Made by a program: the position numbers and the translations under genes. The notes under the pieces were generated by a model, which worked only from the letters and a program-made list of their open reading frames with translations, made no database searches and was not told where the DNA came from. From assembly GCA_902569615.1 (NCBI GenBank), contig CACFUX010000001.1:16319-80318 (forward strand): a stretch of 64,000 bases of DNA, read 5' to 3'. Origin of the DNA: an uncultured Pelagibacteraceae bacterium (GTDB lineage: Bacteria > Pseudomonadota > Alphaproteobacteria > Pelagibacterales > Pelagibacteraceae). Each line of letters opens with the position of its first letter. The first letter of the stretch is position 1. Shown piece by piece: positions 1-64,000 of the stretch.

Positions 1-276
1 GTTTGTATTGCAAGAACTGTAGAAAAAGGAATTTCTAAGTATGGAGAGGAAAAAGGTTTGCTCTCTATTGGTTTAGGATGCCAAATTAAATATGCTAAAG
101 ATTTTGTTTACGCAGATGGTTTAAATTTAAATGATGAAAAAAGTGAATCTAAGATTGGTGTTTCTTGCAGAAAATGTGACCGTTTAGATTGCAGTCAAAG
201 GGCCTTTCCTCCTGATACTCAAAACTATGATGTTAATATAAATCAACGTGGAGTATCTATTTTTGTTAATCAATAA
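1..276 (+). CDS. C-terminal part of an XRE/short-chain-fatty-acid-type transcriptional regulator (5' truncated by window edge)
   Basis: Frame 1 is open from base 1 (VCIARTVEKGISKYGEEKGLLSIGLGCQIKYA...). The Cys motif CRKCDRLDCSQRAFPP is typical of the C-terminal domain of RamB/DUF2083-type regulators. Confidence 0.7.
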   Translation, partial: VCIARTVEKGISKYGEEKGLLSIGLGCQIKYAKDFVYADGLNLNDEKSESKIGVSCRKCDRLDCSQRAFPPDTQNYDVNINQRGVSIFVNQ

Positions 277-1422
277 TTACTGATTATCTTTACTTGATCT
301 TTCTTTTTCTAATAATTGTGTAAGTGAGTCCACCATCATGTCAGATGCTTTAAATATTTCAGCAGGCTTATATTCATTTGAAATATTTTTTTCTGGATTT
401 GATTTATCTTCAATAATAATTCCTTTATCTGGAGAATTGTCTTTAATGTAAATTAGAATTAACCATTCATCTTCTGGTGCCTCGTCCCATTTAATATAAA
501 CCTCTCCATTTTCAAATCTTTTATCAATACATCTAAAAATAGACATATGTCTTGTGATATGCCTTTTGTTAAGTTGAAAAACAAGACTATTTGCACTTCT
601 GTAAAAACTTTCTAAGGCATTCTCAATTTTTTGTCTCGCTAATGTATAATTTTTTTCTTTAAGTAATAATGTTTCTCTATCATCTCCTTCCTGTACTTGA
701 ACTCCAAGAGCCTCAACCCTTTCTCTAATTTTTTGATCTCTTATTAATTGATATTTATGCTTTAGTTTATCTATTCTTTCTTGAAGACCTGAATAATCAT
801 CTCTCTTTTCTTTTAATGAAATTTTTTCTAATTTTTCTAATTCCTTAATCTCTCTAATTCTAAATTTTTCTATTTGCTGTTCAATTTTAATTTCTTGTAA
901 AAATCTTTTTTGTCTCTCAGCTTGTTCTTTTCTTAAAATTGCTTGTTCTTGTCTTAAAAATTTTTTTAAATCTCTATTTCTTTCTTTTTCTAACTTTTTT
1001 TCTTCCTTTAATTCTTTTTCTTTAAGTTTTAAAATTAAATTTTCTTGAATCTTTTTCTGCTCTTCTCTGTCTTTTTTTTCTTTCTCTTTTTTTTCAAATT
1101 CCTCAACTTTTAATCTTTGCTTTTCTTCTAATCTTAATTTTTTAAATTCTTGGATTTTATTATCTACTTTTTGGAAAAATCCCTGAATTGCTCTGTCCAA
1201 ATTAAAAATATCTATTTTAATTTTGAATTTTGGTTTTAATTTTTCCTGAAATCTAATTATATTTAGTACAAAACTCTTTTTAGGTTTTTTGCTGTAATTT
1301 TTTTTCTTTAAAAATTTAGATTTTTTAACTAAATTTTTCTTCCTTATTTTTTTCTTATATTTTCTTTTTAATGGTTTTTTATTTACCTTTTTTTTGATAA
1401 TTTTTTTTTTCTTTTTTTTCAT
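277..1422 (-). CDS. Lys/Glu-rich coiled-coil hypothetical protein with a poly-Lys N-terminus and a small C-terminal domain
   Basis: 381-aa ORF. N-terminus MKKKKKKIIKKKVNKKPLKRKYKKKIRKK..., then charged heptad-like helix, then a less biased C-terminal ~130 aa (SANSLVFQLNKRHITRHMSIFRCIDKRFENGEVYIKWDEAPEDEWLILIYI). Confidence 0.6.
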   Translation of the reverse strand: MKKKKKKIIKKKVNKKPLKRKYKKKIRKKNLVKKSKFLKKKNYSKKPKKSFVLNIIRFQEKLKPKFKIKIDIFNLDRAIQGFFQKVDNKIQEFKKLRLEEKQRLKVEEFEKKEKEKKDREEQKKIQENLILKLKEKELKEEKKLEKERNRDLKKFLRQEQAILRKEQAERQKRFLQEIKIEQQIEKFRIREIKELEKLEKISLKEKRDDYSGLQERIDKLKHKYQLIRDQKIRERVEALGVQVQEGDDRETLLLKEKNYTLARQKIENALESFYRSANSLVFQLNKRHITRHMSIFRCIDKRFENGEVYIKWDEAPEDEWLILIYIKDNSPDKGIIIEDKSNPEKNISNEYKPAEIFKASDMMVDSLTQLLEKERSSKDNQ

Positions 1423-1452
1423 TTAGATTGTTTATGATTTATCAATAAACAA

Positions 1453-2641
1453 TTAATAAATATAGTCTCTTGTTATCGGAGTTGCTTTAAGTTTTTTTGT
1501 TAATTGAAATTGAAATACAACCTGATCACTCCATTTAAACGCCATTTCACATCCTACTAAGTAAAATTCCCACATTCTAAAAAACTTTTCATCAAACATT
1601 TCTAAAACCTCATTTTTTTTAGACATAAACCTATCTTTCCAATTTCTTAGTGTGTGCTGGTAATGAGTTCTCAGCACTTCTAAGTCAGATATAATTAGAC
1701 CTGATTTTTCAATAGGCAATGCAACTTCACTTAAACTCGGTGTATAGCCTCCTGGAAATATATACTTTGTTATCCATGGCTGTGGTCCTCTTGGTGGATT
1801 TATAGATCCGATTGTGTGAATTAATGCTACTCCATCCTCATTTAAAAAATCAAAAACTTTATTAAAATATGTTTTATAAAATTTTCTTCCTACATGTTCA
1901 AACATTCCAACACTCACAACTCGATCAAATTTTTCATTTAACTGCCTATAATCTGAAAGTCTAAACTCAACTTGATTTTCCAAATTCATTTCTTTAGCTT
2001 TTTGCTTTGAATATTCCAATTGGTTTTCGGATAGAGTAATTCCAACAACCTCACACTGAGTTTTTTTTGCAATATCTATAGCTAGAGTTCCCCAGCCACA
2101 TCCTATATCTAAGACTTTTTGATTAGGTTTAAGATTTAATTTTTTTATTATATGATCTATTTTATTATTTTGAGCTACTTCTAAAGTATCATCTTCATTT
2201 TTTAAAATAAGCACATGAGTATTGTCTTTTCTCATCTAAAAATAAATCATAAAACTTTTCTGATATATCATAATGATGAGCGACATTTTCTTTTGATTTT
2301 CCGATTAAATTAAAGTTTGTTATATATCTATAAACTCTTCTAAATCTCGCTAGAATATTTGTTATTCCGTTGGTTGGATCTCTGCCAACATTTTTTAATG
2401 CAATATCTAAAAATTCAGTCAATGAACCATTTTCAATTACAATTGATCCATTCATATATCCTTCTCCAAAGTATAAGTCTGGATTTATCAAAAGTTTCCA
2501 ATGTAATGATTTATCTAAAATTTTAAGTTTTATTGGTTTTTCTTTTTTTGGTTTTCCAATTATATAAGATTTGTTGTTTGCGTCTAAAAATTCAAACCCG
2601 TCATCTTTTATTAATTTTCTTAAAAAATCCAATAATTTCAT
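1453..2641 (-). pseudogene. cfa: Cyclopropane-fatty-acyl-phospholipid synthase, split into two ORFs by a one-base frameshift
   Basis: ORF 2195..2641 carries the N-terminal part ending ...NVAHHYDISEKFYDLFLDEKRQYSCAYFKK*. ORF 1453..2235 carries ...LKNEDDTLEVAQNNKIDHIIKKLNLKPNQKVLDIGCGWGTLAIDIA... Removing one A from the A6 run (T6 on +, 2198-2203) gives a continuous ...YSCAYFKNEDDTLEVAQNNK.... Confidence 0.8.
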
Positions 2642-2655
2642 TTAAGTTATTTTTT

Positions 2656-3528
2656 TTAATTTTTATAATTAAAATCTATTTTTTTAAAATCTTCAATTAA
2701 TTTTTGATGGTCTTTATTATTAAGAAGGCTTAGAGGAGGCAAGATATTGCAATAAGATTTATCTGTTTCTGCCATTAAAGAATGAATAGCAGATATTAAA
2801 TTATATCTATCAAAAATACTTCTAACTTGACAAAGTTTTTCATTTACACTTTGATTTTTATTTTGAACAAAATCATCATAAACTTTTCTTGTTAAAGTTG
2901 CAGTCATATTACATGTTGCTGTTATTATTCCATCACATCCTAATTCAAGTCCTTTGAGCAATTTATTTTCTGATCCAGGAAATATTGAAAAGTTATCAAT
3001 TTTTAAATTTTCAAATAAGTTATATGAACTATCTTTAACTCCAATTATTTGTTTAGGAAATTTTTTATTTAAATCCTCTACACAACTTACACTAAATTTA
3101 TAACCACTCAATTTTTCAAAGTTATATAAAATGATTTCTGCATCTGGAACTCTTTCAATAATTTTTGAATAAAAGTTAAACACTTCTTTATCTGTATATT
3201 TGTAATAAGCTGGAGGCATAATTAAGAATTTCTTAAAATTTAATGATACAGCAATTTTCATTAAGTTTATTGTTTCAACTAACGAATTTAAACCCGTACC
3301 AATTATAAACTTATCCTTATTCTTGTTTGTAGAAATTGAATTTAATAAATTAATTTTTTCACTAACCGGTATTAATTGTGCCTGTCCGGTACTTCCAAAA
3401 AATGCTACTCCATGGCACCCTTGGTTTATTATATTTTCAGCATGAGAAATGGTTTTTTGGATGTTTAAAGATAAATCTTCATTCAAAATTGATAATGTAG
3501 CCGCATAAATGCCTTTAATTTTGTTCAT
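2656..3528 (-). CDS. Dihydrodipicolinate synthase / N-acetylneuraminate lyase family protein
   Basis: MNKIKGIYAATLSILNEDLSLN..., GVAFFGSTGQAQLIPVSEK, Schiff-base region IIGVKDSS. Confidence 0.8.
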   Translation of the reverse strand: MNKIKGIYAATLSILNEDLSLNIQKTISHAENIINQGCHGVAFFGSTGQAQLIPVSEKINLLNSISTNKNKDKFIIGTGLNSLVETINLMKIAVSLNFKKFLIMPPAYYKYTDKEVFNFYSKIIERVPDAEIILYNFEKLSGYKFSVSCVEDLNKKFPKQIIGVKDSSYNLFENLKIDNFSIFPGSENKLLKGLELGCDGIITATCNMTATLTRKVYDDFVQNKNQSVNEKLCQVRSIFDRYNLISAIHSLMAETDKSYCNILPPLSLLNNKDHQKLIEDFKKIDFNYKN

Positions 3529-3579
3529 AAATAAAATTTATATAAAAAAAAAATATAGTAAAGATTATAAAGTATTAAA

Positions 3580-4539
3580 ATGAAAATATTGGCAATTCAA
3601 AACCGAATGGGAATTGGAGATATGGTAATTTTTTTACCTTTTATAGAAGCGATATCAAAAAAGTTTAATACTCCAATAAGTATTTTAGTAAAAGAAAACT
3701 CTAAGGCTTTAGAATATTTAGAAGAAAATCAATATATAGAAAAAATTTTAATACTTGAAAGAAATAAAAATAGTAGCCATCATGATGGAATTTTTGGTTC
3801 ATTAAATCTTGCTAATGAATTGAAAAAATATAATTTTGAAAAAGTTTTTATTTTTAACTCATCTTTAAGATTTTATCTAATTTGTAAAGTAGCTGGTATA
3901 AAAAAAATATTTCAATATCCATTATTTCAAAAAAAAAACCAGCACTTAATTAATGCAGCTAAAAATTTTATAAAAAAAGAATTAGACATGGATGTAAAAA
4001 GTCAACCAAAAATTGACTTGAAAAATTCATTAATAGAAAGTGCAAAGGAAAAATATATGATAAAGCCAGATCAAATCAATATACTTTTAGGAATTGGAGG
4101 ATCTGGACCAACAAAAAGAATACCTGCAAAAAAATTCTTAAGCTTTATGAAAATGGCAAATAAAAATTATGATTGTAAGTATTTTTTAGCTACAGGTACT
4201 AACGAAGAAGAACAAAGTATTTTAAATGAAATTTTAAATTCTGAATTTAAACAAAAATGTATACCTTTAGATAAAATTAATATTAAAGACTCTCTTCCTA
4301 TAATTAAAAATTGTAATCTTGCTGTATGTAATGACTCAAGCTTTAGTCATTTATCTGCTGCATTAGATATTCCTACAATTGTTCTTATTTCTGATGCACC
4401 TTTGATGTATGCAAGTTATAGTCCAAATATGTATCCAATTATACCTGATGGAGAAGTTACTGTAACACACAGTACAAACGGAAAAGAAAAAATTAACCCT
4501 GAAAAAATATTTAAAAAATTTCAAGAAATTATTAATTAA
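3580..4539 (+). CDS. Glycosyltransferase family 9 (heptosyltransferase-like)
   Basis: Start MKILAIQNRMGIGDMVIFLPFIEAI; C-terminal motif NCNLAVCNDSSFSHLSAALDIPTIVL typical of GT9. Confidence 0.8.
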   Translation: MKILAIQNRMGIGDMVIFLPFIEAISKKFNTPISILVKENSKALEYLEENQYIEKILILERNKNSSHHDGIFGSLNLANELKKYNFEKVFIFNSSLRFYLICKVAGIKKIFQYPLFQKKNQHLINAAKNFIKKELDMDVKSQPKIDLKNSLIESAKEKYMIKPDQINILLGIGGSGPTKRIPAKKFLSFMKMANKNYDCKYFLATGTNEEEQSILNEILNSEFKQKCIPLDKINIKDSLPIIKNCNLAVCNDSSFSHLSAALDIPTIVLISDAPLMYASYSPNMYPIIPDGEVTVTHSTNGKEKINPEKIFKKFQEIIN

Positions 4540-5039
4540 ACTAAATCTTTTAAAACTACATCTTTCGCTTCATTAACCATAGCTGATAATCTAGAAGTCT
4601 CTGGAGAAATATCTGGATGAATTTTTTTTTGAATTTTTGCATGAGCTTTTTGGACATCTTCTTTTGTAATTTTTTTACTTTTATCTAAATTCAATATTTT
4701 GTAAGCCTCATCAATAGATAAAGTTGATGAATTATTATAATTATTATTTTTAAACGAAAATCTTCCTGAGTTTCTTAAAGTTTGAATCAGTCTGAATAAG
4801 CCAATCAATTGATATAACGTTAAACCTTTAAGTTTAATTATTCCAAGGCTCATAAGAATTAAAGGAATAGAAAATAAAAATCTTCCTCCTAATGCAAATA
4901 ACAAGGCTAATAATACGGATGCTATAAAAATAATAAGTCGCACAGTTTTTGAAATTTTTTTTGCTGAAGCACTTGCAATTAGTCTTAGCAAAATATAACT
5001 AACGACTAAAATAATAAGTGCATAAATAAGAATATTCAT
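4536..5039 (-). CDS. Membrane-anchored J-domain protein (Pam18/Tim14-like architecture)
   Basis: N-terminal TM segments, then SIDEAYKILNLDKSKKITKEDVQKAHAKIQKKIHPDISPETSRLSAMVNEAKDVVLKDLV with HPD. Start chosen at internal Met (MNILIYALI) because the ORF start at 5069 overlaps the divergent gene. Confidence 0.75.
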   Translation of the reverse strand: MNILIYALIILVVSYILLRLIASASAKKISKTVRLIIFIASVLLALLFALGGRFLFSIPLILMSLGIIKLKGLTLYQLIGLFRLIQTLRNSGRFSFKNNNYNNSSTLSIDEAYKILNLDKSKKITKEDVQKAHAKIQKKIHPDISPETSRLSAMVNEAKDVVLKDLV

Positions 5040-5054
5040 ATATTTAGATTTTTT

Positions 5055-7130
5055 ATGAAAATACCACAATTAGAAAAAAAACCCGAATTAAAATCTTGTC
5101 ACAATGTCAATTGGGAAGATAATTATAGCTGGGTACATCAATCAAATATTCTTGAGGTTTTAAGAGATAGTTCAAAATTGGTTCCTCAAGTTAGGAACTA
5201 TTTGGAAGAAGAAAATGCTTATACTGAATATCATCTGAAAGACACAGCGGATATTCAAAAACAGCTATTTAAAGAAATAAAAGGAAGAATTAAATTAGAT
5301 GATGAAACTCTACCTTATAAAGATACCCATTATGAATATTGGACAAAAACAACAACCAAAGGAAACTATTCTATTAAGCTAAGAAAAAAAATTGGAACAA
5401 ATGAAGTTGAAGAAATATGGGATGGAGATAAGGAAAAAGAAAAATTAAATACAGAATACTTTGGTGTTGGAGATTTAGAAGTTAGCTATAATGATAAATA
5501 TTTAGGTTACTCTCTAGATTTAAAAGGTTCAGAATACTATTCAATTTATATAAGAGATATTTCTTCAAATGAATTAATTACTGAAAAAATAGATGAAACA
5601 AGTGGAGCAATAACTTTTAGTTTAGATGATAAATATATTTTTTATTCAAAATTAGATAAGTTTCATAGGCCGAGAACAATTTATAGACATAAATTAGGAA
5701 CTCCTGTCAAAGATGATGAATTAATATTTGAAGAAAAAAGTGAAGCATTCACTGTGGGTATTGGTTTAAGCGCAGATGATAAATATTTTTTTATTACAAC
5801 ATCAGACCATAATACATCTGAACAATATTATTTTGGAGTACATGAAGAAAATCCTAAACCAAAATTAATTAAAGAGAGAAAAAGAGGAATAATTTATTCT
5901 GTAAATTCTTGGGATGGCTATTTTTACAATCACACTAATGAAAATGCGGAAGACTTTAAAATTGACAGATGTAGAAATTTGTCAGAACAAAAATGGGAAG
6001 AATATATACCAGCAAAAGATGAAGTTTTAATTGGTGGACTGTCTTTTTTAAATAATTGGATGATTAGATCTGAAATTTCTAACGCGCTAGGGAAATTATT
6101 TGTAAAAGATCTAAAAAAAAATATAGAAGAAGAATTAATTTTTACTGATGAAAAAGTTATAGTTCCTGGAATATCTTCTACTCAAAAAGACAAAAATACT
6201 GATTTAGTTTATTTATCTTATTCCTCTCCCAAAACACCAGGAAGGGTGTACTTATATAATTTGAAAACTAAAGATAAAAAATTAGTAAAAGAACAAGAAA
6301 TTCCTTCTGGTCATAATCCCGATGATTATATTGTTGAAAGATTAGAATGTCGTTCTCATGATGGAAGAATGGTTCCATTAACAATAACAAGACATAAGAA
6401 AACTAAAATTGATGGATCTGCAAATTTATTATTGTATGGATATGGTTCTTATGGAAGTTCCATGTCACCAGGTTTCTCATCAACAAGATTAAGTTTAATT
6501 GATAGAGATATAATTTGGGTAACAGCGCATATAAGAGGCGGAATGGAAAGAGGAATGAAGTGGTGGAAAGAAGGAAAACTTTTGAATAAAAAAAATACCT
6601 TCGAGGATTATATTGCTGTAGGTAAATATTTAATTGGAAAAAAATACACCTCTAAAGGTAAAATAATTGGAATGGGAGGCTCTGCTGGAGGACTGTTAAT
6701 GGGGGCTGTAGTTAATCAAGAACCTGAACTATTTTTAGGGATTATAATGGCAGTTCCATTTGTAGACTCTTTAACTACAAATTTAGATCATTCTTTGCCT
6801 TTGACGGTTGGGGAATTTGATGAATTTGGAAATGCAAAAGAAAATAAAGATCATTTTGACTATATTTTTTCTTATGCCCCTTATAATAATATAAAAAAAA
6901 TGGACTATCCTCATATTTTAATAACAACAAGTTTAAGCGATAATAGAGTTTTATTTGATGAACCAACAAAATTTACTGCAAAATTAAGAGAGTTTAAAAC
7001 TGATAACAATTTATTACTATTGAAAACTGAAATGAATGCTGGTCATGGTGGAAAATCTGGAAGAGATGGCGCTATAGAAGAAATTGCCCTAGATTATGCA
7101 TTCGCAATTAAAATATCCTCTAAAATCTAA
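5055..7130 (+). CDS. ptrB: Prolyl oligopeptidase family serine peptidase (oligopeptidase B-like, S9)
   Basis: 691 aa; GGSAGGLLMGAVVN nucleophile motif, NAGHGGKSGR His region, N-terminal beta-propeller-like repeats. Confidence 0.85.
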   Translation: MKIPQLEKKPELKSCHNVNWEDNYSWVHQSNILEVLRDSSKLVPQVRNYLEEENAYTEYHLKDTADIQKQLFKEIKGRIKLDDETLPYKDTHYEYWTKTTTKGNYSIKLRKKIGTNEVEEIWDGDKEKEKLNTEYFGVGDLEVSYNDKYLGYSLDLKGSEYYSIYIRDISSNELITEKIDETSGAITFSLDDKYIFYSKLDKFHRPRTIYRHKLGTPVKDDELIFEEKSEAFTVGIGLSADDKYFFITTSDHNTSEQYYFGVHEENPKPKLIKERKRGIIYSVNSWDGYFYNHTNENAEDFKIDRCRNLSEQKWEEYIPAKDEVLIGGLSFLNNWMIRSEISNALGKLFVKDLKKNIEEELIFTDEKVIVPGISSTQKDKNTDLVYLSYSSPKTPGRVYLYNLKTKDKKLVKEQEIPSGHNPDDYIVERLECRSHDGRMVPLTITRHKKTKIDGSANLLLYGYGSYGSSMSPGFSSTRLSLIDRDIIWVTAHIRGGMERGMKWWKEGKLLNKKNTFEDYIAVGKYLIGKKYTSKGKIIGMGGSAGGLLMGAVVNQEPELFLGIIMAVPFVDSLTTNLDHSLPLTVGEFDEFGNAKENKDHFDYIFSYAPYNNIKKMDYPHILITTSLSDNRVLFDEPTKFTAKLREFKTDNNLLLLKTEMNAGHGGKSGRDGAIEEIALDYAFAIKISSKI

Positions 7131-7140
7131 ATTCCCGATA

Positions 7141-7170
7141 TTGAAAATTTAAAATTAGTAACTATATAAT
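7141..7170 (+). promoter_or_regulatory. Putative sigma70-type promoter of hsp20
   Basis: TTGAAA (7141-7146), 18-nt spacer, TATAAT (7165-7170). Confidence 0.5.
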
Positions 7171-7176
7171 TTTGAA

Positions 7177-7229
7177 AGTCGCCTAATGGGGCTTTTATAA
7201 ATAAACTTGCTTTAACAAAGGAGGATATT
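7177..7229 (+). promoter_or_regulatory. ROSE-like RNA thermometer in the hsp20 5' UTR
   Basis: CUUGCUUU (7206-7213) pairs with the Shine-Dalgarno AAAGGAGG (7217-7224) with a single G-G mismatch and AAC loop. It contains the ROSE-type UUGCU anti-SD. A GC-containing hairpin (GCCUAAUGGGGC) lies upstream. Confidence 0.65.
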
Positions 7230-7676
7230 ATGACAAGTAAGGATTTATCTATATTTAACTCTCTAAGACCTTTTTCAATTGGTTTTGACGATATGTTCGA
7301 CCAATTTGAAAGTATGTTGGGCAATGGGCATATGACTATGCAGTCAAACTACCCTCCATACAACATAAGAAAAACTGGAAAGGATAACTACTCTATAGAG
7401 GTTGCTCTTGCTGGTTTTAGTAAAAGGGATGTAGAAGTTGAGTTTGAAGACAATTTATTAACTGTAAAAACAAAACAAGTTGATAAGTCTGAGGACAAAA
7501 GTGAAGATGGAGAAATTATTCACAAAGGTATTTCTCAAAGACATTTTGCTAGATCGTTTACAATTGCAGATGATGTAAAAGTAGGTGGCGCAGAACTAAA
7601 AGATGGTCTTTTGACGATAGCTTGTGAAAGAATTGTACCTGAGTATAAAAAGAAAAAACTTATTGAAATTAAATAA
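7230..7676 (+). CDS. Small heat shock protein, Hsp20/IbpA family
   Basis: Alpha-crystallin domain (PPYNIRKTGKDNYSIEVALAGFSKRDVEVEFEDNLLTVKTKQ...HKGISQRHFARSFTIADDVKV). Confidence 0.9.
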   Translation: MTSKDLSIFNSLRPFSIGFDDMFDQFESMLGNGHMTMQSNYPPYNIRKTGKDNYSIEVALAGFSKRDVEVEFEDNLLTVKTKQVDKSEDKSEDGEIIHKGISQRHFARSFTIADDVKVGGAELKDGLLTIACERIVPEYKKKKLIEIK

Positions 7677-7689
7677 GTACTAAATCTTG

Positions 7690-7712
7690 CTTGTGGGGAT
7701 AATCCCCACAAG
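7690..7712. terminator. Strong perfect hairpin between convergent hsp20 and lipoprotein gene
   Basis: CTTGTGGGGA-TAA-TCCCCACAAG, 10-bp perfect stem with 3-nt loop. No long T-tract follows. Confidence 0.6.
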
Positions 7713-7726
7713 TGCTATATAAATAA

Positions 7727-8029
7727 TTAAATACATCCACTAGAAGTAAATCCTACAATAGTCCCACTAGTATTAATTTCAAATTTTCTTTCACACGGAA
7801 TTCCATATTTTTTTGTTTTATAAACAAGAGTTTCATTTCCTAAATCATTTATAAAATCTTCTGTTGGGGCCCCTAATTCAAGTTTTAATTCGTTAACTTG
7901 TTTTCCAACAAATTGTCCAAATCTCTCATTCTCTTTTTCTGCAACTTCATCGGATTTATTTTTTATAGTCTGACAACCAGCCAAAAACAAAAAAATTGAA
8001 AATAAAAATAAAACGAATCTAATTTTCAT
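7727..8029 (-). CDS. Small lipoprotein
   Basis: Signal peptide and lipobox MKIRFVLFLFSIFLFLAGCQTIKNK. Internal Met preferred over the ORF start at 8074. Confidence 0.6.
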   Translation of the reverse strand: MKIRFVLFLFSIFLFLAGCQTIKNKSDEVAEKENERFGQFVGKQVNELKLELGAPTEDFINDLGNETLVYKTKKYGIPCERKFEINTSGTIVGFTSSGCI

Positions 8030-8176
8030 ACAAAAAAATATAACAATGAATTGTGTCAAAAGATTAACTTTCAAGTTGTAAATAATCTTTAATTAGTAAC
8101 AAAATCAAGCATTTTTGAATTCTTACTTAAGATTTTTTAAATAGAATCAAATATTGTACCGAAAAACGGAGGTCTA

Positions 8177-9466
8177 ATGTTAGATAATTACTTTAACTAT
8201 AAAAAACATAAGACAGATTTTAAAACAGAAGTCACTGCAGGTGTATCGACGTTCTTGACAATGGCTTACATAATGTTTTTGAATCCTGTCATACTTGCAG
8301 ACGGTGGGTTTGATTTTGGTGGTGTTTTTACAGCAACAGCTTTAGCGGCAGCTTTAGCATGTTTTATTGCTGCATTTTACGCTAAAACTTGGCCTGTTGG
8401 ACTTGCGCCAGGAATGGGGATAAATGCTTTTATCGCTTATGGTGTTTGTTTAGGTATGAAATATACGCCAGCAGAAGCGCTTGGAGCTGTTTTGGTTGCA
8501 GGTGTAGTCTTCTTAATAATTTCATTAACGCCAATAAGAGCATGGTTAATAAACTCTATTCCAAAAAGTTTAAAACTTGGAATCGGAGCAGGTATAGGTT
8601 TGTTCCTTGCAATTATAGGTTTTGAACTTATGGGATTGACTGCAGACAACCCAGTTACACTTGTGCAACTTGGTGATGTTTCTAATCCTTTGACTTTATT
8701 AGGTGCTGCTGCATTTGTTTCTATGATTGTAATGGAAAAATTTAAAATCAAAGGAAATATAATCATTGGAATAATTGTATTTAGTGCAATAGCTTGGGTA
8801 ACTGGATTAGGACAATTCAACGGTATTGTTTCTTCTCCACCACCAATGACACATCTGATGTCATTTGATTTGGGTGCTGCACTAAGCGCATCGATGGTAA
8901 CAATAATTTTTACATTATTTTTTATTGACTTTTTTGATACTGCTGGAACACTAACTAGTGTTGCAAACGTTGCTGGAAAAGTTGGTCCTGATGGAAAAAT
9001 TAAGGACATCGATAAAGCAATGCTATCAGACAGTGTATCAACTGTTGCAGGTGCTGTAATGGGTACTTCAACAGTAACTACATACGTTGAAAGTGCTGCT
9101 GGAGTAAAAGTTGGCGGAAGAACAGGAATGACTTCACTTGTTATTGGAATTGGTTTCTTGTTATGTTTATTTTTCAGTCCGCTTGCAACATCTCTTCCAA
9201 AAGAAGTTGATGCTGCTGCTCTAATCTATATTGCAACTTTATTTGTAAGAAATATTACAGATATTAGCTGGGATGATGCTGCTGAAGCTGGTCCTGCAGT
9301 TCTTGCGATGATAGCAATGCCATTTACTTATTCTATTTCAAATGGAATAGCGTTGGCATTTGTTTCATATGCTGCAATTAAGATTTGTACTGGAAAATTT
9401 AACGAAACTAGTCCAGCAATATGGGTAATTGCTGTATTAAGTTTAATTAGTTTTATTGTAGCTTAA
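8177..9466 (+). CDS. NCS2 family (AzgA/PbuG-type) purine permease
   Basis: MLDNYFNYKKHKTDFKTEVTAGVSTFLTMAYIMFLNPVIL...; FFDTAGTLTSVANVAG; GTSTVTTYVESAAGVKVGGRTG; SD cggagg upstream. Confidence 0.9.
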   Translation: MLDNYFNYKKHKTDFKTEVTAGVSTFLTMAYIMFLNPVILADGGFDFGGVFTATALAAALACFIAAFYAKTWPVGLAPGMGINAFIAYGVCLGMKYTPAEALGAVLVAGVVFLIISLTPIRAWLINSIPKSLKLGIGAGIGLFLAIIGFELMGLTADNPVTLVQLGDVSNPLTLLGAAAFVSMIVMEKFKIKGNIIIGIIVFSAIAWVTGLGQFNGIVSSPPPMTHLMSFDLGAALSASMVTIIFTLFFIDFFDTAGTLTSVANVAGKVGPDGKIKDIDKAMLSDSVSTVAGAVMGTSTVTTYVESAAGVKVGGRTGMTSLVIGIGFLLCLFFSPLATSLPKEVDAAALIYIATLFVRNITDISWDDAAEAGPAVLAMIAMPFTYSISNGIALAFVSYAAIKICTGKFNETSPAIWVIAVLSLISFIVA

Positions 9467-9486
9467 AAAAGTAAAAAGTTTAATTT

Positions 9487-9515
9487 AGGGCGGCTTAAGG
9501 GTCGCCCTTTTTATT
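9487..9515. terminator. Rho-independent terminator between convergent NCS2 permease and phosphoribosyltransferase
   Basis: AGGGCGGC-TTAAGG-GTCGCCCT followed by TTTTATTTTT. Confidence 0.75.
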
Positions 9516-10035
9516 TTTGGTGTTTTTTCTTTATATCTTCAATCCTTATTTCTTCGTAAACTTCAAATGGCTGGACTATCCAAGGATTAGCTTCTAATTT
9601 TACTGCACAAAAATCAGGCTCAAAAGTTGATTTTTTCTTTTTCCAAAGTGTAGCAGTTTTAATATCTTCAATTTTACCTTTAATTGGTTCATAAGACCTC
9701 AGCCAGTCTACACTTTTGTTAAATGTAATTCCTGTATCTGATAAATCGTCACAAAGTAAAATTTTACCACCCATATTTGGAGCAATTGAACTCATTTCTC
9801 TTGAAAAAACTATATCTCCTTGTTCATCCTCTACACCTTTTCCACTATAAGATTCAACAGCCAAGTAAGCACACTTTAATTTAAATACTCTGCTTAAAAC
9901 ATCTATCATAGGTGCTCCTCCTCGCATTATACCAATTAAAATTGATGGCTTATATCCACTTTCATGAATTTGAATTGCAAGTTTTTCAACTGTTTCATTA
10001 TATTGATCCCAACTTACAATTAATTTTTCTGACAT
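9511..10035 (-). CDS. Purine phosphoribosyltransferase (xanthine-guanine/hypoxanthine type)
   Basis: PRPP-binding loop LLCDDLSDTGITF; ILIGIMRGGAPMIDVLSRVF. Confidence 0.8.
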   Translation of the reverse strand: MSEKLIVSWDQYNETVEKLAIQIHESGYKPSILIGIMRGGAPMIDVLSRVFKLKCAYLAVESYSGKGVEDEQGDIVFSREMSSIAPNMGGKILLCDDLSDTGITFNKSVDWLRSYEPIKGKIEDIKTATLWKKKKSTFEPDFCAVKLEANPWIVQPFEVYEEIRIEDIKKKHQK

Positions 10036-10049
10036 AACTTTATATAATA

Positions 10050-10961
10050 TTAATTTTTAAAAATTAAAATTAAAACTGCAAGTAAAATTAAAAGTACAAT
10101 CGATGTTATTAAAATATACAACCTATGAATGTTTCTGCCTCTTAAGTTGAAATAATGTCTAGCTAGAACTGAGATTACTGCAAAAGCGCACAATATTAAC
10201 CAATTATATTTATTATAGACTATAAAGCTATAGTGGCCAGATAACATTATAAACAAGACTAAAAATGTTGAATAATTATTATGTATAGATCTTTGTTTTG
10301 CGGCTAGAGATAAACTTTGATCAAATTTTTTATTTCTTTTGCTGCTATTAATTATATTTAATTGATTTGGAATAATAACAGTAAATACATTTCCAAACAT
10401 ATTAGTACCTATAACTAAACCCACACTTAAAAATGCAAATTTTGGACCATAAATTTGAGTAAATCCATATGATAATAACGTTAGTAAAACGAAAATTGTT
10501 GATACAAATAAAAAATTATTTTTAATTAGACTTGATTTACATAAAAAATCATAAACAAACCAAGAAGTAACTAAAGAAAGAATAGAAATTATTATCGCAG
10601 TTGAAGGAAGCATATTTAAAATTTTTTTATCTACCATTAATATTTCAGGTCTGTAGTAATAAATAACTGCAAGTAATAAAATTCCTGTAATAAATGTCAG
10701 ATAACTCTGCCATTTGAAAATAACTAAACTTCTTAAATAATTAACTGGGGGAGAGCTTTTTAATCTTGTTAACTTATAATAATAACCAGAATGCATCAAA
10801 TATCCTTCTGCATCTATATCTCTTCTAGAAATATTTTTATTTAATTTATTGTCTAAATAATTAAATAAAAAGCTATTCCCTACCCATAATATTGCAAATA
10901 ATACATGGCCCCATCTTAAAACGAGTTCTAACCATTTCATTGAATAAGATAAAACTTCCAT
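10050..10961 (-). CDS. Membrane urate oxidase (PuuD-like, urate oxidase N-terminal domain), lacking a cytochrome c domain
   Basis: MKWLELVLRWGHVLFAILWVGNSFLFNYLDN..., several TM helices, no CxxCH motif. Located in an xdh/uraH/uraD cluster. Confidence 0.75.
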   Translation of the reverse strand: MEVLSYSMKWLELVLRWGHVLFAILWVGNSFLFNYLDNKLNKNISRRDIDAEGYLMHSGYYYKLTRLKSSPPVNYLRSLVIFKWQSYLTFITGILLLAVIYYYRPEILMVDKKILNMLPSTAIIISILSLVTSWFVYDFLCKSSLIKNNFLFVSTIFVLLTLLSYGFTQIYGPKFAFLSVGLVIGTNMFGNVFTVIIPNQLNIINSSKRNKKFDQSLSLAAKQRSIHNNYSTFLVLFIMLSGHYSFIVYNKYNWLILCAFAVISVLARHYFNLRGRNIHRLYILITSIVLLILLAVLILIFKN

Positions 10962-11431
10962 TAATATTTAATTTTATCTTCTTTTTTTTCCCAAATTTTA
11001 AATGCCTCTAAAGCTTCATCTCTATGCATTTGATACATCTTTATTTTTCTATTTTCTAAATCTTTATTAATTTCAGAATAAATAAATGAATCATCAAAAT
11101 CTATGGCCTTTGCGTCTATTCTGGTGTTTGCATAAAAAACATTTTCAATTCGAGACCAATATATTGCAGATAAGCACATTGGACATGGTTCACAGCTTGA
11201 ATACAAATCACATCCTGAAAGATTAAAAGTATTCAGTTTTTGGCATGCGTCTCTAATTGCAACAATTTCTCCATGCGCAGTTGGATCGTTGTTCATAGTT
11301 ACTTTATTAGAGCCTTCCGCAACAATCTTATTATTTTTTACAATAACGCTTCCAAACGGTCCTCCCTTAGTTTTCGCACTTTCAATTGAAAGCTCAATAG
11401 CTCTTATCATGAATGGATTTTTTTTAATCAT
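10961..11431 (-). CDS. Guanine deaminase / nucleoside deaminase (CMP/dCMP family)
   Basis: Zn motifs PTAHGEIVAIRDAC and SSCEPCPMCLSAIYWS. Confidence 0.85.
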   Translation of the reverse strand: MIKKNPFMIRAIELSIESAKTKGGPFGSVIVKNNKIVAEGSNKVTMNNDPTAHGEIVAIRDACQKLNTFNLSGCDLYSSCEPCPMCLSAIYWSRIENVFYANTRIDAKAIDFDDSFIYSEINKDLENRKIKMYQMHRDEALEAFKIWEKKEDKIKY

Positions 11432-11432
11432 T

Positions 11433-13733
11433 CTAATTTTTTTTAATTGCTTTAATACTTAATAATATATTTTCAGCTGTAGCTGGGGCGTCTAATTTTG
11501 GTATTTTTTTATAATTTGATACAGATGATATCGCATCTTTAATCGCAAAAAAAACACTCATTGCAAGCATCAGAGGTGGCTCTCCAGTTGTTTTGGATTT
11601 GTTAACAACATCTTCAACGTTTTTTCCTTCTTTATAAATTTCCACATTAAATTTTTTAGGAATGTCATTTACTGCTGGAATTTTATAAGTCGAAGGAGAA
11701 AAAGTAGTTATTTTTCCATTATCATTCCATTTAACCTCTTCCATAGTTAACCACCCTTGGCCTTGTACGAATCCTCCCTCAATCTGACCAAATTCAATTG
11801 CTGGATTTATTGCATTGCCTGCATCATGTAATATATCAACTCTTTCTAAAATATTTTCACCTGTTAAAGTATCAATTGTAACTTCTGAAACTGCAGCTCC
11901 ATAACAAAAATAATAAAATGGTCTTCCGGTAAATTTTTTTTTATTAAACTTTATTTTTGGAGTTGAATAAAAACCTGTTGATGAAAGTGAAATACGATTT
12001 AAGTATGCATCCATTACGATTTTTTTAAATTCAAAAGATCTATTTCCAAATATAATAGACTCATTTTTATATATTGGCTCTTCTTTACTAAAAATATTAT
12101 ATTTTTCTTTAATAAATTTTTCTAAATTTTTTTTTATCTTAACAGTAGCATTAAGTGCAGCAGCTGCATTTAAGTCAGTAGTTGAAGAAGCGGCGCTTGC
12201 AGAAGTATTTGGTACCTTCGCAGTATTTGTTGATGAGATTTTTATCTTTTCATATGGCAATCCCAATGAGTTTGCTACAACCTGAGCAATTTTTGTATGG
12301 GTACCTTGACCCATCTCTATACCCCCATGATTTAAATAAACACTTCCATCAGTATAAATATGAACTAAAGCACCTGCTTGATTTAAATGTATTGTTGTAA
12401 AAGATATTCCAAATTTTACAGGTGTTATTGCTATTCCCTTTTTTTTTATTTTATTTTTAAAATTAAATTTTTTAATCTCGTTTTTTCTTTTTAAATATTT
12501 TGAATCCCTTGCCAACTTTTCAAATAACTCATTAATTATATTATCTTCGATTTTCATCCCATAATGGGTAGTATTTTTTTTATTTTTTTTATAAAAATTA
12601 TTTTTTCTTACGTCCAAAGGATCCTTATTTAAAAATCGAGATATATTGTCTATTATATTTTCAATAGCCATCATACCTTGATTACCACCAAAACCTCTAA
12701 AAGCTGTAGATGTCGATGTATTGGTTTTACAAAGGTAATTGTCTACTTGTAAATCTGATAAAAAATATGCGTTATCAATGTGTAGTAACGCACGCTCATT
12801 TATTGCATAAGATAAATCTGGTGACATACCACATTTAGAAGCTAATTTTACTTTAAGTCCTTGAATAGTTCCTTTGTCATCAAACCCGACTTCATAATCT
12901 GAAAAAAATTCATGACGCTTACCAGTTAAAATAATATCATCATCTCTATCTAATCTAAGTTTAACTGGCTTCTTTGTTTTATAAGCTAAAAGAGAGCATA
13001 TAGCTGCAGTCATAAAATTTGTTTCTTTACCACCAAAACCTCCGCCTATTCTTCTAACAAGAACTGTAATGGAATTACTTTTTTGATTAAGCATTTTTGC
13101 AATTAGCTGTTGGGTTTCAGATGGATGTTGAGTAGAGCTATAAACTGTCATTTCATTATCCTCTTTAGGGATTACAAATGCAACCTGGCCTTCTAAATAA
13201 AAATGCTCTTGGCTACCAGTAGTAAAGTTTCCTTTTAAAATATGTTTTGATCTCAAAATTTTTTTTTGAGCATTTCCTTTATTAATTTTTCTTACATCAA
13301 AAAGTAAATTTTTTTTATTTAAAGAATCTTTAAGAGTTACAATTGGTTTATATTCTGAATAATTTATTTTAGCTTTTAGGACCGCTTTTCTTGCTAGTTC
13401 AATACTAGTTGCTGCAACCGCAAATATTGGTTGTCCATAAAACTCAACTTTATTTTTTACAAAAATTGGGTCACCATCAAAGACTGGCCCGACATCGTTT
13501 CGACCTGGTATATCTAAATAGTTAATAACTGTAACTACGCCCTCACTATTAATTACTTCACTTAAATCAATTTTTTTTATTTTTGCGAAAGCCTTTTTGC
13601 TCCAACCTATTGCTCCATAAAGAGTATCATATGGCTCCTTTATATCATCAGTGTATTCTGCTGCGCCACTGACATGCTTATACGCACTGTCATGGGGTCT
13701 TATTTCGCTTATATAATTATCACTATTTTTCAT
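11433..13733 (-). CDS. xdhB: Xanthine dehydrogenase molybdopterin-binding (large) subunit
   Basis: RRIGGGFGGKETN, RGFGGNQGMMAIE, GGIEMGQGTHTKIAQV, KTTGEPPLMLAMSVFFA. Confidence 0.9.
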   Translation of the reverse strand: MKNSDNYISEIRPHDSAYKHVSGAAEYTDDIKEPYDTLYGAIGWSKKAFAKIKKIDLSEVINSEGVVTVINYLDIPGRNDVGPVFDGDPIFVKNKVEFYGQPIFAVAATSIELARKAVLKAKINYSEYKPIVTLKDSLNKKNLLFDVRKINKGNAQKKILRSKHILKGNFTTGSQEHFYLEGQVAFVIPKEDNEMTVYSSTQHPSETQQLIAKMLNQKSNSITVLVRRIGGGFGGKETNFMTAAICSLLAYKTKKPVKLRLDRDDDIILTGKRHEFFSDYEVGFDDKGTIQGLKVKLASKCGMSPDLSYAINERALLHIDNAYFLSDLQVDNYLCKTNTSTSTAFRGFGGNQGMMAIENIIDNISRFLNKDPLDVRKNNFYKKNKKNTTHYGMKIEDNIINELFEKLARDSKYLKRKNEIKKFNFKNKIKKKGIAITPVKFGISFTTIHLNQAGALVHIYTDGSVYLNHGGIEMGQGTHTKIAQVVANSLGLPYEKIKISSTNTAKVPNTSASAASSTTDLNAAAALNATVKIKKNLEKFIKEKYNIFSKEEPIYKNESIIFGNRSFEFKKIVMDAYLNRISLSSTGFYSTPKIKFNKKKFTGRPFYYFCYGAAVSEVTIDTLTGENILERVDILHDAGNAINPAIEFGQIEGGFVQGQGWLTMEEVKWNDNGKITTFSPSTYKIPAVNDIPKKFNVEIYKEGKNVEDVVNKSKTTGEPPLMLAMSVFFAIKDAISSVSNYKKIPKLDAPATAENILLSIKAIKKN

Positions 13734-15166
13734 TGATAAACTCTGAATAACTTTTTTGTTTTGGTTTCTATAAAAAATTTTACTAATAAATTTTCAGCTA
13801 CTTCTAATCTATAATTTTTTGATGCCCTCATATCAGAAATAGGTTTGAAATCCTTTTTTAATAAATTTTTTGCTTCTTGAAATATATCCTCTGAAAATTT
13901 TGAATTTTTTAAAAAATTCTCACAATTCTTTGCTCTTTTTGGTATTTCTGCCATACCTCCGTAAGCAATAGCTACATCTTCAATTCTTTGATCTTTAATT
14001 CTAAAGTTGAAAGAAGCACAAACAGATGAGATATCATCATCAAATCTTTTCGATATTTTATAAGCCTTGAAATTATGGTTTTTATAAATAGGAATAATAA
14101 TAGATTTTATAAACTCACCTTTTTTTAATTTTGTTTTTCTATATTTGATGAAAAAATTGTTAAGAAAAATTTGCTTATTACTATTTTTGGTTTGAATTAT
14201 TATTTTTGCATTTAAAGATAAAAGTAAAGGCAAAGTATCTCCTATTGGTGAGGCTGTGGCTATATTTCCTCCTATTGTCCCAACATTTCTTATTTGAACA
14301 GAGCCATACCTTCTTAATATACGATTAAAGTCTGGATAATATTTTAAAATAAATTTTTCAACATCTATAAGAGGAGTGGCGGAACCAAAAATAATTTCGT
14401 TATTTTTTATTTTAATAAAATTAAGCTCTTTTATATTATTTAAATTAATAATTTTTTTTATCTCTTGTCTTTCCTTAGTAACTTTTAATGATAAATCGGT
14501 ACCACCACTTAAAAAATCGGAATCTGGATTTTTTTTAATTACTGTTTTTAATTCATCTATTGTTTTTGGTGCAAAATATTTTTTATTTTTATTCTTAATA
14601 GTTATACTTTTAGAGTGAATTTTTTTTAAGAGATTTATAGTTTTTTGACTATTTTTATAAAATTCATCAGAGTATTTTTTTTTTATATTTTTCGCTGCAT
14701 CGATTATGGGTCTATATCCAGTGCATCTACATAAATTTCCAGATATTGCATCTTTAATATCATCATCGTTATTATTTTTTTTGTTTTTTGACATCGCAAA
14801 AATAGACATGACAAAACCTGGGGTACAAAATCCACATTGAGATGCATGATATTTGGCCATTGCTTCTTGGACAGGATGATAAGAACCATTTTTTGAAACT
14901 AAGTTCTCAACAACTATTAGTTGTTTTCCATGTAAAGCAGGAATGAAAGATATGCAAGAATTTATTGCTTTATATTTAATTTTTTTATTTTCTAATTCTC
15001 CTAGAACTATCGTACAAGCTCCACATCCACCTTCGGCACAACCCTCTTTTGTTCCAGTTTTTTTTAATTCATCTCTAATAAAATTAAGAATAGTTTGGTT
15101 CGGATCAGGATTTTCTAATTCTATTAATTTATTTTCATAAATAAACTGAACTTTATTAGTGCTCAC
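13730..15166 (-). CDS. xdhA: Xanthine dehydrogenase small subunit (2Fe-2S plus FAD domains)
   Basis: CAEGGCGACTIVLG, CGFCTPGFVMSIFAM, GNLCRCTGYRPIIDA, GSVQIRNVGTIGGNIATASPIGD. Confidence 0.9.
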   Translation of the reverse strand: MSTNKVQFIYENKLIELENPDPNQTILNFIRDELKKTGTKEGCAEGGCGACTIVLGELENKKIKYKAINSCISFIPALHGKQLIVVENLVSKNGSYHPVQEAMAKYHASQCGFCTPGFVMSIFAMSKNKKNNNDDDIKDAISGNLCRCTGYRPIIDAAKNIKKKYSDEFYKNSQKTINLLKKIHSKSITIKNKNKKYFAPKTIDELKTVIKKNPDSDFLSGGTDLSLKVTKERQEIKKIINLNNIKELNFIKIKNNEIIFGSATPLIDVEKFILKYYPDFNRILRRYGSVQIRNVGTIGGNIATASPIGDTLPLLLSLNAKIIIQTKNSNKQIFLNNFFIKYRKTKLKKGEFIKSIIIPIYKNHNFKAYKISKRFDDDISSVCASFNFRIKDQRIEDVAIAYGGMAEIPKRAKNCENFLKNSKFSEDIFQEAKNLLKKDFKPISDMRASKNYRLEVAENLLVKFFIETKTKKLFRVYQ

Positions 15167-15517
15167 CTAAGAACCTCTATATGTAGAATAACTCCATGGA
15201 GAAACGAGTAAAGGAACGTGATAATGTTCTTTTGAATTCGAAATTCCAAACCTAATAATAACATCATCTAAAAAAGGTAACTCATCTGATTTTGATACAT
15301 TTTTAAAATAATCACCTATAAAAAAAATTAACTCATATTTTCCATTCAAAAAATCTTTGCCTTCAAGCAAAGGTTTATCAGTTCTTCCATCTTGGTTTAA
15401 TATTAAAGTATTTTTTTTTTCTTTTTTATTATAGTTTAGATAATATAATTCTATCTTTATTCCAGCGCCTGGTTTACCCGAATATATGTCTAAAACATGA
15501 GTAGTTAATTTTGTCAT
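15167..15517 (-). CDS. uraH: 5-hydroxyisourate hydrolase (transthyretin-like)
   Basis: MTKLTTHVLDIYSGKPGAGIKIELY ... YHVPLLVSPWSYSTYRGS. Confidence 0.9.
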   Translation of the reverse strand: MTKLTTHVLDIYSGKPGAGIKIELYYLNYNKKEKKNTLILNQDGRTDKPLLEGKDFLNGKYELIFFIGDYFKNVSKSDELPFLDDVIIRFGISNSKEHYHVPLLVSPWSYSTYRGS

Positions 15518-15581
15518 ATGATAAAATATTTATATACAATATTGAGTAATTAATAAATAACAACTAAAATAAATTTTCAAA

Positions 15582-16076
15582 ATGATTGATATTAAAAAAA
15601 TTAATAATCTTGATAAATCTGAATTTTTAACAATTTTTGGAAATATATTTGAGAAATCAAAATGGATAAGTGAGAAAGTTTTTGATCTAAAACCTTATGA
15701 TAGTTTAGAATCATTTACTTCAAAGATATTAGAAGTTTATGATAACAGTAATAAAGAAACAATTTTAAAAATTCTTAACTTGCATCCAGAACTTGCAATA
15801 GAAAAAAAATTAACTTCAAATTCAGAATCTGAACAAACTAAAGCTAACTTAAAAGAATGTACTCCAAAAGAATTTAATGAATTTAAAAAATTAAACATTG
15901 ATTATAAAAAAAAATTCAATTTCCCTTTTATAATTGCAGTAAAAGGCAAAAAAAAAACTGAAATTTTAAATATTTTTAAAGAAAGAATTAACAACAATTT
16001 GGAAAAAGAATTTCTAGAAGCTAAAAATCAAGTAAAAAAAATTGCTATGTTTAGATTAGAAGAAATTATAAAATAG
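15582..16076 (+). CDS. uraD: 2-oxo-4-hydroxy-4-carboxy-5-ureidoimidazoline (OHCU) decarboxylase
   Basis: LNLHPELA, SNSESEQTKANL, FPFIIAVKGKKKTEILNIFKERINN. Confidence 0.85.
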   Translation: MIDIKKINNLDKSEFLTIFGNIFEKSKWISEKVFDLKPYDSLESFTSKILEVYDNSNKETILKILNLHPELAIEKKLTSNSESEQTKANLKECTPKEFNEFKKLNIDYKKKFNFPFIIAVKGKKKTEILNIFKERINNNLEKEFLEAKNQVKKIAMFRLEEIIK

Positions 16077-16080
16077 AACT

Positions 16081-16971
16081 ATGAAAATTTTTGATTGTTT
16101 CATGTATTTTGATGAAGAAGTAGTTTTAGACTTAAGACTAAATTTTTTAGACCAATATGTAGATTATTTTGTAATAGTTGAAAGTATTTACACCCATAAA
16201 GGTGAAAAAAGAGAATTAAAATTTAATCCCAAAAAATTTGAAAAATTTAAAAGTAAAATAATTTATAAAGTTTATGATGAAAATCACCAAGATATTGAAG
16301 AAATACTTGATAAAGATAGTGAAAAAATCAAATCGTATAAATATATAATGAATGCTTTAAGAAGAGAGAATGGACAAAGAAATCATATACAAGTTGGGCT
16401 AGATAATGCAGATGTCGATGACATAATTCTTATTTCTGATGTGGATGAAATACCAAATCTTAATTTGATAGATTTTACAAAAATTAACGAAAAAATATTT
16501 ATGTTTAGGCAAGATATGTTTTATTACAAATTTGATTTAAAGTTACCCAATATGGTTTGGACTGGAACAAAAGGTTGTAGAAAAAAAAATTTACTTTCAC
16601 CACAATGGTTAAGAAACGTCAAAGATAGAAAATACTCAAAATTTAGATTTGATATTTTATTTTCAGATAAAAAATACAATAGTATAAAATTTATTGATGA
16701 AGGTGGATGGCATTTCACAAATTTAAAAACTGCAAGTGAAATTGAACATAAACTAAAATCTTATCTTCATCATTGGGAATTTGACGAAAATCCTTTAACT
16801 ACAGATCAAATAGAGAAAATTATTAAAAATAAACAAGCAATTTATGATTTATCTTTAGATAAAAGATTAAATAAAATCGGAAGTGGAAATAAATTAATAA
16901 AATATGAATTTGAAAAACTGCCTGAATATTTGAGGAAAAATAAGAATAAATATGAACAATGGCTAGATTAA
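16081..16971 (+). CDS. Glycosyltransferase family 17-like protein
   Basis: MKIFDCFMYFDEEVVLDLRLNFLDQYVDYFVIVESIYTHKGEKRELKF; ILISDVDEIPN; GGWHFTNL. Confidence 0.8.
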   Translation: MKIFDCFMYFDEEVVLDLRLNFLDQYVDYFVIVESIYTHKGEKRELKFNPKKFEKFKSKIIYKVYDENHQDIEEILDKDSEKIKSYKYIMNALRRENGQRNHIQVGLDNADVDDIILISDVDEIPNLNLIDFTKINEKIFMFRQDMFYYKFDLKLPNMVWTGTKGCRKKNLLSPQWLRNVKDRKYSKFRFDILFSDKKYNSIKFIDEGGWHFTNLKTASEIEHKLKSYLHHWEFDENPLTTDQIEKIIKNKQAIYDLSLDKRLNKIGSGNKLIKYEFEKLPEYLRKNKNKYEQWLD

Positions 16972-16982
16972 ATAAAATCTAA

Positions 16983-17609
16983 TTAATATTGAATAGGTTC
17001 ATCATCGATACTCCTCCATAAATACCAAGTTGCTACTGAACAATACGGAGAAAACTTTTTTCCTAAATATTTTATAAATTTTTTTGGTGGTAAATATTTT
17101 TTTTTATAATTATTTGATATAGCTCTTAGTAGCCCTATGTCTTGAATAGGCCATATATTTTCTCTGTTAAAGGTGAAAAGCAATATCATTTCAGCTGACC
17201 ATCTTCCAATTTGTCTAAGAGTTGAAAGATAAATAATTGCTTCTTCGTCATTCATTTTATTAATAAGTTTGGGATTAAATGATTTATTTGAAAATTTAAT
17301 TGAAAGTTCTTTTATACCCTTGACTTTTTGTCTACTTAAACCGCATCTTTTAAGTTTTTGGTTAGTAATTTTTTTTACAGTGTTTGGATTAATTTTTCCC
17401 TTGCATGTTTTTTTAAATTTTTTAAATACTGAATTTGCTGCAGCAACGCTTATTTGTTGACCAATTATGCTTTTACAAAGTGAAAAAAAAATATCTTTTC
17501 TACTTGTTAAAGTTTTTTCATTATATTTTTTTATTAAAATCTTCATTACTTTATCTTTTTTTGATAAATAGTTTTTTGCTCTATTCCAATATTTTGGGGA
17601 ATTACTCAT
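16983..17609 (-). CDS. DNA-3-methyladenine glycosylase II (AlkA-like, HhH-GPD)
   Basis: SLCKSIIGQQISVAAANSVFKKF; LRQIGRWSAEMILLF ... WPIQDIGLLRAI. Confidence 0.8.
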   Translation of the reverse strand: MSNSPKYWNRAKNYLSKKDKVMKILIKKYNEKTLTSRKDIFFSLCKSIIGQQISVAAANSVFKKFKKTCKGKINPNTVKKITNQKLKRCGLSRQKVKGIKELSIKFSNKSFNPKLINKMNDEEAIIYLSTLRQIGRWSAEMILLFTFNRENIWPIQDIGLLRAISNNYKKKYLPPKKFIKYLGKKFSPYCSVATWYLWRSIDDEPIQY

Positions 17610-18483
17610 TTCTTGAAATTGAAAATTCTTTTTTTAGGGAAATTTCTCTTCTAAAAATAACTATAGAGGATATTATAACCAATAAAGCTCCGAACAATGT
17701 TTTAATAGTTGGTATTTCATCCCATATAAAATAACCAAAAATAATCGCAAAAACTAAGGCTAGATATTTTAATGGAGTTACTAGAGAAACCTCCGAAAAT
17801 TTATATGATTGACTTAACCATAAATTTGCGACACCACCAAATACTCCTATTAGAGATAATAAAATAAAATCTCTAAAATCTGGCATTATCCAACCATATG
17901 GTATTGTAAAAAAACTTGCTAAAGTTATCATAGCTGAAAAATTTAAAGAGATTAACCATACAGGTTCAGTGGTTGATAATTGTCTTATAGCAATAGCTAC
18001 ATAAGATAACCCCAAACAAAAAATTATTGGAAAAATAAAGTATAAATTAAAATTTGTTAATCCAGGTTCTGTAATAATTATAATACCAATAAATCCTACA
18101 AGCACAGCAAGCCATCTATATAATCCAACTTTCTCACTAAGTAAAAAAATTGAAAATATTGTAGTGAAAATTGGTGCAGCAAACGAAATACTTACTACTG
18201 TTGCTAAAGGTAAATTTCTTAAAGCTATAAATATTGCAATTAAAGCTATTAAACCAGATGAACATCTTAAAAGATGCAAACCAGGCCTTTTAGTATAGTA
18301 GAAGTTTTTAATTCTATCTTTAGGAATTAAAAAAAAATAAATTACCATACCAAAAAAACCTCTAAAAAATAATACCTGGCCTAAAGGGTATGAATCTGAC
18401 CATTTTACAATTAAATCCATTAGTGAAAATGCACAAACAGAGATAAACATGTACAAAAAGCCTAATTGATTTTTGGAAAGCAT
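17602..18483 (-). CDS. EamA/DMT family transporter
   Basis: Two EamA-like halves of TM helices. Start set to MLSKNQLGFLYM because the longer ORF (to 18576) overlaps the divergent msrA. Confidence 0.75.
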   Translation of the reverse strand: MLSKNQLGFLYMFISVCAFSLMDLIVKWSDSYPLGQVLFFRGFFGMVIYFFLIPKDRIKNFYYTKRPGLHLLRCSSGLIALIAIFIALRNLPLATVVSISFAAPIFTTIFSIFLLSEKVGLYRWLAVLVGFIGIIIITEPGLTNFNLYFIFPIIFCLGLSYVAIAIRQLSTTEPVWLISLNFSAMITLASFFTIPYGWIMPDFRDFILLSLIGVFGGVANLWLSQSYKFSEVSLVTPLKYLALVFAIIFGYFIWDEIPTIKTLFGALLVIISSIVIFRREISLKKEFSISRNE

Positions 18484-18517
18484 AAGAATAACTTTAGTTA
18501 AATTAAAACAATAATCA

Positions 18518-18958
18518 ATGGAAATAGCAGTATTAGCACTAGGATGTTTTTGGGGACCAGAAATCAAGTTTAGCAAACTTGAAGGAATTTTAAAAACTGA
18601 GGTTGGTTATTGTGGAGGAAATACCGAAACAACTACATATGAACAAGTTTGTTCGGGAAATACCAACCATGCTGAAGTTGTTAAATTAGAATTTGAACCT
18701 TCAAAAATTTCTTATGAAGAAATATTAAATTATTTTTTTAATATTCACGATCCAACGACTTTAAATTCTCAAGGACCTGACATAGGCACTCAATATAGAA
18801 GTGAGATATTTTATGTAAATGAAGATCAGAAAAAAATTGCTGAAAAAACTATTGAAGAAAATAATAAAAAGTTATCTGGAAGGGTAGTTACAAAATTATC
18901 ATATTTAAAAAACTATTGTAAAGCTGAAGAATATCATCAAAAATACTTAGAAAAATAA
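18518..18958 (+). CDS. msrA: Peptide-methionine (S)-S-oxide reductase MsrA
   Basis: LALGCFWGPEIKF, TEVGYCGGNTETTTYEQVCSGNTNHAEVVKLEF, DIGTQYRSEIFY, YHQKYLEK. Confidence 0.95.
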   Translation: MEIAVLALGCFWGPEIKFSKLEGILKTEVGYCGGNTETTTYEQVCSGNTNHAEVVKLEFEPSKISYEEILNYFFNIHDPTTLNSQGPDIGTQYRSEIFYVNEDQKKIAEKTIEENNKKLSGRVVTKLSYLKNYCKAEEYHQKYLEK

Positions 18959-18965
18959 TTTAATT

Positions 18966-19781
18966 ATGTCGCTTGTAAGTACTGATTGGGTTGAAAAAAA
19001 TAATAGTAGTTTGAAAATAATTGATTGTTCCTGGCACATGCCAAATGTTAATAGGGACCCTTATAAAGAATATTTGGATTCACATATAGAAAACTCATTA
19101 TTTTTTGACTTAGATAAAAATTCAGATTTAAATACTGACTTGCCTCATATGCTTGTTAAGAGTTACGAGTGGGAAAAAATTGTATCAAAAATGGGTATCA
19201 CAAATAAAGATAGAATAGTAATCTATGATAATTCAGATGTCTTAAGTTCGTGTAGATGTTGGTACAATTTTTTATATTTTGGTCACGATAGAAATTTAGT
19301 TCATGTTCTGGATGGTGGTTTAAAAAAATGGAATTTAGAGAAAAAGCAAACAACTAAAAAAATTTTAGAAATAAAAAATACTAAATATATTTCATCAGAA
19401 ATTAAAAATTTAGTAATTAATAAATCTCAAATAAATATAAATATTAAAGAAAAAAAATTCAGAGTTATTGATGCAAGAAGCCGGGATAGATTTGAAGGAA
19501 AAGTAGAAGAGCCTAGAAAAGGTTTAAGGAGTGGTTCAATACCTAATTCATCATGTATTCCTTTCAGAGAATTATTAAATGATGATAATACGTTTAAAAA
19601 TCAAAAAGAAATAATAAAAATATTTAAAAATACTTTGGGTGAAGAAATGACACCAGATGTTGTTTTTTCTTGCGGATCTGGAGTAACTGCTTCTGTTTTG
19701 GCACTTGCATATTCTCTAATAAACAATAAATATATGCCAACCATTTACGATGGTTCTTGGGCTGAATACGGTAAAAATTAA
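18966..19781 (+). CDS. sseA: Thiosulfate/3-mercaptopyruvate sulfurtransferase (rhodanese)
   Basis: Two rhodanese domains; CRCWYNFLYFGHD...VLDGGLKKW; active site CGSGVTASVLALA. Confidence 0.85.
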   Translation: MSLVSTDWVEKNNSSLKIIDCSWHMPNVNRDPYKEYLDSHIENSLFFDLDKNSDLNTDLPHMLVKSYEWEKIVSKMGITNKDRIVIYDNSDVLSSCRCWYNFLYFGHDRNLVHVLDGGLKKWNLEKKQTTKKILEIKNTKYISSEIKNLVINKSQININIKEKKFRVIDARSRDRFEGKVEEPRKGLRSGSIPNSSCIPFRELLNDDNTFKNQKEIIKIFKNTLGEEMTPDVVFSCGSGVTASVLALAYSLINNKYMPTIYDGSWAEYGKN

Positions 19782-19784
19782 ATT

Positions 19785-20657
19785 ATGAAAAGATCAACAA
19801 AAATAATATCAATAATAATTATTTTTTTCTTAATAATTGCTTCTGTGATTGTTGCGAGGACTATGATTGGAAAACATTTTCAAAAGAAATTTGGAAAAAG
19901 ACCTCCTCCAGGTATTATGGTTACCGAAGTAATTGATAAAGAATTTTCAGAAAAAATTGAAACATTTGGAACTGCAGTCTCAAATAAAACCAAATCTTTT
20001 AGAATAAAGAGAGAAGATTTAATAGGAGACTTAAAATTAAATAATAACTATGTAAAAAAAGGTGATGTAATTATTAATTTAAAAAGTGGAAATATTGTAG
20101 CTCCCTTTAGTGGTGTATTAGGATACACTGGCTTAACAGAAGATATATTTGTTTCTAATAGTACATTTATTATAACTTTAGATGACAACTCAATTATTTT
20201 TTCTGATATTAAAATTCCTGAAAATTACTCTGCAGTTATGAAAAAAGGTTTACCAATAGAAGTCAGGGTATCTAGCTACAAAAATAAAATATTTAATGGG
20301 GAAGTAAACTTTGTTTCTAGTAGAATAAATGCTGAAACTAGAAGTTTATTAACAAGAATTAAAATTAATAATAATAATTTAGAATTAATATCAGGTTCTC
20401 TTCTAGAAGTGAGCGTAAAGTTTAATTTAAGAAACTCACTCAGTATTCCAGATACAAGCGTAATGATGGAAGGAGAAAAGGCCTACGTATACAAAGTATC
20501 AAAAGATAATGTGGTAAATAAAACTGAAATAAAAGTTGGTTTAAGAAGTGAAGGTAGCATAGAAGTTATATCTGGTCTTAACATTGGAGATGTAATTGTT
20601 GCAGAAGGATTAAAGAAAGTTTACCCAAGAAGTAAAATTAAACCAATCAAAAATTAA
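19785..20657 (+). CDS. RND efflux periplasmic adaptor (membrane fusion protein), short form
   Basis: N-terminal TM, lipoyl half VKKGDVIINLKSG directly followed by NIVAPFSGVLGYTG, C-terminal SIPDTSVMMEGEKAYVYKV...GLNIGDVIVAEGLKKVYP. Confidence 0.8.
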   Translation: MKRSTKIISIIIIFFLIIASVIVARTMIGKHFQKKFGKRPPPGIMVTEVIDKEFSEKIETFGTAVSNKTKSFRIKREDLIGDLKLNNNYVKKGDVIINLKSGNIVAPFSGVLGYTGLTEDIFVSNSTFIITLDDNSIIFSDIKIPENYSAVMKKGLPIEVRVSSYKNKIFNGEVNFVSSRINAETRSLLTRIKINNNNLELISGSLLEVSVKFNLRNSLSIPDTSVMMEGEKAYVYKVSKDNVVNKTEIKVGLRSEGSIEVISGLNIGDVIVAEGLKKVYPRSKIKPIKN

Positions 20658-23600
20658 ATGTTTATAACTGATTTAAGTATTAGAAGACCTGTTGTTTCAT
20701 GGGTTATGTCTTTAATTTTAATTGTATTTGGGCTTTTTGTTTTTTGGAAATTACCGGTAAGAGAACTTCCCTCCGGAATACAGCCTCCAGTGGTTCAGGT
20801 ACAAGTTGAGTATAAATCTGCTTCTGCTCCTATAATAGATCAAGAGGTAACGCAGGTTTTAGAAGATGTCATAGGAGGAGCTGAAGGGATAAAAAATATT
20901 GATTCAAAATCTCAAAATGGAAGAAGCACTATAAAAATTGAATTTGATACTAGTATTGATTTAGATAATGCAGCTAATGACATAAGAGAACGAGTCGCTA
21001 GAGTTGTTGATAATTTACCTTCTGAATCCGATCCACCACAAATTCTTAAACAAGCCGCAGGTTTTACTACGACAATGTGGTTAGGTCTTTCATCATCTAC
21101 CTGGAGTGATTTAGAGCTTGGTGATTATGCGGAGAGGTATTTAGTTGATACATTTTCAAGTGTTAAAAATGTTGGAAGAATTCTGGTTGGGGGATTAAGA
21201 GAACTAAGTGTTAGGGTATGGGTAGATCCAATTAAATTAGCTGCAAATGACTTAACTGTTCAAGAAGTAGAAAGAGCGCTTCGAGGAGAAAATATTAGAT
21301 TGCCAGCAGGAACTCTAGAAGCAAATAATATCGATCTAACTTTAAACTTAGATAAATCTTATAATAGTATTGAAAATATAAAATTGCTGCCAATAAAAAA
21401 AACAAATAAAAAAGTAGTAGTTTTATCAGATGTAGCAAATATAGAATTTGGCCCTGTATCAGAAAAAACTTTATTTAAAGCTCAAAGCAAGAATAAACTA
21501 AATTTAAAAACAGTCGGGATTGGTATCTATGCTAAAAGTGGTGCTTCTACAGTAGAACTTTCTAATGAAATAAAAAAAAAAATTGTAGAAGTAAAAAAAA
21601 CATTACCTGAGGGTCTGGAATTGGAAATTTCATTCAATAGAGCAACTTATATTGGAGCCGCTATAAATGAAGTTTATAAAACTTTAATAATTGCTTTTGT
21701 ATTAGTTGTATTAATAATTTATTTATTTTTAGGAAATTTGAAGGCAGTAATTGTTCCTGCAATAGCTTTGCCGGTTAGCCTAATAGCTTCCTTCCTTGGA
21801 ATTTATATATTTGGACTATCAATTAATATTTTTGTTCTTTTAAGCTTTATACTTGCAATTGGAATTATTACTGATGACTCAGTAATCATGACTGATGCTA
21901 TTTATAGAAGAATTGAAAATGGAGAAAATCCACTTGTTGCAGCTTATAAAGGCTCTAAACAAATAACATTTGCAATTATCGCAACTACATTAATACTGGT
22001 AGCGGTATTTTTACCTTTAATATTTATTGAAGGTATTTCGGGTAAACTTTTCAGAGAAACAGCAATTGCTCTATCATTTTCAATTGTAATATCTTCTTTT
22101 GTGGCACTTACTTTGTCGCCGATGCTCGCAAGTAAATTTTTAGATAGAAAAAAAAATAAAAATTTTATAATACAGAAATTTGAAAAATTTTTCTTAGGTT
22201 TTTCAAAATTTTATCAAGAGACATTGAACGTGATAGTTAATAAAACTAAGATAATATCTATATTTATTTTATTTATAATCATAGCTTCTGTTTTATTATT
22301 TAATTTTTCAAAAAAAGAACTACTACCAATGGAAGATAGAGGAGCATATCTTGTTATTGGTTTTACAGATGAAGGAAGTTCATTTGAATATACTCAAGAA
22401 AAAGCTCAAGTTATTGAAAAAAGACTTATTCCATTATTGCAGGCTGAAGATAGCCCATACTCACGTTTTATCATGAGAGTTCCCGGATTTGGAAGCTCAG
22501 CTACTTCATATAACAGTTTTATAATTATTGCTTTGCTAGATCACTGGAAAAATAGAAAACAAGATTCTAAAACTGTAATGAGGCAAGCAATTGGAAAAAT
22601 TGTAACTGTACCTCAAGCTGTAGCTTTTCCAATATCTCCACAATCAATTAGGGTTTCTAGTTATAATAAGCCAGTACAAATGGTTATTTATGGAAGTACA
22701 TATGAAGAATTAGAAAATATACAAAATCAAGTAATTAGAAAACTTAGAAGAAATAAAAATTTATCTAGATTAGAATCCGATTATTCTAGAAACAAACCTG
22801 AAGTAAAACTTGTTATAAATAAAAGCAAGGCTAAAGACTTAGGTGTTTCAACTGAAAATATTGGAAAAAGCTTGGAAACTCTATATGGAGGAAAAAGAGT
22901 AACAACATTTAATAGATTGGGTAAGGAGTACCCAATAATTTTACAACAATACTTATCAGATAGAAGAAATAAGGATGGAATATCAAAAATTTTTGTCAGA
23001 TCAGATACTTCAGGAAAGCTTATATCTTTAGTAAACCTCGTAGATTTTAAAGAAGAAGGATCAGCTAAAGAATTAGCAAGATATAATAGACAGCGAGCAG
23101 TTACAATTTCAGCAAATATTTCAGAAAACTATACTCTTTCAGAGGCGATTAAATTTTTAGAAAATACAATGGGTGAAGTATCTCCAAAAAGTCAAATTAC
23201 CTGGAAAGGAAAATCTGAAGAAGTAAAAGAAACAAGTAATGAGCTATTCATCATTTTTGCTTTAGCATTATTAACTGCTTATCTAGTGATGGCAGCTACT
23301 TTTAATTCATTTATTCATCCATTTATAATTATACTTACTGTACCTCTTGCGATTTTTGGTGGTTTAGTTTTTATTTTATTTTTAAATAGTTCAGTAAATA
23401 TCTTCTCTCAAATTGCACTAATTATACTTATAGGAATATCCACTAAGAATAGTATACTAATAGTTGACTATGCTAATCAAATCAGAACAACAGGAAAAAA
23501 TATAGAAACAGCGGTCAAAGAAGCATGTAATATAAGATTTAGACCTATTATTATGACATCTTTAAGTACCATGATAGCAATGTTGCCACTTGTCATTGGA

Positions 23601-23780
23601 AATATTGGTCCAGGAGCTGGAGAAGGATCTAGATTAGCGGTTGGTGCCACAATTTTAGGAGGAATGATAATTTCTACATTCTTTACTTTATATGTAACTC
23701 CTACTATGTATTTATCTTTAGCAAAAAATACAAAAAGAATAGATGCAGTTGATATAGAACTAAAAAAAGAACTTCGTTAA
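20658..23780 (+). CDS. RND family efflux transporter permease
   Basis: 1040 aa; MFITDLSIRRPVVSWVMSLILIVFGL; GIITDDSVIMTDAIYRRIENG (TM4 DD); repeats of the RND fold. Confidence 0.92.
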   Translation: MFITDLSIRRPVVSWVMSLILIVFGLFVFWKLPVRELPSGIQPPVVQVQVEYKSASAPIIDQEVTQVLEDVIGGAEGIKNIDSKSQNGRSTIKIEFDTSIDLDNAANDIRERVARVVDNLPSESDPPQILKQAAGFTTTMWLGLSSSTWSDLELGDYAERYLVDTFSSVKNVGRILVGGLRELSVRVWVDPIKLAANDLTVQEVERALRGENIRLPAGTLEANNIDLTLNLDKSYNSIENIKLLPIKKTNKKVVVLSDVANIEFGPVSEKTLFKAQSKNKLNLKTVGIGIYAKSGASTVELSNEIKKKIVEVKKTLPEGLELEISFNRATYIGAAINEVYKTLIIAFVLVVLIIYLFLGNLKAVIVPAIALPVSLIASFLGIYIFGLSINIFVLLSFILAIGIITDDSVIMTDAIYRRIENGENPLVAAYKGSKQITFAIIATTLILVAVFLPLIFIEGISGKLFRETAIALSFSIVISSFVALTLSPMLASKFLDRKKNKNFIIQKFEKFFLGFSKFYQETLNVIVNKTKIISIFILFIIIASVLLFNFSKKELLPMEDRGAYLVIGFTDEGSSFEYTQEKAQVIEKRLIPLLQAEDSPYSRFIMRVPGFGSSATSYNSFIIIALLDHWKNRKQDSKTVMRQAIGKIVTVPQAVAFPISPQSIRVSSYNKPVQMVIYGSTYEELENIQNQVIRKLRRNKNLSRLESDYSRNKPEVKLVINKSKAKDLGVSTENIGKSLETLYGGKRVTTFNRLGKEYPIILQQYLSDRRNKDGISKIFVRSDTSGKLISLVNLVDFKEEGSAKELARYNRQRAVTISANISENYTLSEAIKFLENTMGEVSPKSQITWKGKSEEVKETSNELFIIFALALLTAYLVMAATFNSFIHPFIIILTVPLAIFGGLVFILFLNSSVNIFSQIALIILIGISTKNSILIVDYANQIRTTGKNIETAVKEACNIRFRPIIMTSLSTMIAMLPLVIGNIGPGAGEGSRLAVGATILGGMIISTFFTLYVTPTMYLSLAKNTKRIDAVDIELKKELR

Positions 23781-24385
23781 AAAATAATATATTTATTAGT
23801 ACTTAATACTTTCTGACAATTAGAAAGTTGATTTTTATATTTTGAAGATTGGTTTTGTACTTTTTTTGCAATCAAAATAACTTTATTATTATTTTTATAA
23901 TTTTTATAATTTCCCCAACCTTCATGATAAGCAATATATTGTCTAAAAACATCATCCTTTGATATTTTTAAGATTTTTGAAGTTTTATTTGTATACCAAC
24001 CAATAAAATCAACACTATCTTTAAATCTAGCTCTGGTAGCTAAAGGTTTATTATTTTCTTTTTTGTATTGCTCCCAAGTACCTTTAACAGCTTGAGAATA
24101 ACCAAAAGAACTTGAAGGCCTTTTGTAAGGTATAACCTTGAATAATTTTAATCTTTTTGGTTTTGCAAGCCAATCAAAATCAGACTCCATTTTTATAAAA
24201 GCTAACTGTAAATGAACTGGTGTTCCCCACTTTTTTTCTGTTTTTTTAACATGCTTATACCAAAAATATCTTTCAGAAAATATTGAGCATCCATCAGCAG
24301 TATTTTTAGGAATTGAAGAACATCCAGAAGTAAATAAAAATATAATGATGAAAATACTATTTAAAATCTGATTTTGCTTTTTCAT
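23777..24385 (-). CDS. Lipoprotein with a transglycosylase SLT-like domain
   Basis: Lipobox FLFTSGCSS; WGTPVHLQLAFIKMESDFDWLAKP ... SSFGYSQAVKGTWEQYKK ... YIAYHEGWGNY. Internal Met start preferred. Confidence 0.65.
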   Translation of the reverse strand: MKKQNQILNSIFIIIFLFTSGCSSIPKNTADGCSIFSERYFWYKHVKKTEKKWGTPVHLQLAFIKMESDFDWLAKPKRLKLFKVIPYKRPSSSFGYSQAVKGTWEQYKKENNKPLATRARFKDSVDFIGWYTNKTSKILKISKDDVFRQYIAYHEGWGNYKNYKNNNKVILIAKKVQNQSSKYKNQLSNCQKVLSTNKYIIF

Positions 24386-24677
24386 TAAGCTCATCCATTT
24401 TTTTTCTAATATCTTCATCAGAAATATTATAATCTTTTAAATCATATTTTATTTTTCTAAAAACATCTTCATCGCCTGCTTCAGCAAAATCTGCTTTTAT
24501 TACAGATTGAATATATTCTTTTTCTTTGCTTTGATCATAACCCAAAATCTTAGATGCCCATTCACCTAAATATTTATTTCTTCTAGCACTTACTTTAAAT
24601 TGAAGCTCTTGATCATGTGCAAATTTTTTCTCAAAGCTTTTTTCTCTTTCATCAAATGAACTCATTTTTTTCTCCAA
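24357..24677 (-). CDS. DUF1476 family protein = F1-ATPase inhibitory zeta subunit homologue
   Basis: MSSFDEREKSFEKKFAHDQELQFKVSARRNKYLGEWASKILGYD..., which closely matches the alphaproteobacterial zeta subunit N-terminus. Confidence 0.85.
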   Translation of the reverse strand: MEKKMSSFDEREKSFEKKFAHDQELQFKVSARRNKYLGEWASKILGYDQSKEKEYIQSVIKADFAEAGDEDVFRKIKYDLKDYNISDEDIRKKMDELNEKAKSDFK

Positions 24678-25027
24678 AAATTAAATAAAATTAATATAAA
24701 AATAGATATTAAAACTCCAGCAATATTACCAAACAAGTCAGAAAATTGAAATGATCTGTTTGGAATAAACAAATGAAATAATTCAAGAATTATAGAGATT
24801 ATAATTAAGTATAAAATGATTTTTTTTAAATTTTTGAAATAGCTTATCAAACCCAATAAAGATAACAGAACAAAAGCATACAAATGGTTTGCTGAAACTA
24901 TAAAATCAGTTGATATTTGGGGTTGCTTTGAAAAATCATTATAAATTAAAAAACCTAGTAAACTTCCTGGATAAATATATAAAAATACAAATATAATGTT
25001 TGAAATATGAAATATTATTTTTGTCAT
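24662..25027 (-). CDS. VanZ-like membrane protein
   Basis: 121 aa with several TM helices; LELFHLFIPNRSFQFSDLFGNIAGVLISIF. Confidence 0.65.
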   Translation of the reverse strand: MTKIIFHISNIIFVFLYIYPGSLLGFLIYNDFSKQPQISTDFIVSANHLYAFVLLSLLGLISYFKNLKKIILYLIIISIILELFHLFIPNRSFQFSDLFGNIAGVLISIFILILFNFWRKK

Positions 25028-25059
25028 TTGTTAATTTATCTTATATTTAAATTTAAAGT

Positions 25060-25776
25060 ATGAGTCATTTATTTTTAGTACGTCATGGACAAAGTGAATG
25101 GAATTTAGAAAAAAAATTCACTGGATGGGTAGATGTAGAGTTAACAGCAAACGGAAAATTAGAAGCTTGTAAATCTGGTGAGCTTATTAAAGAACTTAAT
25201 ATAAATTTAGATCACTTTTTTTGTTCTTATCAAAAAAGAGCTATAGAAACTCTTAACTTAATATTAAATACCTTAAGAATCAAAAATGATAAAATAGTTA
25301 AGGCTTGGGAGCTAAATGAAAGACATTATGGTGCTTTAACTGGTTTGAACAAAGATGAAATGAAAAAAACTTTAGGAGAAGATAAAGTTTTAGAATTCAG
25401 AAGATCTTGGGATATTAGACCAGAACCATTAAATAAAAATAATCCCTACCATCCTATAAATATGGAAATTTATAAAAATATACCAAAAGATAAAATTCCT
25501 GATACTGAGTCTTTAAAAGATACTTATCAAAGAGTTGTTCCTTATTTTGAGAAAAATATTTTGGATAAATTAAATAAAAATATAATTATTGCTGCGCATG
25601 GAAATTCAATAAGAGCTTTATGTAAATATTTGTTTAATATTAATAATGAAAAAATTTCAAAACTAGAAATTCCAACAGGTAATCCTTTGATAATTAAATT
25701 TGATAATAATAAAAAAGCTAAAGAGGCTAAGTATTTAGATAAAAAAAGAGCTAGAGATTTAATTATTTTTAGCTAA
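25060..25776 (+). CDS. gpmA: 2,3-bisphosphoglycerate-dependent phosphoglycerate mutase
   Basis: LVRHGQSEWNLEKKFTGWVDVELTANGKLEA; LNERHYGALTGLNKDE; AAHGNSIRALCKYL. Confidence 0.93.
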   Translation: MSHLFLVRHGQSEWNLEKKFTGWVDVELTANGKLEACKSGELIKELNINLDHFFCSYQKRAIETLNLILNTLRIKNDKIVKAWELNERHYGALTGLNKDEMKKTLGEDKVLEFRRSWDIRPEPLNKNNPYHPINMEIYKNIPKDKIPDTESLKDTYQRVVPYFEKNILDKLNKNIIIAAHGNSIRALCKYLFNINNEKISKLEIPTGNPLIIKFDNNKKAKEAKYLDKKRARDLIIFS

Positions 25777-26451
25777 TTTATTGTATATTTCCAAATCAGT
25801 TAAATGAATAAAAGCCTCTTTACTTTCAAAACCATACAACATTTTATTTTTTATTGCATTATCCCAAATTTTAGTAATTGAAAATGGCATCACTTTTTTG
25901 TTTTCAAACAAACTTTTATTAATAATTTGCAGACCAGTATATATAAAATTATTTTCTTTATTTCTTAAAAGTAGTTCATTACTTAAAGAAAAATCACCTT
26001 TCATTCTTTGGTCAAAGCTTTTTTCTTTATTAACAATCATTAATAAATTTTTAATTTTATTTTCAAAATAATAGTTGATCATATTAATTGTAATATCTAA
26101 ATAGTTATCACCCCACAAAGTATCAGGATTTAAAACAATAAAATTTTTTTCATTTGATTTGTTTATTAGATTCATAATACCGCCTCCTGTATCTAAAATT
26201 TCATCACCGTCGTTTAAAATTTCAATTTTTGCATTTGATTTATAATTTAATAGAAAATCACTAATTTTTTTATGAAGGTAAAAAGTATTAATTTTTATAT
26301 TTTTTATTTCCAATTTTTCTAAAAAATTTATTGAATTTTCTAACAAAGTAATTTCATTAATTTTGATTAGAGGTTTTGGAATTTTTAAAGTAATTGGATT
26401 TAAACGTTTTCCAAAACCAGCACATAGGATTAATGCAGTATTAATTTTCAT
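25759..26451 (-). CDS. Sugar-1-phosphate nucleotidyltransferase (MurU-like)
   Basis: ALILCAGFGKRLNPITLKIPKPLIKIN; ILDTGGGI; FIVLNPDTLWGDNY. Next to an AmgK-like kinase. Confidence 0.75.
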   Translation of the reverse strand: MKINTALILCAGFGKRLNPITLKIPKPLIKINEITLLENSINFLEKLEIKNIKINTFYLHKKISDFLLNYKSNAKIEILNDGDEILDTGGGIMNLINKSNEKNFIVLNPDTLWGDNYLDITINMINYYFENKIKNLLMIVNKEKSFDQRMKGDFSLSNELLLRNKENNFIYTGLQIINKSLFENKKVMPFSITKIWDNAIKNKMLYGFESKEAFIHLTDLEIYNKLAKNN

Positions 26452-26452
26452 A

Positions 26453-27391
26453 TTAACATCTTTCTTTTTTTGAAAAGTACTTATCTAAAATATTTTTTAG
26501 CTCTATAAATTTCTTATTATTTTCTGTTCTTAGTTCAATTAATTTCCATGCATAAGGTATTAATTTTAAATAATCATTTTTATTATCTCTAATTGATAAT
26601 CTTGTAAAAATACCAATTATTTTTAAATTTCTTAAAACTGACAATATATCGAAGTCATTTTTAAAATTTACAACATTTATTTTTTTATTAGTTTTAATAT
26701 ATTCTTCAAAAATACTTTTTTTAAGACTCATGCTAGTTTTGAGTCTCACATCGTCTATTAATGAAGCAAGATCATATGCCATATTACCAAAAACAGCATC
26801 CTGGTTATCTATAATGCACAAATTTTTATTTTTAATCATTAAGTTAGAAAGATGGAAATCTCTGTGAACAAATGTTTTATTTCTAAATTTAATCTTATTG
26901 ATTAATTTTTTAAAAATTAAAAGCAGTTTCTTTTTTAAGAAATTTTGATTATTTTTTTTAATTTTTTTAGGAATATACCATTCTAAAAATAGTTTAGTCT
27001 CATTGAGAAGAATTTTTTTTGAATATTTTGGCACAAAGTAATTTGAACCAAGAAATGTTTTTATTTTATTAGTTTTTATTTTTTGTAACAAATTTAATAG
27101 TTTAATTATTTTTTTATAATAAAATAATTTTTTTTTATTTTTCTTTTTTAATTCTTTATAAGCTGTGAGGTTGCCAAAATCTTCTATTTCGATATATTTT
27201 GATTTATAATTTTGACTAATTAACTTTGGTGCTTTAATTTTATTCTTTATTAAAATTTTATTAATAGCATCATATATTAATAAATTTTTTCTAGTATCTT
27301 TTTTGCTTAGTACAATAATTATATTTTTTCTTCTATAAAATTTTCTAAAAGAAGCATCCCCAGATAACAATTTCAATTTACTTAAATTCAT
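26453..27391 (-). CDS. Aminoglycoside phosphotransferase-family sugar kinase (AmgK-like)
   Basis: GDASFRKFYRR; KTFVHRDFHLSNLMIKNKNLCIIDNQDAVFGNMAYDLASLIDD. Confidence 0.75.
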   Translation of the reverse strand: MNLSKLKLLSGDASFRKFYRRKNIIIVLSKKDTRKNLLIYDAINKILIKNKIKAPKLISQNYKSKYIEIEDFGNLTAYKELKKKNKKKLFYYKKIIKLLNLLQKIKTNKIKTFLGSNYFVPKYSKKILLNETKLFLEWYIPKKIKKNNQNFLKKKLLLIFKKLINKIKFRNKTFVHRDFHLSNLMIKNKNLCIIDNQDAVFGNMAYDLASLIDDVRLKTSMSLKKSIFEEYIKTNKKINVVNFKNDFDILSVLRNLKIIGIFTRLSIRDNKNDYLKLIPYAWKLIELRTENNKKFIELKNILDKYFSKKERC

Positions 27392-27875
27392 TAATTATTT
27401 CTTTTCTATATTCAGAAAATATTTCTAAATTTCTTCGTTTAAAATCATCTTCATAACTAAAATATAATTCGATTATTTTTTTAGGTTTATTAAAAATTAT
27501 TTCAGGCCATTCGACAAAAGTAACTATTTCTTTATTATCCTCAAATATTCCAATATTGAATAGCTCTTTTGGGTCTTTAACTTTAAATAAATCATAATGA
27601 TTTACAATAATTTCATCAATTTTATATTCATTTACAATATTAAATGTTGGACTCGGAACTTCTGTTAGTTTAAGTTTTTTTTTAGTTTGTAAACTATTAA
27701 TTAAATATTTTATGAAAGTTGTTTTGCCTACGCCTATTTCACCATAGAAAAAAATAATATCACCTCTTTTAATAAAATTTGAAAATTTTTTAGAAATAAG
27801 TTCTGTATTTTTTTCTAAACTAATATCAATCTTGCTACTTTTAGTAGCGATAAGCATCTGGTTTATAAGGTCCAT
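27378..27875 (-). CDS. tsaE: tRNA threonylcarbamoyladenosine biosynthesis ATPase TsaE
   Basis: [56 protein letters not shown]. Confidence 0.9.
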
Positions 27876-29127
27876 CAGGTGTTACACTGATATAATCTGC
27901 CTGGTCTTTAGACATTTTCGTAAGTTTAGCACCTACTTTTTCTAAGTGTAATCTAGCAACTTTTTCATCTAGATGTTTTGGCAAAACGTAAACTTTTTTT
28001 TCATACTTATCAGAATTATTCCATAGCTCTATCTGAGCTGTCACCTGGTTAGTAAACGAAGCGCTCATTACAAAACTTGGATGTCCAGTAGCACATCCTA
28101 AGTTAACCAATCTTCCTTCGGCAAGTAATATTATTCTTTTATTGCTTGGTAATGTTATTTCATGAACTTGTGGCTTAATTTCATCCCATTTATAATTTTT
28201 CAAAGCCTCAACTTGAATTTCATTATCGAAATGTCCAATATTACAAAGTATAGCTCTATCTTTCATTTCTCTCATATGATCTGCTGTTACTATGTCTTTG
28301 TTTCCTGTGGCTGTAACAACTATATCTGCCTCTTTAATCATTTCATCCATAAGAACTACTTCATAACCTTCCATTGCAGCTTGTAGTGCACATATTGGAT
28401 CAGTTTCAGTAACCATTACTCTTGCTCCACTCTGCCTCAATGAAGCAGCGCTTCCTTTCCCAACATCACCAAATCCTGCAACGATTGCGACTTTCCCTGA
28501 CATCATTACATCAGTTGCTCTTTTTATTCCATCCACCAAACTTTCTCTGCAACCATACAAATTATCAAATTTAGATTTTGTAACCGAGTCATTTACATTA
28601 ATAGCTGGAACTAATAGTGTTCCTTGAGATTCCATCTTTTTAAGTGCAAGTACCCCTGTTGTTGTTTCTTCAGACAATCCTTTAATATCTTTTAGTAAAT
28701 CTTTATAATCTTTATGCATAAGCGCAGTTAAGTCACCACCGTCATCAAGAATCATATTTGGTTTCCAATCTTTCTTTCCTTCAATTGTTTGTTTAACACA
28801 CCACCAATATTCATCCTCAGTCTCACCTTTCCATGCAAAAACTGGAATGCCTACCTTTGCAATAGCTGCTGCTGCATGATCTTGAGTTGAAAAAATATTA
28901 CATGAAGACCATCTTACCTCAGCTCCTAGATCTACAAGTGTTTCAATAAGAACCGCTGTTTGAATTGTCATGTGAAGACATCCTAAAATCCTTGCTCCTT
29001 TAAGTGGATTTTTACCTTTATATTCTTTTCTTAATGCCATTAAACCTGGCATTTCAGTTTCAGCTAGTGAAATTTCTTTTCTGCCAAATTCTGCTAGGTT
29101 TATATCTTTTACTTTGTAATCTGTCAT
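27841..29127 (-). CDS. ahcY: Adenosylhomocysteinase
   Basis: [66 protein letters not shown]-terminus [11 protein letters not shown]. Confidence 0.97.
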
Positions 29128-29172
29128 GAGATTGGCCTTATAGCGACTTTATAAAATTTTAGCAACTAGTAA

Positions 29173-30729
29173 TCATGTAGCTGTAGGAAAAATTATTTCA
29201 ATATTAGCACCTTTTTTTCCTATATTATTTGAAGCTAAAATTTGACCATTGTGTAATTCTACAAGATTTTTAACGATATTTAATCCTAGTCCAGAATGTT
29301 CTCCAAATATTTCGGGTCTATTGCTGTAGAATCTTTTAAAAATTTTACTAGTATCATTTTCTTTAAATCCTTCTCCTTCATCGACAACACTTAAAATAAT
29401 TTTTTTATCTTTTTTATTTTTTGAAAGTATAACTTTTATTGTTTGATTTTCTTTGCTAAATGAAATTGAATTATCCAATAAATTTGCAATTATTTGTTCA
29501 ATCCTGTTTTCAATACCATTAATTTTATAATCGATTGATCCATTTAAATCTAATTGAATTTTTATTCTACTTTTCGAGTTATGAATGCTATTAAAATCAT
29601 CAACTACAGATGTAGCTATAAGTTTTAAATCAATTTTTTTCATTTGTTCATTTGTTATTGCAACTTCATCTTTAAGCATTTGTGAATAATCGGTTATTAA
29701 CCTTTCAATTCTTGAAACATCATGAAGTAAAATTTTTACAAGTTTTTCTCTTTGAGTTTTATCTGTAGTTTCAGAAATAATTTCAGACGCACTTTTTAAA
29801 GATGCAAGAGGATTCCTTATTTCATGAACTAAATCAGTTGAAAAGTTTTCAGCTGCACTAATTCTTTTATTTAGTTCATTTGTCATTTCATCAATAGAAT
29901 TAGAAAGAATTCCAATTTCATCATCTCTATTTTTAACAACTTGAATATTTATAGTTTCTTTGTTTTTTTCTTTAATTGATCGTGTAAAATTTACCAAAGT
30001 TTTAATTGGTTTTAAAAAATATCTATTTAGAACTAGTGAAAAAATTAAAATTACTATTACAACAAGCAAAGCTGTTCTAAAAACAAATACTTTTCTTTCA
30101 TTAATTGCATTTCTAATATCATTGGCTTTTTCACTAATTACTAAGTAGCCGATATTTTTTTCTCCATCATTAACGCTTTTGACAGTAATTAATAAAAATT
30201 GCTCGTAACTTTCTTCTGTAAAAGAATAGGGTGTCCCAATATTAGATGATTTTGAATAATCTACAATAATTTCAGATAAAGTTTTTGATTGATTTTTTTT
30301 TTGTTTTTTAATTTCTTTTTTTTCTAAAATTTCATTTTCACCCTCAATATCCATTTCTATAATATTTAACCTTTGACTAAATGATCTTGGATCTAAATCA
30401 AGTGTATCAGTATCTCCAATCAGCTCAAAATCATTATTAAATATCATTACTCTATCTAAATTTTGAAAAAGAAATCTCGTTGAAAAAAGAAATTTTCTTA
30501 TATCATCTTTATTAAATTTTATTTTTAGTCTTTTGATGTGGTCAATAGTATTATTTATAATTTTAATATGGTTTGATGTTTTTTTATTTATTAAATTTGG
30601 TTGAATCCCCTTTAAGTATATTGCCGTTAGACTTCCAAAAATTATAAAAACTAAAAGATTTATAAACAAAAATTTTTTAAGTATTGGTATATTTTTTAGA
30701 AAATTGCTTAACATTAACTTACATTCCAA
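29173..30729 (-). CDS. Sensor histidine kinase (ChvG-like)
   Basis: HAMP and H-box DLVHEIRNPLASLKSASEII; N-box NLLDNSISFS; GEHSGLGLNIVKNLVE. Confidence 0.8.
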   Translation of the reverse strand: MECKLMLSNFLKNIPILKKFLFINLLVFIIFGSLTAIYLKGIQPNLINKKTSNHIKIINNTIDHIKRLKIKFNKDDIRKFLFSTRFLFQNLDRVMIFNNDFELIGDTDTLDLDPRSFSQRLNIIEMDIEGENEILEKKEIKKQKKNQSKTLSEIIVDYSKSSNIGTPYSFTEESYEQFLLITVKSVNDGEKNIGYLVISEKANDIRNAINERKVFVFRTALLVVIVILIFSLVLNRYFLKPIKTLVNFTRSIKEKNKETINIQVVKNRDDEIGILSNSIDEMTNELNKRISAAENFSTDLVHEIRNPLASLKSASEIISETTDKTQREKLVKILLHDVSRIERLITDYSQMLKDEVAITNEQMKKIDLKLIATSVVDDFNSIHNSKSRIKIQLDLNGSIDYKINGIENRIEQIIANLLDNSISFSKENQTIKVILSKNKKDKKIILSVVDEGEGFKENDTSKIFKRFYSNRPEIFGEHSGLGLNIVKNLVELHNGQILASNNIGKKGANIEIIFPTAT

Positions 30730-31415
30730 CGATAACCACTACCATATCTTGTCTCAATCGCAGAAAATTCACTATCAACTTTTTTAAATTTTTTTCTTAT
30801 TCTTTTTACATGACTATCTATGGTTCTATCTTCAATATCAGTATCTTCTCTATAGGCAATGTCCATCAATGTTGATCTCTCTTTAATTATACCTGGTCTT
30901 TTTGCTAGTTCTTGAACTATTAAAAATTCAGTAGTTGTAAGTTTATCTGGTAACTGCTTTCCGCTCCATTCACATTCTAGCTGAGATGGGTCTAATTTTA
31001 ATTTACCATGAGTTATAATATTCTTTGTATCTTCTATATTGCCTGGATTCTTTTTTCTTAATTGAAGCCTTATTCTTTCGATAAGTACTTTAATAGAAAA
31101 TCCACCTGACTTTTTTATAAAATCATCTGCTCCTAATTTAAGTCCAAGCAACTCATCAATTTCATCATCTTTGGATGTTAAAAAAATTACTGGCAAAGAA
31201 GTTTTTTTTCTTAATTTTTTTAAAAGTTCTTCTCCATCCATCTTTGGCATTTTTATATCAATAACAGCTAGGTCAGGAGGAGTTCTGGTAAGGCCTATTA
31301 AAGCGCTCTCACCATCTAAATAAGTTTGAACATTAAAACCTTCCTTTTCTAAAGCAATACTTAAACTTGTTAATATATTTCTATCATCATCAATTAATGC
31401 AATTGTTTCTCTCAT
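30714..31415 (-). CDS. OmpR-family response regulator (ChvI-like)
   Basis: IALIDDDRNILTSLSIALEKEGF; LAVIDIKMPKMDGEELL; winged helix with DRTIDSHVKRIRKKF, RYGSGYRWN. Confidence 0.85.
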   Translation of the reverse strand: MRETIALIDDDRNILTSLSIALEKEGFNVQTYLDGESALIGLTRTPPDLAVIDIKMPKMDGEELLKKLRKKTSLPVIFLTSKDDEIDELLGLKLGADDFIKKSGGFSIKVLIERIRLQLRKKNPGNIEDTKNIITHGKLKLDPSQLECEWSGKQLPDKLTTTEFLIVQELAKRPGIIKERSTLMDIAYREDTDIEDRTIDSHVKRIRKKFKKVDSEFSAIETRYGSGYRWNVS

Positions 31416-31464
31416 AATTAATTAGAAAATACTAAATTGTTCTAATTTGGGCAATATATCATGA

Positions 31465-34239
31465 TTAATGAAGATCTCCCCAATTTTCTCCTGAATTAAT
31501 ATCTACTAGTAAAGGTATCGAAAAAGAGTGTAGATCGCTATCTTTAACACTAATCATTTCTTCCTGAATAATATTTGAATATTTTTTTATATGGTCTTTG
31601 TTTACTTCAAAAATTAATTCATCATGAATTTGCAACAATATTTTACAATTTAAATCATTAATTTCACCTAATTTTTTACTTACTCTTATCATTGCCATTC
31701 TCATTATTTCCGAAGCTGACCCTTGTATTGGTGCATTAATTGCGGCCCTTTCCTGAAAATTTCTAATATTAAAATTTTTATCATTTATTCCAGTTATATG
31801 AGTTCTTCTACCAAATATGTTGCTGACGTATCCACTTTTTCTACAAAATTTAATTGTATCTTCCATGTAAGATTTTATTTCTGGGAATTTTAAAAAATAA
31901 GAATTTAAAAATTCTTCAGCCTCATTGTTTGAAACTCCAATCTGTTTTGCCAAACCATATTGAGAAATACCGTATATTATTCCAAAATTTATAGCTTTAG
32001 CTTTTCTTCTCATGTCTGAATTAACTTGTTTTATATTAGTATTAAAAACTTGGCTTGCTGTTAGTGAATGAATGTCTTCTTTGTTTTTAAATGCTTTTTT
32101 TAACTCTTTTACATCAGCCAAGTCTGCTAAAATTCTCATTTCAATCTGGTTGTAATCAGCTGAAATGAGTTTATTATTTTTTTCAGCAATAAAAGCTCTT
32201 CTAATTTCTTTTCCATCATCTGATTTAATTGGGATATTTTGTAAATTTGGATCGCTTGAAGCTAGTCTTCCAGTGGTTGTTGCTGCTAATAAAAATGAGG
32301 TGTGAACTCTTTTAGTTACTGGATTGATATGTTCTTGCAGAGAATCTGAATAAGTATTTTTGAGCTTGGTTACTTGTCTCCAGTCTAAAACAAGTTTTGG
32401 CAATTTGTGTCCTTTAAAAGCAAGATCTTCTAAAACTTGTGCACTTGTAGCAAAACTACCTTTTTTTGTTTTTTTTAACGATGAAATTTTCATTTCATTA
32501 TACATTACTTCACCCAATTGTTTTGTAGATCCAATTTTAAATTCTTTTTTTGTAATTTTATAAATTTCTTTTTCTAATTGATATGTTTTTTTTTCAAATT
32601 TATTTGAAAGAAGTTGAAGAAATTTTTGATCTACTTTAACACCATAAATTTCCATCAAGGCTAAGATTTCAATAAGTGGCTTTTCAAAAATTTCATAAAT
32701 ATTTAATAATTTTTCTAATTTTAAGTTTTTAGCAAAAATTTTGTATAACCTATAAGTTATATCAGAATCTTCAGCAGCATAGTTTTTTGCTAAATTGATT
32801 TCTACCTCACCAAAATTTATTTGCTTTTTCCCTGTTCCAACAACATCTTTGAAAGATATTGTTTTATGATCTAAATGAATTTCTGATAAAGTATCCATAT
32901 TATGTCTATTTTTTCCCGCATCCAAAACATAAGACATCAACATTGTATCTTCCATCGAAGTCATTTTTATGCCTCTATGATATAATATAATGTAATCAAA
33001 TTTAATATTTTGTCCTATCTTCTTAATACTTTTGTCCTCTAATATTGGTTTAATTTTTTTTATTACTTTTGTTTCATCAATATTCTTAGCTTTTGTATGA
33101 CCAACTGGAATATAGCAAGCTCTGCCAATTTTCGTTGAAAAAGAAATTCCTATTAGTTTTGCTTGGTGAGGGTCTAGAGAACTAGTTTCTGTATCAACTG
33201 CTATCTCTCCGTTTTCTTCGGCTTCATTTAACCATTTATTTATATCTTCTACATTTTGTATTAATTCATAGTTTTTATTAGAAATTTTTTGGATTTTATT
33301 TTGATTATTAATAGATTTTTCTTTATTTGAAAATTCTATATCTCCATATGTTGAAATAACCGAACTTAACAATCTATTAAACTCCATTTCTCTAAGAAAT
33401 TCATATAATTTTTTTTTATCTATTTCTTTTAATTCAAACTCTGAAATTTTATCTTTGACTGGCACATCTTTCTTAAGAGTAACCAATTTTTTGCTTATAA
33501 TTGCTTTATCTTGATTTTGGATCAAGGTCTCTCTTCTTTTATTTTGTTTAATTTTGTTTGTATTTTTTAAAAGATTTTCTAGATTGCCATATTGATTTAT
33601 AAGTTCAGCAGCTGTTTTTACTCCTATACCTGGAACCCCAGGAACATTATCGCTACTATCTCCAGCAAGAGATTGTACGTCAATCACCTTATCTGGACTA
33701 ACACCAAATTTATTATTTACATCATCATTTGAAATAAATTTATTTTTCATTGGATCATAAATACGGATATTTTTTTTGTAAAGTTGCATAAGATCCTTAT
33801 CTGACGAGACTATTGTAACCTTGGCTCCAGCCTTTAAAATTTGTTCAGAGTAGGTTGCAATTAGATCATCCGCTTCATAATTTATTAATTCAACTGAAGG
33901 TAAATTAAATGCTTTTACTGATTTTCTAATAAAATCAAACTGGGGTATTAAATCATCTGGTGCGTCAGATCTGTTGCCTTTATAATCTCTATAAATCTCA
34001 TTTCTAAAATTTTTTCTTGCAGAATCAAAAATTACTGCAAAATGAGTTGGTTTATCTTTGTTTTCATTTGATTTAGAATCTTCTAACAATTTAAATAGCA
34101 TGTTGCAAAAACCACTAACAGCGCCGGTAGGTAGTCCATCAGATTTTCTTGTTAAAGGAGGAAGAGCATAATAAGCTCTAAAGATATATCCAGAACCATC
34201 GATAAGATAAAAGTGATCTGAATTTTTTATTTTATTCAT
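31465..34239 (-). CDS. polA: DNA polymerase I
   Basis: 924 aa; 5' nuclease, 3'-5' exonuclease (VDTETSSLDPHQAKLIGISF) and polymerase motifs (SADYNQIEMRILADLA, RRKAKAINFGIIYGIS, LLQIHDELIFEV). Confidence 0.96.
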   Translation of the reverse strand: MNKIKNSDHFYLIDGSGYIFRAYYALPPLTRKSDGLPTGAVSGFCNMLFKLLEDSKSNENKDKPTHFAVIFDSARKNFRNEIYRDYKGNRSDAPDDLIPQFDFIRKSVKAFNLPSVELINYEADDLIATYSEQILKAGAKVTIVSSDKDLMQLYKKNIRIYDPMKNKFISNDDVNNKFGVSPDKVIDVQSLAGDSSDNVPGVPGIGVKTAAELINQYGNLENLLKNTNKIKQNKRRETLIQNQDKAIISKKLVTLKKDVPVKDKISEFELKEIDKKKLYEFLREMEFNRLLSSVISTYGDIEFSNKEKSINNQNKIQKISNKNYELIQNVEDINKWLNEAEENGEIAVDTETSSLDPHQAKLIGISFSTKIGRACYIPVGHTKAKNIDETKVIKKIKPILEDKSIKKIGQNIKFDYIILYHRGIKMTSMEDTMLMSYVLDAGKNRHNMDTLSEIHLDHKTISFKDVVGTGKKQINFGEVEINLAKNYAAEDSDITYRLYKIFAKNLKLEKLLNIYEIFEKPLIEILALMEIYGVKVDQKFLQLLSNKFEKKTYQLEKEIYKITKKEFKIGSTKQLGEVMYNEMKISSLKKTKKGSFATSAQVLEDLAFKGHKLPKLVLDWRQVTKLKNTYSDSLQEHINPVTKRVHTSFLLAATTTGRLASSDPNLQNIPIKSDDGKEIRRAFIAEKNNKLISADYNQIEMRILADLADVKELKKAFKNKEDIHSLTASQVFNTNIKQVNSDMRRKAKAINFGIIYGISQYGLAKQIGVSNNEAEEFLNSYFLKFPEIKSYMEDTIKFCRKSGYVSNIFGRRTHITGINDKNFNIRNFQERAAINAPIQGSASEIMRMAMIRVSKKLGEINDLNCKILLQIHDELIFEVNKDHIKKYSNIIQEEMISVKDSDLHSFSIPLLVDINSGENWGDLH

Positions 34240-34289
34240 AAAATAATGTTATATTAATTTATGGTTATGTTATAAATGTATAATGAATA

Positions 34290-35219
34290 ATGAACAAAAA
34301 AAATGTTTTATATGTAAAGAATTTAAATAAAATTTATTCAAAAAATAGTTCAAAATCTATAAAGGCAATTAATAATTTAAACTTAGAAGTGAATGAGGGA
34401 GAAATATTCGGATTACTTGGACCAAATGGTGCTGGTAAAAGTACCTTTATAAATATTTTGGCAGGCACAACTATTAAGACCTCTGGCGAGATAAATGTCT
34501 GGGGCTTTGATATAGACAAAAATCCTAGACAAGTTAGAGCATCGATTGGCATAGTTCCTCAGGAAGTAAATATAGATCCATTTTTTACACCAAGAAATAT
34601 TTTAGAATTACAGGCTGGAATGTATGGAATCAAAAAAAAAGATAGAATTACAGACACCATTTTGAAACTTGTATCTTTAGAAAAGCAAGCTAAAAGCTAT
34701 ACTAGGTCTTTGTCAGGTGGAATGAAAAGACGTTTACTGGTAGCCAAAGCACTAGTACACAAACCACCAATAATTATTTTAGATGAACCAACTGCTGGGG
34801 TTGATGTTGAATTAAGAAGTAATCTTTGGGACAATGTAAAACTACTAAATAAACAGGGTGTAACAATAATACTTACTACTCACTATTTAAATGAAGCTGA
34901 ACAAATGTGTGACCGGATTGGAATTTTAAATAAAGGTGATTTAGTTGCCCTAGATACAACAAAAAATTTATTAAACAGAATTCAGACAAAAATTGTAAAA
35001 TTTAAAGTAAATACAAAAGTTAATATTAATAATAATTCCTTAAAATCTACAAACATTTTATCTAATGAAGTTAATGAGCTTGTTTTGTCATATGAAAAAA
35101 GTTCTATTGGTATTGATGAAATAATAAAATTTATAAACGAACAAAATGTTAAAATATCAGATATTTCTACAGATGATGGTGATTTGGAAGATGTATTTAT
35201 AAGATTAACAAAAAACTAG
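34290..35219 (+). CDS. ABC transporter ATP-binding protein (ABC-2 exporter type)
   Basis: GLLGPNGAGKSTFINILAG; SGGMKRRLLVAKALVHKPPIIILDEPTAGVD. No permease adjacent. Confidence 0.9.
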   Translation: MNKKNVLYVKNLNKIYSKNSSKSIKAINNLNLEVNEGEIFGLLGPNGAGKSTFINILAGTTIKTSGEINVWGFDIDKNPRQVRASIGIVPQEVNIDPFFTPRNILELQAGMYGIKKKDRITDTILKLVSLEKQAKSYTRSLSGGMKRRLLVAKALVHKPPIIILDEPTAGVDVELRSNLWDNVKLLNKQGVTIILTTHYLNEAEQMCDRIGILNKGDLVALDTTKNLLNRIQTKIVKFKVNTKVNINNNSLKSTNILSNEVNELVLSYEKSSIGIDEIIKFINEQNVKISDISTDDGDLEDVFIRLTKN

Positions 35220-35251
35220 ATAATTTAACTTAACAGTAGTAGAATGATTTT

Positions 35252-35800
35252 ATGGAAGTAGTTAAATCTCAAAATTCTAAAATATTGAAATATATTTTAA
35301 TAATATTTGCAGGTTCACTTCTCTTAACTATATCTGCGAAAATAAAAATACCTTTTTATCCAGTTCCAATGACGATGCAAACTTTCGTTGTACTTTTTTT
35401 GGGAATGTCATTTGGATATAAAATTGGCTTAGCAACAGTGAGTTTATATTTGCTAGAAGGACTTTTAGGAATGCCAGTTTTTTCTAATTCACCAGAAAAA
35501 GGAGTAGGAATTATTTATTTTACTGGTCCAACTATGGGATATTTAATTGGTTTTTTATTTGCGACTTCTCTAGCAGGTTATTTTAATTTTAATGGAAATA
35601 TTATAATTAATTTTTTTAAATTATTAGTATCTGTCTCTATAATTTATTTTATGGGTATTCTGTGGTTAGGAAGTTTAATCGGTTGGGATAAACCAATAAT
35701 TCAGTTGGGAGCAACACCTTTTTTACTAGCGGAATTACTAAAAATTTCTATTTTAGCTTTATTGGCTAAAAAAATTATAAAGTTAAAAAAATTTATTTAG
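35252..35800 (+). CDS. bioY: Biotin transporter BioY
   Basis: LTISAKIKIPFYPVPMTMQTFVVLFLGMSFG; LYLLEGLLGMPVFSN; GPTMGYLIGFLFA. Confidence 0.9.
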   Translation: MEVVKSQNSKILKYILIIFAGSLLLTISAKIKIPFYPVPMTMQTFVVLFLGMSFGYKIGLATVSLYLLEGLLGMPVFSNSPEKGVGIIYFTGPTMGYLIGFLFATSLAGYFNFNGNIIINFFKLLVSVSIIYFMGILWLGSLIGWDKPIIQLGATPFLLAELLKISILALLAKKIIKLKKFI

Positions 35801-36353
35801 GTGATCTTTTAGAAAGAATTCTTTGTAGAGTTCTTCTATGCATTTTAAGTCTTCTTGCAGTTTCTGAAACATTCCTGTTACATAGCTCAAATACACGATG
35901 TATATGTTCCCATTTTACTCTATCAGCTGACATTGGATTTTCTGGTGGAGCAGCTTTTTTGTTTGGATCAGCTAATAGTGCTCTTTCAACATCATCTGCA
36001 TCAGCTGGTTTTGCCAAGTAATCTATGGCTCCTTCTTTAATTGCCGCAACGGCTGTAGGAATATTTCCATATCCTGTCAACATTACTACCCTGCTTTTTG
36101 AGTTTGTGCTTTGAATTTGTTTTACAACCTCAAGTCCATTCCCATCGCCCAATCTTAAATCAACAACTGCAAATGCTGGTTTTTTATTTTGAACACTTTC
36201 TAAGCCTTTTTTTACACCCTCTGCTTGAGAAACTTCAAAACCTTTTTTCTCCATGGCTCTTGCCAATCTTTCCCTGAATGGATTGTCATCATCAACTATT
36301 AGTAGTGATTTATCCTCAAATTCATTGATATTTTTAACATTCTGAGTTCTCAT
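35793..36353 (-). CDS. regA: ActR/RegA/PrrA-family response regulator
   Basis: LLIVDDDNPFRERLARAMEKKGF; VVDLRLGDGNGLEVV; MLTGYGNIPTAVAAIKEGAIDYLAKPADADD; Fis-type HTH NVSETARRLKMHRRTLQRILSKRSP. Confidence 0.9.
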   Translation of the reverse strand: MRTQNVKNINEFEDKSLLIVDDDNPFRERLARAMEKKGFEVSQAEGVKKGLESVQNKKPAFAVVDLRLGDGNGLEVVKQIQSTNSKSRVVMLTGYGNIPTAVAAIKEGAIDYLAKPADADDVERALLADPNKKAAPPENPMSADRVKWEHIHRVFELCNRNVSETARRLKMHRRTLQRILSKRSPK

Positions 36354-36444
36354 TATAGGCTTTATATGGAAACTATTTTTATAATTTCAATAGCATTATT
36401 TACTTTACATTGCCGATCATATCCCATAAATGCTGAATTTATAA

Positions 36445-36474
36445 GATTGCATAGCTAATATGCATCTTTTTTTT
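36445..36474 (+). terminator. Terminator-like hairpin plus T8 in the leader of the decarboxylase gene
   Basis: GATTGCAT-AGCTAAT-ATGCATC (5 bp plus 2 bp across one bulged T) followed by TTTTTTTT, about 24 nt before the downstream start codon. Confidence 0.4.
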
Positions 36475-36497
36475 GTTAAATTTTTTTTAGGGGATAT

Positions 36498-37676
36498 ATG
36501 CAAAAATTTAAAACAGTTGAAGAATTGGTTAATCAACTGAAACCGAACGAACCAGTATATTGTATTAGAAAGAAATCTATACAATTGGCATCAAAATTTT
36601 TTAAAAATAAATTTCCAGGAAAAGTTCTTTACGCAGTAAAAACAAATCCTAATCCAACAGTATTAAAAACAATAGTTGAAAGTGGAATTGATAACTTTGA
36701 TGTCGCATCAATTAATGAAATTAAGAATATTAAAAATTTAGATAAATCAGTTAAATGTTCTTACATGCATACCATTAAAAGCAGAGAAAGTATCAAAGAA
36801 GCATACTTTAATTATGGAGTTAGGACTTTTTCACTAGATTCAAAAGACGAGTTGATTAAGATTATAGAAAGTACAAACCACGCCAAAGATCTTGAATTAT
36901 TTGTAAGAGTTGCAGTTTCAAACGAACATGCTGAAATAGATTTATCTAAAAAATTTGGAGCTTTACCTTCTGAGGCAGTTGGACTGCTGAGATTAACGAA
37001 GCAATATGCTAAAAAAATCGGATTAAGTTTTCATGTAGGATCACAGTGTATGCATCCTATATCTTATTCGAAAGGAATTGAAGAAATTGGCAATATAATA
37101 AAAAAGACAAAAATAATGCCAAATTTTATAAATGTTGGAGGTGGATTTCCTACAATTTATCCAGATTTAGTTCCTCAGTCTATTGATCTTTATTTTGAAG
37201 AAATTAAAAATGCACTCGCAAATTTAAAACTAGAAAAACTACCAGAAATAATCTGTGAACCAGGAAGAGCAATAGTTGCTGAAAGTGGATCAACAATAGT
37301 TAAAGTGAACTTAAGAAAAAAACAAAAACTTTATATAAATGATGGAACTTATGGAACATTATTTGATGCAGGTTTTCCAAATATTGTTTATCCATCTAAA
37401 TTAATCACAAATGGAAGAATTATTTCAAAAAAACTAACATCTTTTGATTTTTATGGTCCAACTTGTGACAGTATGGATTATATGAAAGGCCCATTTATTC
37501 TACCAAATAATATTAAAGAAAATGATTATATAGAGCTTGGTCAGCTTGGTGCATATGGTTTAACTTTTAGAACAAATTTTAACGGCCTTTATTCAAATGA
37601 AATATTTGAAGTCGAAGATAGTCCAATAATGACTATGTATAACAAAGAAATTGAAAAAAAATTTCTTGTTGCTTAA
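36498..37676 (+). CDS. Ornithine/lysine (type III PLP) decarboxylase
   Basis: VLYAVKTNPNPTVLKTIVESGIDNFDVASINEI; EPGRAIVAESG; GPTCDSMDYMKG. Confidence 0.88.
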   Translation: MQKFKTVEELVNQLKPNEPVYCIRKKSIQLASKFFKNKFPGKVLYAVKTNPNPTVLKTIVESGIDNFDVASINEIKNIKNLDKSVKCSYMHTIKSRESIKEAYFNYGVRTFSLDSKDELIKIIESTNHAKDLELFVRVAVSNEHAEIDLSKKFGALPSEAVGLLRLTKQYAKKIGLSFHVGSQCMHPISYSKGIEEIGNIIKKTKIMPNFINVGGGFPTIYPDLVPQSIDLYFEEIKNALANLKLEKLPEIICEPGRAIVAESGSTIVKVNLRKKQKLYINDGTYGTLFDAGFPNIVYPSKLITNGRIISKKLTSFDFYGPTCDSMDYMKGPFILPNNIKENDYIELGQLGAYGLTFRTNFNGLYSNEIFEVEDSPIMTMYNKEIEKKFLVA

Positions 37677-38720
37677 ATGTCAAATAAAAAGATTTTAGGT
37701 CATAATAGCAAAAAAGACTTTCTTAATTCACCAGTTGAACATATTGACATAACTTCTTTTGATTCAAGAAAAATAATTCAATCAATGAAAAAAATGTCTT
37801 TTGTATCTAGAGAAACTGCGAATGCAGCTAGTATATTTAATGACATGATTAAAGATAAAGAATGTACAATTTTTTTAACTTTAGCTGGATCAACTTCTGC
37901 GGCAGGATGTATGAATATCTACAGAGATATGATTAAATATAATATGGTTGATGCTATTGTTGCTACTGGAGCTTCTATTATTGATATGGATTTCTTTGAG
38001 GCTCTAGGATTTAAGCATTATCAAGGCTCACAATTTCAGGATGATGGAGAACTAAGAAAAAATTATATTGATAGAATATACGATACTTACATAGATGAGG
38101 ATGAGCTTCAAATGTGTGACAAAACAATATGTGATATAGCTGATAAGCTTGAACCGAGAAGCTATACATCTAGAGAATTTATTTTTGAAATAGGAAAGTA
38201 TTTAAAAGATAATGCAAAAAAGAAAGGTTCATTAATTGAAACTGCATATGATAATAATGTACCTATTTTTTGCCCTGCTTTTACTGATTCAAGTGCAGGA
38301 TTTGGGTTGGTAATGCATCAAGAAAAAAATCCAAAAAAATGTATAACGATTGACAGTATAAGGGAATTTCGAGAATTAACTGAAATTAAAATTCAATCAA
38401 AAGGATCGGGATTATTTATGATCGGTGGAGGAGTTCCAAAAAACTTCATTCAGGATACAGTTATCTGCGCTGAGCTTTTAGGAAAAGAAGTGGATATGCA
38501 CAAGTATGCAGTTCAAATAACTGTTGCCGACTCAAGAGATGGCGCTTGCAGTAGTTCTACACTTAAAGAAGCTAGTTCTTGGGGGAAAGTTGATGTAACC
38601 AAAGAACAAATGGTATTTGCAGAAGCAACTAGTGTTCTTCCTTTAATTGCTAGTGATGTTTATCATAATGGCGAATGGAAAAATAGAACAAGAAAAAATT
38701 TTTCAAAAATATTTGGATAA
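37677..38720 (+). CDS. Deoxyhypusine synthase-like protein (possible homospermidine synthase)
   Basis: FLTLAGSTSAAGC; VATGASIIDMDFFEALGFKHYQG; FMIGGGVPKNFIQD; SSWGKVD, which aligns with the DHS catalytic Lys region. Confidence 0.8.
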   Translation: MSNKKILGHNSKKDFLNSPVEHIDITSFDSRKIIQSMKKMSFVSRETANAASIFNDMIKDKECTIFLTLAGSTSAAGCMNIYRDMIKYNMVDAIVATGASIIDMDFFEALGFKHYQGSQFQDDGELRKNYIDRIYDTYIDEDELQMCDKTICDIADKLEPRSYTSREFIFEIGKYLKDNAKKKGSLIETAYDNNVPIFCPAFTDSSAGFGLVMHQEKNPKKCITIDSIREFRELTEIKIQSKGSGLFMIGGGVPKNFIQDTVICAELLGKEVDMHKYAVQITVADSRDGACSSSTLKEASSWGKVDVTKEQMVFAEATSVLPLIASDVYHNGEWKNRTRKNFSKIFG

Positions 38721-38721
38721 A

Positions 38722-39600
38722 ATGAATTATTTATCTAATAAACAGGGTTTTCTTGGAATCGATAACAAATTTAAAATTAAAGAGAAAGCAATAGTTGTTC
38801 CGTTTGGTTTAGAAAAAACTGTAAGCTATGGTGGAGGAACCAGAAATGGTCCTAAAGAAATTATTAAAGCTTCACATCAAGTTGAATTATTTGATGAAGA
38901 GTTAAATTGTGAACCCTATAAAAAGATTGGAATTAAAACATTAAAACCTTTTAAAATAGATAAAAATATAAATAAAGCATTAGATAAAATTTCAAAAATA
39001 AATGGGGAAATTTTAAATAAAAAAATTTTTCCATTAACTCTTGGTGGTGAACATTCAATAACACCTGGTTGTATAGCTCCATTCACAAAAAGATATAAAA
39101 AATTATGCTTGTTGCACTTTGATGCACATGCTGATTTAAGAGAAAGCTACAATGGAGAAAAATTCTCACATGCATCAGCAATAAAGAGATGTTTAGATTA
39201 TAAAAATGTTTCAGTGATATCTTTTGGTATTAGAAATATTTCACAAAGTGAAATGCCTTATTTAAGAAAAAATTCCTCTAGAATTAATATTTTTTGGGCA
39301 AAAGATAAGAAAAAATGGAATTTAAATAAATTTAAAAAAATGATTAAAAATAAAACAGTATATTTAACTTTTGATGTAGATGGATTTGACTCAAGTATTA
39401 TGCCTGCAACTGGAACCCCCGAACCTGGTGGTATTTTTTGGGATGAAACCTTAGAAATAATAAAGATAGCTATAAAAAACTCAAATATTGTTGGTGCAGA
39501 TATAAATGAACTGGCACCAATAAAAGGATTTAATTCTTACAACTTTTTAGTTGCTAAACTGGCCTATAAAATTTTATCCTACAAGTTTTTATATAAATAA
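38722..39600 (+). CDS. Agmatinase/ureohydrolase family protein
   Basis: LTLGGEHSITPG; LHFDAHADLRESYNGEKFSHASAIKRC; LTFDVDGFDSSIMPATGTPEPGG. Met at 38722 lies just after the upstream stop. Confidence 0.85.
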   Translation: MNYLSNKQGFLGIDNKFKIKEKAIVVPFGLEKTVSYGGGTRNGPKEIIKASHQVELFDEELNCEPYKKIGIKTLKPFKIDKNINKALDKISKINGEILNKKIFPLTLGGEHSITPGCIAPFTKRYKKLCLLHFDAHADLRESYNGEKFSHASAIKRCLDYKNVSVISFGIRNISQSEMPYLRKNSSRINIFWAKDKKKWNLNKFKKMIKNKTVYLTFDVDGFDSSIMPATGTPEPGGIFWDETLEIIKIAIKNSNIVGADINELAPIKGFNSYNFLVAKLAYKILSYKFLYK

Positions 39601-39603
39601 ATA

Positions 39604-40152
39604 TTAAACTGCCTTAACTGTTCCAAGCAATATTCTAAATGGAATTAACATAACTAACGCAACTAGTACTTTAACTGCCAAATCTCCTAATGATAGAGTA
39701 AACCATGGTATTCCTGTTGCATAAAAAGATATTGAAAAGAATAAAAAAGTATCGACAGTAGAGCCAATCAAAGATGATGTTAATGGTGCAATAAACCACT
39801 TTTTTTTTCTTAGCTGGTCAAAAATTTGAACATCAAGTAATTGGGCTACTATAAAAGCAGTACCTGAACCAATAGCAACTCTTATTGAAATTAAATCACC
39901 AAAATTAGTAGAAAATAAAATTGTGAAAGTAATTCCAATACTAAATCCTATATATACAATTTTCCTAGCTTTTATTTTTCCATATGATCTATTAGCAAGA
40001 TCTGTGATCAAAAATGCTATTGGATAGCTAAATGCTCCATATGTTAATATTTCATTTAAACCAAAATAATGAACTGGAAATTGAACTAAATAATTAGATA
40101 TTAAAACAACTACTCCCATTAAAAATGAAAGTATTAAAAATATACTATTCAT
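39604..40152 (-). CDS. Queuosine precursor transporter (YhhQ/VUT family)
   Basis: YGAFSYPIAFLITDLANRSYGKIKARKIVYIGF; GSGTAFIVAQLLDVQIFDQLR; SSLIGSTVDTFLFF. Confidence 0.85.
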   Translation of the reverse strand: MNSIFLILSFLMGVVVLISNYLVQFPVHYFGLNEILTYGAFSYPIAFLITDLANRSYGKIKARKIVYIGFSIGITFTILFSTNFGDLISIRVAIGSGTAFIVAQLLDVQIFDQLRKKKWFIAPLTSSLIGSTVDTFLFFSISFYATGIPWFTLSLGDLAVKVLVALVMLIPFRILLGTVKAV

Positions 40153-40433
40153 TAATTGGATTTAGATGCTAAAGTTTTTTTTAGTTTTTTTAGTCTAAAA
40201 GATAAGTTTTTTGCTTTGGCTAATTTAATAAATTGATCAAAACTTCCTTTTTTATCAACTGATCTTACACCCGCATTTGATACTGTTAGTCTTAAACTTT
40301 TATTTAGAATTTCACTCTTAAATCTTACTTTTTTTAGATTAGGTAAAAATCTTCTTTTAGTCTTATTGTTAGCATGACTAACTTTATGACCTTTAAGAGG
40401 AATTTTTCCAGTGAGTTCACATTTTTTAGACAT
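40152..40433 (-). CDS. rpmB: 50S ribosomal protein L28
   Basis: [55 protein letters not shown]. Confidence 0.95.
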
Positions 40434-40476
40434 AAAATTTATGATTGTATAGGTGTTATAAAGTTATCAGTCAAGT

Positions 40477-41517
40477 TCAATTTTTATGACCAACAATATC
40501 AGATATATTTTTTACTCCTTCTTTATCTAAAATTTTTATTAATTCTTCACTTATTTTTGAAACTATACCTGGACCTTCATAAATCATCCCTGTATAAAGC
40601 TGAATTGCACTAGCTCCATTAATTATTTTTTCATAAGCACTTTGACCTGAATCAACTCCTCCTACTCCTATAATTTTTATTTCTTTTTTTAAAACTTTAA
40701 AAAATTTATTAATTAATGAATTAGATTTTTCTTCTAATGGTTTCCCAGACAAACCTCCTTTTTCTAACTTATTTATATTGATTAGATTTTGCCTATTTCT
40801 ATCAGTTGTATTAGAAATTATTATTGCTTTAACGTTATGCTTCAAAAGTAAATCACAAATTATATTAATATTTTTTTCTTCAATGTCTGGCGAAATCTTT
40901 ACAACTATAGGAACTGAAGTTTTTAATATTTTTTTTTCTTGATTAATTGTTCCTAGCAGTTCATCTAGTTCATTTTCGTTATGAAAATTTCTTAGATTTT
41001 CTGTATTTGGAGAGGAAATATTTATAGTTAAATAGTCTGCTAGTTCACAAAATTTACGAAGTCCAATTAAAAAATCTTCATATCTATCTGCAGTATCTTT
41101 ATTTGGTCCTATATTTATTCCAAATAATCCTTTAGGTATATTAGAAATAATTCTAGATCTAACTTTTTCAGAACCTGAGTTATTAAATCCCAGCCTATTT
41201 ATTAGTGCCTTATCTTCTTCAAGACGAAATATTCTAGGCTTTGGATTCCCATATTGATTAAGTGGGGTGACAGTTCCAACTTCAACAAACCCAAATCCTA
41301 ATTTAAATAAAGAATTATATACTTCAGCATCTTTGTCAAAACCAGCTGCTATACCGATTGGGTTTGGAATTGTTTTACCAAAAATTACTGTTTCAATAGA
41401 TTTGTTTTTTATTTTATTTTGGGAAATGATATTAAATTTTAAGGCTTTTATTGCAAAATCATGCGCTATTTCGGGATCTAATTTAAATATTAATGATCTA
41501 ATTTTTGAAAACATCAT
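40477..41517 (-). CDS. pyrD: Dihydroorotate dehydrogenase (quinone, class 2)
   Basis: NPIGIAAGFDKDAEVYNSLFKLGFGFVEVGTVTPLNQYGNPKPRIFRL; NISSPNTENLR; GVGGVDSGQSAYEKI. Confidence 0.95.
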   Translation of the reverse strand: MMFSKIRSLIFKLDPEIAHDFAIKALKFNIISQNKIKNKSIETVIFGKTIPNPIGIAAGFDKDAEVYNSLFKLGFGFVEVGTVTPLNQYGNPKPRIFRLEEDKALINRLGFNNSGSEKVRSRIISNIPKGLFGINIGPNKDTADRYEDFLIGLRKFCELADYLTINISSPNTENLRNFHNENELDELLGTINQEKKILKTSVPIVVKISPDIEEKNINIICDLLLKHNVKAIIISNTTDRNRQNLININKLEKGGLSGKPLEEKSNSLINKFFKVLKKEIKIIGVGGVDSGQSAYEKIINGASAIQLYTGMIYEGPGIVSKISEELIKILDKEGVKNISDIVGHKN

Positions 41518-43076
41518 TCAATTTTTTCTTTTATCAATTTTTGAGTTTCTTTAACGCCAAAAAAACTAATAAAAAAACCCATTCTTGGTCCATTTTCATC
41601 TCCAAATACTACCTCATAAATCAACTTGAACCAATCTCTCAAATTTTCCTTATATCCATTTTCTTTTCCAACTGTATAAATTTCAGTTTGAATTTCCTCT
41701 GGTTGCATATCATCAGAACATTTATCTAAAATCTCAACTAATGCAGTAAGAGCAATTTTTTCTTTACTATTTGGTTTTCTATATTTTTTATTTTTTTTAA
41801 TTACATCTTTAAAATATTTAATTGCATACTCAATTAGTTTATCAAATATTGGATGATCATTTGTTGTAATATTTTTTTTATATTTTTTTACAAATTTCCA
41901 TAAAAGTTCTTTTGAGTCCGCATTGCTAGCTTCAACCAAGTTAAGAAGCATGGAAAATGTCATAATTATATTTTCTTCTGGAATTTTTCCATTATGAACG
42001 TGCCAGACAGGATTTAAAAGTTTTTGTAATTCATTTTGATTTTTCCCTTTTTCTATAAAATCTAAATATTCATCAACTGCTTTGGGGACAATCTCTTTAT
42101 ATAATTTTTTTGCTCTTTTAGGATTTTGATACATAAATAAAGATAAACTTTCAGGGGATGCATATTCTAACCATTGATCGATTGTAATTCCATTTCCTTT
42201 TGATTTTGATATTTTTTCACCTTTTTCATCTAAAAATAATTCATATGCAAAACCAGATGGATTAGTTTTTCCTAAAATTTTTATAATTTTTGTAGATAAG
42301 ATAGCACTTTCAATTAAATCTTTTCCATACATTTCAAAGTCTATATCTAAAGCATACCATCTCATAGCCCAATCTACTTTCCATTGGAGTTTACAATTAC
42401 CGTCTATGATACTTGTTTCTAATTTTTTTCCAAAGTTATCAAAAATAATTTTTGAATTTTTTTCATCTATTTCTAAAACTGGAATTTCTAAAACTACGCC
42501 AGACTCTGGGCAAATTGGTAAAAATGGTGAGTAAGTTTTTTGTCTTTCTTTACCTAAAGTAGGAATAATAATATTCATAATATCTTTATATTTTTTTAAA
42601 ATTAATTTTAATGATTCATTGAAAAAACCCGATTTATACAATTCAGATGAACTTTTAAATGTATAATTAAATTTAAAATTATCTAAAAATTTCTTTAACA
42701 TTTCATTATTATGCTCTCCAAAGCTATTAAATTTTTTAAAAGGATCTGGAATAATTGTTAAAGGTTTATGTAGATTGTTTTCTAAAATACTTTTATTTGG
42801 AATATTTTCAGGAACTTTCCTTAATCCATCCATATCATCTGAAAATGTAATTATTTCTTTAGGTAGATCTGTTAATTGATTTAGAGCGTTTACAACCATT
42901 GTGGTTCTGGCTACTTCACCAAAAGTTCCGATATGGGGAAGTCCACTCGGGCCATATCCTGTTTGTAAAATTATTTTACCTTTTTTTTCTATGTATTTTT
43001 TTCTTTCTCTAATAATTTTTTTGGCTTCTACAAATGGCCAAGCACTAGTTTTTTCTATGTTAACTTTATCGATCAC
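41514..43076 (-). CDS. lysS: Lysyl-tRNA synthetase, class I
   Basis: GYGPSGLPHIGTFGEVARTTMV; DEKGEKISKSKGNGITI; 520 aa LysRS1 type. Confidence 0.92.
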   Translation of the reverse strand: MIDKVNIEKTSAWPFVEAKKIIRERKKYIEKKGKIILQTGYGPSGLPHIGTFGEVARTTMVVNALNQLTDLPKEIITFSDDMDGLRKVPENIPNKSILENNLHKPLTIIPDPFKKFNSFGEHNNEMLKKFLDNFKFNYTFKSSSELYKSGFFNESLKLILKKYKDIMNIIIPTLGKERQKTYSPFLPICPESGVVLEIPVLEIDEKNSKIIFDNFGKKLETSIIDGNCKLQWKVDWAMRWYALDIDFEMYGKDLIESAILSTKIIKILGKTNPSGFAYELFLDEKGEKISKSKGNGITIDQWLEYASPESLSLFMYQNPKRAKKLYKEIVPKAVDEYLDFIEKGKNQNELQKLLNPVWHVHNGKIPEENIIMTFSMLLNLVEASNADSKELLWKFVKKYKKNITTNDHPIFDKLIEYAIKYFKDVIKKNKKYRKPNSKEKIALTALVEILDKCSDDMQPEEIQTEIYTVGKENGYKENLRDWFKLIYEVVFGDENGPRMGFFISFFGVKETQKLIKEKIE

Positions 43077-43165
43077 AATTTAATTCAAAATAACTCGTAA
43101 ATTCATGGTTTTAATAATTCTTATAGAGTTGAAATTTATTTACCATAAAATAATGTCCAATCAAA

Positions 43166-44614
43166 ATGTCGAATTATAAAACCGTTTTTTTCACGCTTGG
43201 GCTATTACAGGTAATTTTGGGCTTAGCAATGATTATACCCGTAATTATTCAATTTATTTACAATGAATTAGACTCATCTTTTATAAGTTCTGGAATAATC
43301 ACAATTATTTTTGGTGTGTTATTTTCTCTTTCTAATTTAGACCATGATAAAAAACTTAATCTTCCACAAGCATTTTTATTAACAGCTTTATCATGGATTA
43401 GTATTGCTTTATTTGGATCTTTGCCTTTTATATTTTCAAATTTAAATCTTGGAATAACTGATGCTTTTTTTGAAAGTATGTCAGGAATTACAACAACTGG
43501 ATCAACTGTAATAGTAAATCTAGATATCGCTCCAAAAAGTATTTTGTTATGGCGCGCTATACTCCAGTGGCTAGGGGGAATAGGAATTATTTTAATGGCT
43601 ATTACTCTAATGCCAATAATGAATGTTGGAGGTATGCAATTATTTAAAATATCAAGTAACGATACAGCTGAAAAAATATTACCAAAATCTAAAGAGATAA
43701 GTTTAAGATTAATTTCTATATATTCTGTTTTAACTATTTTATGTGCTGTATTTTATAAACTGTTTGGAATGAATTTTTTTGATAGTTTAACACATTCAAT
43801 GACAACTATCGCTACAGGAGGTTTTTCAAATTACAATGAATCTATTGGTCATTTTGATAGTGTTTTAATCGAAACTACATCAATGATATTTATTTTATTA
43901 GGTAGCATACCTTTTATTGCATATATCAAATTTCTTAATGGTGACAGAAAAATATTATTATCCGATACACAAATAAAAACTTTTTTTAAAGTAATAATAA
44001 TTTCAATAATAATTCTATTTATTTATTTAGTATTTTTAAATCAAAGTTTTTTAGAAATTAGCATTAGATCAGTATCTTTTAATGTAATTTCGATTTTAAC
44101 AGGTACTGGATATGTAACAAAAGATTTTGATCAATGGGGGGATTTTCCTTTAATATTCTTTTTAATATTAATGTTCATTGGTGGATGCGCAGGATCTACA
44201 GCATGTGGAATTAAAATTTTTAGAATTCAATTACTTTATCATTTTTTAGCTAAACAACTTAAACAAATAATTTATCCAAGAGGAATATTTGTAATAAAAT
44301 ATGATAAAAATAATATTGATGATAAATTTATGACTTCAGTAATCTCTTTTATATTTCTTTATATTGTTATTTTTTTCTTTTTAACTGCAATATTATCCTT
44401 AACAGGTTTAGACTTTATTACTTCAATATCAGGTGCTGCAACTTCTATTTCAAACGTAGGTCCAGGATTAGGAGAAATAATAGGACCTACTGGAAATTTT
44501 TCTTCACTTTCTAACCTATCTAAATGGGCATTAAGTCTTGGTATGATATTGGGTAGACTTGAATTATTTGCTATATTAGTTTTGTTTATTCCATCTTTTT
44601 GGAGAAAGTATTAA
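43166..44614 (+). CDS. trkH: TrkH-type potassium uptake protein
   Basis: FESMSGITTTGSTV; QWLGGIGIILMAI; STACGIKIFR; SNVGPGLGEIIGPTGNF. Confidence 0.9.
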   Translation: MSNYKTVFFTLGLLQVILGLAMIIPVIIQFIYNELDSSFISSGIITIIFGVLFSLSNLDHDKKLNLPQAFLLTALSWISIALFGSLPFIFSNLNLGITDAFFESMSGITTTGSTVIVNLDIAPKSILLWRAILQWLGGIGIILMAITLMPIMNVGGMQLFKISSNDTAEKILPKSKEISLRLISIYSVLTILCAVFYKLFGMNFFDSLTHSMTTIATGGFSNYNESIGHFDSVLIETTSMIFILLGSIPFIAYIKFLNGDRKILLSDTQIKTFFKVIIISIIILFIYLVFLNQSFLEISIRSVSFNVISILTGTGYVTKDFDQWGDFPLIFFLILMFIGGCAGSTACGIKIFRIQLLYHFLAKQLKQIIYPRGIFVIKYDKNNIDDKFMTSVISFIFLYIVIFFFLTAILSLTGLDFITSISGAATSISNVGPGLGEIIGPTGNFSSLSNLSKWALSLGMILGRLELFAILVLFIPSFWRKY

Positions 44615-45987
44615 TGACACAAAAAAAACAAAGCTGGCTAGATACTCTCATTGTTTACAAAGATGTTAGAATGCTAAGAATTTTACTTCTTGGAGCTATA
44701 AGTGGTTTTCCTTGGGTATTAATTGCAAGCAGTTTAAGCCTTTGGTTAAAAGAAGAAGGATTAAGCAGATCAACAATAGGATGGGCTGGCTTAATATTTG
44801 GCGTATACGCATTTAATTATTTATGGGCTCCAATAGTAGATAGAATTCAAATACCATTTTTAACAAAAAAACTAGGTCATAGAAGAGGTTGGATAGTTTT
44901 AATGCAAATAATAATTTTGCTAAGCTTATTAATTTGGAGTTTTATAAATCCAACACAAAATTTAGCTTTATTAATTACTGTTGGATTAATTATTGCGATA
45001 GCATCCGCTACACAAGATATAACAGTTGATGCTTTAAGGATTGAACAAATTAATGAAAATGAAGGAAAGTCTATGGCAGCAGGTGCTGCTATGGCAGTAG
45101 TTGGATGGTGGACAGGCTATAAATTAGGAGGAGTAATTTCTCTATTTGTTGCAGAATTTTTTGAAAATATGGGTATTACTGAATACTGGCAAACTACCTT
45201 TTTAGTTTTGGGTTTAATAATAATTTTAATGAATATTGGTTTAATGTTTGTTCATGAGCCAACAGAAACTGATAGACAAAAAAAACAAAGGGAAACTGAT
45301 AGAATAATACAAGGTAAACTTGGTTCAAATAATATATTATCTAATTTTATTGCTTACATAAGTGGTACTATTGGTGGACCAATAATTAGTTTTTTTAAAA
45401 AAAATGGATTTTCTATTGCTTTAGGAATATTAGGTTTTGTTTTTTTATTTAAGATTGGTGAGGCATTTCTTGGAAGAATGTCTATTGTTTTTTATAAAGA
45501 AATTGGTTTTTCTAAAGGCCAAATTGCTATTTATTCAAAAGGTCTTGGTTGGATTACTACAGTAGTTTTTACATTGCTGGGTGGAATAATGGCGATGAGA
45601 GCAGGAACAATTAAAACAATGTTCTTTGCTGGTGGTTTAATGGCTCTAACTAATCTTTTATTTGCATTTTTAGCTTGGACAGGAAAATCAGAACTTTTAT
45701 TTGCGGTTGCTGTGATAGCTGATGATATTACTGCAGCATTTGCAACTGTAGCTTTTGTTGCTTTTATTTCTTTATTGGTTGATAGAGCTTATACTGCAAC
45801 TCAATATGCATTACTTGCATCTATAGGAACAGCTGGAAGAACAACACTTGCTTCATCATCTGGAGCTCTTGTTGATTGGCTAAATGGAGATTGGGGAACA
45901 TTTTTTGTTTTAACAACTATGATGGTGATACCTTCTCTAATTTGCTTATGGTTAATTAAAAATAAAATAAAAATCGGTGCAAAATAA
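44614..45987 (+). CDS. MFS transporter, AmpG-like (PAT family)
   Basis: LLLGAISGFPWVLIASSLSLWLKEEGLSRSTIGWAGLI; WAPIVDRI; SATQDITVDALRIEQI. Start at 44614 overlaps the trkH stop. Confidence 0.85.
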   Translation: MTQKKQSWLDTLIVYKDVRMLRILLLGAISGFPWVLIASSLSLWLKEEGLSRSTIGWAGLIFGVYAFNYLWAPIVDRIQIPFLTKKLGHRRGWIVLMQIIILLSLLIWSFINPTQNLALLITVGLIIAIASATQDITVDALRIEQINENEGKSMAAGAAMAVVGWWTGYKLGGVISLFVAEFFENMGITEYWQTTFLVLGLIIILMNIGLMFVHEPTETDRQKKQRETDRIIQGKLGSNNILSNFIAYISGTIGGPIISFFKKNGFSIALGILGFVFLFKIGEAFLGRMSIVFYKEIGFSKGQIAIYSKGLGWITTVVFTLLGGIMAMRAGTIKTMFFAGGLMALTNLLFAFLAWTGKSELLFAVAVIADDITAAFATVAFVAFISLLVDRAYTATQYALLASIGTAGRTTLASSSGALVDWLNGDWGTFFVLTTMMVIPSLICLWLIKNKIKIGAK

Positions 45988-46702
45988 TTATTACTCAATA
46001 TATCCCTGTATAAATATATACGAAAAACCTTCGATTAACTCTAAAGTAAGCTCACAAATTATTTATGGTGAAAGATTTAAAGTTTTAAAAAAAATAAAAA
46101 ATTTTTTAAAAATAAAAACGTATTATGATAAATACTACGGATATATTAAAAAAAAAAAATTTGTTACTAAAACTAATCCAACACATAAAGTAAAAGTCTT
46201 AAAAACTAAAATATATAAATCAAATAGTTTTTTACCATTTTCAAGTGAAATTGAGATTTTAAAGAGACATAAAAATTATGTTATGTTTAAAAAAAATAAA
46301 TGGATTAAACAAAAAGATATAGTTCTATTAAATAAAAAAGAAAAAAATTTTGTAAAAACTTTTAAATCATATTTAAATTGCAAATATAAATGGGGAGGCA
46401 AAACTCATAGAGGAATTGATTGCTCTGCTCTTGTTCAGATATTTTATAAATTTAATAATAAATTTTTTCCGAGAGATACAATTGATCAAATAAAATTTAA
46501 AAAAGGTTATAAAAATAAAAAAAAATATAAACCAGGAGATGTTATTTTTTGGAAAGGTCATGTAGCAATTTGTATTAATTCAAAAGAATTAATTCATGCA
46601 TATGGTCCAAAGAAAAAAGTTGTTATTATGAAAATTAAAGAAACAATAAAAAGAATAGAGAAAACAGCAAATTTAAAAGTTAAAAAAATTTGTAGAATAT
46701 AA
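45977..46702 (+). CDS. SH3 plus NlpC/P60 peptidase (GTG start)
   Basis: KYKWGGKTHRGIDCSALVQIFYK ... KPGDVIFWKGHVAICINSKELIHAYG. Confidence 0.85.
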   Translation: MQNNYYSIYPCINIYEKPSINSKVSSQIIYGERFKVLKKIKNFLKIKTYYDKYYGYIKKKKFVTKTNPTHKVKVLKTKIYKSNSFLPFSSEIEILKRHKNYVMFKKNKWIKQKDIVLLNKKEKNFVKTFKSYLNCKYKWGGKTHRGIDCSALVQIFYKFNNKFFPRDTIDQIKFKKGYKNKKKYKPGDVIFWKGHVAICINSKELIHAYGPKKKVVIMKIKETIKRIEKTANLKVKKICRI

Positions 46703-46706
46703 ATTA

Positions 46707-47600
46707 TTATCTTCCAAAATCTGGTTTTGCTATATCTTGTTTTAATTGAAGAATTTGTTTTCTTACTTTTTTAGAGTTAGATAATCTTAACAAAAGTTTT
46801 TTATTATTTTTATTTTGAATCAATTTTTTAAAAGAGTTTAAATTTTTATTAAATAGATTTATTGCTTTAATTATATTATCATTGTTAAAAAATATATCTC
46901 TCCACATAATTTCATTTGATGCAGCTATTCTTGAAAAATCTCTCAATCCTCCAGCGCTGTATTTAATTAGATTTTTTTTTTGAATTTTTTGAGAATCTTG
47001 TGCTGTTTTAATTAAATTGTATGCAATCAAATGGGGTAAATGACTTGTGATAGAAAAAATTTTATCATGATTAACTGAGTCCATTAAAATTACTTTAGAA
47101 CCAATTTTTTTCCAAAATTTTTTTAATAAATTAATTTTTTTTGAATTTTGTTTTTTTTCTCTAATAATTACACTCCATTTATTTAAAAAAAGATTTTTAT
47201 CCCCATATTCTGGGCCACTAACTTCTGATCCTGCTATAGGATGACTAGATATCCAAATTAATTTTTTATTAAGAATTTTATTTTTTAATTTAATTACATT
47301 CTGCTTTGTTGAGCTTACATCTGTAATTAGACTACCTTTTTTTAATCTTTGATTTAATTTTTGAATTATATTTTTGTATTGGTTCATAGGTGTACATATA
47401 ATAACTAAATCACAATCAGATATTTCACTATTTATATTTTTTATAAATGTGTAATTAGATTTAATTTTTTTTATTTTAGAAATATTTGATTTTGATTTTT
47501 CCGATATAAAAATTTTTTTCGATAATTTTTTACTAATTATAGCTCGTAATATAGATGAACCTATTAAGCCACAACCAATAATTAATACTTTATTAAACAT
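46707..47600 (-). CDS. tyrA: Prephenate/arogenate dehydrogenase
   Basis: VLIIGCGLIGSSILRAI; CTPMNQY; SSHPIAGSEVSGPEYG; GGLRDFSRIAAS. Confidence 0.88.
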   Translation of the reverse strand: MFNKVLIIGCGLIGSSILRAIISKKLSKKIFISEKSKSNISKIKKIKSNYTFIKNINSEISDCDLVIICTPMNQYKNIIQKLNQRLKKGSLITDVSSTKQNVIKLKNKILNKKLIWISSHPIAGSEVSGPEYGDKNLFLNKWSVIIREKKQNSKKINLLKKFWKKIGSKVILMDSVNHDKIFSITSHLPHLIAYNLIKTAQDSQKIQKKNLIKYSAGGLRDFSRIAASNEIMWRDIFFNNDNIIKAINLFNKNLNSFKKLIQNKNNKKLLLRLSNSKKVRKQILQLKQDIAKPDFGR

Positions 47601-48678
47601 TTTTAAATATTGTCTCCATACTTTTTAAAAATAATTTATTTTCAAAACTGTTACCTATCGTTAACCTTAAACAATTATTTATTCCATAAGTTTTAGTTTC
47701 TCTTAAAATTAAACCTTTTTTTTGTAATTTTTTTTCAACATTATTTGCATTTAATTTACATTTATCAAAATTTAATAAAAGAAAATTTCCACTTACTTTA
47801 TTGCTAAAAATATTAAATTTTTCTAATTTACTTTTAATTTTTTTTCCCCAAAATAAATTATGATTTATAGATTTAGAAATAAATTTATTATCTTTTAAAG
47901 ACTCTATTGCACAAAATTGTGCAATTTTATTCACATTGAAAGGTGGTTTAATTTTATTTAAAGCATCAATTATTTTTTTGTCTCCATATCCCCATCCTAC
48001 CCTTAGTGATGCTAAACCATATATTTTTGAAAATGTTCTTAAAATAAAAACATTTTTTTTATTTTTAAAAATTTTTAGACCTGAGGAATAATTTTTATCT
48101 TTCATATATTCATCGTATGCATCGTCGATGACTAGTAATATTTTTTTATTCAGTTTTTTTCTTAAATTAATTAATTCATTTTTTTCTAAATATGTTCCAG
48201 TTGGATTATTTGGATTTGCAATAAAAACAATTTTAGTTTTTTTGTTAACTTTTTTAATAATATCCTTAGTAGAAACTTTAAAATTATTTTCTTTAGAAAA
48301 TACTACTTTAGCTCCTACAATTGATGCATATATTCTGTACATTAAAAAACTAAACTTTGGAACAATTACTTCATCTCTTGGTCTTAAAAAAAGTTGACAA
48401 ATCATTTGTATTACTTCATCTGATCCGGAGCCACATATAATTTTATTAAATTGACAATTAAATTTTATTGAAATTTGTTTTCTTAACTCATTTGCTTTGC
48501 CATCTGGATATTTTGATATTTTTAATTTTTTACTTTTAAGAATTTTTAAAGCTTTAGAGCTCATCCCTAGAGCTGATTCATTCGCTGAAAGCTTAATCAC
48601 ATTTTTCCTTTTTTTTAAAAAAGATTTTCCAGGCTTGTAGGCAGCAATGTTTATTTTTCTAAAATTAGGCGAAGTCAT
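47593..48678 (-). CDS. hisC: Histidinol-phosphate aminotransferase
   Basis: KLSANESALGMS; NPNNPTGTYL; RTFSKIYGLASLRVGWGYG. Confidence 0.9.
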   Translation of the reverse strand: MTSPNFRKINIAAYKPGKSFLKKRKNVIKLSANESALGMSSKALKILKSKKLKISKYPDGKANELRKQISIKFNCQFNKIICGSGSDEVIQMICQLFLRPRDEVIVPKFSFLMYRIYASIVGAKVVFSKENNFKVSTKDIIKKVNKKTKIVFIANPNNPTGTYLEKNELINLRKKLNKKILLVIDDAYDEYMKDKNYSSGLKIFKNKKNVFILRTFSKIYGLASLRVGWGYGDKKIIDALNKIKPPFNVNKIAQFCAIESLKDNKFISKSINHNLFWGKKIKSKLEKFNIFSNKVSGNFLLLNFDKCKLNANNVEKKLQKKGLILRETKTYGINNCLRLTIGNSFENKLFLKSMETIFKNV

Positions 48679-48785
48679 AATTTACAATATTTTGTATCTT
48701 TATAGATAAAAAATTACTTATTTACATAAAATATTTAATTTTTTATTAAAAATTGACATATACAAAAGTATCCTGTAAATAATTT

Positions 48786-48840
48786 ATGCGCTGATTTAAC
48801 TGAATTGCGAGCGCTTTAAAAAAACCGCTAAATAAGTTTT
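48786..48840 (+). ncRNA. SAM-II-class riboswitch in the metX leader
   Basis: ATGCGCTGATTTAACTGAATTGCGAGCGCTTTAAAAAAACCGCTAAATAAGTT matches the SAM-II pattern GCGCUGAUUUAAC..UUGC.AGCGC..GCUAAA. P1 GCGC(48788-48791)/GCGC(48811-48814); pseudoknot AACT(48798-48801)/AGTT(48835-48838). Confidence 0.85.
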
Positions 48841-48868
48841 TTTACCTCACAATTCAAAAAATATAAAA

Positions 48869-49999
48869 ATGAACAACTTAAACAAGGTAAAAAAGTTAAT
48901 TATTAATAAACCATTAAAGCTTGATTGTGGAAAAACTATATCTAATTTTCCTCTTGCTTACGAAACATATGGAGAACTTAATGAAAAAAAAGATAATGCA
49001 ATTTTAGCTTTTCATGCTCTTACTGGAGATCAGTTTGCCTCAGGTATAAATCCGATAACTAATAAAGAAGGTTGGTGGAGTTATGCAGTAGGACCTAATA
49101 AAGCTATAGATACTAAAAAATACTTTGTAATTTGTGCAAATGTTATAGGTGGATGTATGGGTTCTTACGGTCCAAGTAATATTAACAAAAAAACAAATAA
49201 AAGTTTTGGAACAGAATTTCCAGTTATAACTATTAATGATATGGTTAACGCACAATATCATTTACTAGAATTTTTTAAAATTGAAAAACTATTTTCAGTT
49301 GTTGGTGGATCAATGGGTGGAATGCAGGTATTACAGTTTGTATCTAACTTTCCAGATAAATCTTTCACTGCCATACCTATAGCGTGTACAGCTAGTCATT
49401 CTGCACAAAATATTGCACTAAACGAGCTAGGAAGACAATCTATTATGGCAGATCATAATTGGTCAAATGGGTTTTATCAGGAAAATAAATCACCTAATAA
49501 GGGGCTAGCAGTGGCTAGAATGGCTGCTCATATTACATATTTATCAAAAAAAGGTTTGCAAGAAAAATTTGGAAGAAAGTTACAAGAAAGGGATGATTTA
49601 AAATTTGGCTTTGATGCAGACTTTCAAATTGAGAGTTACTTAAGATACCAAGGATCAGTTTTTGTTGATAGATTTGATGCTAACAGCTATTTATATATTA
49701 CAAGAGCCATGGATTATTTTGATCTAACAAAACAATTTAATGGGAATCTTTCAAAAGCATTTGAAAAATCTAATACAAAATTTTTTATTATATCTTTTAC
49801 TTCTGATTGGTTATACCCAACATCTGAAAATCGTGAAATAGTAATTGCATTAAATTCACTTGGTAAAGATGTAGGATTTGCAGAAATAACATCTGACAAA
49901 GGCCACGATTCATTTCTATTAGATGTTCCTGATTTTTTAAATACGGTTAAAAATTTTTTAAATACATCATACAAAAAAATAAATGAAAAAAGAATTTAA
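48869..49999 (+). CDS. metX: Homoserine O-acetyltransferase (or O-succinyltransferase)
   Basis: AYETYGELNEKKDNAILAFHALTGDQFASG; VGGSMGGMQVLQF; DKGHDSFLLD. Confidence 0.93.
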   Translation: MNNLNKVKKLIINKPLKLDCGKTISNFPLAYETYGELNEKKDNAILAFHALTGDQFASGINPITNKEGWWSYAVGPNKAIDTKKYFVICANVIGGCMGSYGPSNINKKTNKSFGTEFPVITINDMVNAQYHLLEFFKIEKLFSVVGGSMGGMQVLQFVSNFPDKSFTAIPIACTASHSAQNIALNELGRQSIMADHNWSNGFYQENKSPNKGLAVARMAAHITYLSKKGLQEKFGRKLQERDDLKFGFDADFQIESYLRYQGSVFVDRFDANSYLYITRAMDYFDLTKQFNGNLSKAFEKSNTKFFIISFTSDWLYPTSENREIVIALNSLGKDVGFAEITSDKGHDSFLLDVPDFLNTVKNFLNTSYKKINEKRI

Positions 50000-50537
50000 C
50001 ATAATAGCTAACTTGATTAAAGAAAACTCAAAAGTTTTGGACGTTGGCTGTGGAGATGGTGAATTAATGAAATATATTACTGAAAATATTACAAGCGATA
50101 TTAGAGGTTTGGAAATATCAAAATCAAATGTACAAAAATGTATTGAAAAAGGTTTAACTGTTATTGAAGGAGATGCTGAAAAAGATTTAAAACAGTTTCC
50201 ATTATCATCTTTTGACTATGTTATTCTAAGCCAAACTCTTCAGGCATTTCTAGATCCTGAAAATGTAATTAATGAATTATTAAGGGTTGGTAAAAAAGCT
50301 ATTGTTACAATACCAAATTTTGGATATTGGAAAGTAAGAATACATTTGCTATTTCAAGGTACAATGCCAATAACAAAAAATTTACCTAATGAATGGTATA
50401 ACACGCCAAATCTTCATATGTGCACTATTAAAGATTTTGTTAATTATTGTAACAAAAAAAATATTAAAATTAACAGCACAAATTTAAATTATAATAATTT
50501 GTTCTCGCAATTGGGTATATTTGTTATAGAAAAATAA
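49983..50537 (+). CDS. metW: Methionine biosynthesis protein MetW
   Basis: VLDVGCGDGELMKYI; GLEISKSNVQKCIEKGLTVIEGDAEKDL; NFGYWKVRIHLLFQGTMPIT. Confidence 0.93.
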   Translation: MKKEFNIIANLIKENSKVLDVGCGDGELMKYITENITSDIRGLEISKSNVQKCIEKGLTVIEGDAEKDLKQFPLSSFDYVILSQTLQAFLDPENVINELLRVGKKAIVTIPNFGYWKVRIHLLFQGTMPITKNLPNEWYNTPNLHMCTIKDFVNYCNKKNIKINSTNLNYNNLFSQLGIFVIEK

Positions 50538-50538
50538 T

Positions 50539-51258
50539 ATGAAAGTTGAAATTATTAAATGTCTACAAGACAACTATTCATATTTGCTTATAAATGAAAC
50601 AAATCAAAATGCATGCGTAGTTGACCCAAGTGAATCTAGGCCAATTATAGATCTTATTGAAAAAAAAAATATTAATTTAAAGTTTATATTAAATACTCAT
50701 CATCACTATGATCATGTTGGTGGGAATATTGAGTTAAAAAAAAAATATAAATCAAAAATTATTGGATTTAAAAAAGATAAAGATAGAATTCCTGAAATAG
50801 ATATACTTGTGGAAGACAATGAGACTTGGGTAAATGAAGATTTTGAGACAAAAATCTTCCATATTCCTGGGCACACATCAGGTCATATTTGTTTTTATTT
50901 TCCAAAATATAAAATGGTATTTACTGGAGATACATTATTTTCACTTGGTTGTGGAAGAATATTTGAAGGAACATATGAACAAATGTTCAATTCTTTAAAT
51001 AAAATAAAAAATCTTCCTTCAGATACAAAAATTTATTGTGGGCATGAATATACTCTAAAAAATTCAGAATTTTGTTTAACATATGAAAAAAATAACAAGT
51101 CTTTAGAAAAAAAAATTTTTGAAATTAAGGAAAAACTAAAAAAAAATATACCTACAATCCCATCTACAATTGAGGAAGAATTGGCTTGTAATATTTTTTT
51201 AAGAGCGAAAAATTTAGAAGATTTTTCAAAATTAAGAGATTTAAAGGATAATTTTTAA
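50539..51258 (+). CDS. gloB: Hydroxyacylglutathione hydrolase (glyoxalase II)
   Basis: DNYSYLLINE; LNTHHHYDHVGGN; PGHTSGHICFY; FTGDTLFSLGCGRIFEGT; CGHEYTLKN. Confidence 0.93.
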   Translation: MKVEIIKCLQDNYSYLLINETNQNACVVDPSESRPIIDLIEKKNINLKFILNTHHHYDHVGGNIELKKKYKSKIIGFKKDKDRIPEIDILVEDNETWVNEDFETKIFHIPGHTSGHICFYFPKYKMVFTGDTLFSLGCGRIFEGTYEQMFNSLNKIKNLPSDTKIYCGHEYTLKNSEFCLTYEKNNKSLEKKIFEIKEKLKKNIPTIPSTIEEELACNIFLRAKNLEDFSKLRDLKDNF

Positions 51259-51268
51259 CTTATTGAAC

Positions 51269-51296
51269 TTGACTAAAAAAAGTCTAGAACTATATT
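51269..51296 (+). promoter_or_regulatory. Putative promoter of the rplU-rpmA-obgE operon
   Basis: TTGACT (51269-51274), 16-nt spacer, TATATT (51291-51296), upstream of rplU. Confidence 0.5.
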
Positions 51297-51323
51297 TCCT
51301 CTTATAAAAATTAAGGATTCAAA

Positions 51324-51722
51324 ATGTCTTTTGCAGTAATACAAACAGGTGGAAAACAATACAAAGTTAAAGCTAGCGATATATTAAAAATCGAAAAACT
51401 TAAAGATGGTAAGGCTGAAAGTAAAATTGAATTTAATGAAATTCTTGCATACGGAGATGATAAAACATTAGAAGTTGGTTCTCCGCTTGTTAAGGGTGCA
51501 AAAGTGGAGGCAGAACTAATAAAAAATAGTAAAAATAGAACAATTTTAATATTTAAGAAAAGAAGAAGACAAAATTCCAGAAGAAAAAATGGACATAGAC
51601 AACAATATTCCTTAATTAAAATAAAAAAAATTTTTTCCAAAGATGGAGCTATTCTTTCTGAAGAAAAAAAAGTAGAAAAAAAAGAAACAAAAAAAATAAA
51701 AGAAGAAAAAAGTAAGATTTAA
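51324..51722 (+). CDS. rplU: 50S ribosomal protein L21 with charged C-terminal extension
   Basis: [49 protein letters not shown]. Confidence 0.95.
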
Positions 51723-51724
51723 TT

Positions 51725-51979
51725 ATGGCAACAAAAAAAGCAGGTGGATCATCAAGAAACGGACGTGATAGTGCTGGTCGTAGACTTGGAGTAAAGAAAT
51801 ACGGTGGTCAATATGTTGTACCAGGTAATATAATTGTAAGACAAAGAGGTACAAAAATTTTTCCAGGGGAACACGTTGGTATCGGTAAGGATCATTCTAT
51901 ATTTGCAAAAGTAGAAGGCAAAGTAGAATTTAAGAAAACTAAATCTGATAGAACATTTGTTTCTGTAAAACCCAATTAA
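51725..51979 (+). CDS. rpmA: 50S ribosomal protein L27
   Basis: [44 protein letters not shown]. Confidence 0.97.
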
Positions 51980-52012
51980 TAAATACAACTTAATAATCAA
52001 AGAGGTTGTATT

Positions 52013-52996
52013 ATGAAATTTTTAGATCAAGTAAAAATATTTATTAAAGCTGGTGATGGCGGTTCAGGATCGCCTAGCTTTAGAAGAGAAAAATTTATTG
52101 AATTTGGTGGACCTGATGGAGGCGATGGTGGCAAAGGAGGCTCTATAATTTTAAAATCAGAAAGAAATCTAAACACTTTAATTGATTTTAGATATCAGCA
52201 ACATTTTAAATCTGAGAGAGGTGGTGATGGAAAAGGAAAAAATCAAACAGGTAAAGGAGGAAAAACTTTATATCTTAAAGTTCCAGTTGGCACTCAGGTA
52301 TTTGAAGAGGATAATAAAACTTTAATTTTCGATTTTAAAAAAGAGAATGAAGAATTTGTAGTAGCAATTGGAGGTAAGGGAGGATTTGGAAATACTAAAT
52401 TTAAATCTTCAACAAATAGAGCACCAAAAAAATTTACTAAAGGAACTAAAGGTGAAGAATTTTGGATATGGCTCCAATTAAAGACTATTGCGGATATAGG
52501 AATAATAGGTTTACCAAATGCAGGAAAATCAAGTTTGTTAGCTGCAATAACTAGCGCAAGACCAAAAATTGCAAATTATAAATTTACAACTTTAAATCCA
52601 AATCTTGGGGTAGCAGTTTATGATGATAAAGAAATAACTTTAGCAGATATTCCAGGTTTAATTGAAGGAGCTCATGAAGGCATAGGATTAGGAATAAAAT
52701 TCCTTAAACATATTGAAAGATGTAAATCTCTACTACACATGATTGATATTACAGAAGAAAACTTAAAAGAAGCATACAGTCAAGTTAGAAAAGAGTTAAA
52801 AAACTACAGTAAGGATTTGCTGAAAAAAGATGAAATTGTTGTATTAAATAAAACTGATCTTCTAGAAGAGAAAGAGGTAAAAAAAATTAAATATGATTTT
52901 TTAAAAAGATATAAAGTAGAATTGGTTACTATTTCTACTTTAGATAAAAAATCAATTTCAAAAATAAAATCAAAATTAACTAAGTATGTATCTTAA
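52013..52996 (+). CDS. obgE: GTPase Obg
   Basis: MKFLDQVKIFIKAGDGGSGSPSFRREKFIEFGGPDGGDGGKGGS; GLPNAGKSSLLAAITSARPKIANYKFTTLNPNLGV. Confidence 0.97.
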   Translation: MKFLDQVKIFIKAGDGGSGSPSFRREKFIEFGGPDGGDGGKGGSIILKSERNLNTLIDFRYQQHFKSERGGDGKGKNQTGKGGKTLYLKVPVGTQVFEEDNKTLIFDFKKENEEFVVAIGGKGGFGNTKFKSSTNRAPKKFTKGTKGEEFWIWLQLKTIADIGIIGLPNAGKSSLLAAITSARPKIANYKFTTLNPNLGVAVYDDKEITLADIPGLIEGAHEGIGLGIKFLKHIERCKSLLHMIDITEENLKEAYSQVRKELKNYSKDLLKKDEIVVLNKTDLLEEKEVKKIKYDFLKRYKVELVTISTLDKKSISKIKSKLTKYVS

Positions 52997-54092
52997 AAAA
53001 TCAAAAACAATTGTTATAAAAATAGGATCTTCAATATTAATTGATAAAGACAAAAAAATAAGAAAAAAATGGCTTAGTGAATTCACAAAAGATATCAATG
53101 ATTTACTAAAACAAAAAAAAAATGTAATTTTAGTTTGCTCAGGTGCAATAGCTTTAGGTTGTAAAAAATTAAATCTAAGTAAACAAAGATTAAAGATTGA
53201 TAAAAGCCAGGCCATAGCTTCTATAGGTCAGATTGAGTTAATGAATCTTTTAAATAAGACATTTAGTTCAAAAAAAATTAATCTTTCACAAATTTTATTA
53301 ACTTTGGAAGATACTGAAAAAAGAAGAAGGGCAATAAATGCCAAAAGAACTCTAGAAAATTTATTTGAATTAGGATTTATTCCAGTAGTAAATGAAAATG
53401 ATAGTATAGCTACTACTGAAATAAAATATGGAGACAATGATAGATTAGCATCAAGAGTTGCTCAAATTTCAGGGGCTGATTGCTTAGTTTTGCTTTCTGA
53501 TGTTGATGGATTATACACTCAGAATCCAAAAATATTTAAAAACTCAAAATTAATTAAAGAGATAAAAACTATAGACTCTAATATAGAAAGAGTAGCTACT
53601 AAAAGTATTAGTGAGCATGGAACTGGAGGTATGAAAACCAAAATTGAGGCTGCAAAAATTTGTCAACTTTCTGGATGCTTAATGGTAATTGCAAATGGTC
53701 TTTTGGAAAGACCAATTAAACAAATTGCAGAAAAAAATAAATGTACATGGTTTTTACCTAAAGTTTCAAAATTAGATGCAAGAAAAAAATGGATTATTAG
53801 TTCTATATCCCCTAAAGGAGATTTAATAATCGATGATGGAGCTATCATTGCTTTAAAGAAAGGTAAAAGCTTATTAGCGGCTGGAATTAAAAAAGTTAAT
53901 GGAAATTTCACTAAAGGTGACCATATAAAAATATTAGATAAAAATTTGAAGGAATATGCAAGAGGCTTAAGTTCATTTTCTTCAGATGAAATTCATAAAA
54001 TTCAAGGACAACATTCAAACAAAATTAGTGAGCTTTTAGGTTATATTTCAAAATCGGAAGTAGTTCATAAAGATGATATGGTGGAAATATAA
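52986..54092 (+). CDS. proB: Glutamate 5-kinase
   Basis: IVIKIGSSIL; VCSGAIALGCKKLNL; FGDNDRLASRVAQ-like (YGDNDRLASRVAQISGADCLVLLSDVDGLY); GTGGMKTKIEAAKI; PUA tail. Confidence 0.95.
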   Translation: MYLKKSKTIVIKIGSSILIDKDKKIRKKWLSEFTKDINDLLKQKKNVILVCSGAIALGCKKLNLSKQRLKIDKSQAIASIGQIELMNLLNKTFSSKKINLSQILLTLEDTEKRRRAINAKRTLENLFELGFIPVVNENDSIATTEIKYGDNDRLASRVAQISGADCLVLLSDVDGLYTQNPKIFKNSKLIKEIKTIDSNIERVATKSISEHGTGGMKTKIEAAKICQLSGCLMVIANGLLERPIKQIAEKNKCTWFLPKVSKLDARKKWIISSISPKGDLIIDDGAIIALKKGKSLLAAGIKKVNGNFTKGDHIKILDKNLKEYARGLSSFSSDEIHKIQGQHSNKISELLGYISKSEVVHKDDMVEI

Positions 54093-55343
54093 ATGTCTAA
54101 AGATTTAATAAAATTAGGAGTAAATGCAAAAAAAGCTTCAAAAATAAAGATTGATAGTAAAATTAAAAATAAAGTTTTAAATAAATTTCTACAATTAATT
54201 AATAAAAATAAAAAAATAATTATTAAAGAAAATAACAAAGATATTAATTTTGCAAAGAAAAATGGTCTTAAGGAAAATCTAATTGAAAGGCTTAAATTAA
54301 ACGAAAAAAAATTAGAGGGAATACAAGCCTCAATTAATAGAATAATTAAATTAAGTGATCCAGTAGATAGAACGATTGATAAATGGAAAAGGCCAAATGG
54401 ATTATTTATAAAAAAAATTTCTACACCAATTGGTGTTATTGGAATAATTTACGAAAGTAGACCTAATGTTACATCTGATGTATCAAGTTTATGTTTTAAA
54501 TCAGGGAATGTTGTTATTTTAAGAGGAGGATCTGAGGCTTATAATTCAAATATAACAATTGCAAATTTATTTAGGTATGCATTAAAATCAAATAATGTTG
54601 ATCAAAACTATGTACAAATTGTTAAAAATAAAAATAGAAAATCAGTAAATTTTATGTTGTCTAGAATGGAAAAATTTATAGATATTATTATTCCAAGAGG
54701 GGGCAAAGGATTAGTCAAAAAAGTTCAGGATCTGTCATCAGTTCCAATAATCGGACATTTAGAAGGAATTTGTCATACATATATAGATAAAGATGCCGAT
54801 CTAAATATGGCTATAAAAATTATTCATAATGCAAAGTTAAGAAATACAAGTATATGCGGAGCAACAGAAACAATATTGATGCATAAAAAAATAATAAAAA
54901 AATTTTGTAATCCTGTTCTTGGTAATTTAGAAAAAAATAATTGTGAGATATTTGGAGATAACTTTATTAGAAAAAACTTTCACGGTAAGTCTAAATTAGC
55001 CAATAAAAAAAATTGGTCAACTGAATATTTGTCAGCAAAAGTATCTGTTAAAACAGTGAGTAATATTTTAGAAGCTATTAATCATATTAATAAATATGGA
55101 ACAATGCACACTGATAGCATAATTACAAAAAATAAAAAAAGTGCAAATATCTTTTTAAAAAATATAAAAAGTTCAATTGCAATGCATAACACTTCAACTC
55201 AGTTTGCTGATGGTGGTGAGTTTGGATTTGGAGGTGAAGTTGGAATATCAACAAATAAACTTCCACCTAGAGGTCCAGTTGGTTTAAATCAATTAGTTTC
55301 ATACAAATATGAAGTTCTAGGAAAAGGACAAGTAAGAAATTAA
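54093..55343 (+). CDS. proA: Gamma-glutamyl phosphate reductase
   Basis: PIGVIGIIYESRPNVTSDVSSLCFKSGNVVILRGGSEA; HNTSTQFADGGEFGFGGEVGISTNKLPPRGPVGL. Confidence 0.96.
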   Translation: MSKDLIKLGVNAKKASKIKIDSKIKNKVLNKFLQLINKNKKIIIKENNKDINFAKKNGLKENLIERLKLNEKKLEGIQASINRIIKLSDPVDRTIDKWKRPNGLFIKKISTPIGVIGIIYESRPNVTSDVSSLCFKSGNVVILRGGSEAYNSNITIANLFRYALKSNNVDQNYVQIVKNKNRKSVNFMLSRMEKFIDIIIPRGGKGLVKKVQDLSSVPIIGHLEGICHTYIDKDADLNMAIKIIHNAKLRNTSICGATETILMHKKIIKKFCNPVLGNLEKNNCEIFGDNFIRKNFHGKSKLANKKNWSTEYLSAKVSVKTVSNILEAINHINKYGTMHTDSIITKNKKSANIFLKNIKSSIAMHNTSTQFADGGEFGFGGEVGISTNKLPPRGPVGLNQLVSYKYEVLGKGQVRN

Positions 55344-55344
55344 A

Positions 55345-55872
55345 TTGAAAATAAATAAAAATAAAAAAATAGGAATTCTTGGTGGATCATTTGATCCTTC
55401 TCATAGAGGTCATATTAAAATTTCTTTAGAGGCTAAAAAAAAATTTAAAATTAATAAGGTAATTTGGGTAGTTACAAAAAAAAATCCATTTAAATTGAAA
55501 AGCCTATTTAGTGTTAAAAAAAGAATCAGTTTCGCAAAAAAAATAACAAAAAAATATAATTTTATATCAGTTGCATTTTATGAAGATAAAATAAGATCTA
55601 ATAAAACTATTGATCTTATAAATTATGTTAAGAAAAAAAATAAAAAATCTGAAATATATTTTTTGATGGGAGCTGATAACTTAATTTCATTTCACAAATG
55701 GCATAAATGGAAAATAATTTCATCAAAATGTAATATATTAGTTTTCGACAGAACAAACTATAAGTCAAAATCACTTAAATCTTTAGCTTTTAAAACACTT
55801 AATAATAATGGATTAGAGTTTGTAAAATTTAAAAAAATAAATATTTCGTCTTCTAAATTAAGAAAAATTTGA
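55345..55872 (+). CDS. nadD: Nicotinate-nucleotide adenylyltransferase (TTG start)
   Basis: KIGILGGSFDPSHRGHIKISLEA; FLMGADNLISFHKWHKWKII; ISSSKLRK. Confidence 0.92.
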   Translation: MKINKNKKIGILGGSFDPSHRGHIKISLEAKKKFKINKVIWVVTKKNPFKLKSLFSVKKRISFAKKITKKYNFISVAFYEDKIRSNKTIDLINYVKKKNKKSEIYFLMGADNLISFHKWHKWKIISSKCNILVFDRTNYKSKSLKSLAFKTLNNNGLEFVKFKKINISSSKLRKI

Positions 55873-55888
55873 TAAAATTTGTTAACTA

Positions 55889-56239
55889 ATGGATAAAATA
55901 TCGAATCTAAAAAACATAATTATAAAAACTTTAGATTCGAATAAAGCCGAAGATATTGTGTCCATAGACCTTAAAAATAAATCTTCAATGGCAGATCATA
56001 TGATTATAGCAAGTGGAAATTCATCAAGGCATATTCAAGCATTATCTGAACAAGTTTTGGAAAAGTTTAAAAATAATGGTGTTAGAAATTGTAAGATAGA
56101 AGGTCAAGATAGCAATGATTGGAAACTAATTGATGGAATAGATTTAATAGTACATATATTTAATCCAGAAAAAAGAAAATTTTATGAACTAGAAAAAATG
56201 TGGTCAGAATTAATCCCTAAAGAAAAAATTATTATATGA
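55889..56239 (+). CDS. rsfS: Ribosomal silencing factor RsfS
   Basis: DIVSIDLKNKSSMADHMIIASGNSSRHIQALSEQV; GQDSNDWKLIDGIDLIVHIFNPEKRKFYELEKMW. Confidence 0.95.
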   Translation: MDKISNLKNIIIKTLDSNKAEDIVSIDLKNKSSMADHMIIASGNSSRHIQALSEQVLEKFKNNGVRNCKIEGQDSNDWKLIDGIDLIVHIFNPEKRKFYELEKMWSELIPKEKIII

Positions 56240-57375
56240 ATAAAAAATTTATACTTACACTTATATTAATATTTTTTTTCATTTCTTCTAAATTAAGTTT
56301 TGCTGCAAATGATGAAGATATCTATGACAAAATAGATTTATTTGGAGAAGTTTTAGAAAAAATTAAAAAGGACTATGTTGAAGAAGTAAATCAAAGTGAT
56401 GCCTTGGATGCTGCGATCAATGGTGTTTTGCAATCTTTAGACCCTTATTCAGCGTATATGTCTCCAGAAATATTTAAAGAAATGGAAACTGAAACAAGTG
56501 GTGAGTTTGGAGGCTTAGGGATAGAAGTTAGTATGGAATTTGGTGTTGTTAAAGTTATAACTCCTATGGATAATTCCCCAGCAGAAAAAGAAGGAGTAAA
56601 AGCCGGTGACTATATTGTAAAAATAAATGGAGTACAGGTTCAGGGGAAAACCTTATCTGAAGCAGTAGAGCTTATGAGGGGTCCAATTGGAACAAAATTA
56701 GAAATAACAGTTAGAAGAAAAGGAGTAAAAAAAGCGTTAATTTTTGAAATTACGAGAGAAGTTATTGAAGTTAAATCTGTTAAGTCAAAAATAATTGATA
56801 ATAATATTGGATATATAAGATTAACTTCTTTTAATGAAAATAGCTCTTCTCAAATAAGAAGTAAAATTAAAGAATTCAAAAAAAATGAAGTAAAAAAATA
56901 TGTTCTTGATTTAAGAAACAATCCTGGTGGCCTTCTTTCACAAGCAGTTAAAATATCAGATTTTTTTTTAGACAATGGTGAAATTGTATCTACAAAAAGT
57001 AGGAAATCTTACGAAAATAGAAAATATTTTGCAAAAAAAGGAGATTTAATTGATGGAGAAACTTTAATAGTTTTAATTAACAATGGATCTGCGTCTGCAT
57101 CTGAAATTGTAGCGGGTGCTCTCAAAGACCATAAAAGAGCAATTGTAATTGGAGAAAATTCATATGGAAAAGGATCAGTTCAGTCAATTATACCTTTAAA
57201 AAATAAGGGAGCAATAAGATTAACTATTTCTAAATATTATTTACCTTCTGGAGAATCAATTTCTGGCACTGGAATAACACCAGATATTGAAATTGTAGAA
57301 AATTCTGAAGAATTTAGAATTAATACAGAAACTGATAATCAATTAAACTTTGCTGTAAAATTGCTTAACGGCTAA
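56236..57375 (+). CDS. ctpA: C-terminal processing peptidase (S41)
   Basis: PDZ GGLGIEVSMEFGVVKVITPMDNSPAEKEGVKAGDYIVKINGVQV; LDLRNNPGGLLSQAV; NNGSASASEIVAGALKDHKRAIVIGENSYGKGSVQ. Confidence 0.93.
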   Translation: MNKKFILTLILIFFFISSKLSFAANDEDIYDKIDLFGEVLEKIKKDYVEEVNQSDALDAAINGVLQSLDPYSAYMSPEIFKEMETETSGEFGGLGIEVSMEFGVVKVITPMDNSPAEKEGVKAGDYIVKINGVQVQGKTLSEAVELMRGPIGTKLEITVRRKGVKKALIFEITREVIEVKSVKSKIIDNNIGYIRLTSFNENSSSQIRSKIKEFKKNEVKKYVLDLRNNPGGLLSQAVKISDFFLDNGEIVSTKSRKSYENRKYFAKKGDLIDGETLIVLINNGSASASEIVAGALKDHKRAIVIGENSYGKGSVQSIIPLKNKGAIRLTISKYYLPSGESISGTGITPDIEIVENSEEFRINTETDNQLNFAVKLLNG

Positions 57376-57381
57376 AAATAA

Positions 57382-57858
57382 ATGAAAAAAAATTTTTCAA
57401 AATTACCTTTGAGAAAAGGCGTGGGGGTAGTTGTATTAAATAAAGAAAATAAAATATTTGTTGCAAAAAGAATTGATAATCCAAAGAATTTTTGGCAAAT
57501 GCCTCAGGGTGGTGTTGACGAAAATGAAGATTATTTATCTGCTGCATTTAGAGAATTAAAAGAGGAAACAAGTATTCAAAGTGTAGAATTAATAAAAGAA
57601 ATAGATGATATGACTATTTACGAATTACCTGATCATCTACTTGGAATTATTTGGAAAGGTAGATATAGAGGACAAAAACAGAAGTGGTTTTTAATGAAGT
57701 TTAATGGGAAAGATAGCGAAATCAATTTAAATACTGCTCATCCAGAGTTTTTGGATTGGAAATGGATTGAAATAAATAAAATTACTGAAACAGTAGTTAA
57801 ATTTAAACTTAATGTTTATAAAAAAATTCAGGAAGAAGTAAAAAAAATACTAATTTAG
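57382..57858 (+). CDS. rppH: RNA pyrophosphohydrolase (Nudix)
   Basis: LPLRKGVGVVVLNKENKIFVAKRIDNPKNFWQMPQGGVDENEDYLSAAFRELKEETSI. Confidence 0.92.
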   Translation: MKKNFSKLPLRKGVGVVVLNKENKIFVAKRIDNPKNFWQMPQGGVDENEDYLSAAFRELKEETSIQSVELIKEIDDMTIYELPDHLLGIIWKGRYRGQKQKWFLMKFNGKDSEINLNTAHPEFLDWKWIEINKITETVVKFKLNVYKKIQEEVKKILI

Positions 57859-58247
57859 TTGCAAAGATTTTAAAACTTCAATTTTTTGATCAATTAAATA
57901 TCTTTTCTGGTCATCTATATTATCTAAGCCAGACTCTTTTTCAGTATCTTTAAGTATTTGTTCTATTTTATTTCTATCAAGATCAGAAACATTATAGATT
58001 GAACTAGTCAAAATAGATAGGCTGTTATCTTTAAATTCAACTATGCCATCCTCTAAGAAATAATTATTTTCTTCAGATTTAGAATAAACTTTTACTATTC
58101 CGGGCTTTAAAAATGAAATAATAGAAATGTGATCTTTTAATATCCCCATTTCTCCTTCAAATGCAGGCACAACTACTTGGGTAACGTCTTCTTTTAATAG
58201 AAATGATTTTTCTGGGTTTACTATCTCAATTTTAAATTCTTCACTCA

Positions 58248-58248
<1 letters not shown>
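57850..58248 (-). CDS. atpC: F1F0 ATP synthase epsilon subunit
   Basis: FKIEIVNPEKSFLLKEDVTQVVVPAFEGEMGILKDHISIISFLKPGIV; end of atp operon. Confidence 0.92.
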
Positions 58249-60541
<2,293 letters not shown>

Positions 60542-60544
60542 ATT

Positions 60545-62080
60545 TTAAGAGTTAAAATTCTTTTTAAGTTCTTTAATAGTTTCTACTAACAAATTTTCAG
60601 TATCTTCTTCTAACTTTCCAGATTTAGAGATTGACTCCAAAATTTCTGGTTTTTCAGATTTACATTTTTCAATAATCTTTGTCTCAAATGAAGAAATATC
60701 TTTTAAATCTAAATCATCTAAGTATCCTTTAACACCACAGAAAACTGAAATTACTTGTTCTGCTACTGTCATTGGAGAATATTGTTTTTGTTTTAAAAGT
60801 TCAGTTAACTTTGATCCTCGATTTAACAGTTTTTGAGTAGAAGCGTCTAAATCTGATCCAAATTGAGCAAAAGCTGCCATTTCTCTATATTGAGCTAGTT
60901 CTAATTTCATTGAGCCAGAAACTTTTTTCATCGCTTTTGTTTGAGCTGATGAACCAACCCTTGATACAGATAGACCAACGTTTATCGCAGGCCTAATTCC
61001 TTGGTTAAATAGATTTGTTTCAAGAAATATTTGTCCATCAGTAATAGAGATTACATTTGTTGGAATAAAAGCAGAAACATCGCCACCTTGTGTTTCAATT
61101 ATTGGAAGTGCTGTTAGAGAACCACCTCCATGCTCATCACTTAGTTTAGCTGCTCTTTCTAATAATCTGCTGTGTAAATAAAAAACGTCACCAGGATAAG
61201 CTTCTCTTCCTGGAGGTCTTCTTAGCAATAATGACATTTGTCTATATGCAACTGCTTGCTTAGATAGATCGTCATAAATAATCAAAGCATGCATTCCATT
61301 ATCTCGAAAGTATTCTCCCATAGCACATCCAGTATAGGGAGCTAAAAATTGAAGTGGCGCTGCATCTGAAGCTGTTGCAGCAACTATTGTTGTATATTCC
61401 ATTGCTCCAGCTTCTTCTAATGATTTTTCTATTTGTCTTACTGTAGATCTTTTTTGACCAATTGCTACATATATACAATACAGTTTTTGTTTTTCATCAT
61501 TCGACTCATTAATTTTTTTCTGATTAATTATAGTATCAATTGCAACTGCAGTTTTCCCTGTTTGTCTGTCTCCAATAATTAGTTCTCTTTGTCCTCTGCC
61601 AATTGGGACTAAACTATCAACAGATTTTAATCCTGATTGCATTGGTTCATTTACAGATTTTCTTGGAATTATACCTGGAGCTTTTACTTCAACTCTACTT
61701 CTTTTAATTCCTTTATCTAAAGCACCTTTGCCATCTATTGGGTTGCCTAATCCATCAACAACTCTTCCCAATAATTCTTTACCAACAGGAGTATCTACTA
61801 TTGCACCAGTTCTTTTTACTGTATCGCCTTCCTTCACGGCTCTATCGTCACCAAAAATTACAACACCAACGTTGTCACTTTCTAAGTTTAAGGCCATTCC
61901 TTTTGAGCCATCTGAAAATTCAACCATCTCTCCTGCTTGAACATTGTCTAGACCGTATATTCTTGCTATTCCATCTCCAACAGATAAAACTTGTCCAACT
62001 TCAGTAACTTCTGCTTTGTCACCAAATTTTTTAATTTGTTCTTTTAATATTTTTGTTACTTCTGAAGGATTTATTTCCAT
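60545..62080 (-). CDS. atpA: F1F0 ATP synthase alpha subunit
   Basis: [59 protein letters not shown]. Confidence 0.98.
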
Positions 62081-62637
62081 TAAGCCTCTATCATTTTATT
62101 TTCAATTTTTTGTAATTTATTTTTAATAGAGGTATCAATCATAACACTTTCTACCTGCATAATTAATCCACCTATTAAGTCTGGATCATAGTTATAATTT
62201 AGTTTAACTTTCGATCCAAAATTTTGTGATAACTCATTTTTTATTTTAATTATTTGATTTTCATTTAGCTCTTTAGCTACAATTAATTTTGCAGAAATTT
62301 CACCACGGTTTTTTGAACAAATATTAATAAAATCTTTTAAAATTTTTTCAACATAAAAAAATCTTCTTTTCATTACCAAAAAATTTAAAAATTTTTTTAA
62401 TAATTTATTTAAGTTAAATTTTTCAAAAATAATACTTATAACATTCAATTGATCTTCTTGTTTGTTTGTAGGGTCTTTAATTAAAGAATTAAAATCTTCA
62501 CTTTGAGAAATAAGTTTGATAATTGAATTGACATCACCCTCTAGCTTCTCTAAATTTTTTTCTTCGGATCCAAGTTCATAGAGTGCTTGGGAATAGCTCT
62601 TTGCAGATGCTTCGGAAAAACTATTTTTGTTACTCAA
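62080..62637 (-). CDS. atpH: F1F0 ATP synthase delta subunit
   Basis: [30 protein letters not shown]...; [32 protein letters not shown]. Confidence 0.92.
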
Positions 62638-62739
62638 TTTGTATCCTTATTATGAAGTTTTATAAAAGTTGAAATTAATTAACACATGAAATTAATCTCT
62701 TCAAGCGACACATTGATCAAAAAGCTTTATTTTAGTGGC

Positions 62740-64000
62740 TTAATTAAAGCTTATTGGATCAACATCAACTGCTAGTTTTATTTCTTTCTGATTTTTGAAG
62801 TTATTTAAAATTTCAGAAAGAGTTTTTTGTATTTTATCTGACTTTTTTGACCTTATTAAAATTCTATATCTAAAATATTTATTTATTTTAAATATTGGAG
62901 CAACAACAGGTCCTAGTATTCTCGCACTTAAATTTTTATCTAATTTTTTCTTTAAATTATTTGAAAATGTTTCAATTTTTTTTTCGTTTTTTCCACTTAA
63001 TATAATAGATATAAATCTTTCATATGGAGGAAGATTATTTTTTTTTCTTATTTCTAACTCTTTTTCTAAAAATATATCAGGATTAATATTTGTTATTTGA
63101 GATATCATATTAGATTTAATATTATAAGTTTGAAAATATACAGTTGCGGGCTTTCCTGCTCTTCCAGCTCTTCCTGACAATTGATGATATAATTGTAAAT
63201 TTTTTTCTGCACCCCTTAAATCATATCCATTTAAAGTTAAATCGATATCTAAAACTACTATACAATTTAAATTTGGAAAGTGAAATCCTTTTGAGATAAG
63301 TTGAGTACCTACCATAATTTGAATTTTATTATTAATTATTTTTTCTAAAATATCTGATGAAGACTTTTTATTCATTGTATCGCTTGAAAAAATAATAATT
63401 TGTTTATCTTTAAAAATCTTTTTTACTTCTTCATGAATTCTTTCTACTCCGGGTCCACTAAATGTGTATTCACAGTTTTGATTATCATTACATTTTCTAT
63501 TCAAGTTTGTTTTATAACCACAATAGTGACAAATTAAATTATTTTTTTTTTTATGATAAACTAGGTTTATTGTACAATTTGGGCAGGTATGAACTTTTAA
63601 ACATTTTTTACAAAGGGCATACGGAGCAAATCCTCTTCTGTTTACAAAAAAAAGAACTTGGTCATTTTTACTTAAATGATATTTAACTTTTTTAATTATT
63701 ACTTCAGAAATCCATGAATTATTTTCAAGATTATTTTTATTTAAATCTATAACCTCGTGATTTGGAAGTTTTGCATCCAAATATCTTTTATATAATCTTG
63801 AAAGAAAGTATTTACCTTTTTTAATATTTTCGAATGTTTCAAGAGATGGAACGGCAGTCACTAGATTAACTGGTATATTTTCGAATGAAGCTCGAGAGAT
63901 TGCCATATCTCTTGCATTATAAATTACTCCTTCATCTTGTTTATAAGATTGATCATGTTCTTCATCTACAACTATAATTCCTAAATTTAAAAATGGTAAA
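62740..64000 (-). CDS. priA: Primosomal protein N' (replication restart helicase), N-terminus beyond the window
   Basis: DEEHDQSYKQDEGVIYNARDMA is readable to the window edge; zinc-binding CKKCLKVHTCPNCTINLVYHKKKNNLICHYCGYKTN; GTQLISKGFHFPNLNCIVVLDID; QLSGRAGRAGKPATVYFQT. Confidence 0.95.
   Translation of the reverse strand, partial: LPFLNLGIIVVDEEHDQSYKQDEGVIYNARDMAISRASFENIPVNLVTAVPSLETFENIKKGKYFLSRLYKRYLDAKLPNHEVIDLNKNNLENNSWISEVIIKKVKYHLSKNDQVLFFVNRRGFAPYALCKKCLKVHTCPNCTINLVYHKKKNNLICHYCGYKTNLNRKCNDNQNCEYTFSGPGVERIHEEVKKIFKDKQIIIFSSDTMNKKSSSDILEKIINNKIQIMVGTQLISKGFHFPNLNCIVVLDIDLTLNGYDLRGAEKNLQLYHQLSGRAGRAGKPATVYFQTYNIKSNMISQITNINPDIFLEKELEIRKKNNLPPYERFISIILSGKNEKKIETFSNNLKKKLDKNLSARILGPVVAPIFKINKYFRYRILIRSKKSDKIQKTLSEILNNFKNQKEIKLAVDVDPISFN

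Follow-up and report, generated by a model that had tools for sequence, protein, structure and literature searches.

The hsp20 leader and its two hairpins

SAR11 bacteria, whose cells rank with the most abundant on Earth, are considered to have little regulation. The window, that is the whole stretch of 64,000 nucleotides analysed here, derives from the genome of a member of the Pelagibacteraceae (SAR11). It contains the gene of an IbpA-type small heat-shock protein, hsp20, which is the sole PF00011 match in the genome assembly (~73% complete). The best NCBIfam match of the protein is IbpA, with a score below the cut-off, and 37% of its residues are identical to E. coli IbpA. Named relatives were found in uncultured Pelagibacteraceae and in Candidatus Pelagibacter ubique. 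The following features were assigned to the gene and its leader:

7140-7169, plus strand: putative sigma32-type promoter, ATTGAAA (7140-7146), N14, ACTATATAA (7161-7169), based on the consensus of relatives
7174-7196, plus strand: hairpin I, 9 bp stem with a single bulged G7181 and loop UAAU; predicted MFE -8.0 kcal/mol, covariation
7206-7213, plus strand: anti-Shine-Dalgarno (anti-SD) CUUGCUUU with the ROSE core U(U/C)GCU at 7207-7211, present in 130 of 130 leaders
7206-7224, plus strand: hairpin II, the putative thermosensor, pairing anti-SD with SD; based on folds and energy by temperature
7219-7224, plus strand: Shine-Dalgarno sequence (SD) AGGAGG, read from the sequence
7230-7676, plus strand: hsp20, 148 aa, start codon ATG at 7230; PF00011, 62.5 bits
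7235-7241, plus strand: AAGUAAG in codons 2-4, candidate alternative partner (7 bp) of CUUGCUU (7206-7212) in the anti-SD; frozen at synonymous sites

In hairpin II, which a linker separates from hairpin I, the anti-SD strand is followed by the loop AAC, the complementary strand AAAGGAGG (7217-7224) and AUAUU-AUG. G7209 faces G7221 as a mismatch, and in another register it forms a bulged G. The letters, the fold, the G-G mismatch and the sequestration of the SD are as the initial annotation had described them. The upstream hairpin that it had reported as GCCUAAUGGGGC is present as well, but is longer than was given, comprising the 9 bp of hairpin I with the sequence GAAAGUCGCCUAAUGGGGCUUUU. 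The leader contains two hairpins, within the two to four stem-loops that characterize ROSE elements, and has the U(U/C)GCU anti-SD and a small heat-shock gene downstream.

Leaders were gathered from 201 genomes of the genus and 197 genomes of the order. U(U/C)GCU lies opposite the SD in all 130 distinct Pelagibacteraceae leaders, which represent five genera (128 CUUGCU, 2 CUCGCU), so that the stem is conserved in orthologous leaders, a point on which the initial annotation had staked its reading. The sole change in the core, U to C, is permitted by the ROSE consensus. CUUGCU is constant across relatives while the loop of hairpin II varies in length and sequence; the SD is fixed and hairpin II therefore cannot show covariation. 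The compensatory changes that the initial annotation had proposed to look for in SAR11 leaders were found in hairpin I, where 62 non-redundant leaders contain 41 double-change cells compared to 11.6 in shuffles. Its most variable pair occurs as all four Watson-Crick types, and its bulged G is invariant. When the partner strand was slid by 2-3 columns, pairing of hairpin I dropped from 94% to 33-46%.

The single-sequence fold of the leader is unexceptional (z -1.21). The structure is conserved across relatives, however, and this comparative evidence is decisive. Indeed, among ~450 ORFs in 460 kb of the window's genome, CUYGCU stands ahead of the SD in only one, hsp20. Both hairpins are real, lie at the positions given and are far beyond chance. 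We also considered that hairpin I might simply terminate transcription of the S9 peptidase gene upstream, with hairpin II complementing the SD by chance. Not far past the upstream stop codon, the 3' arm of hairpin I in the window does end in UUUU. Relatives, however, have no U-run after hairpin I (GGGGCUUACAUAAAUAAAC), and the core of the hairpin is constant while its flanks covary. Moreover, hairpin I lies downstream of a conserved promoter and CUUGCU is found in all leaders. This reading is thus extremely improbable.

A heat-shock type promoter

A TTG(A/G)A -35 element is present in 129 of 130 relatives, with a spacer of exactly 14 in 119 of these 129, giving the consensus CTTGAAA-N14-CCCATATAA. 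Scored with a matrix that was trained without the window, the window copy reached 19.5 (training median 22.7). By sequence, the elements of a sigma32 promoter are in place: CTTGAAA, a spacer within ~11-16, a CCCATNT-like -10, and RpoH in the genome (355 bits). In 20 of 20 Pelagibacteraceae, groES is preceded by CTTGAAA and a -10 that resembles that of hsp20. Across these groES loci (L157:9080-9136; L283-L302) the conserved promoter reads CTTGAAA-N13-15-xCxATATxA, a motif that is likely to be the SAR11 sigma32 consensus. Transcription of hsp20 would start near 7174-7177, and we infer from the promoter motif that it is driven by RpoH.

The initial annotation had instead read a sigma70 promoter, and had suggested that heat sensing by RNA may replace protein control. 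TTGAAA (7141-7146) and TATAAT (7165-7170) do exist in the window, and TTGAAA-N18-TATAAT is legible in this copy. What relatives conserve, however, is the sigma32-type register, groES shares it, and rpoH is present. For this reason a sigma70-driven leader acting in place of protein-level control appears very unlikely, and the notion of replacement was abandoned. Most likely, sigma32 and the thermometer act together, RNA sensing adding to protein control. A ROSE-type leader was not seen on SAR11 rpoH.

Some further sigma32-related sequences were noticed. Two strong sigma32-like matches in the genome (L176, L170) are not followed by any ORF within range, and were taken as chance. Within the window, ATTGAAA-N14-TCCATATAA is located at 36391 on the minus strand, 38 nt before a response-regulator-like ORF. 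In most genomes of the sister family f2 the main RpoH-like sigma factor is accompanied by another, divergent one (~290-300 bits), for example at G224:C10:9335 and G204:C1:277417.

Predicted temperature response and the frozen start codons

The SAR11 ibpA/hsp20 leader is very probably a short two-hairpin ROSE-type RNA thermometer of the Pseudomonas ibpA kind. The ROSE architecture that the initial annotation had seen on this IbpA-type gene is borne out by conservation, covariation, a covariance-model match across orders and likeness to Rfam ROSE_3. RpoH would transcribe hsp20 from a promoter of the CTTGAAA-N14-CCCATAT type, as the sequence suggests, and the transcript would begin with the stable hairpin I. 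The weak hairpin II would follow, in which CUUGCU masks AGGAGG with a destabilizing G opposite the SD. Warming would melt hairpin II, free the SD and allow translation. Sequence, conserved folding, promoter motif and association with hsp20 are observed here; the site of transcription start, melting inside cells and a block of translation at low temperature are proposed.

In folding predictions the SD is paired to 0.82 at 15 C, compared to 0.50 in shuffled leaders. Deletion of the conserved G that faces the SD is predicted to make hairpin II 1.9 kcal/mol more stable. For hairpin II in isolation, the predicted median is -2.5 kcal/mol at 37 C, and the level of -5 kcal/mol is predicted to be crossed at ~18 C (5-95% range 12-22 C). 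An SD hairpin is inhibitory at about -5 to -6 kcal/mol, as cited in PMC3669281. The modelled energies suggest that hairpin II is tuned to a cooler, seawater temperature.

Another reading is that the leader mainly serves to bind the gene's own product, an IbpA-type self-repression in which temperature would act via titration by denatured proteins. In E. coli, IbpA contacts the 5' UTR of its own mRNA via R93, and Y34 is needed as well (PMC10474464). Both residues are retained in the SAR11 protein (NYPPYN, GISQRHF), and so is R97; K98, however, is replaced by S. Furthermore, the thermometer already explains the conservation of an SD-masking U(U/C)GCU stem, and E. coli has both layers. Self-repression as the chief function is therefore unlikely. 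Since R93 and Y34 are kept, it may, by analogy, add to the thermometer.

Compared to other genes of the genome, the SD of hsp20 is not unusually paired when -55 to +20 is folded (14th percentile). This comparison led us to a helix between the anti-SD and the beginning of the ORF: SD occlusion is ordinary in this fold because the anti-SD has a second partner there. Codons 2-4 are nearly invariant among distinct start contexts, with ACA in 135 of 136, AGU in 136 of 136 and AAG in 132 of 132 Lys cases. Elsewhere in hsp20, AGU and AAG are minority codons, with ~12% and 20%, respectively, of the codons for their amino acids. Codon identity is at least 0.985 at 4 of 117 degenerate conserved positions, and three of these are codons 2-4. 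The start codons of groES, in contrast, vary freely. Synonymous shuffling, carried out on the leader with 75 nt upstream, past the likely start site, gave an anti-SD:codon pairing as strong as the native one in 6.3% of shuffles.

From these sequence comparisons an RNA-level constraint on codons 2-4 looks solid. Its purpose, an element that reaches into the ORF, is something we infer. CUUGCUU could alternate between the SD (closed) and AAGUAAG, which leaves SD and AUG in a loop, with temperature shifting the balance. The frozen codons, their absence in groES and the shuffles favour such a switch. So does the predicted window ensemble, in which the closed state falls from 0.61 to 0.30 and the alternative rises from 0.39 to 0.68 between 5 and 48 C. 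However, the two anti-SD helices are predicted to be almost iso-energetic at all temperatures, which places the shift within model error, and the switch is therefore put forward as a hypothesis. The pairing is also weaker or absent in genera g2 and g3 and in family f2. In addition, the frozen codons could meet another RNA-level need, and a helix spanning +6 to +12 might by itself impede initiation. We give the switch somewhat less than an even chance; it extends the thermometer explanation and does not exclude it. More tentatively still, codons 2-4 might be a second, selected partner of the anti-SD in g5 and in its sister, the main SAR11 genus. The thermometer would then be a bistable switch, poised near seawater temperature, and not a zipper that simply melts; in its open state the diagnostic G of UUGCU would form a G-U pair.

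Distribution and relation to known ROSE elements

A covariance model, R1, was built from the Pelagibacteraceae leaders. Searched against the window's genome, it gave a single match at E<=0.1, the one at hsp20 (E 5.6e-15). Of 80 named Pelagibacteraceae loci it matched 79, each time up to the start codon, and the one locus missed includes just 3 nt of leader. A search of 289 genomes of the class with R1 revealed leaders in further alphaproteobacterial families, and seven of these leaders directly precede Hsp20 genes. The SAR11 sister family has UCGCU before AGGAGG, with different upstream hairpins. Class matches such as L187, L194 and L196, among others, were judged to be terminators or chance.

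Weak R1 matches were also noted ahead of other genes. In two other alphaproteobacterial genomes, L195 (G570; E 0.065) and L189 (G616; E 0.022), both from position 1501 on, are located directly upstream of RpoH-like genes and have hairpin I and UUGCU before the SD. No such leader was seen ahead of an RpoH-like gene in the few order relatives searched. L191 (G610; 1501-1557; E 0.035) lies directly upstream of dnaK, with CUUGCU before GAGG. According to a 2014 review, ROSE is always tied to small heat-shock genes.

The Rfam scan proposed in the initial annotation returned no ROSE or other relevant match in the window, either at the gathering threshold or at E<=10. RF00435 (ROSE) and RF01832 (ROSE_2) did not reach the gathering score and have no match in the window, and neither has RF02523 (ROSE_3; gathering 43 bits). 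ROSE_3 scores of relatives were at most 25.8 bits in the order and 28.6 bits in another family of the class. Among 4227 Rfam families, ROSE_3 ranked first in three relatives, aligned over its full length at the expected place with a score below threshold. No Rfam ROSE model reached its gathering score in the window or in any relative tested. Searched over 21 whole genomes, RF02523 had no match above the cut-off, and its scores in all 14 control genomes were at chance level, so that weak whole-genome ROSE_3 scores are meaningless.

In the open-access literature searched, we found no report of a thermometer in a SAR11 or Pelagibacter hsp20 leader. A 2009 paper on structured RNAs of P. ubique has no mention of heat, thermometer, chaperone, hsp or ibpA. 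On the small heat-shock gene of SAR11, a conserved leader that is predicted to sense temperature would be superimposed on sigma32, and its set point is predicted to lie near the temperature of the sea surface. The known range of the short two-hairpin ROSE would grow beyond Pseudomonas to include Pelagibacterales and other Alphaproteobacteria, in which Rfam models miss the element, and the frozen start codons offer a testable idea on ROSE switching.

A 2005 survey, as cited in PMC4166951, covers alpha- and gammaproteobacteria and lists more than 40 ROSE elements. The SAR11 leader shares with rhizobial ROSE, the founding class (Bradyrhizobium hspA, RF00435), its occurrence in Alphaproteobacteria, a small heat-shock gene and an SD sequestered by U(U/C)GCU. 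Rhizobial elements, however, have three to four hairpins (PMC3669281), and RF00435 has no match here. Calling the architecture alphaproteobacterial, as the initial annotation did, was therefore loose; it is the short two-hairpin Pseudomonas type. With E. coli ibpA (ROSE_2) it has in common the ibpA gene and a UCGCU/AGGAG hairpin. The E. coli leader also contains a bulged-G hairpin, GGACGC[G]CCUGAUGGGUGUUC, that is shaped like SAR11 hairpin I; this hairpin (L282) lies just upstream of the Rfam ROSE_2 model, which omits it. The E. coli leader is longer, with one extra hairpin, and R1, run on E. coli, did not match it.

The Pseudomonas ibpA element, of which we judge ROSE_3 to be the Rfam counterpart (Krajewski 2013, PMC3669281), differs from the SAR11 leader in several respects. 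The latter is AT-rich, its codons complementary to the anti-SD are frozen, and its hairpin II is weaker at 37 C (the predicted median of -2.5 versus a reported -4.1 to -7.6 kcal/mol, PMC3669281). The best relative of the SAR11 order also stays at 25.8 bits against the ROSE_3 cut-off of 43. The probed leaders of P. putida and P. aeruginosa ibpA combine sigma32, a stable hairpin I and a melting hairpin II with U(U/C)GCU (PMC3669281). SAR11 has the same arrangement of a sigma32-type promoter, two hairpins, a U(U/C)GCU anti-SD and an IbpA-type gene. In both, the start codon lies outside the stem, and hairpin I of the ROSE_3 consensus, like that of SAR11, bulges a single G ahead of CC.
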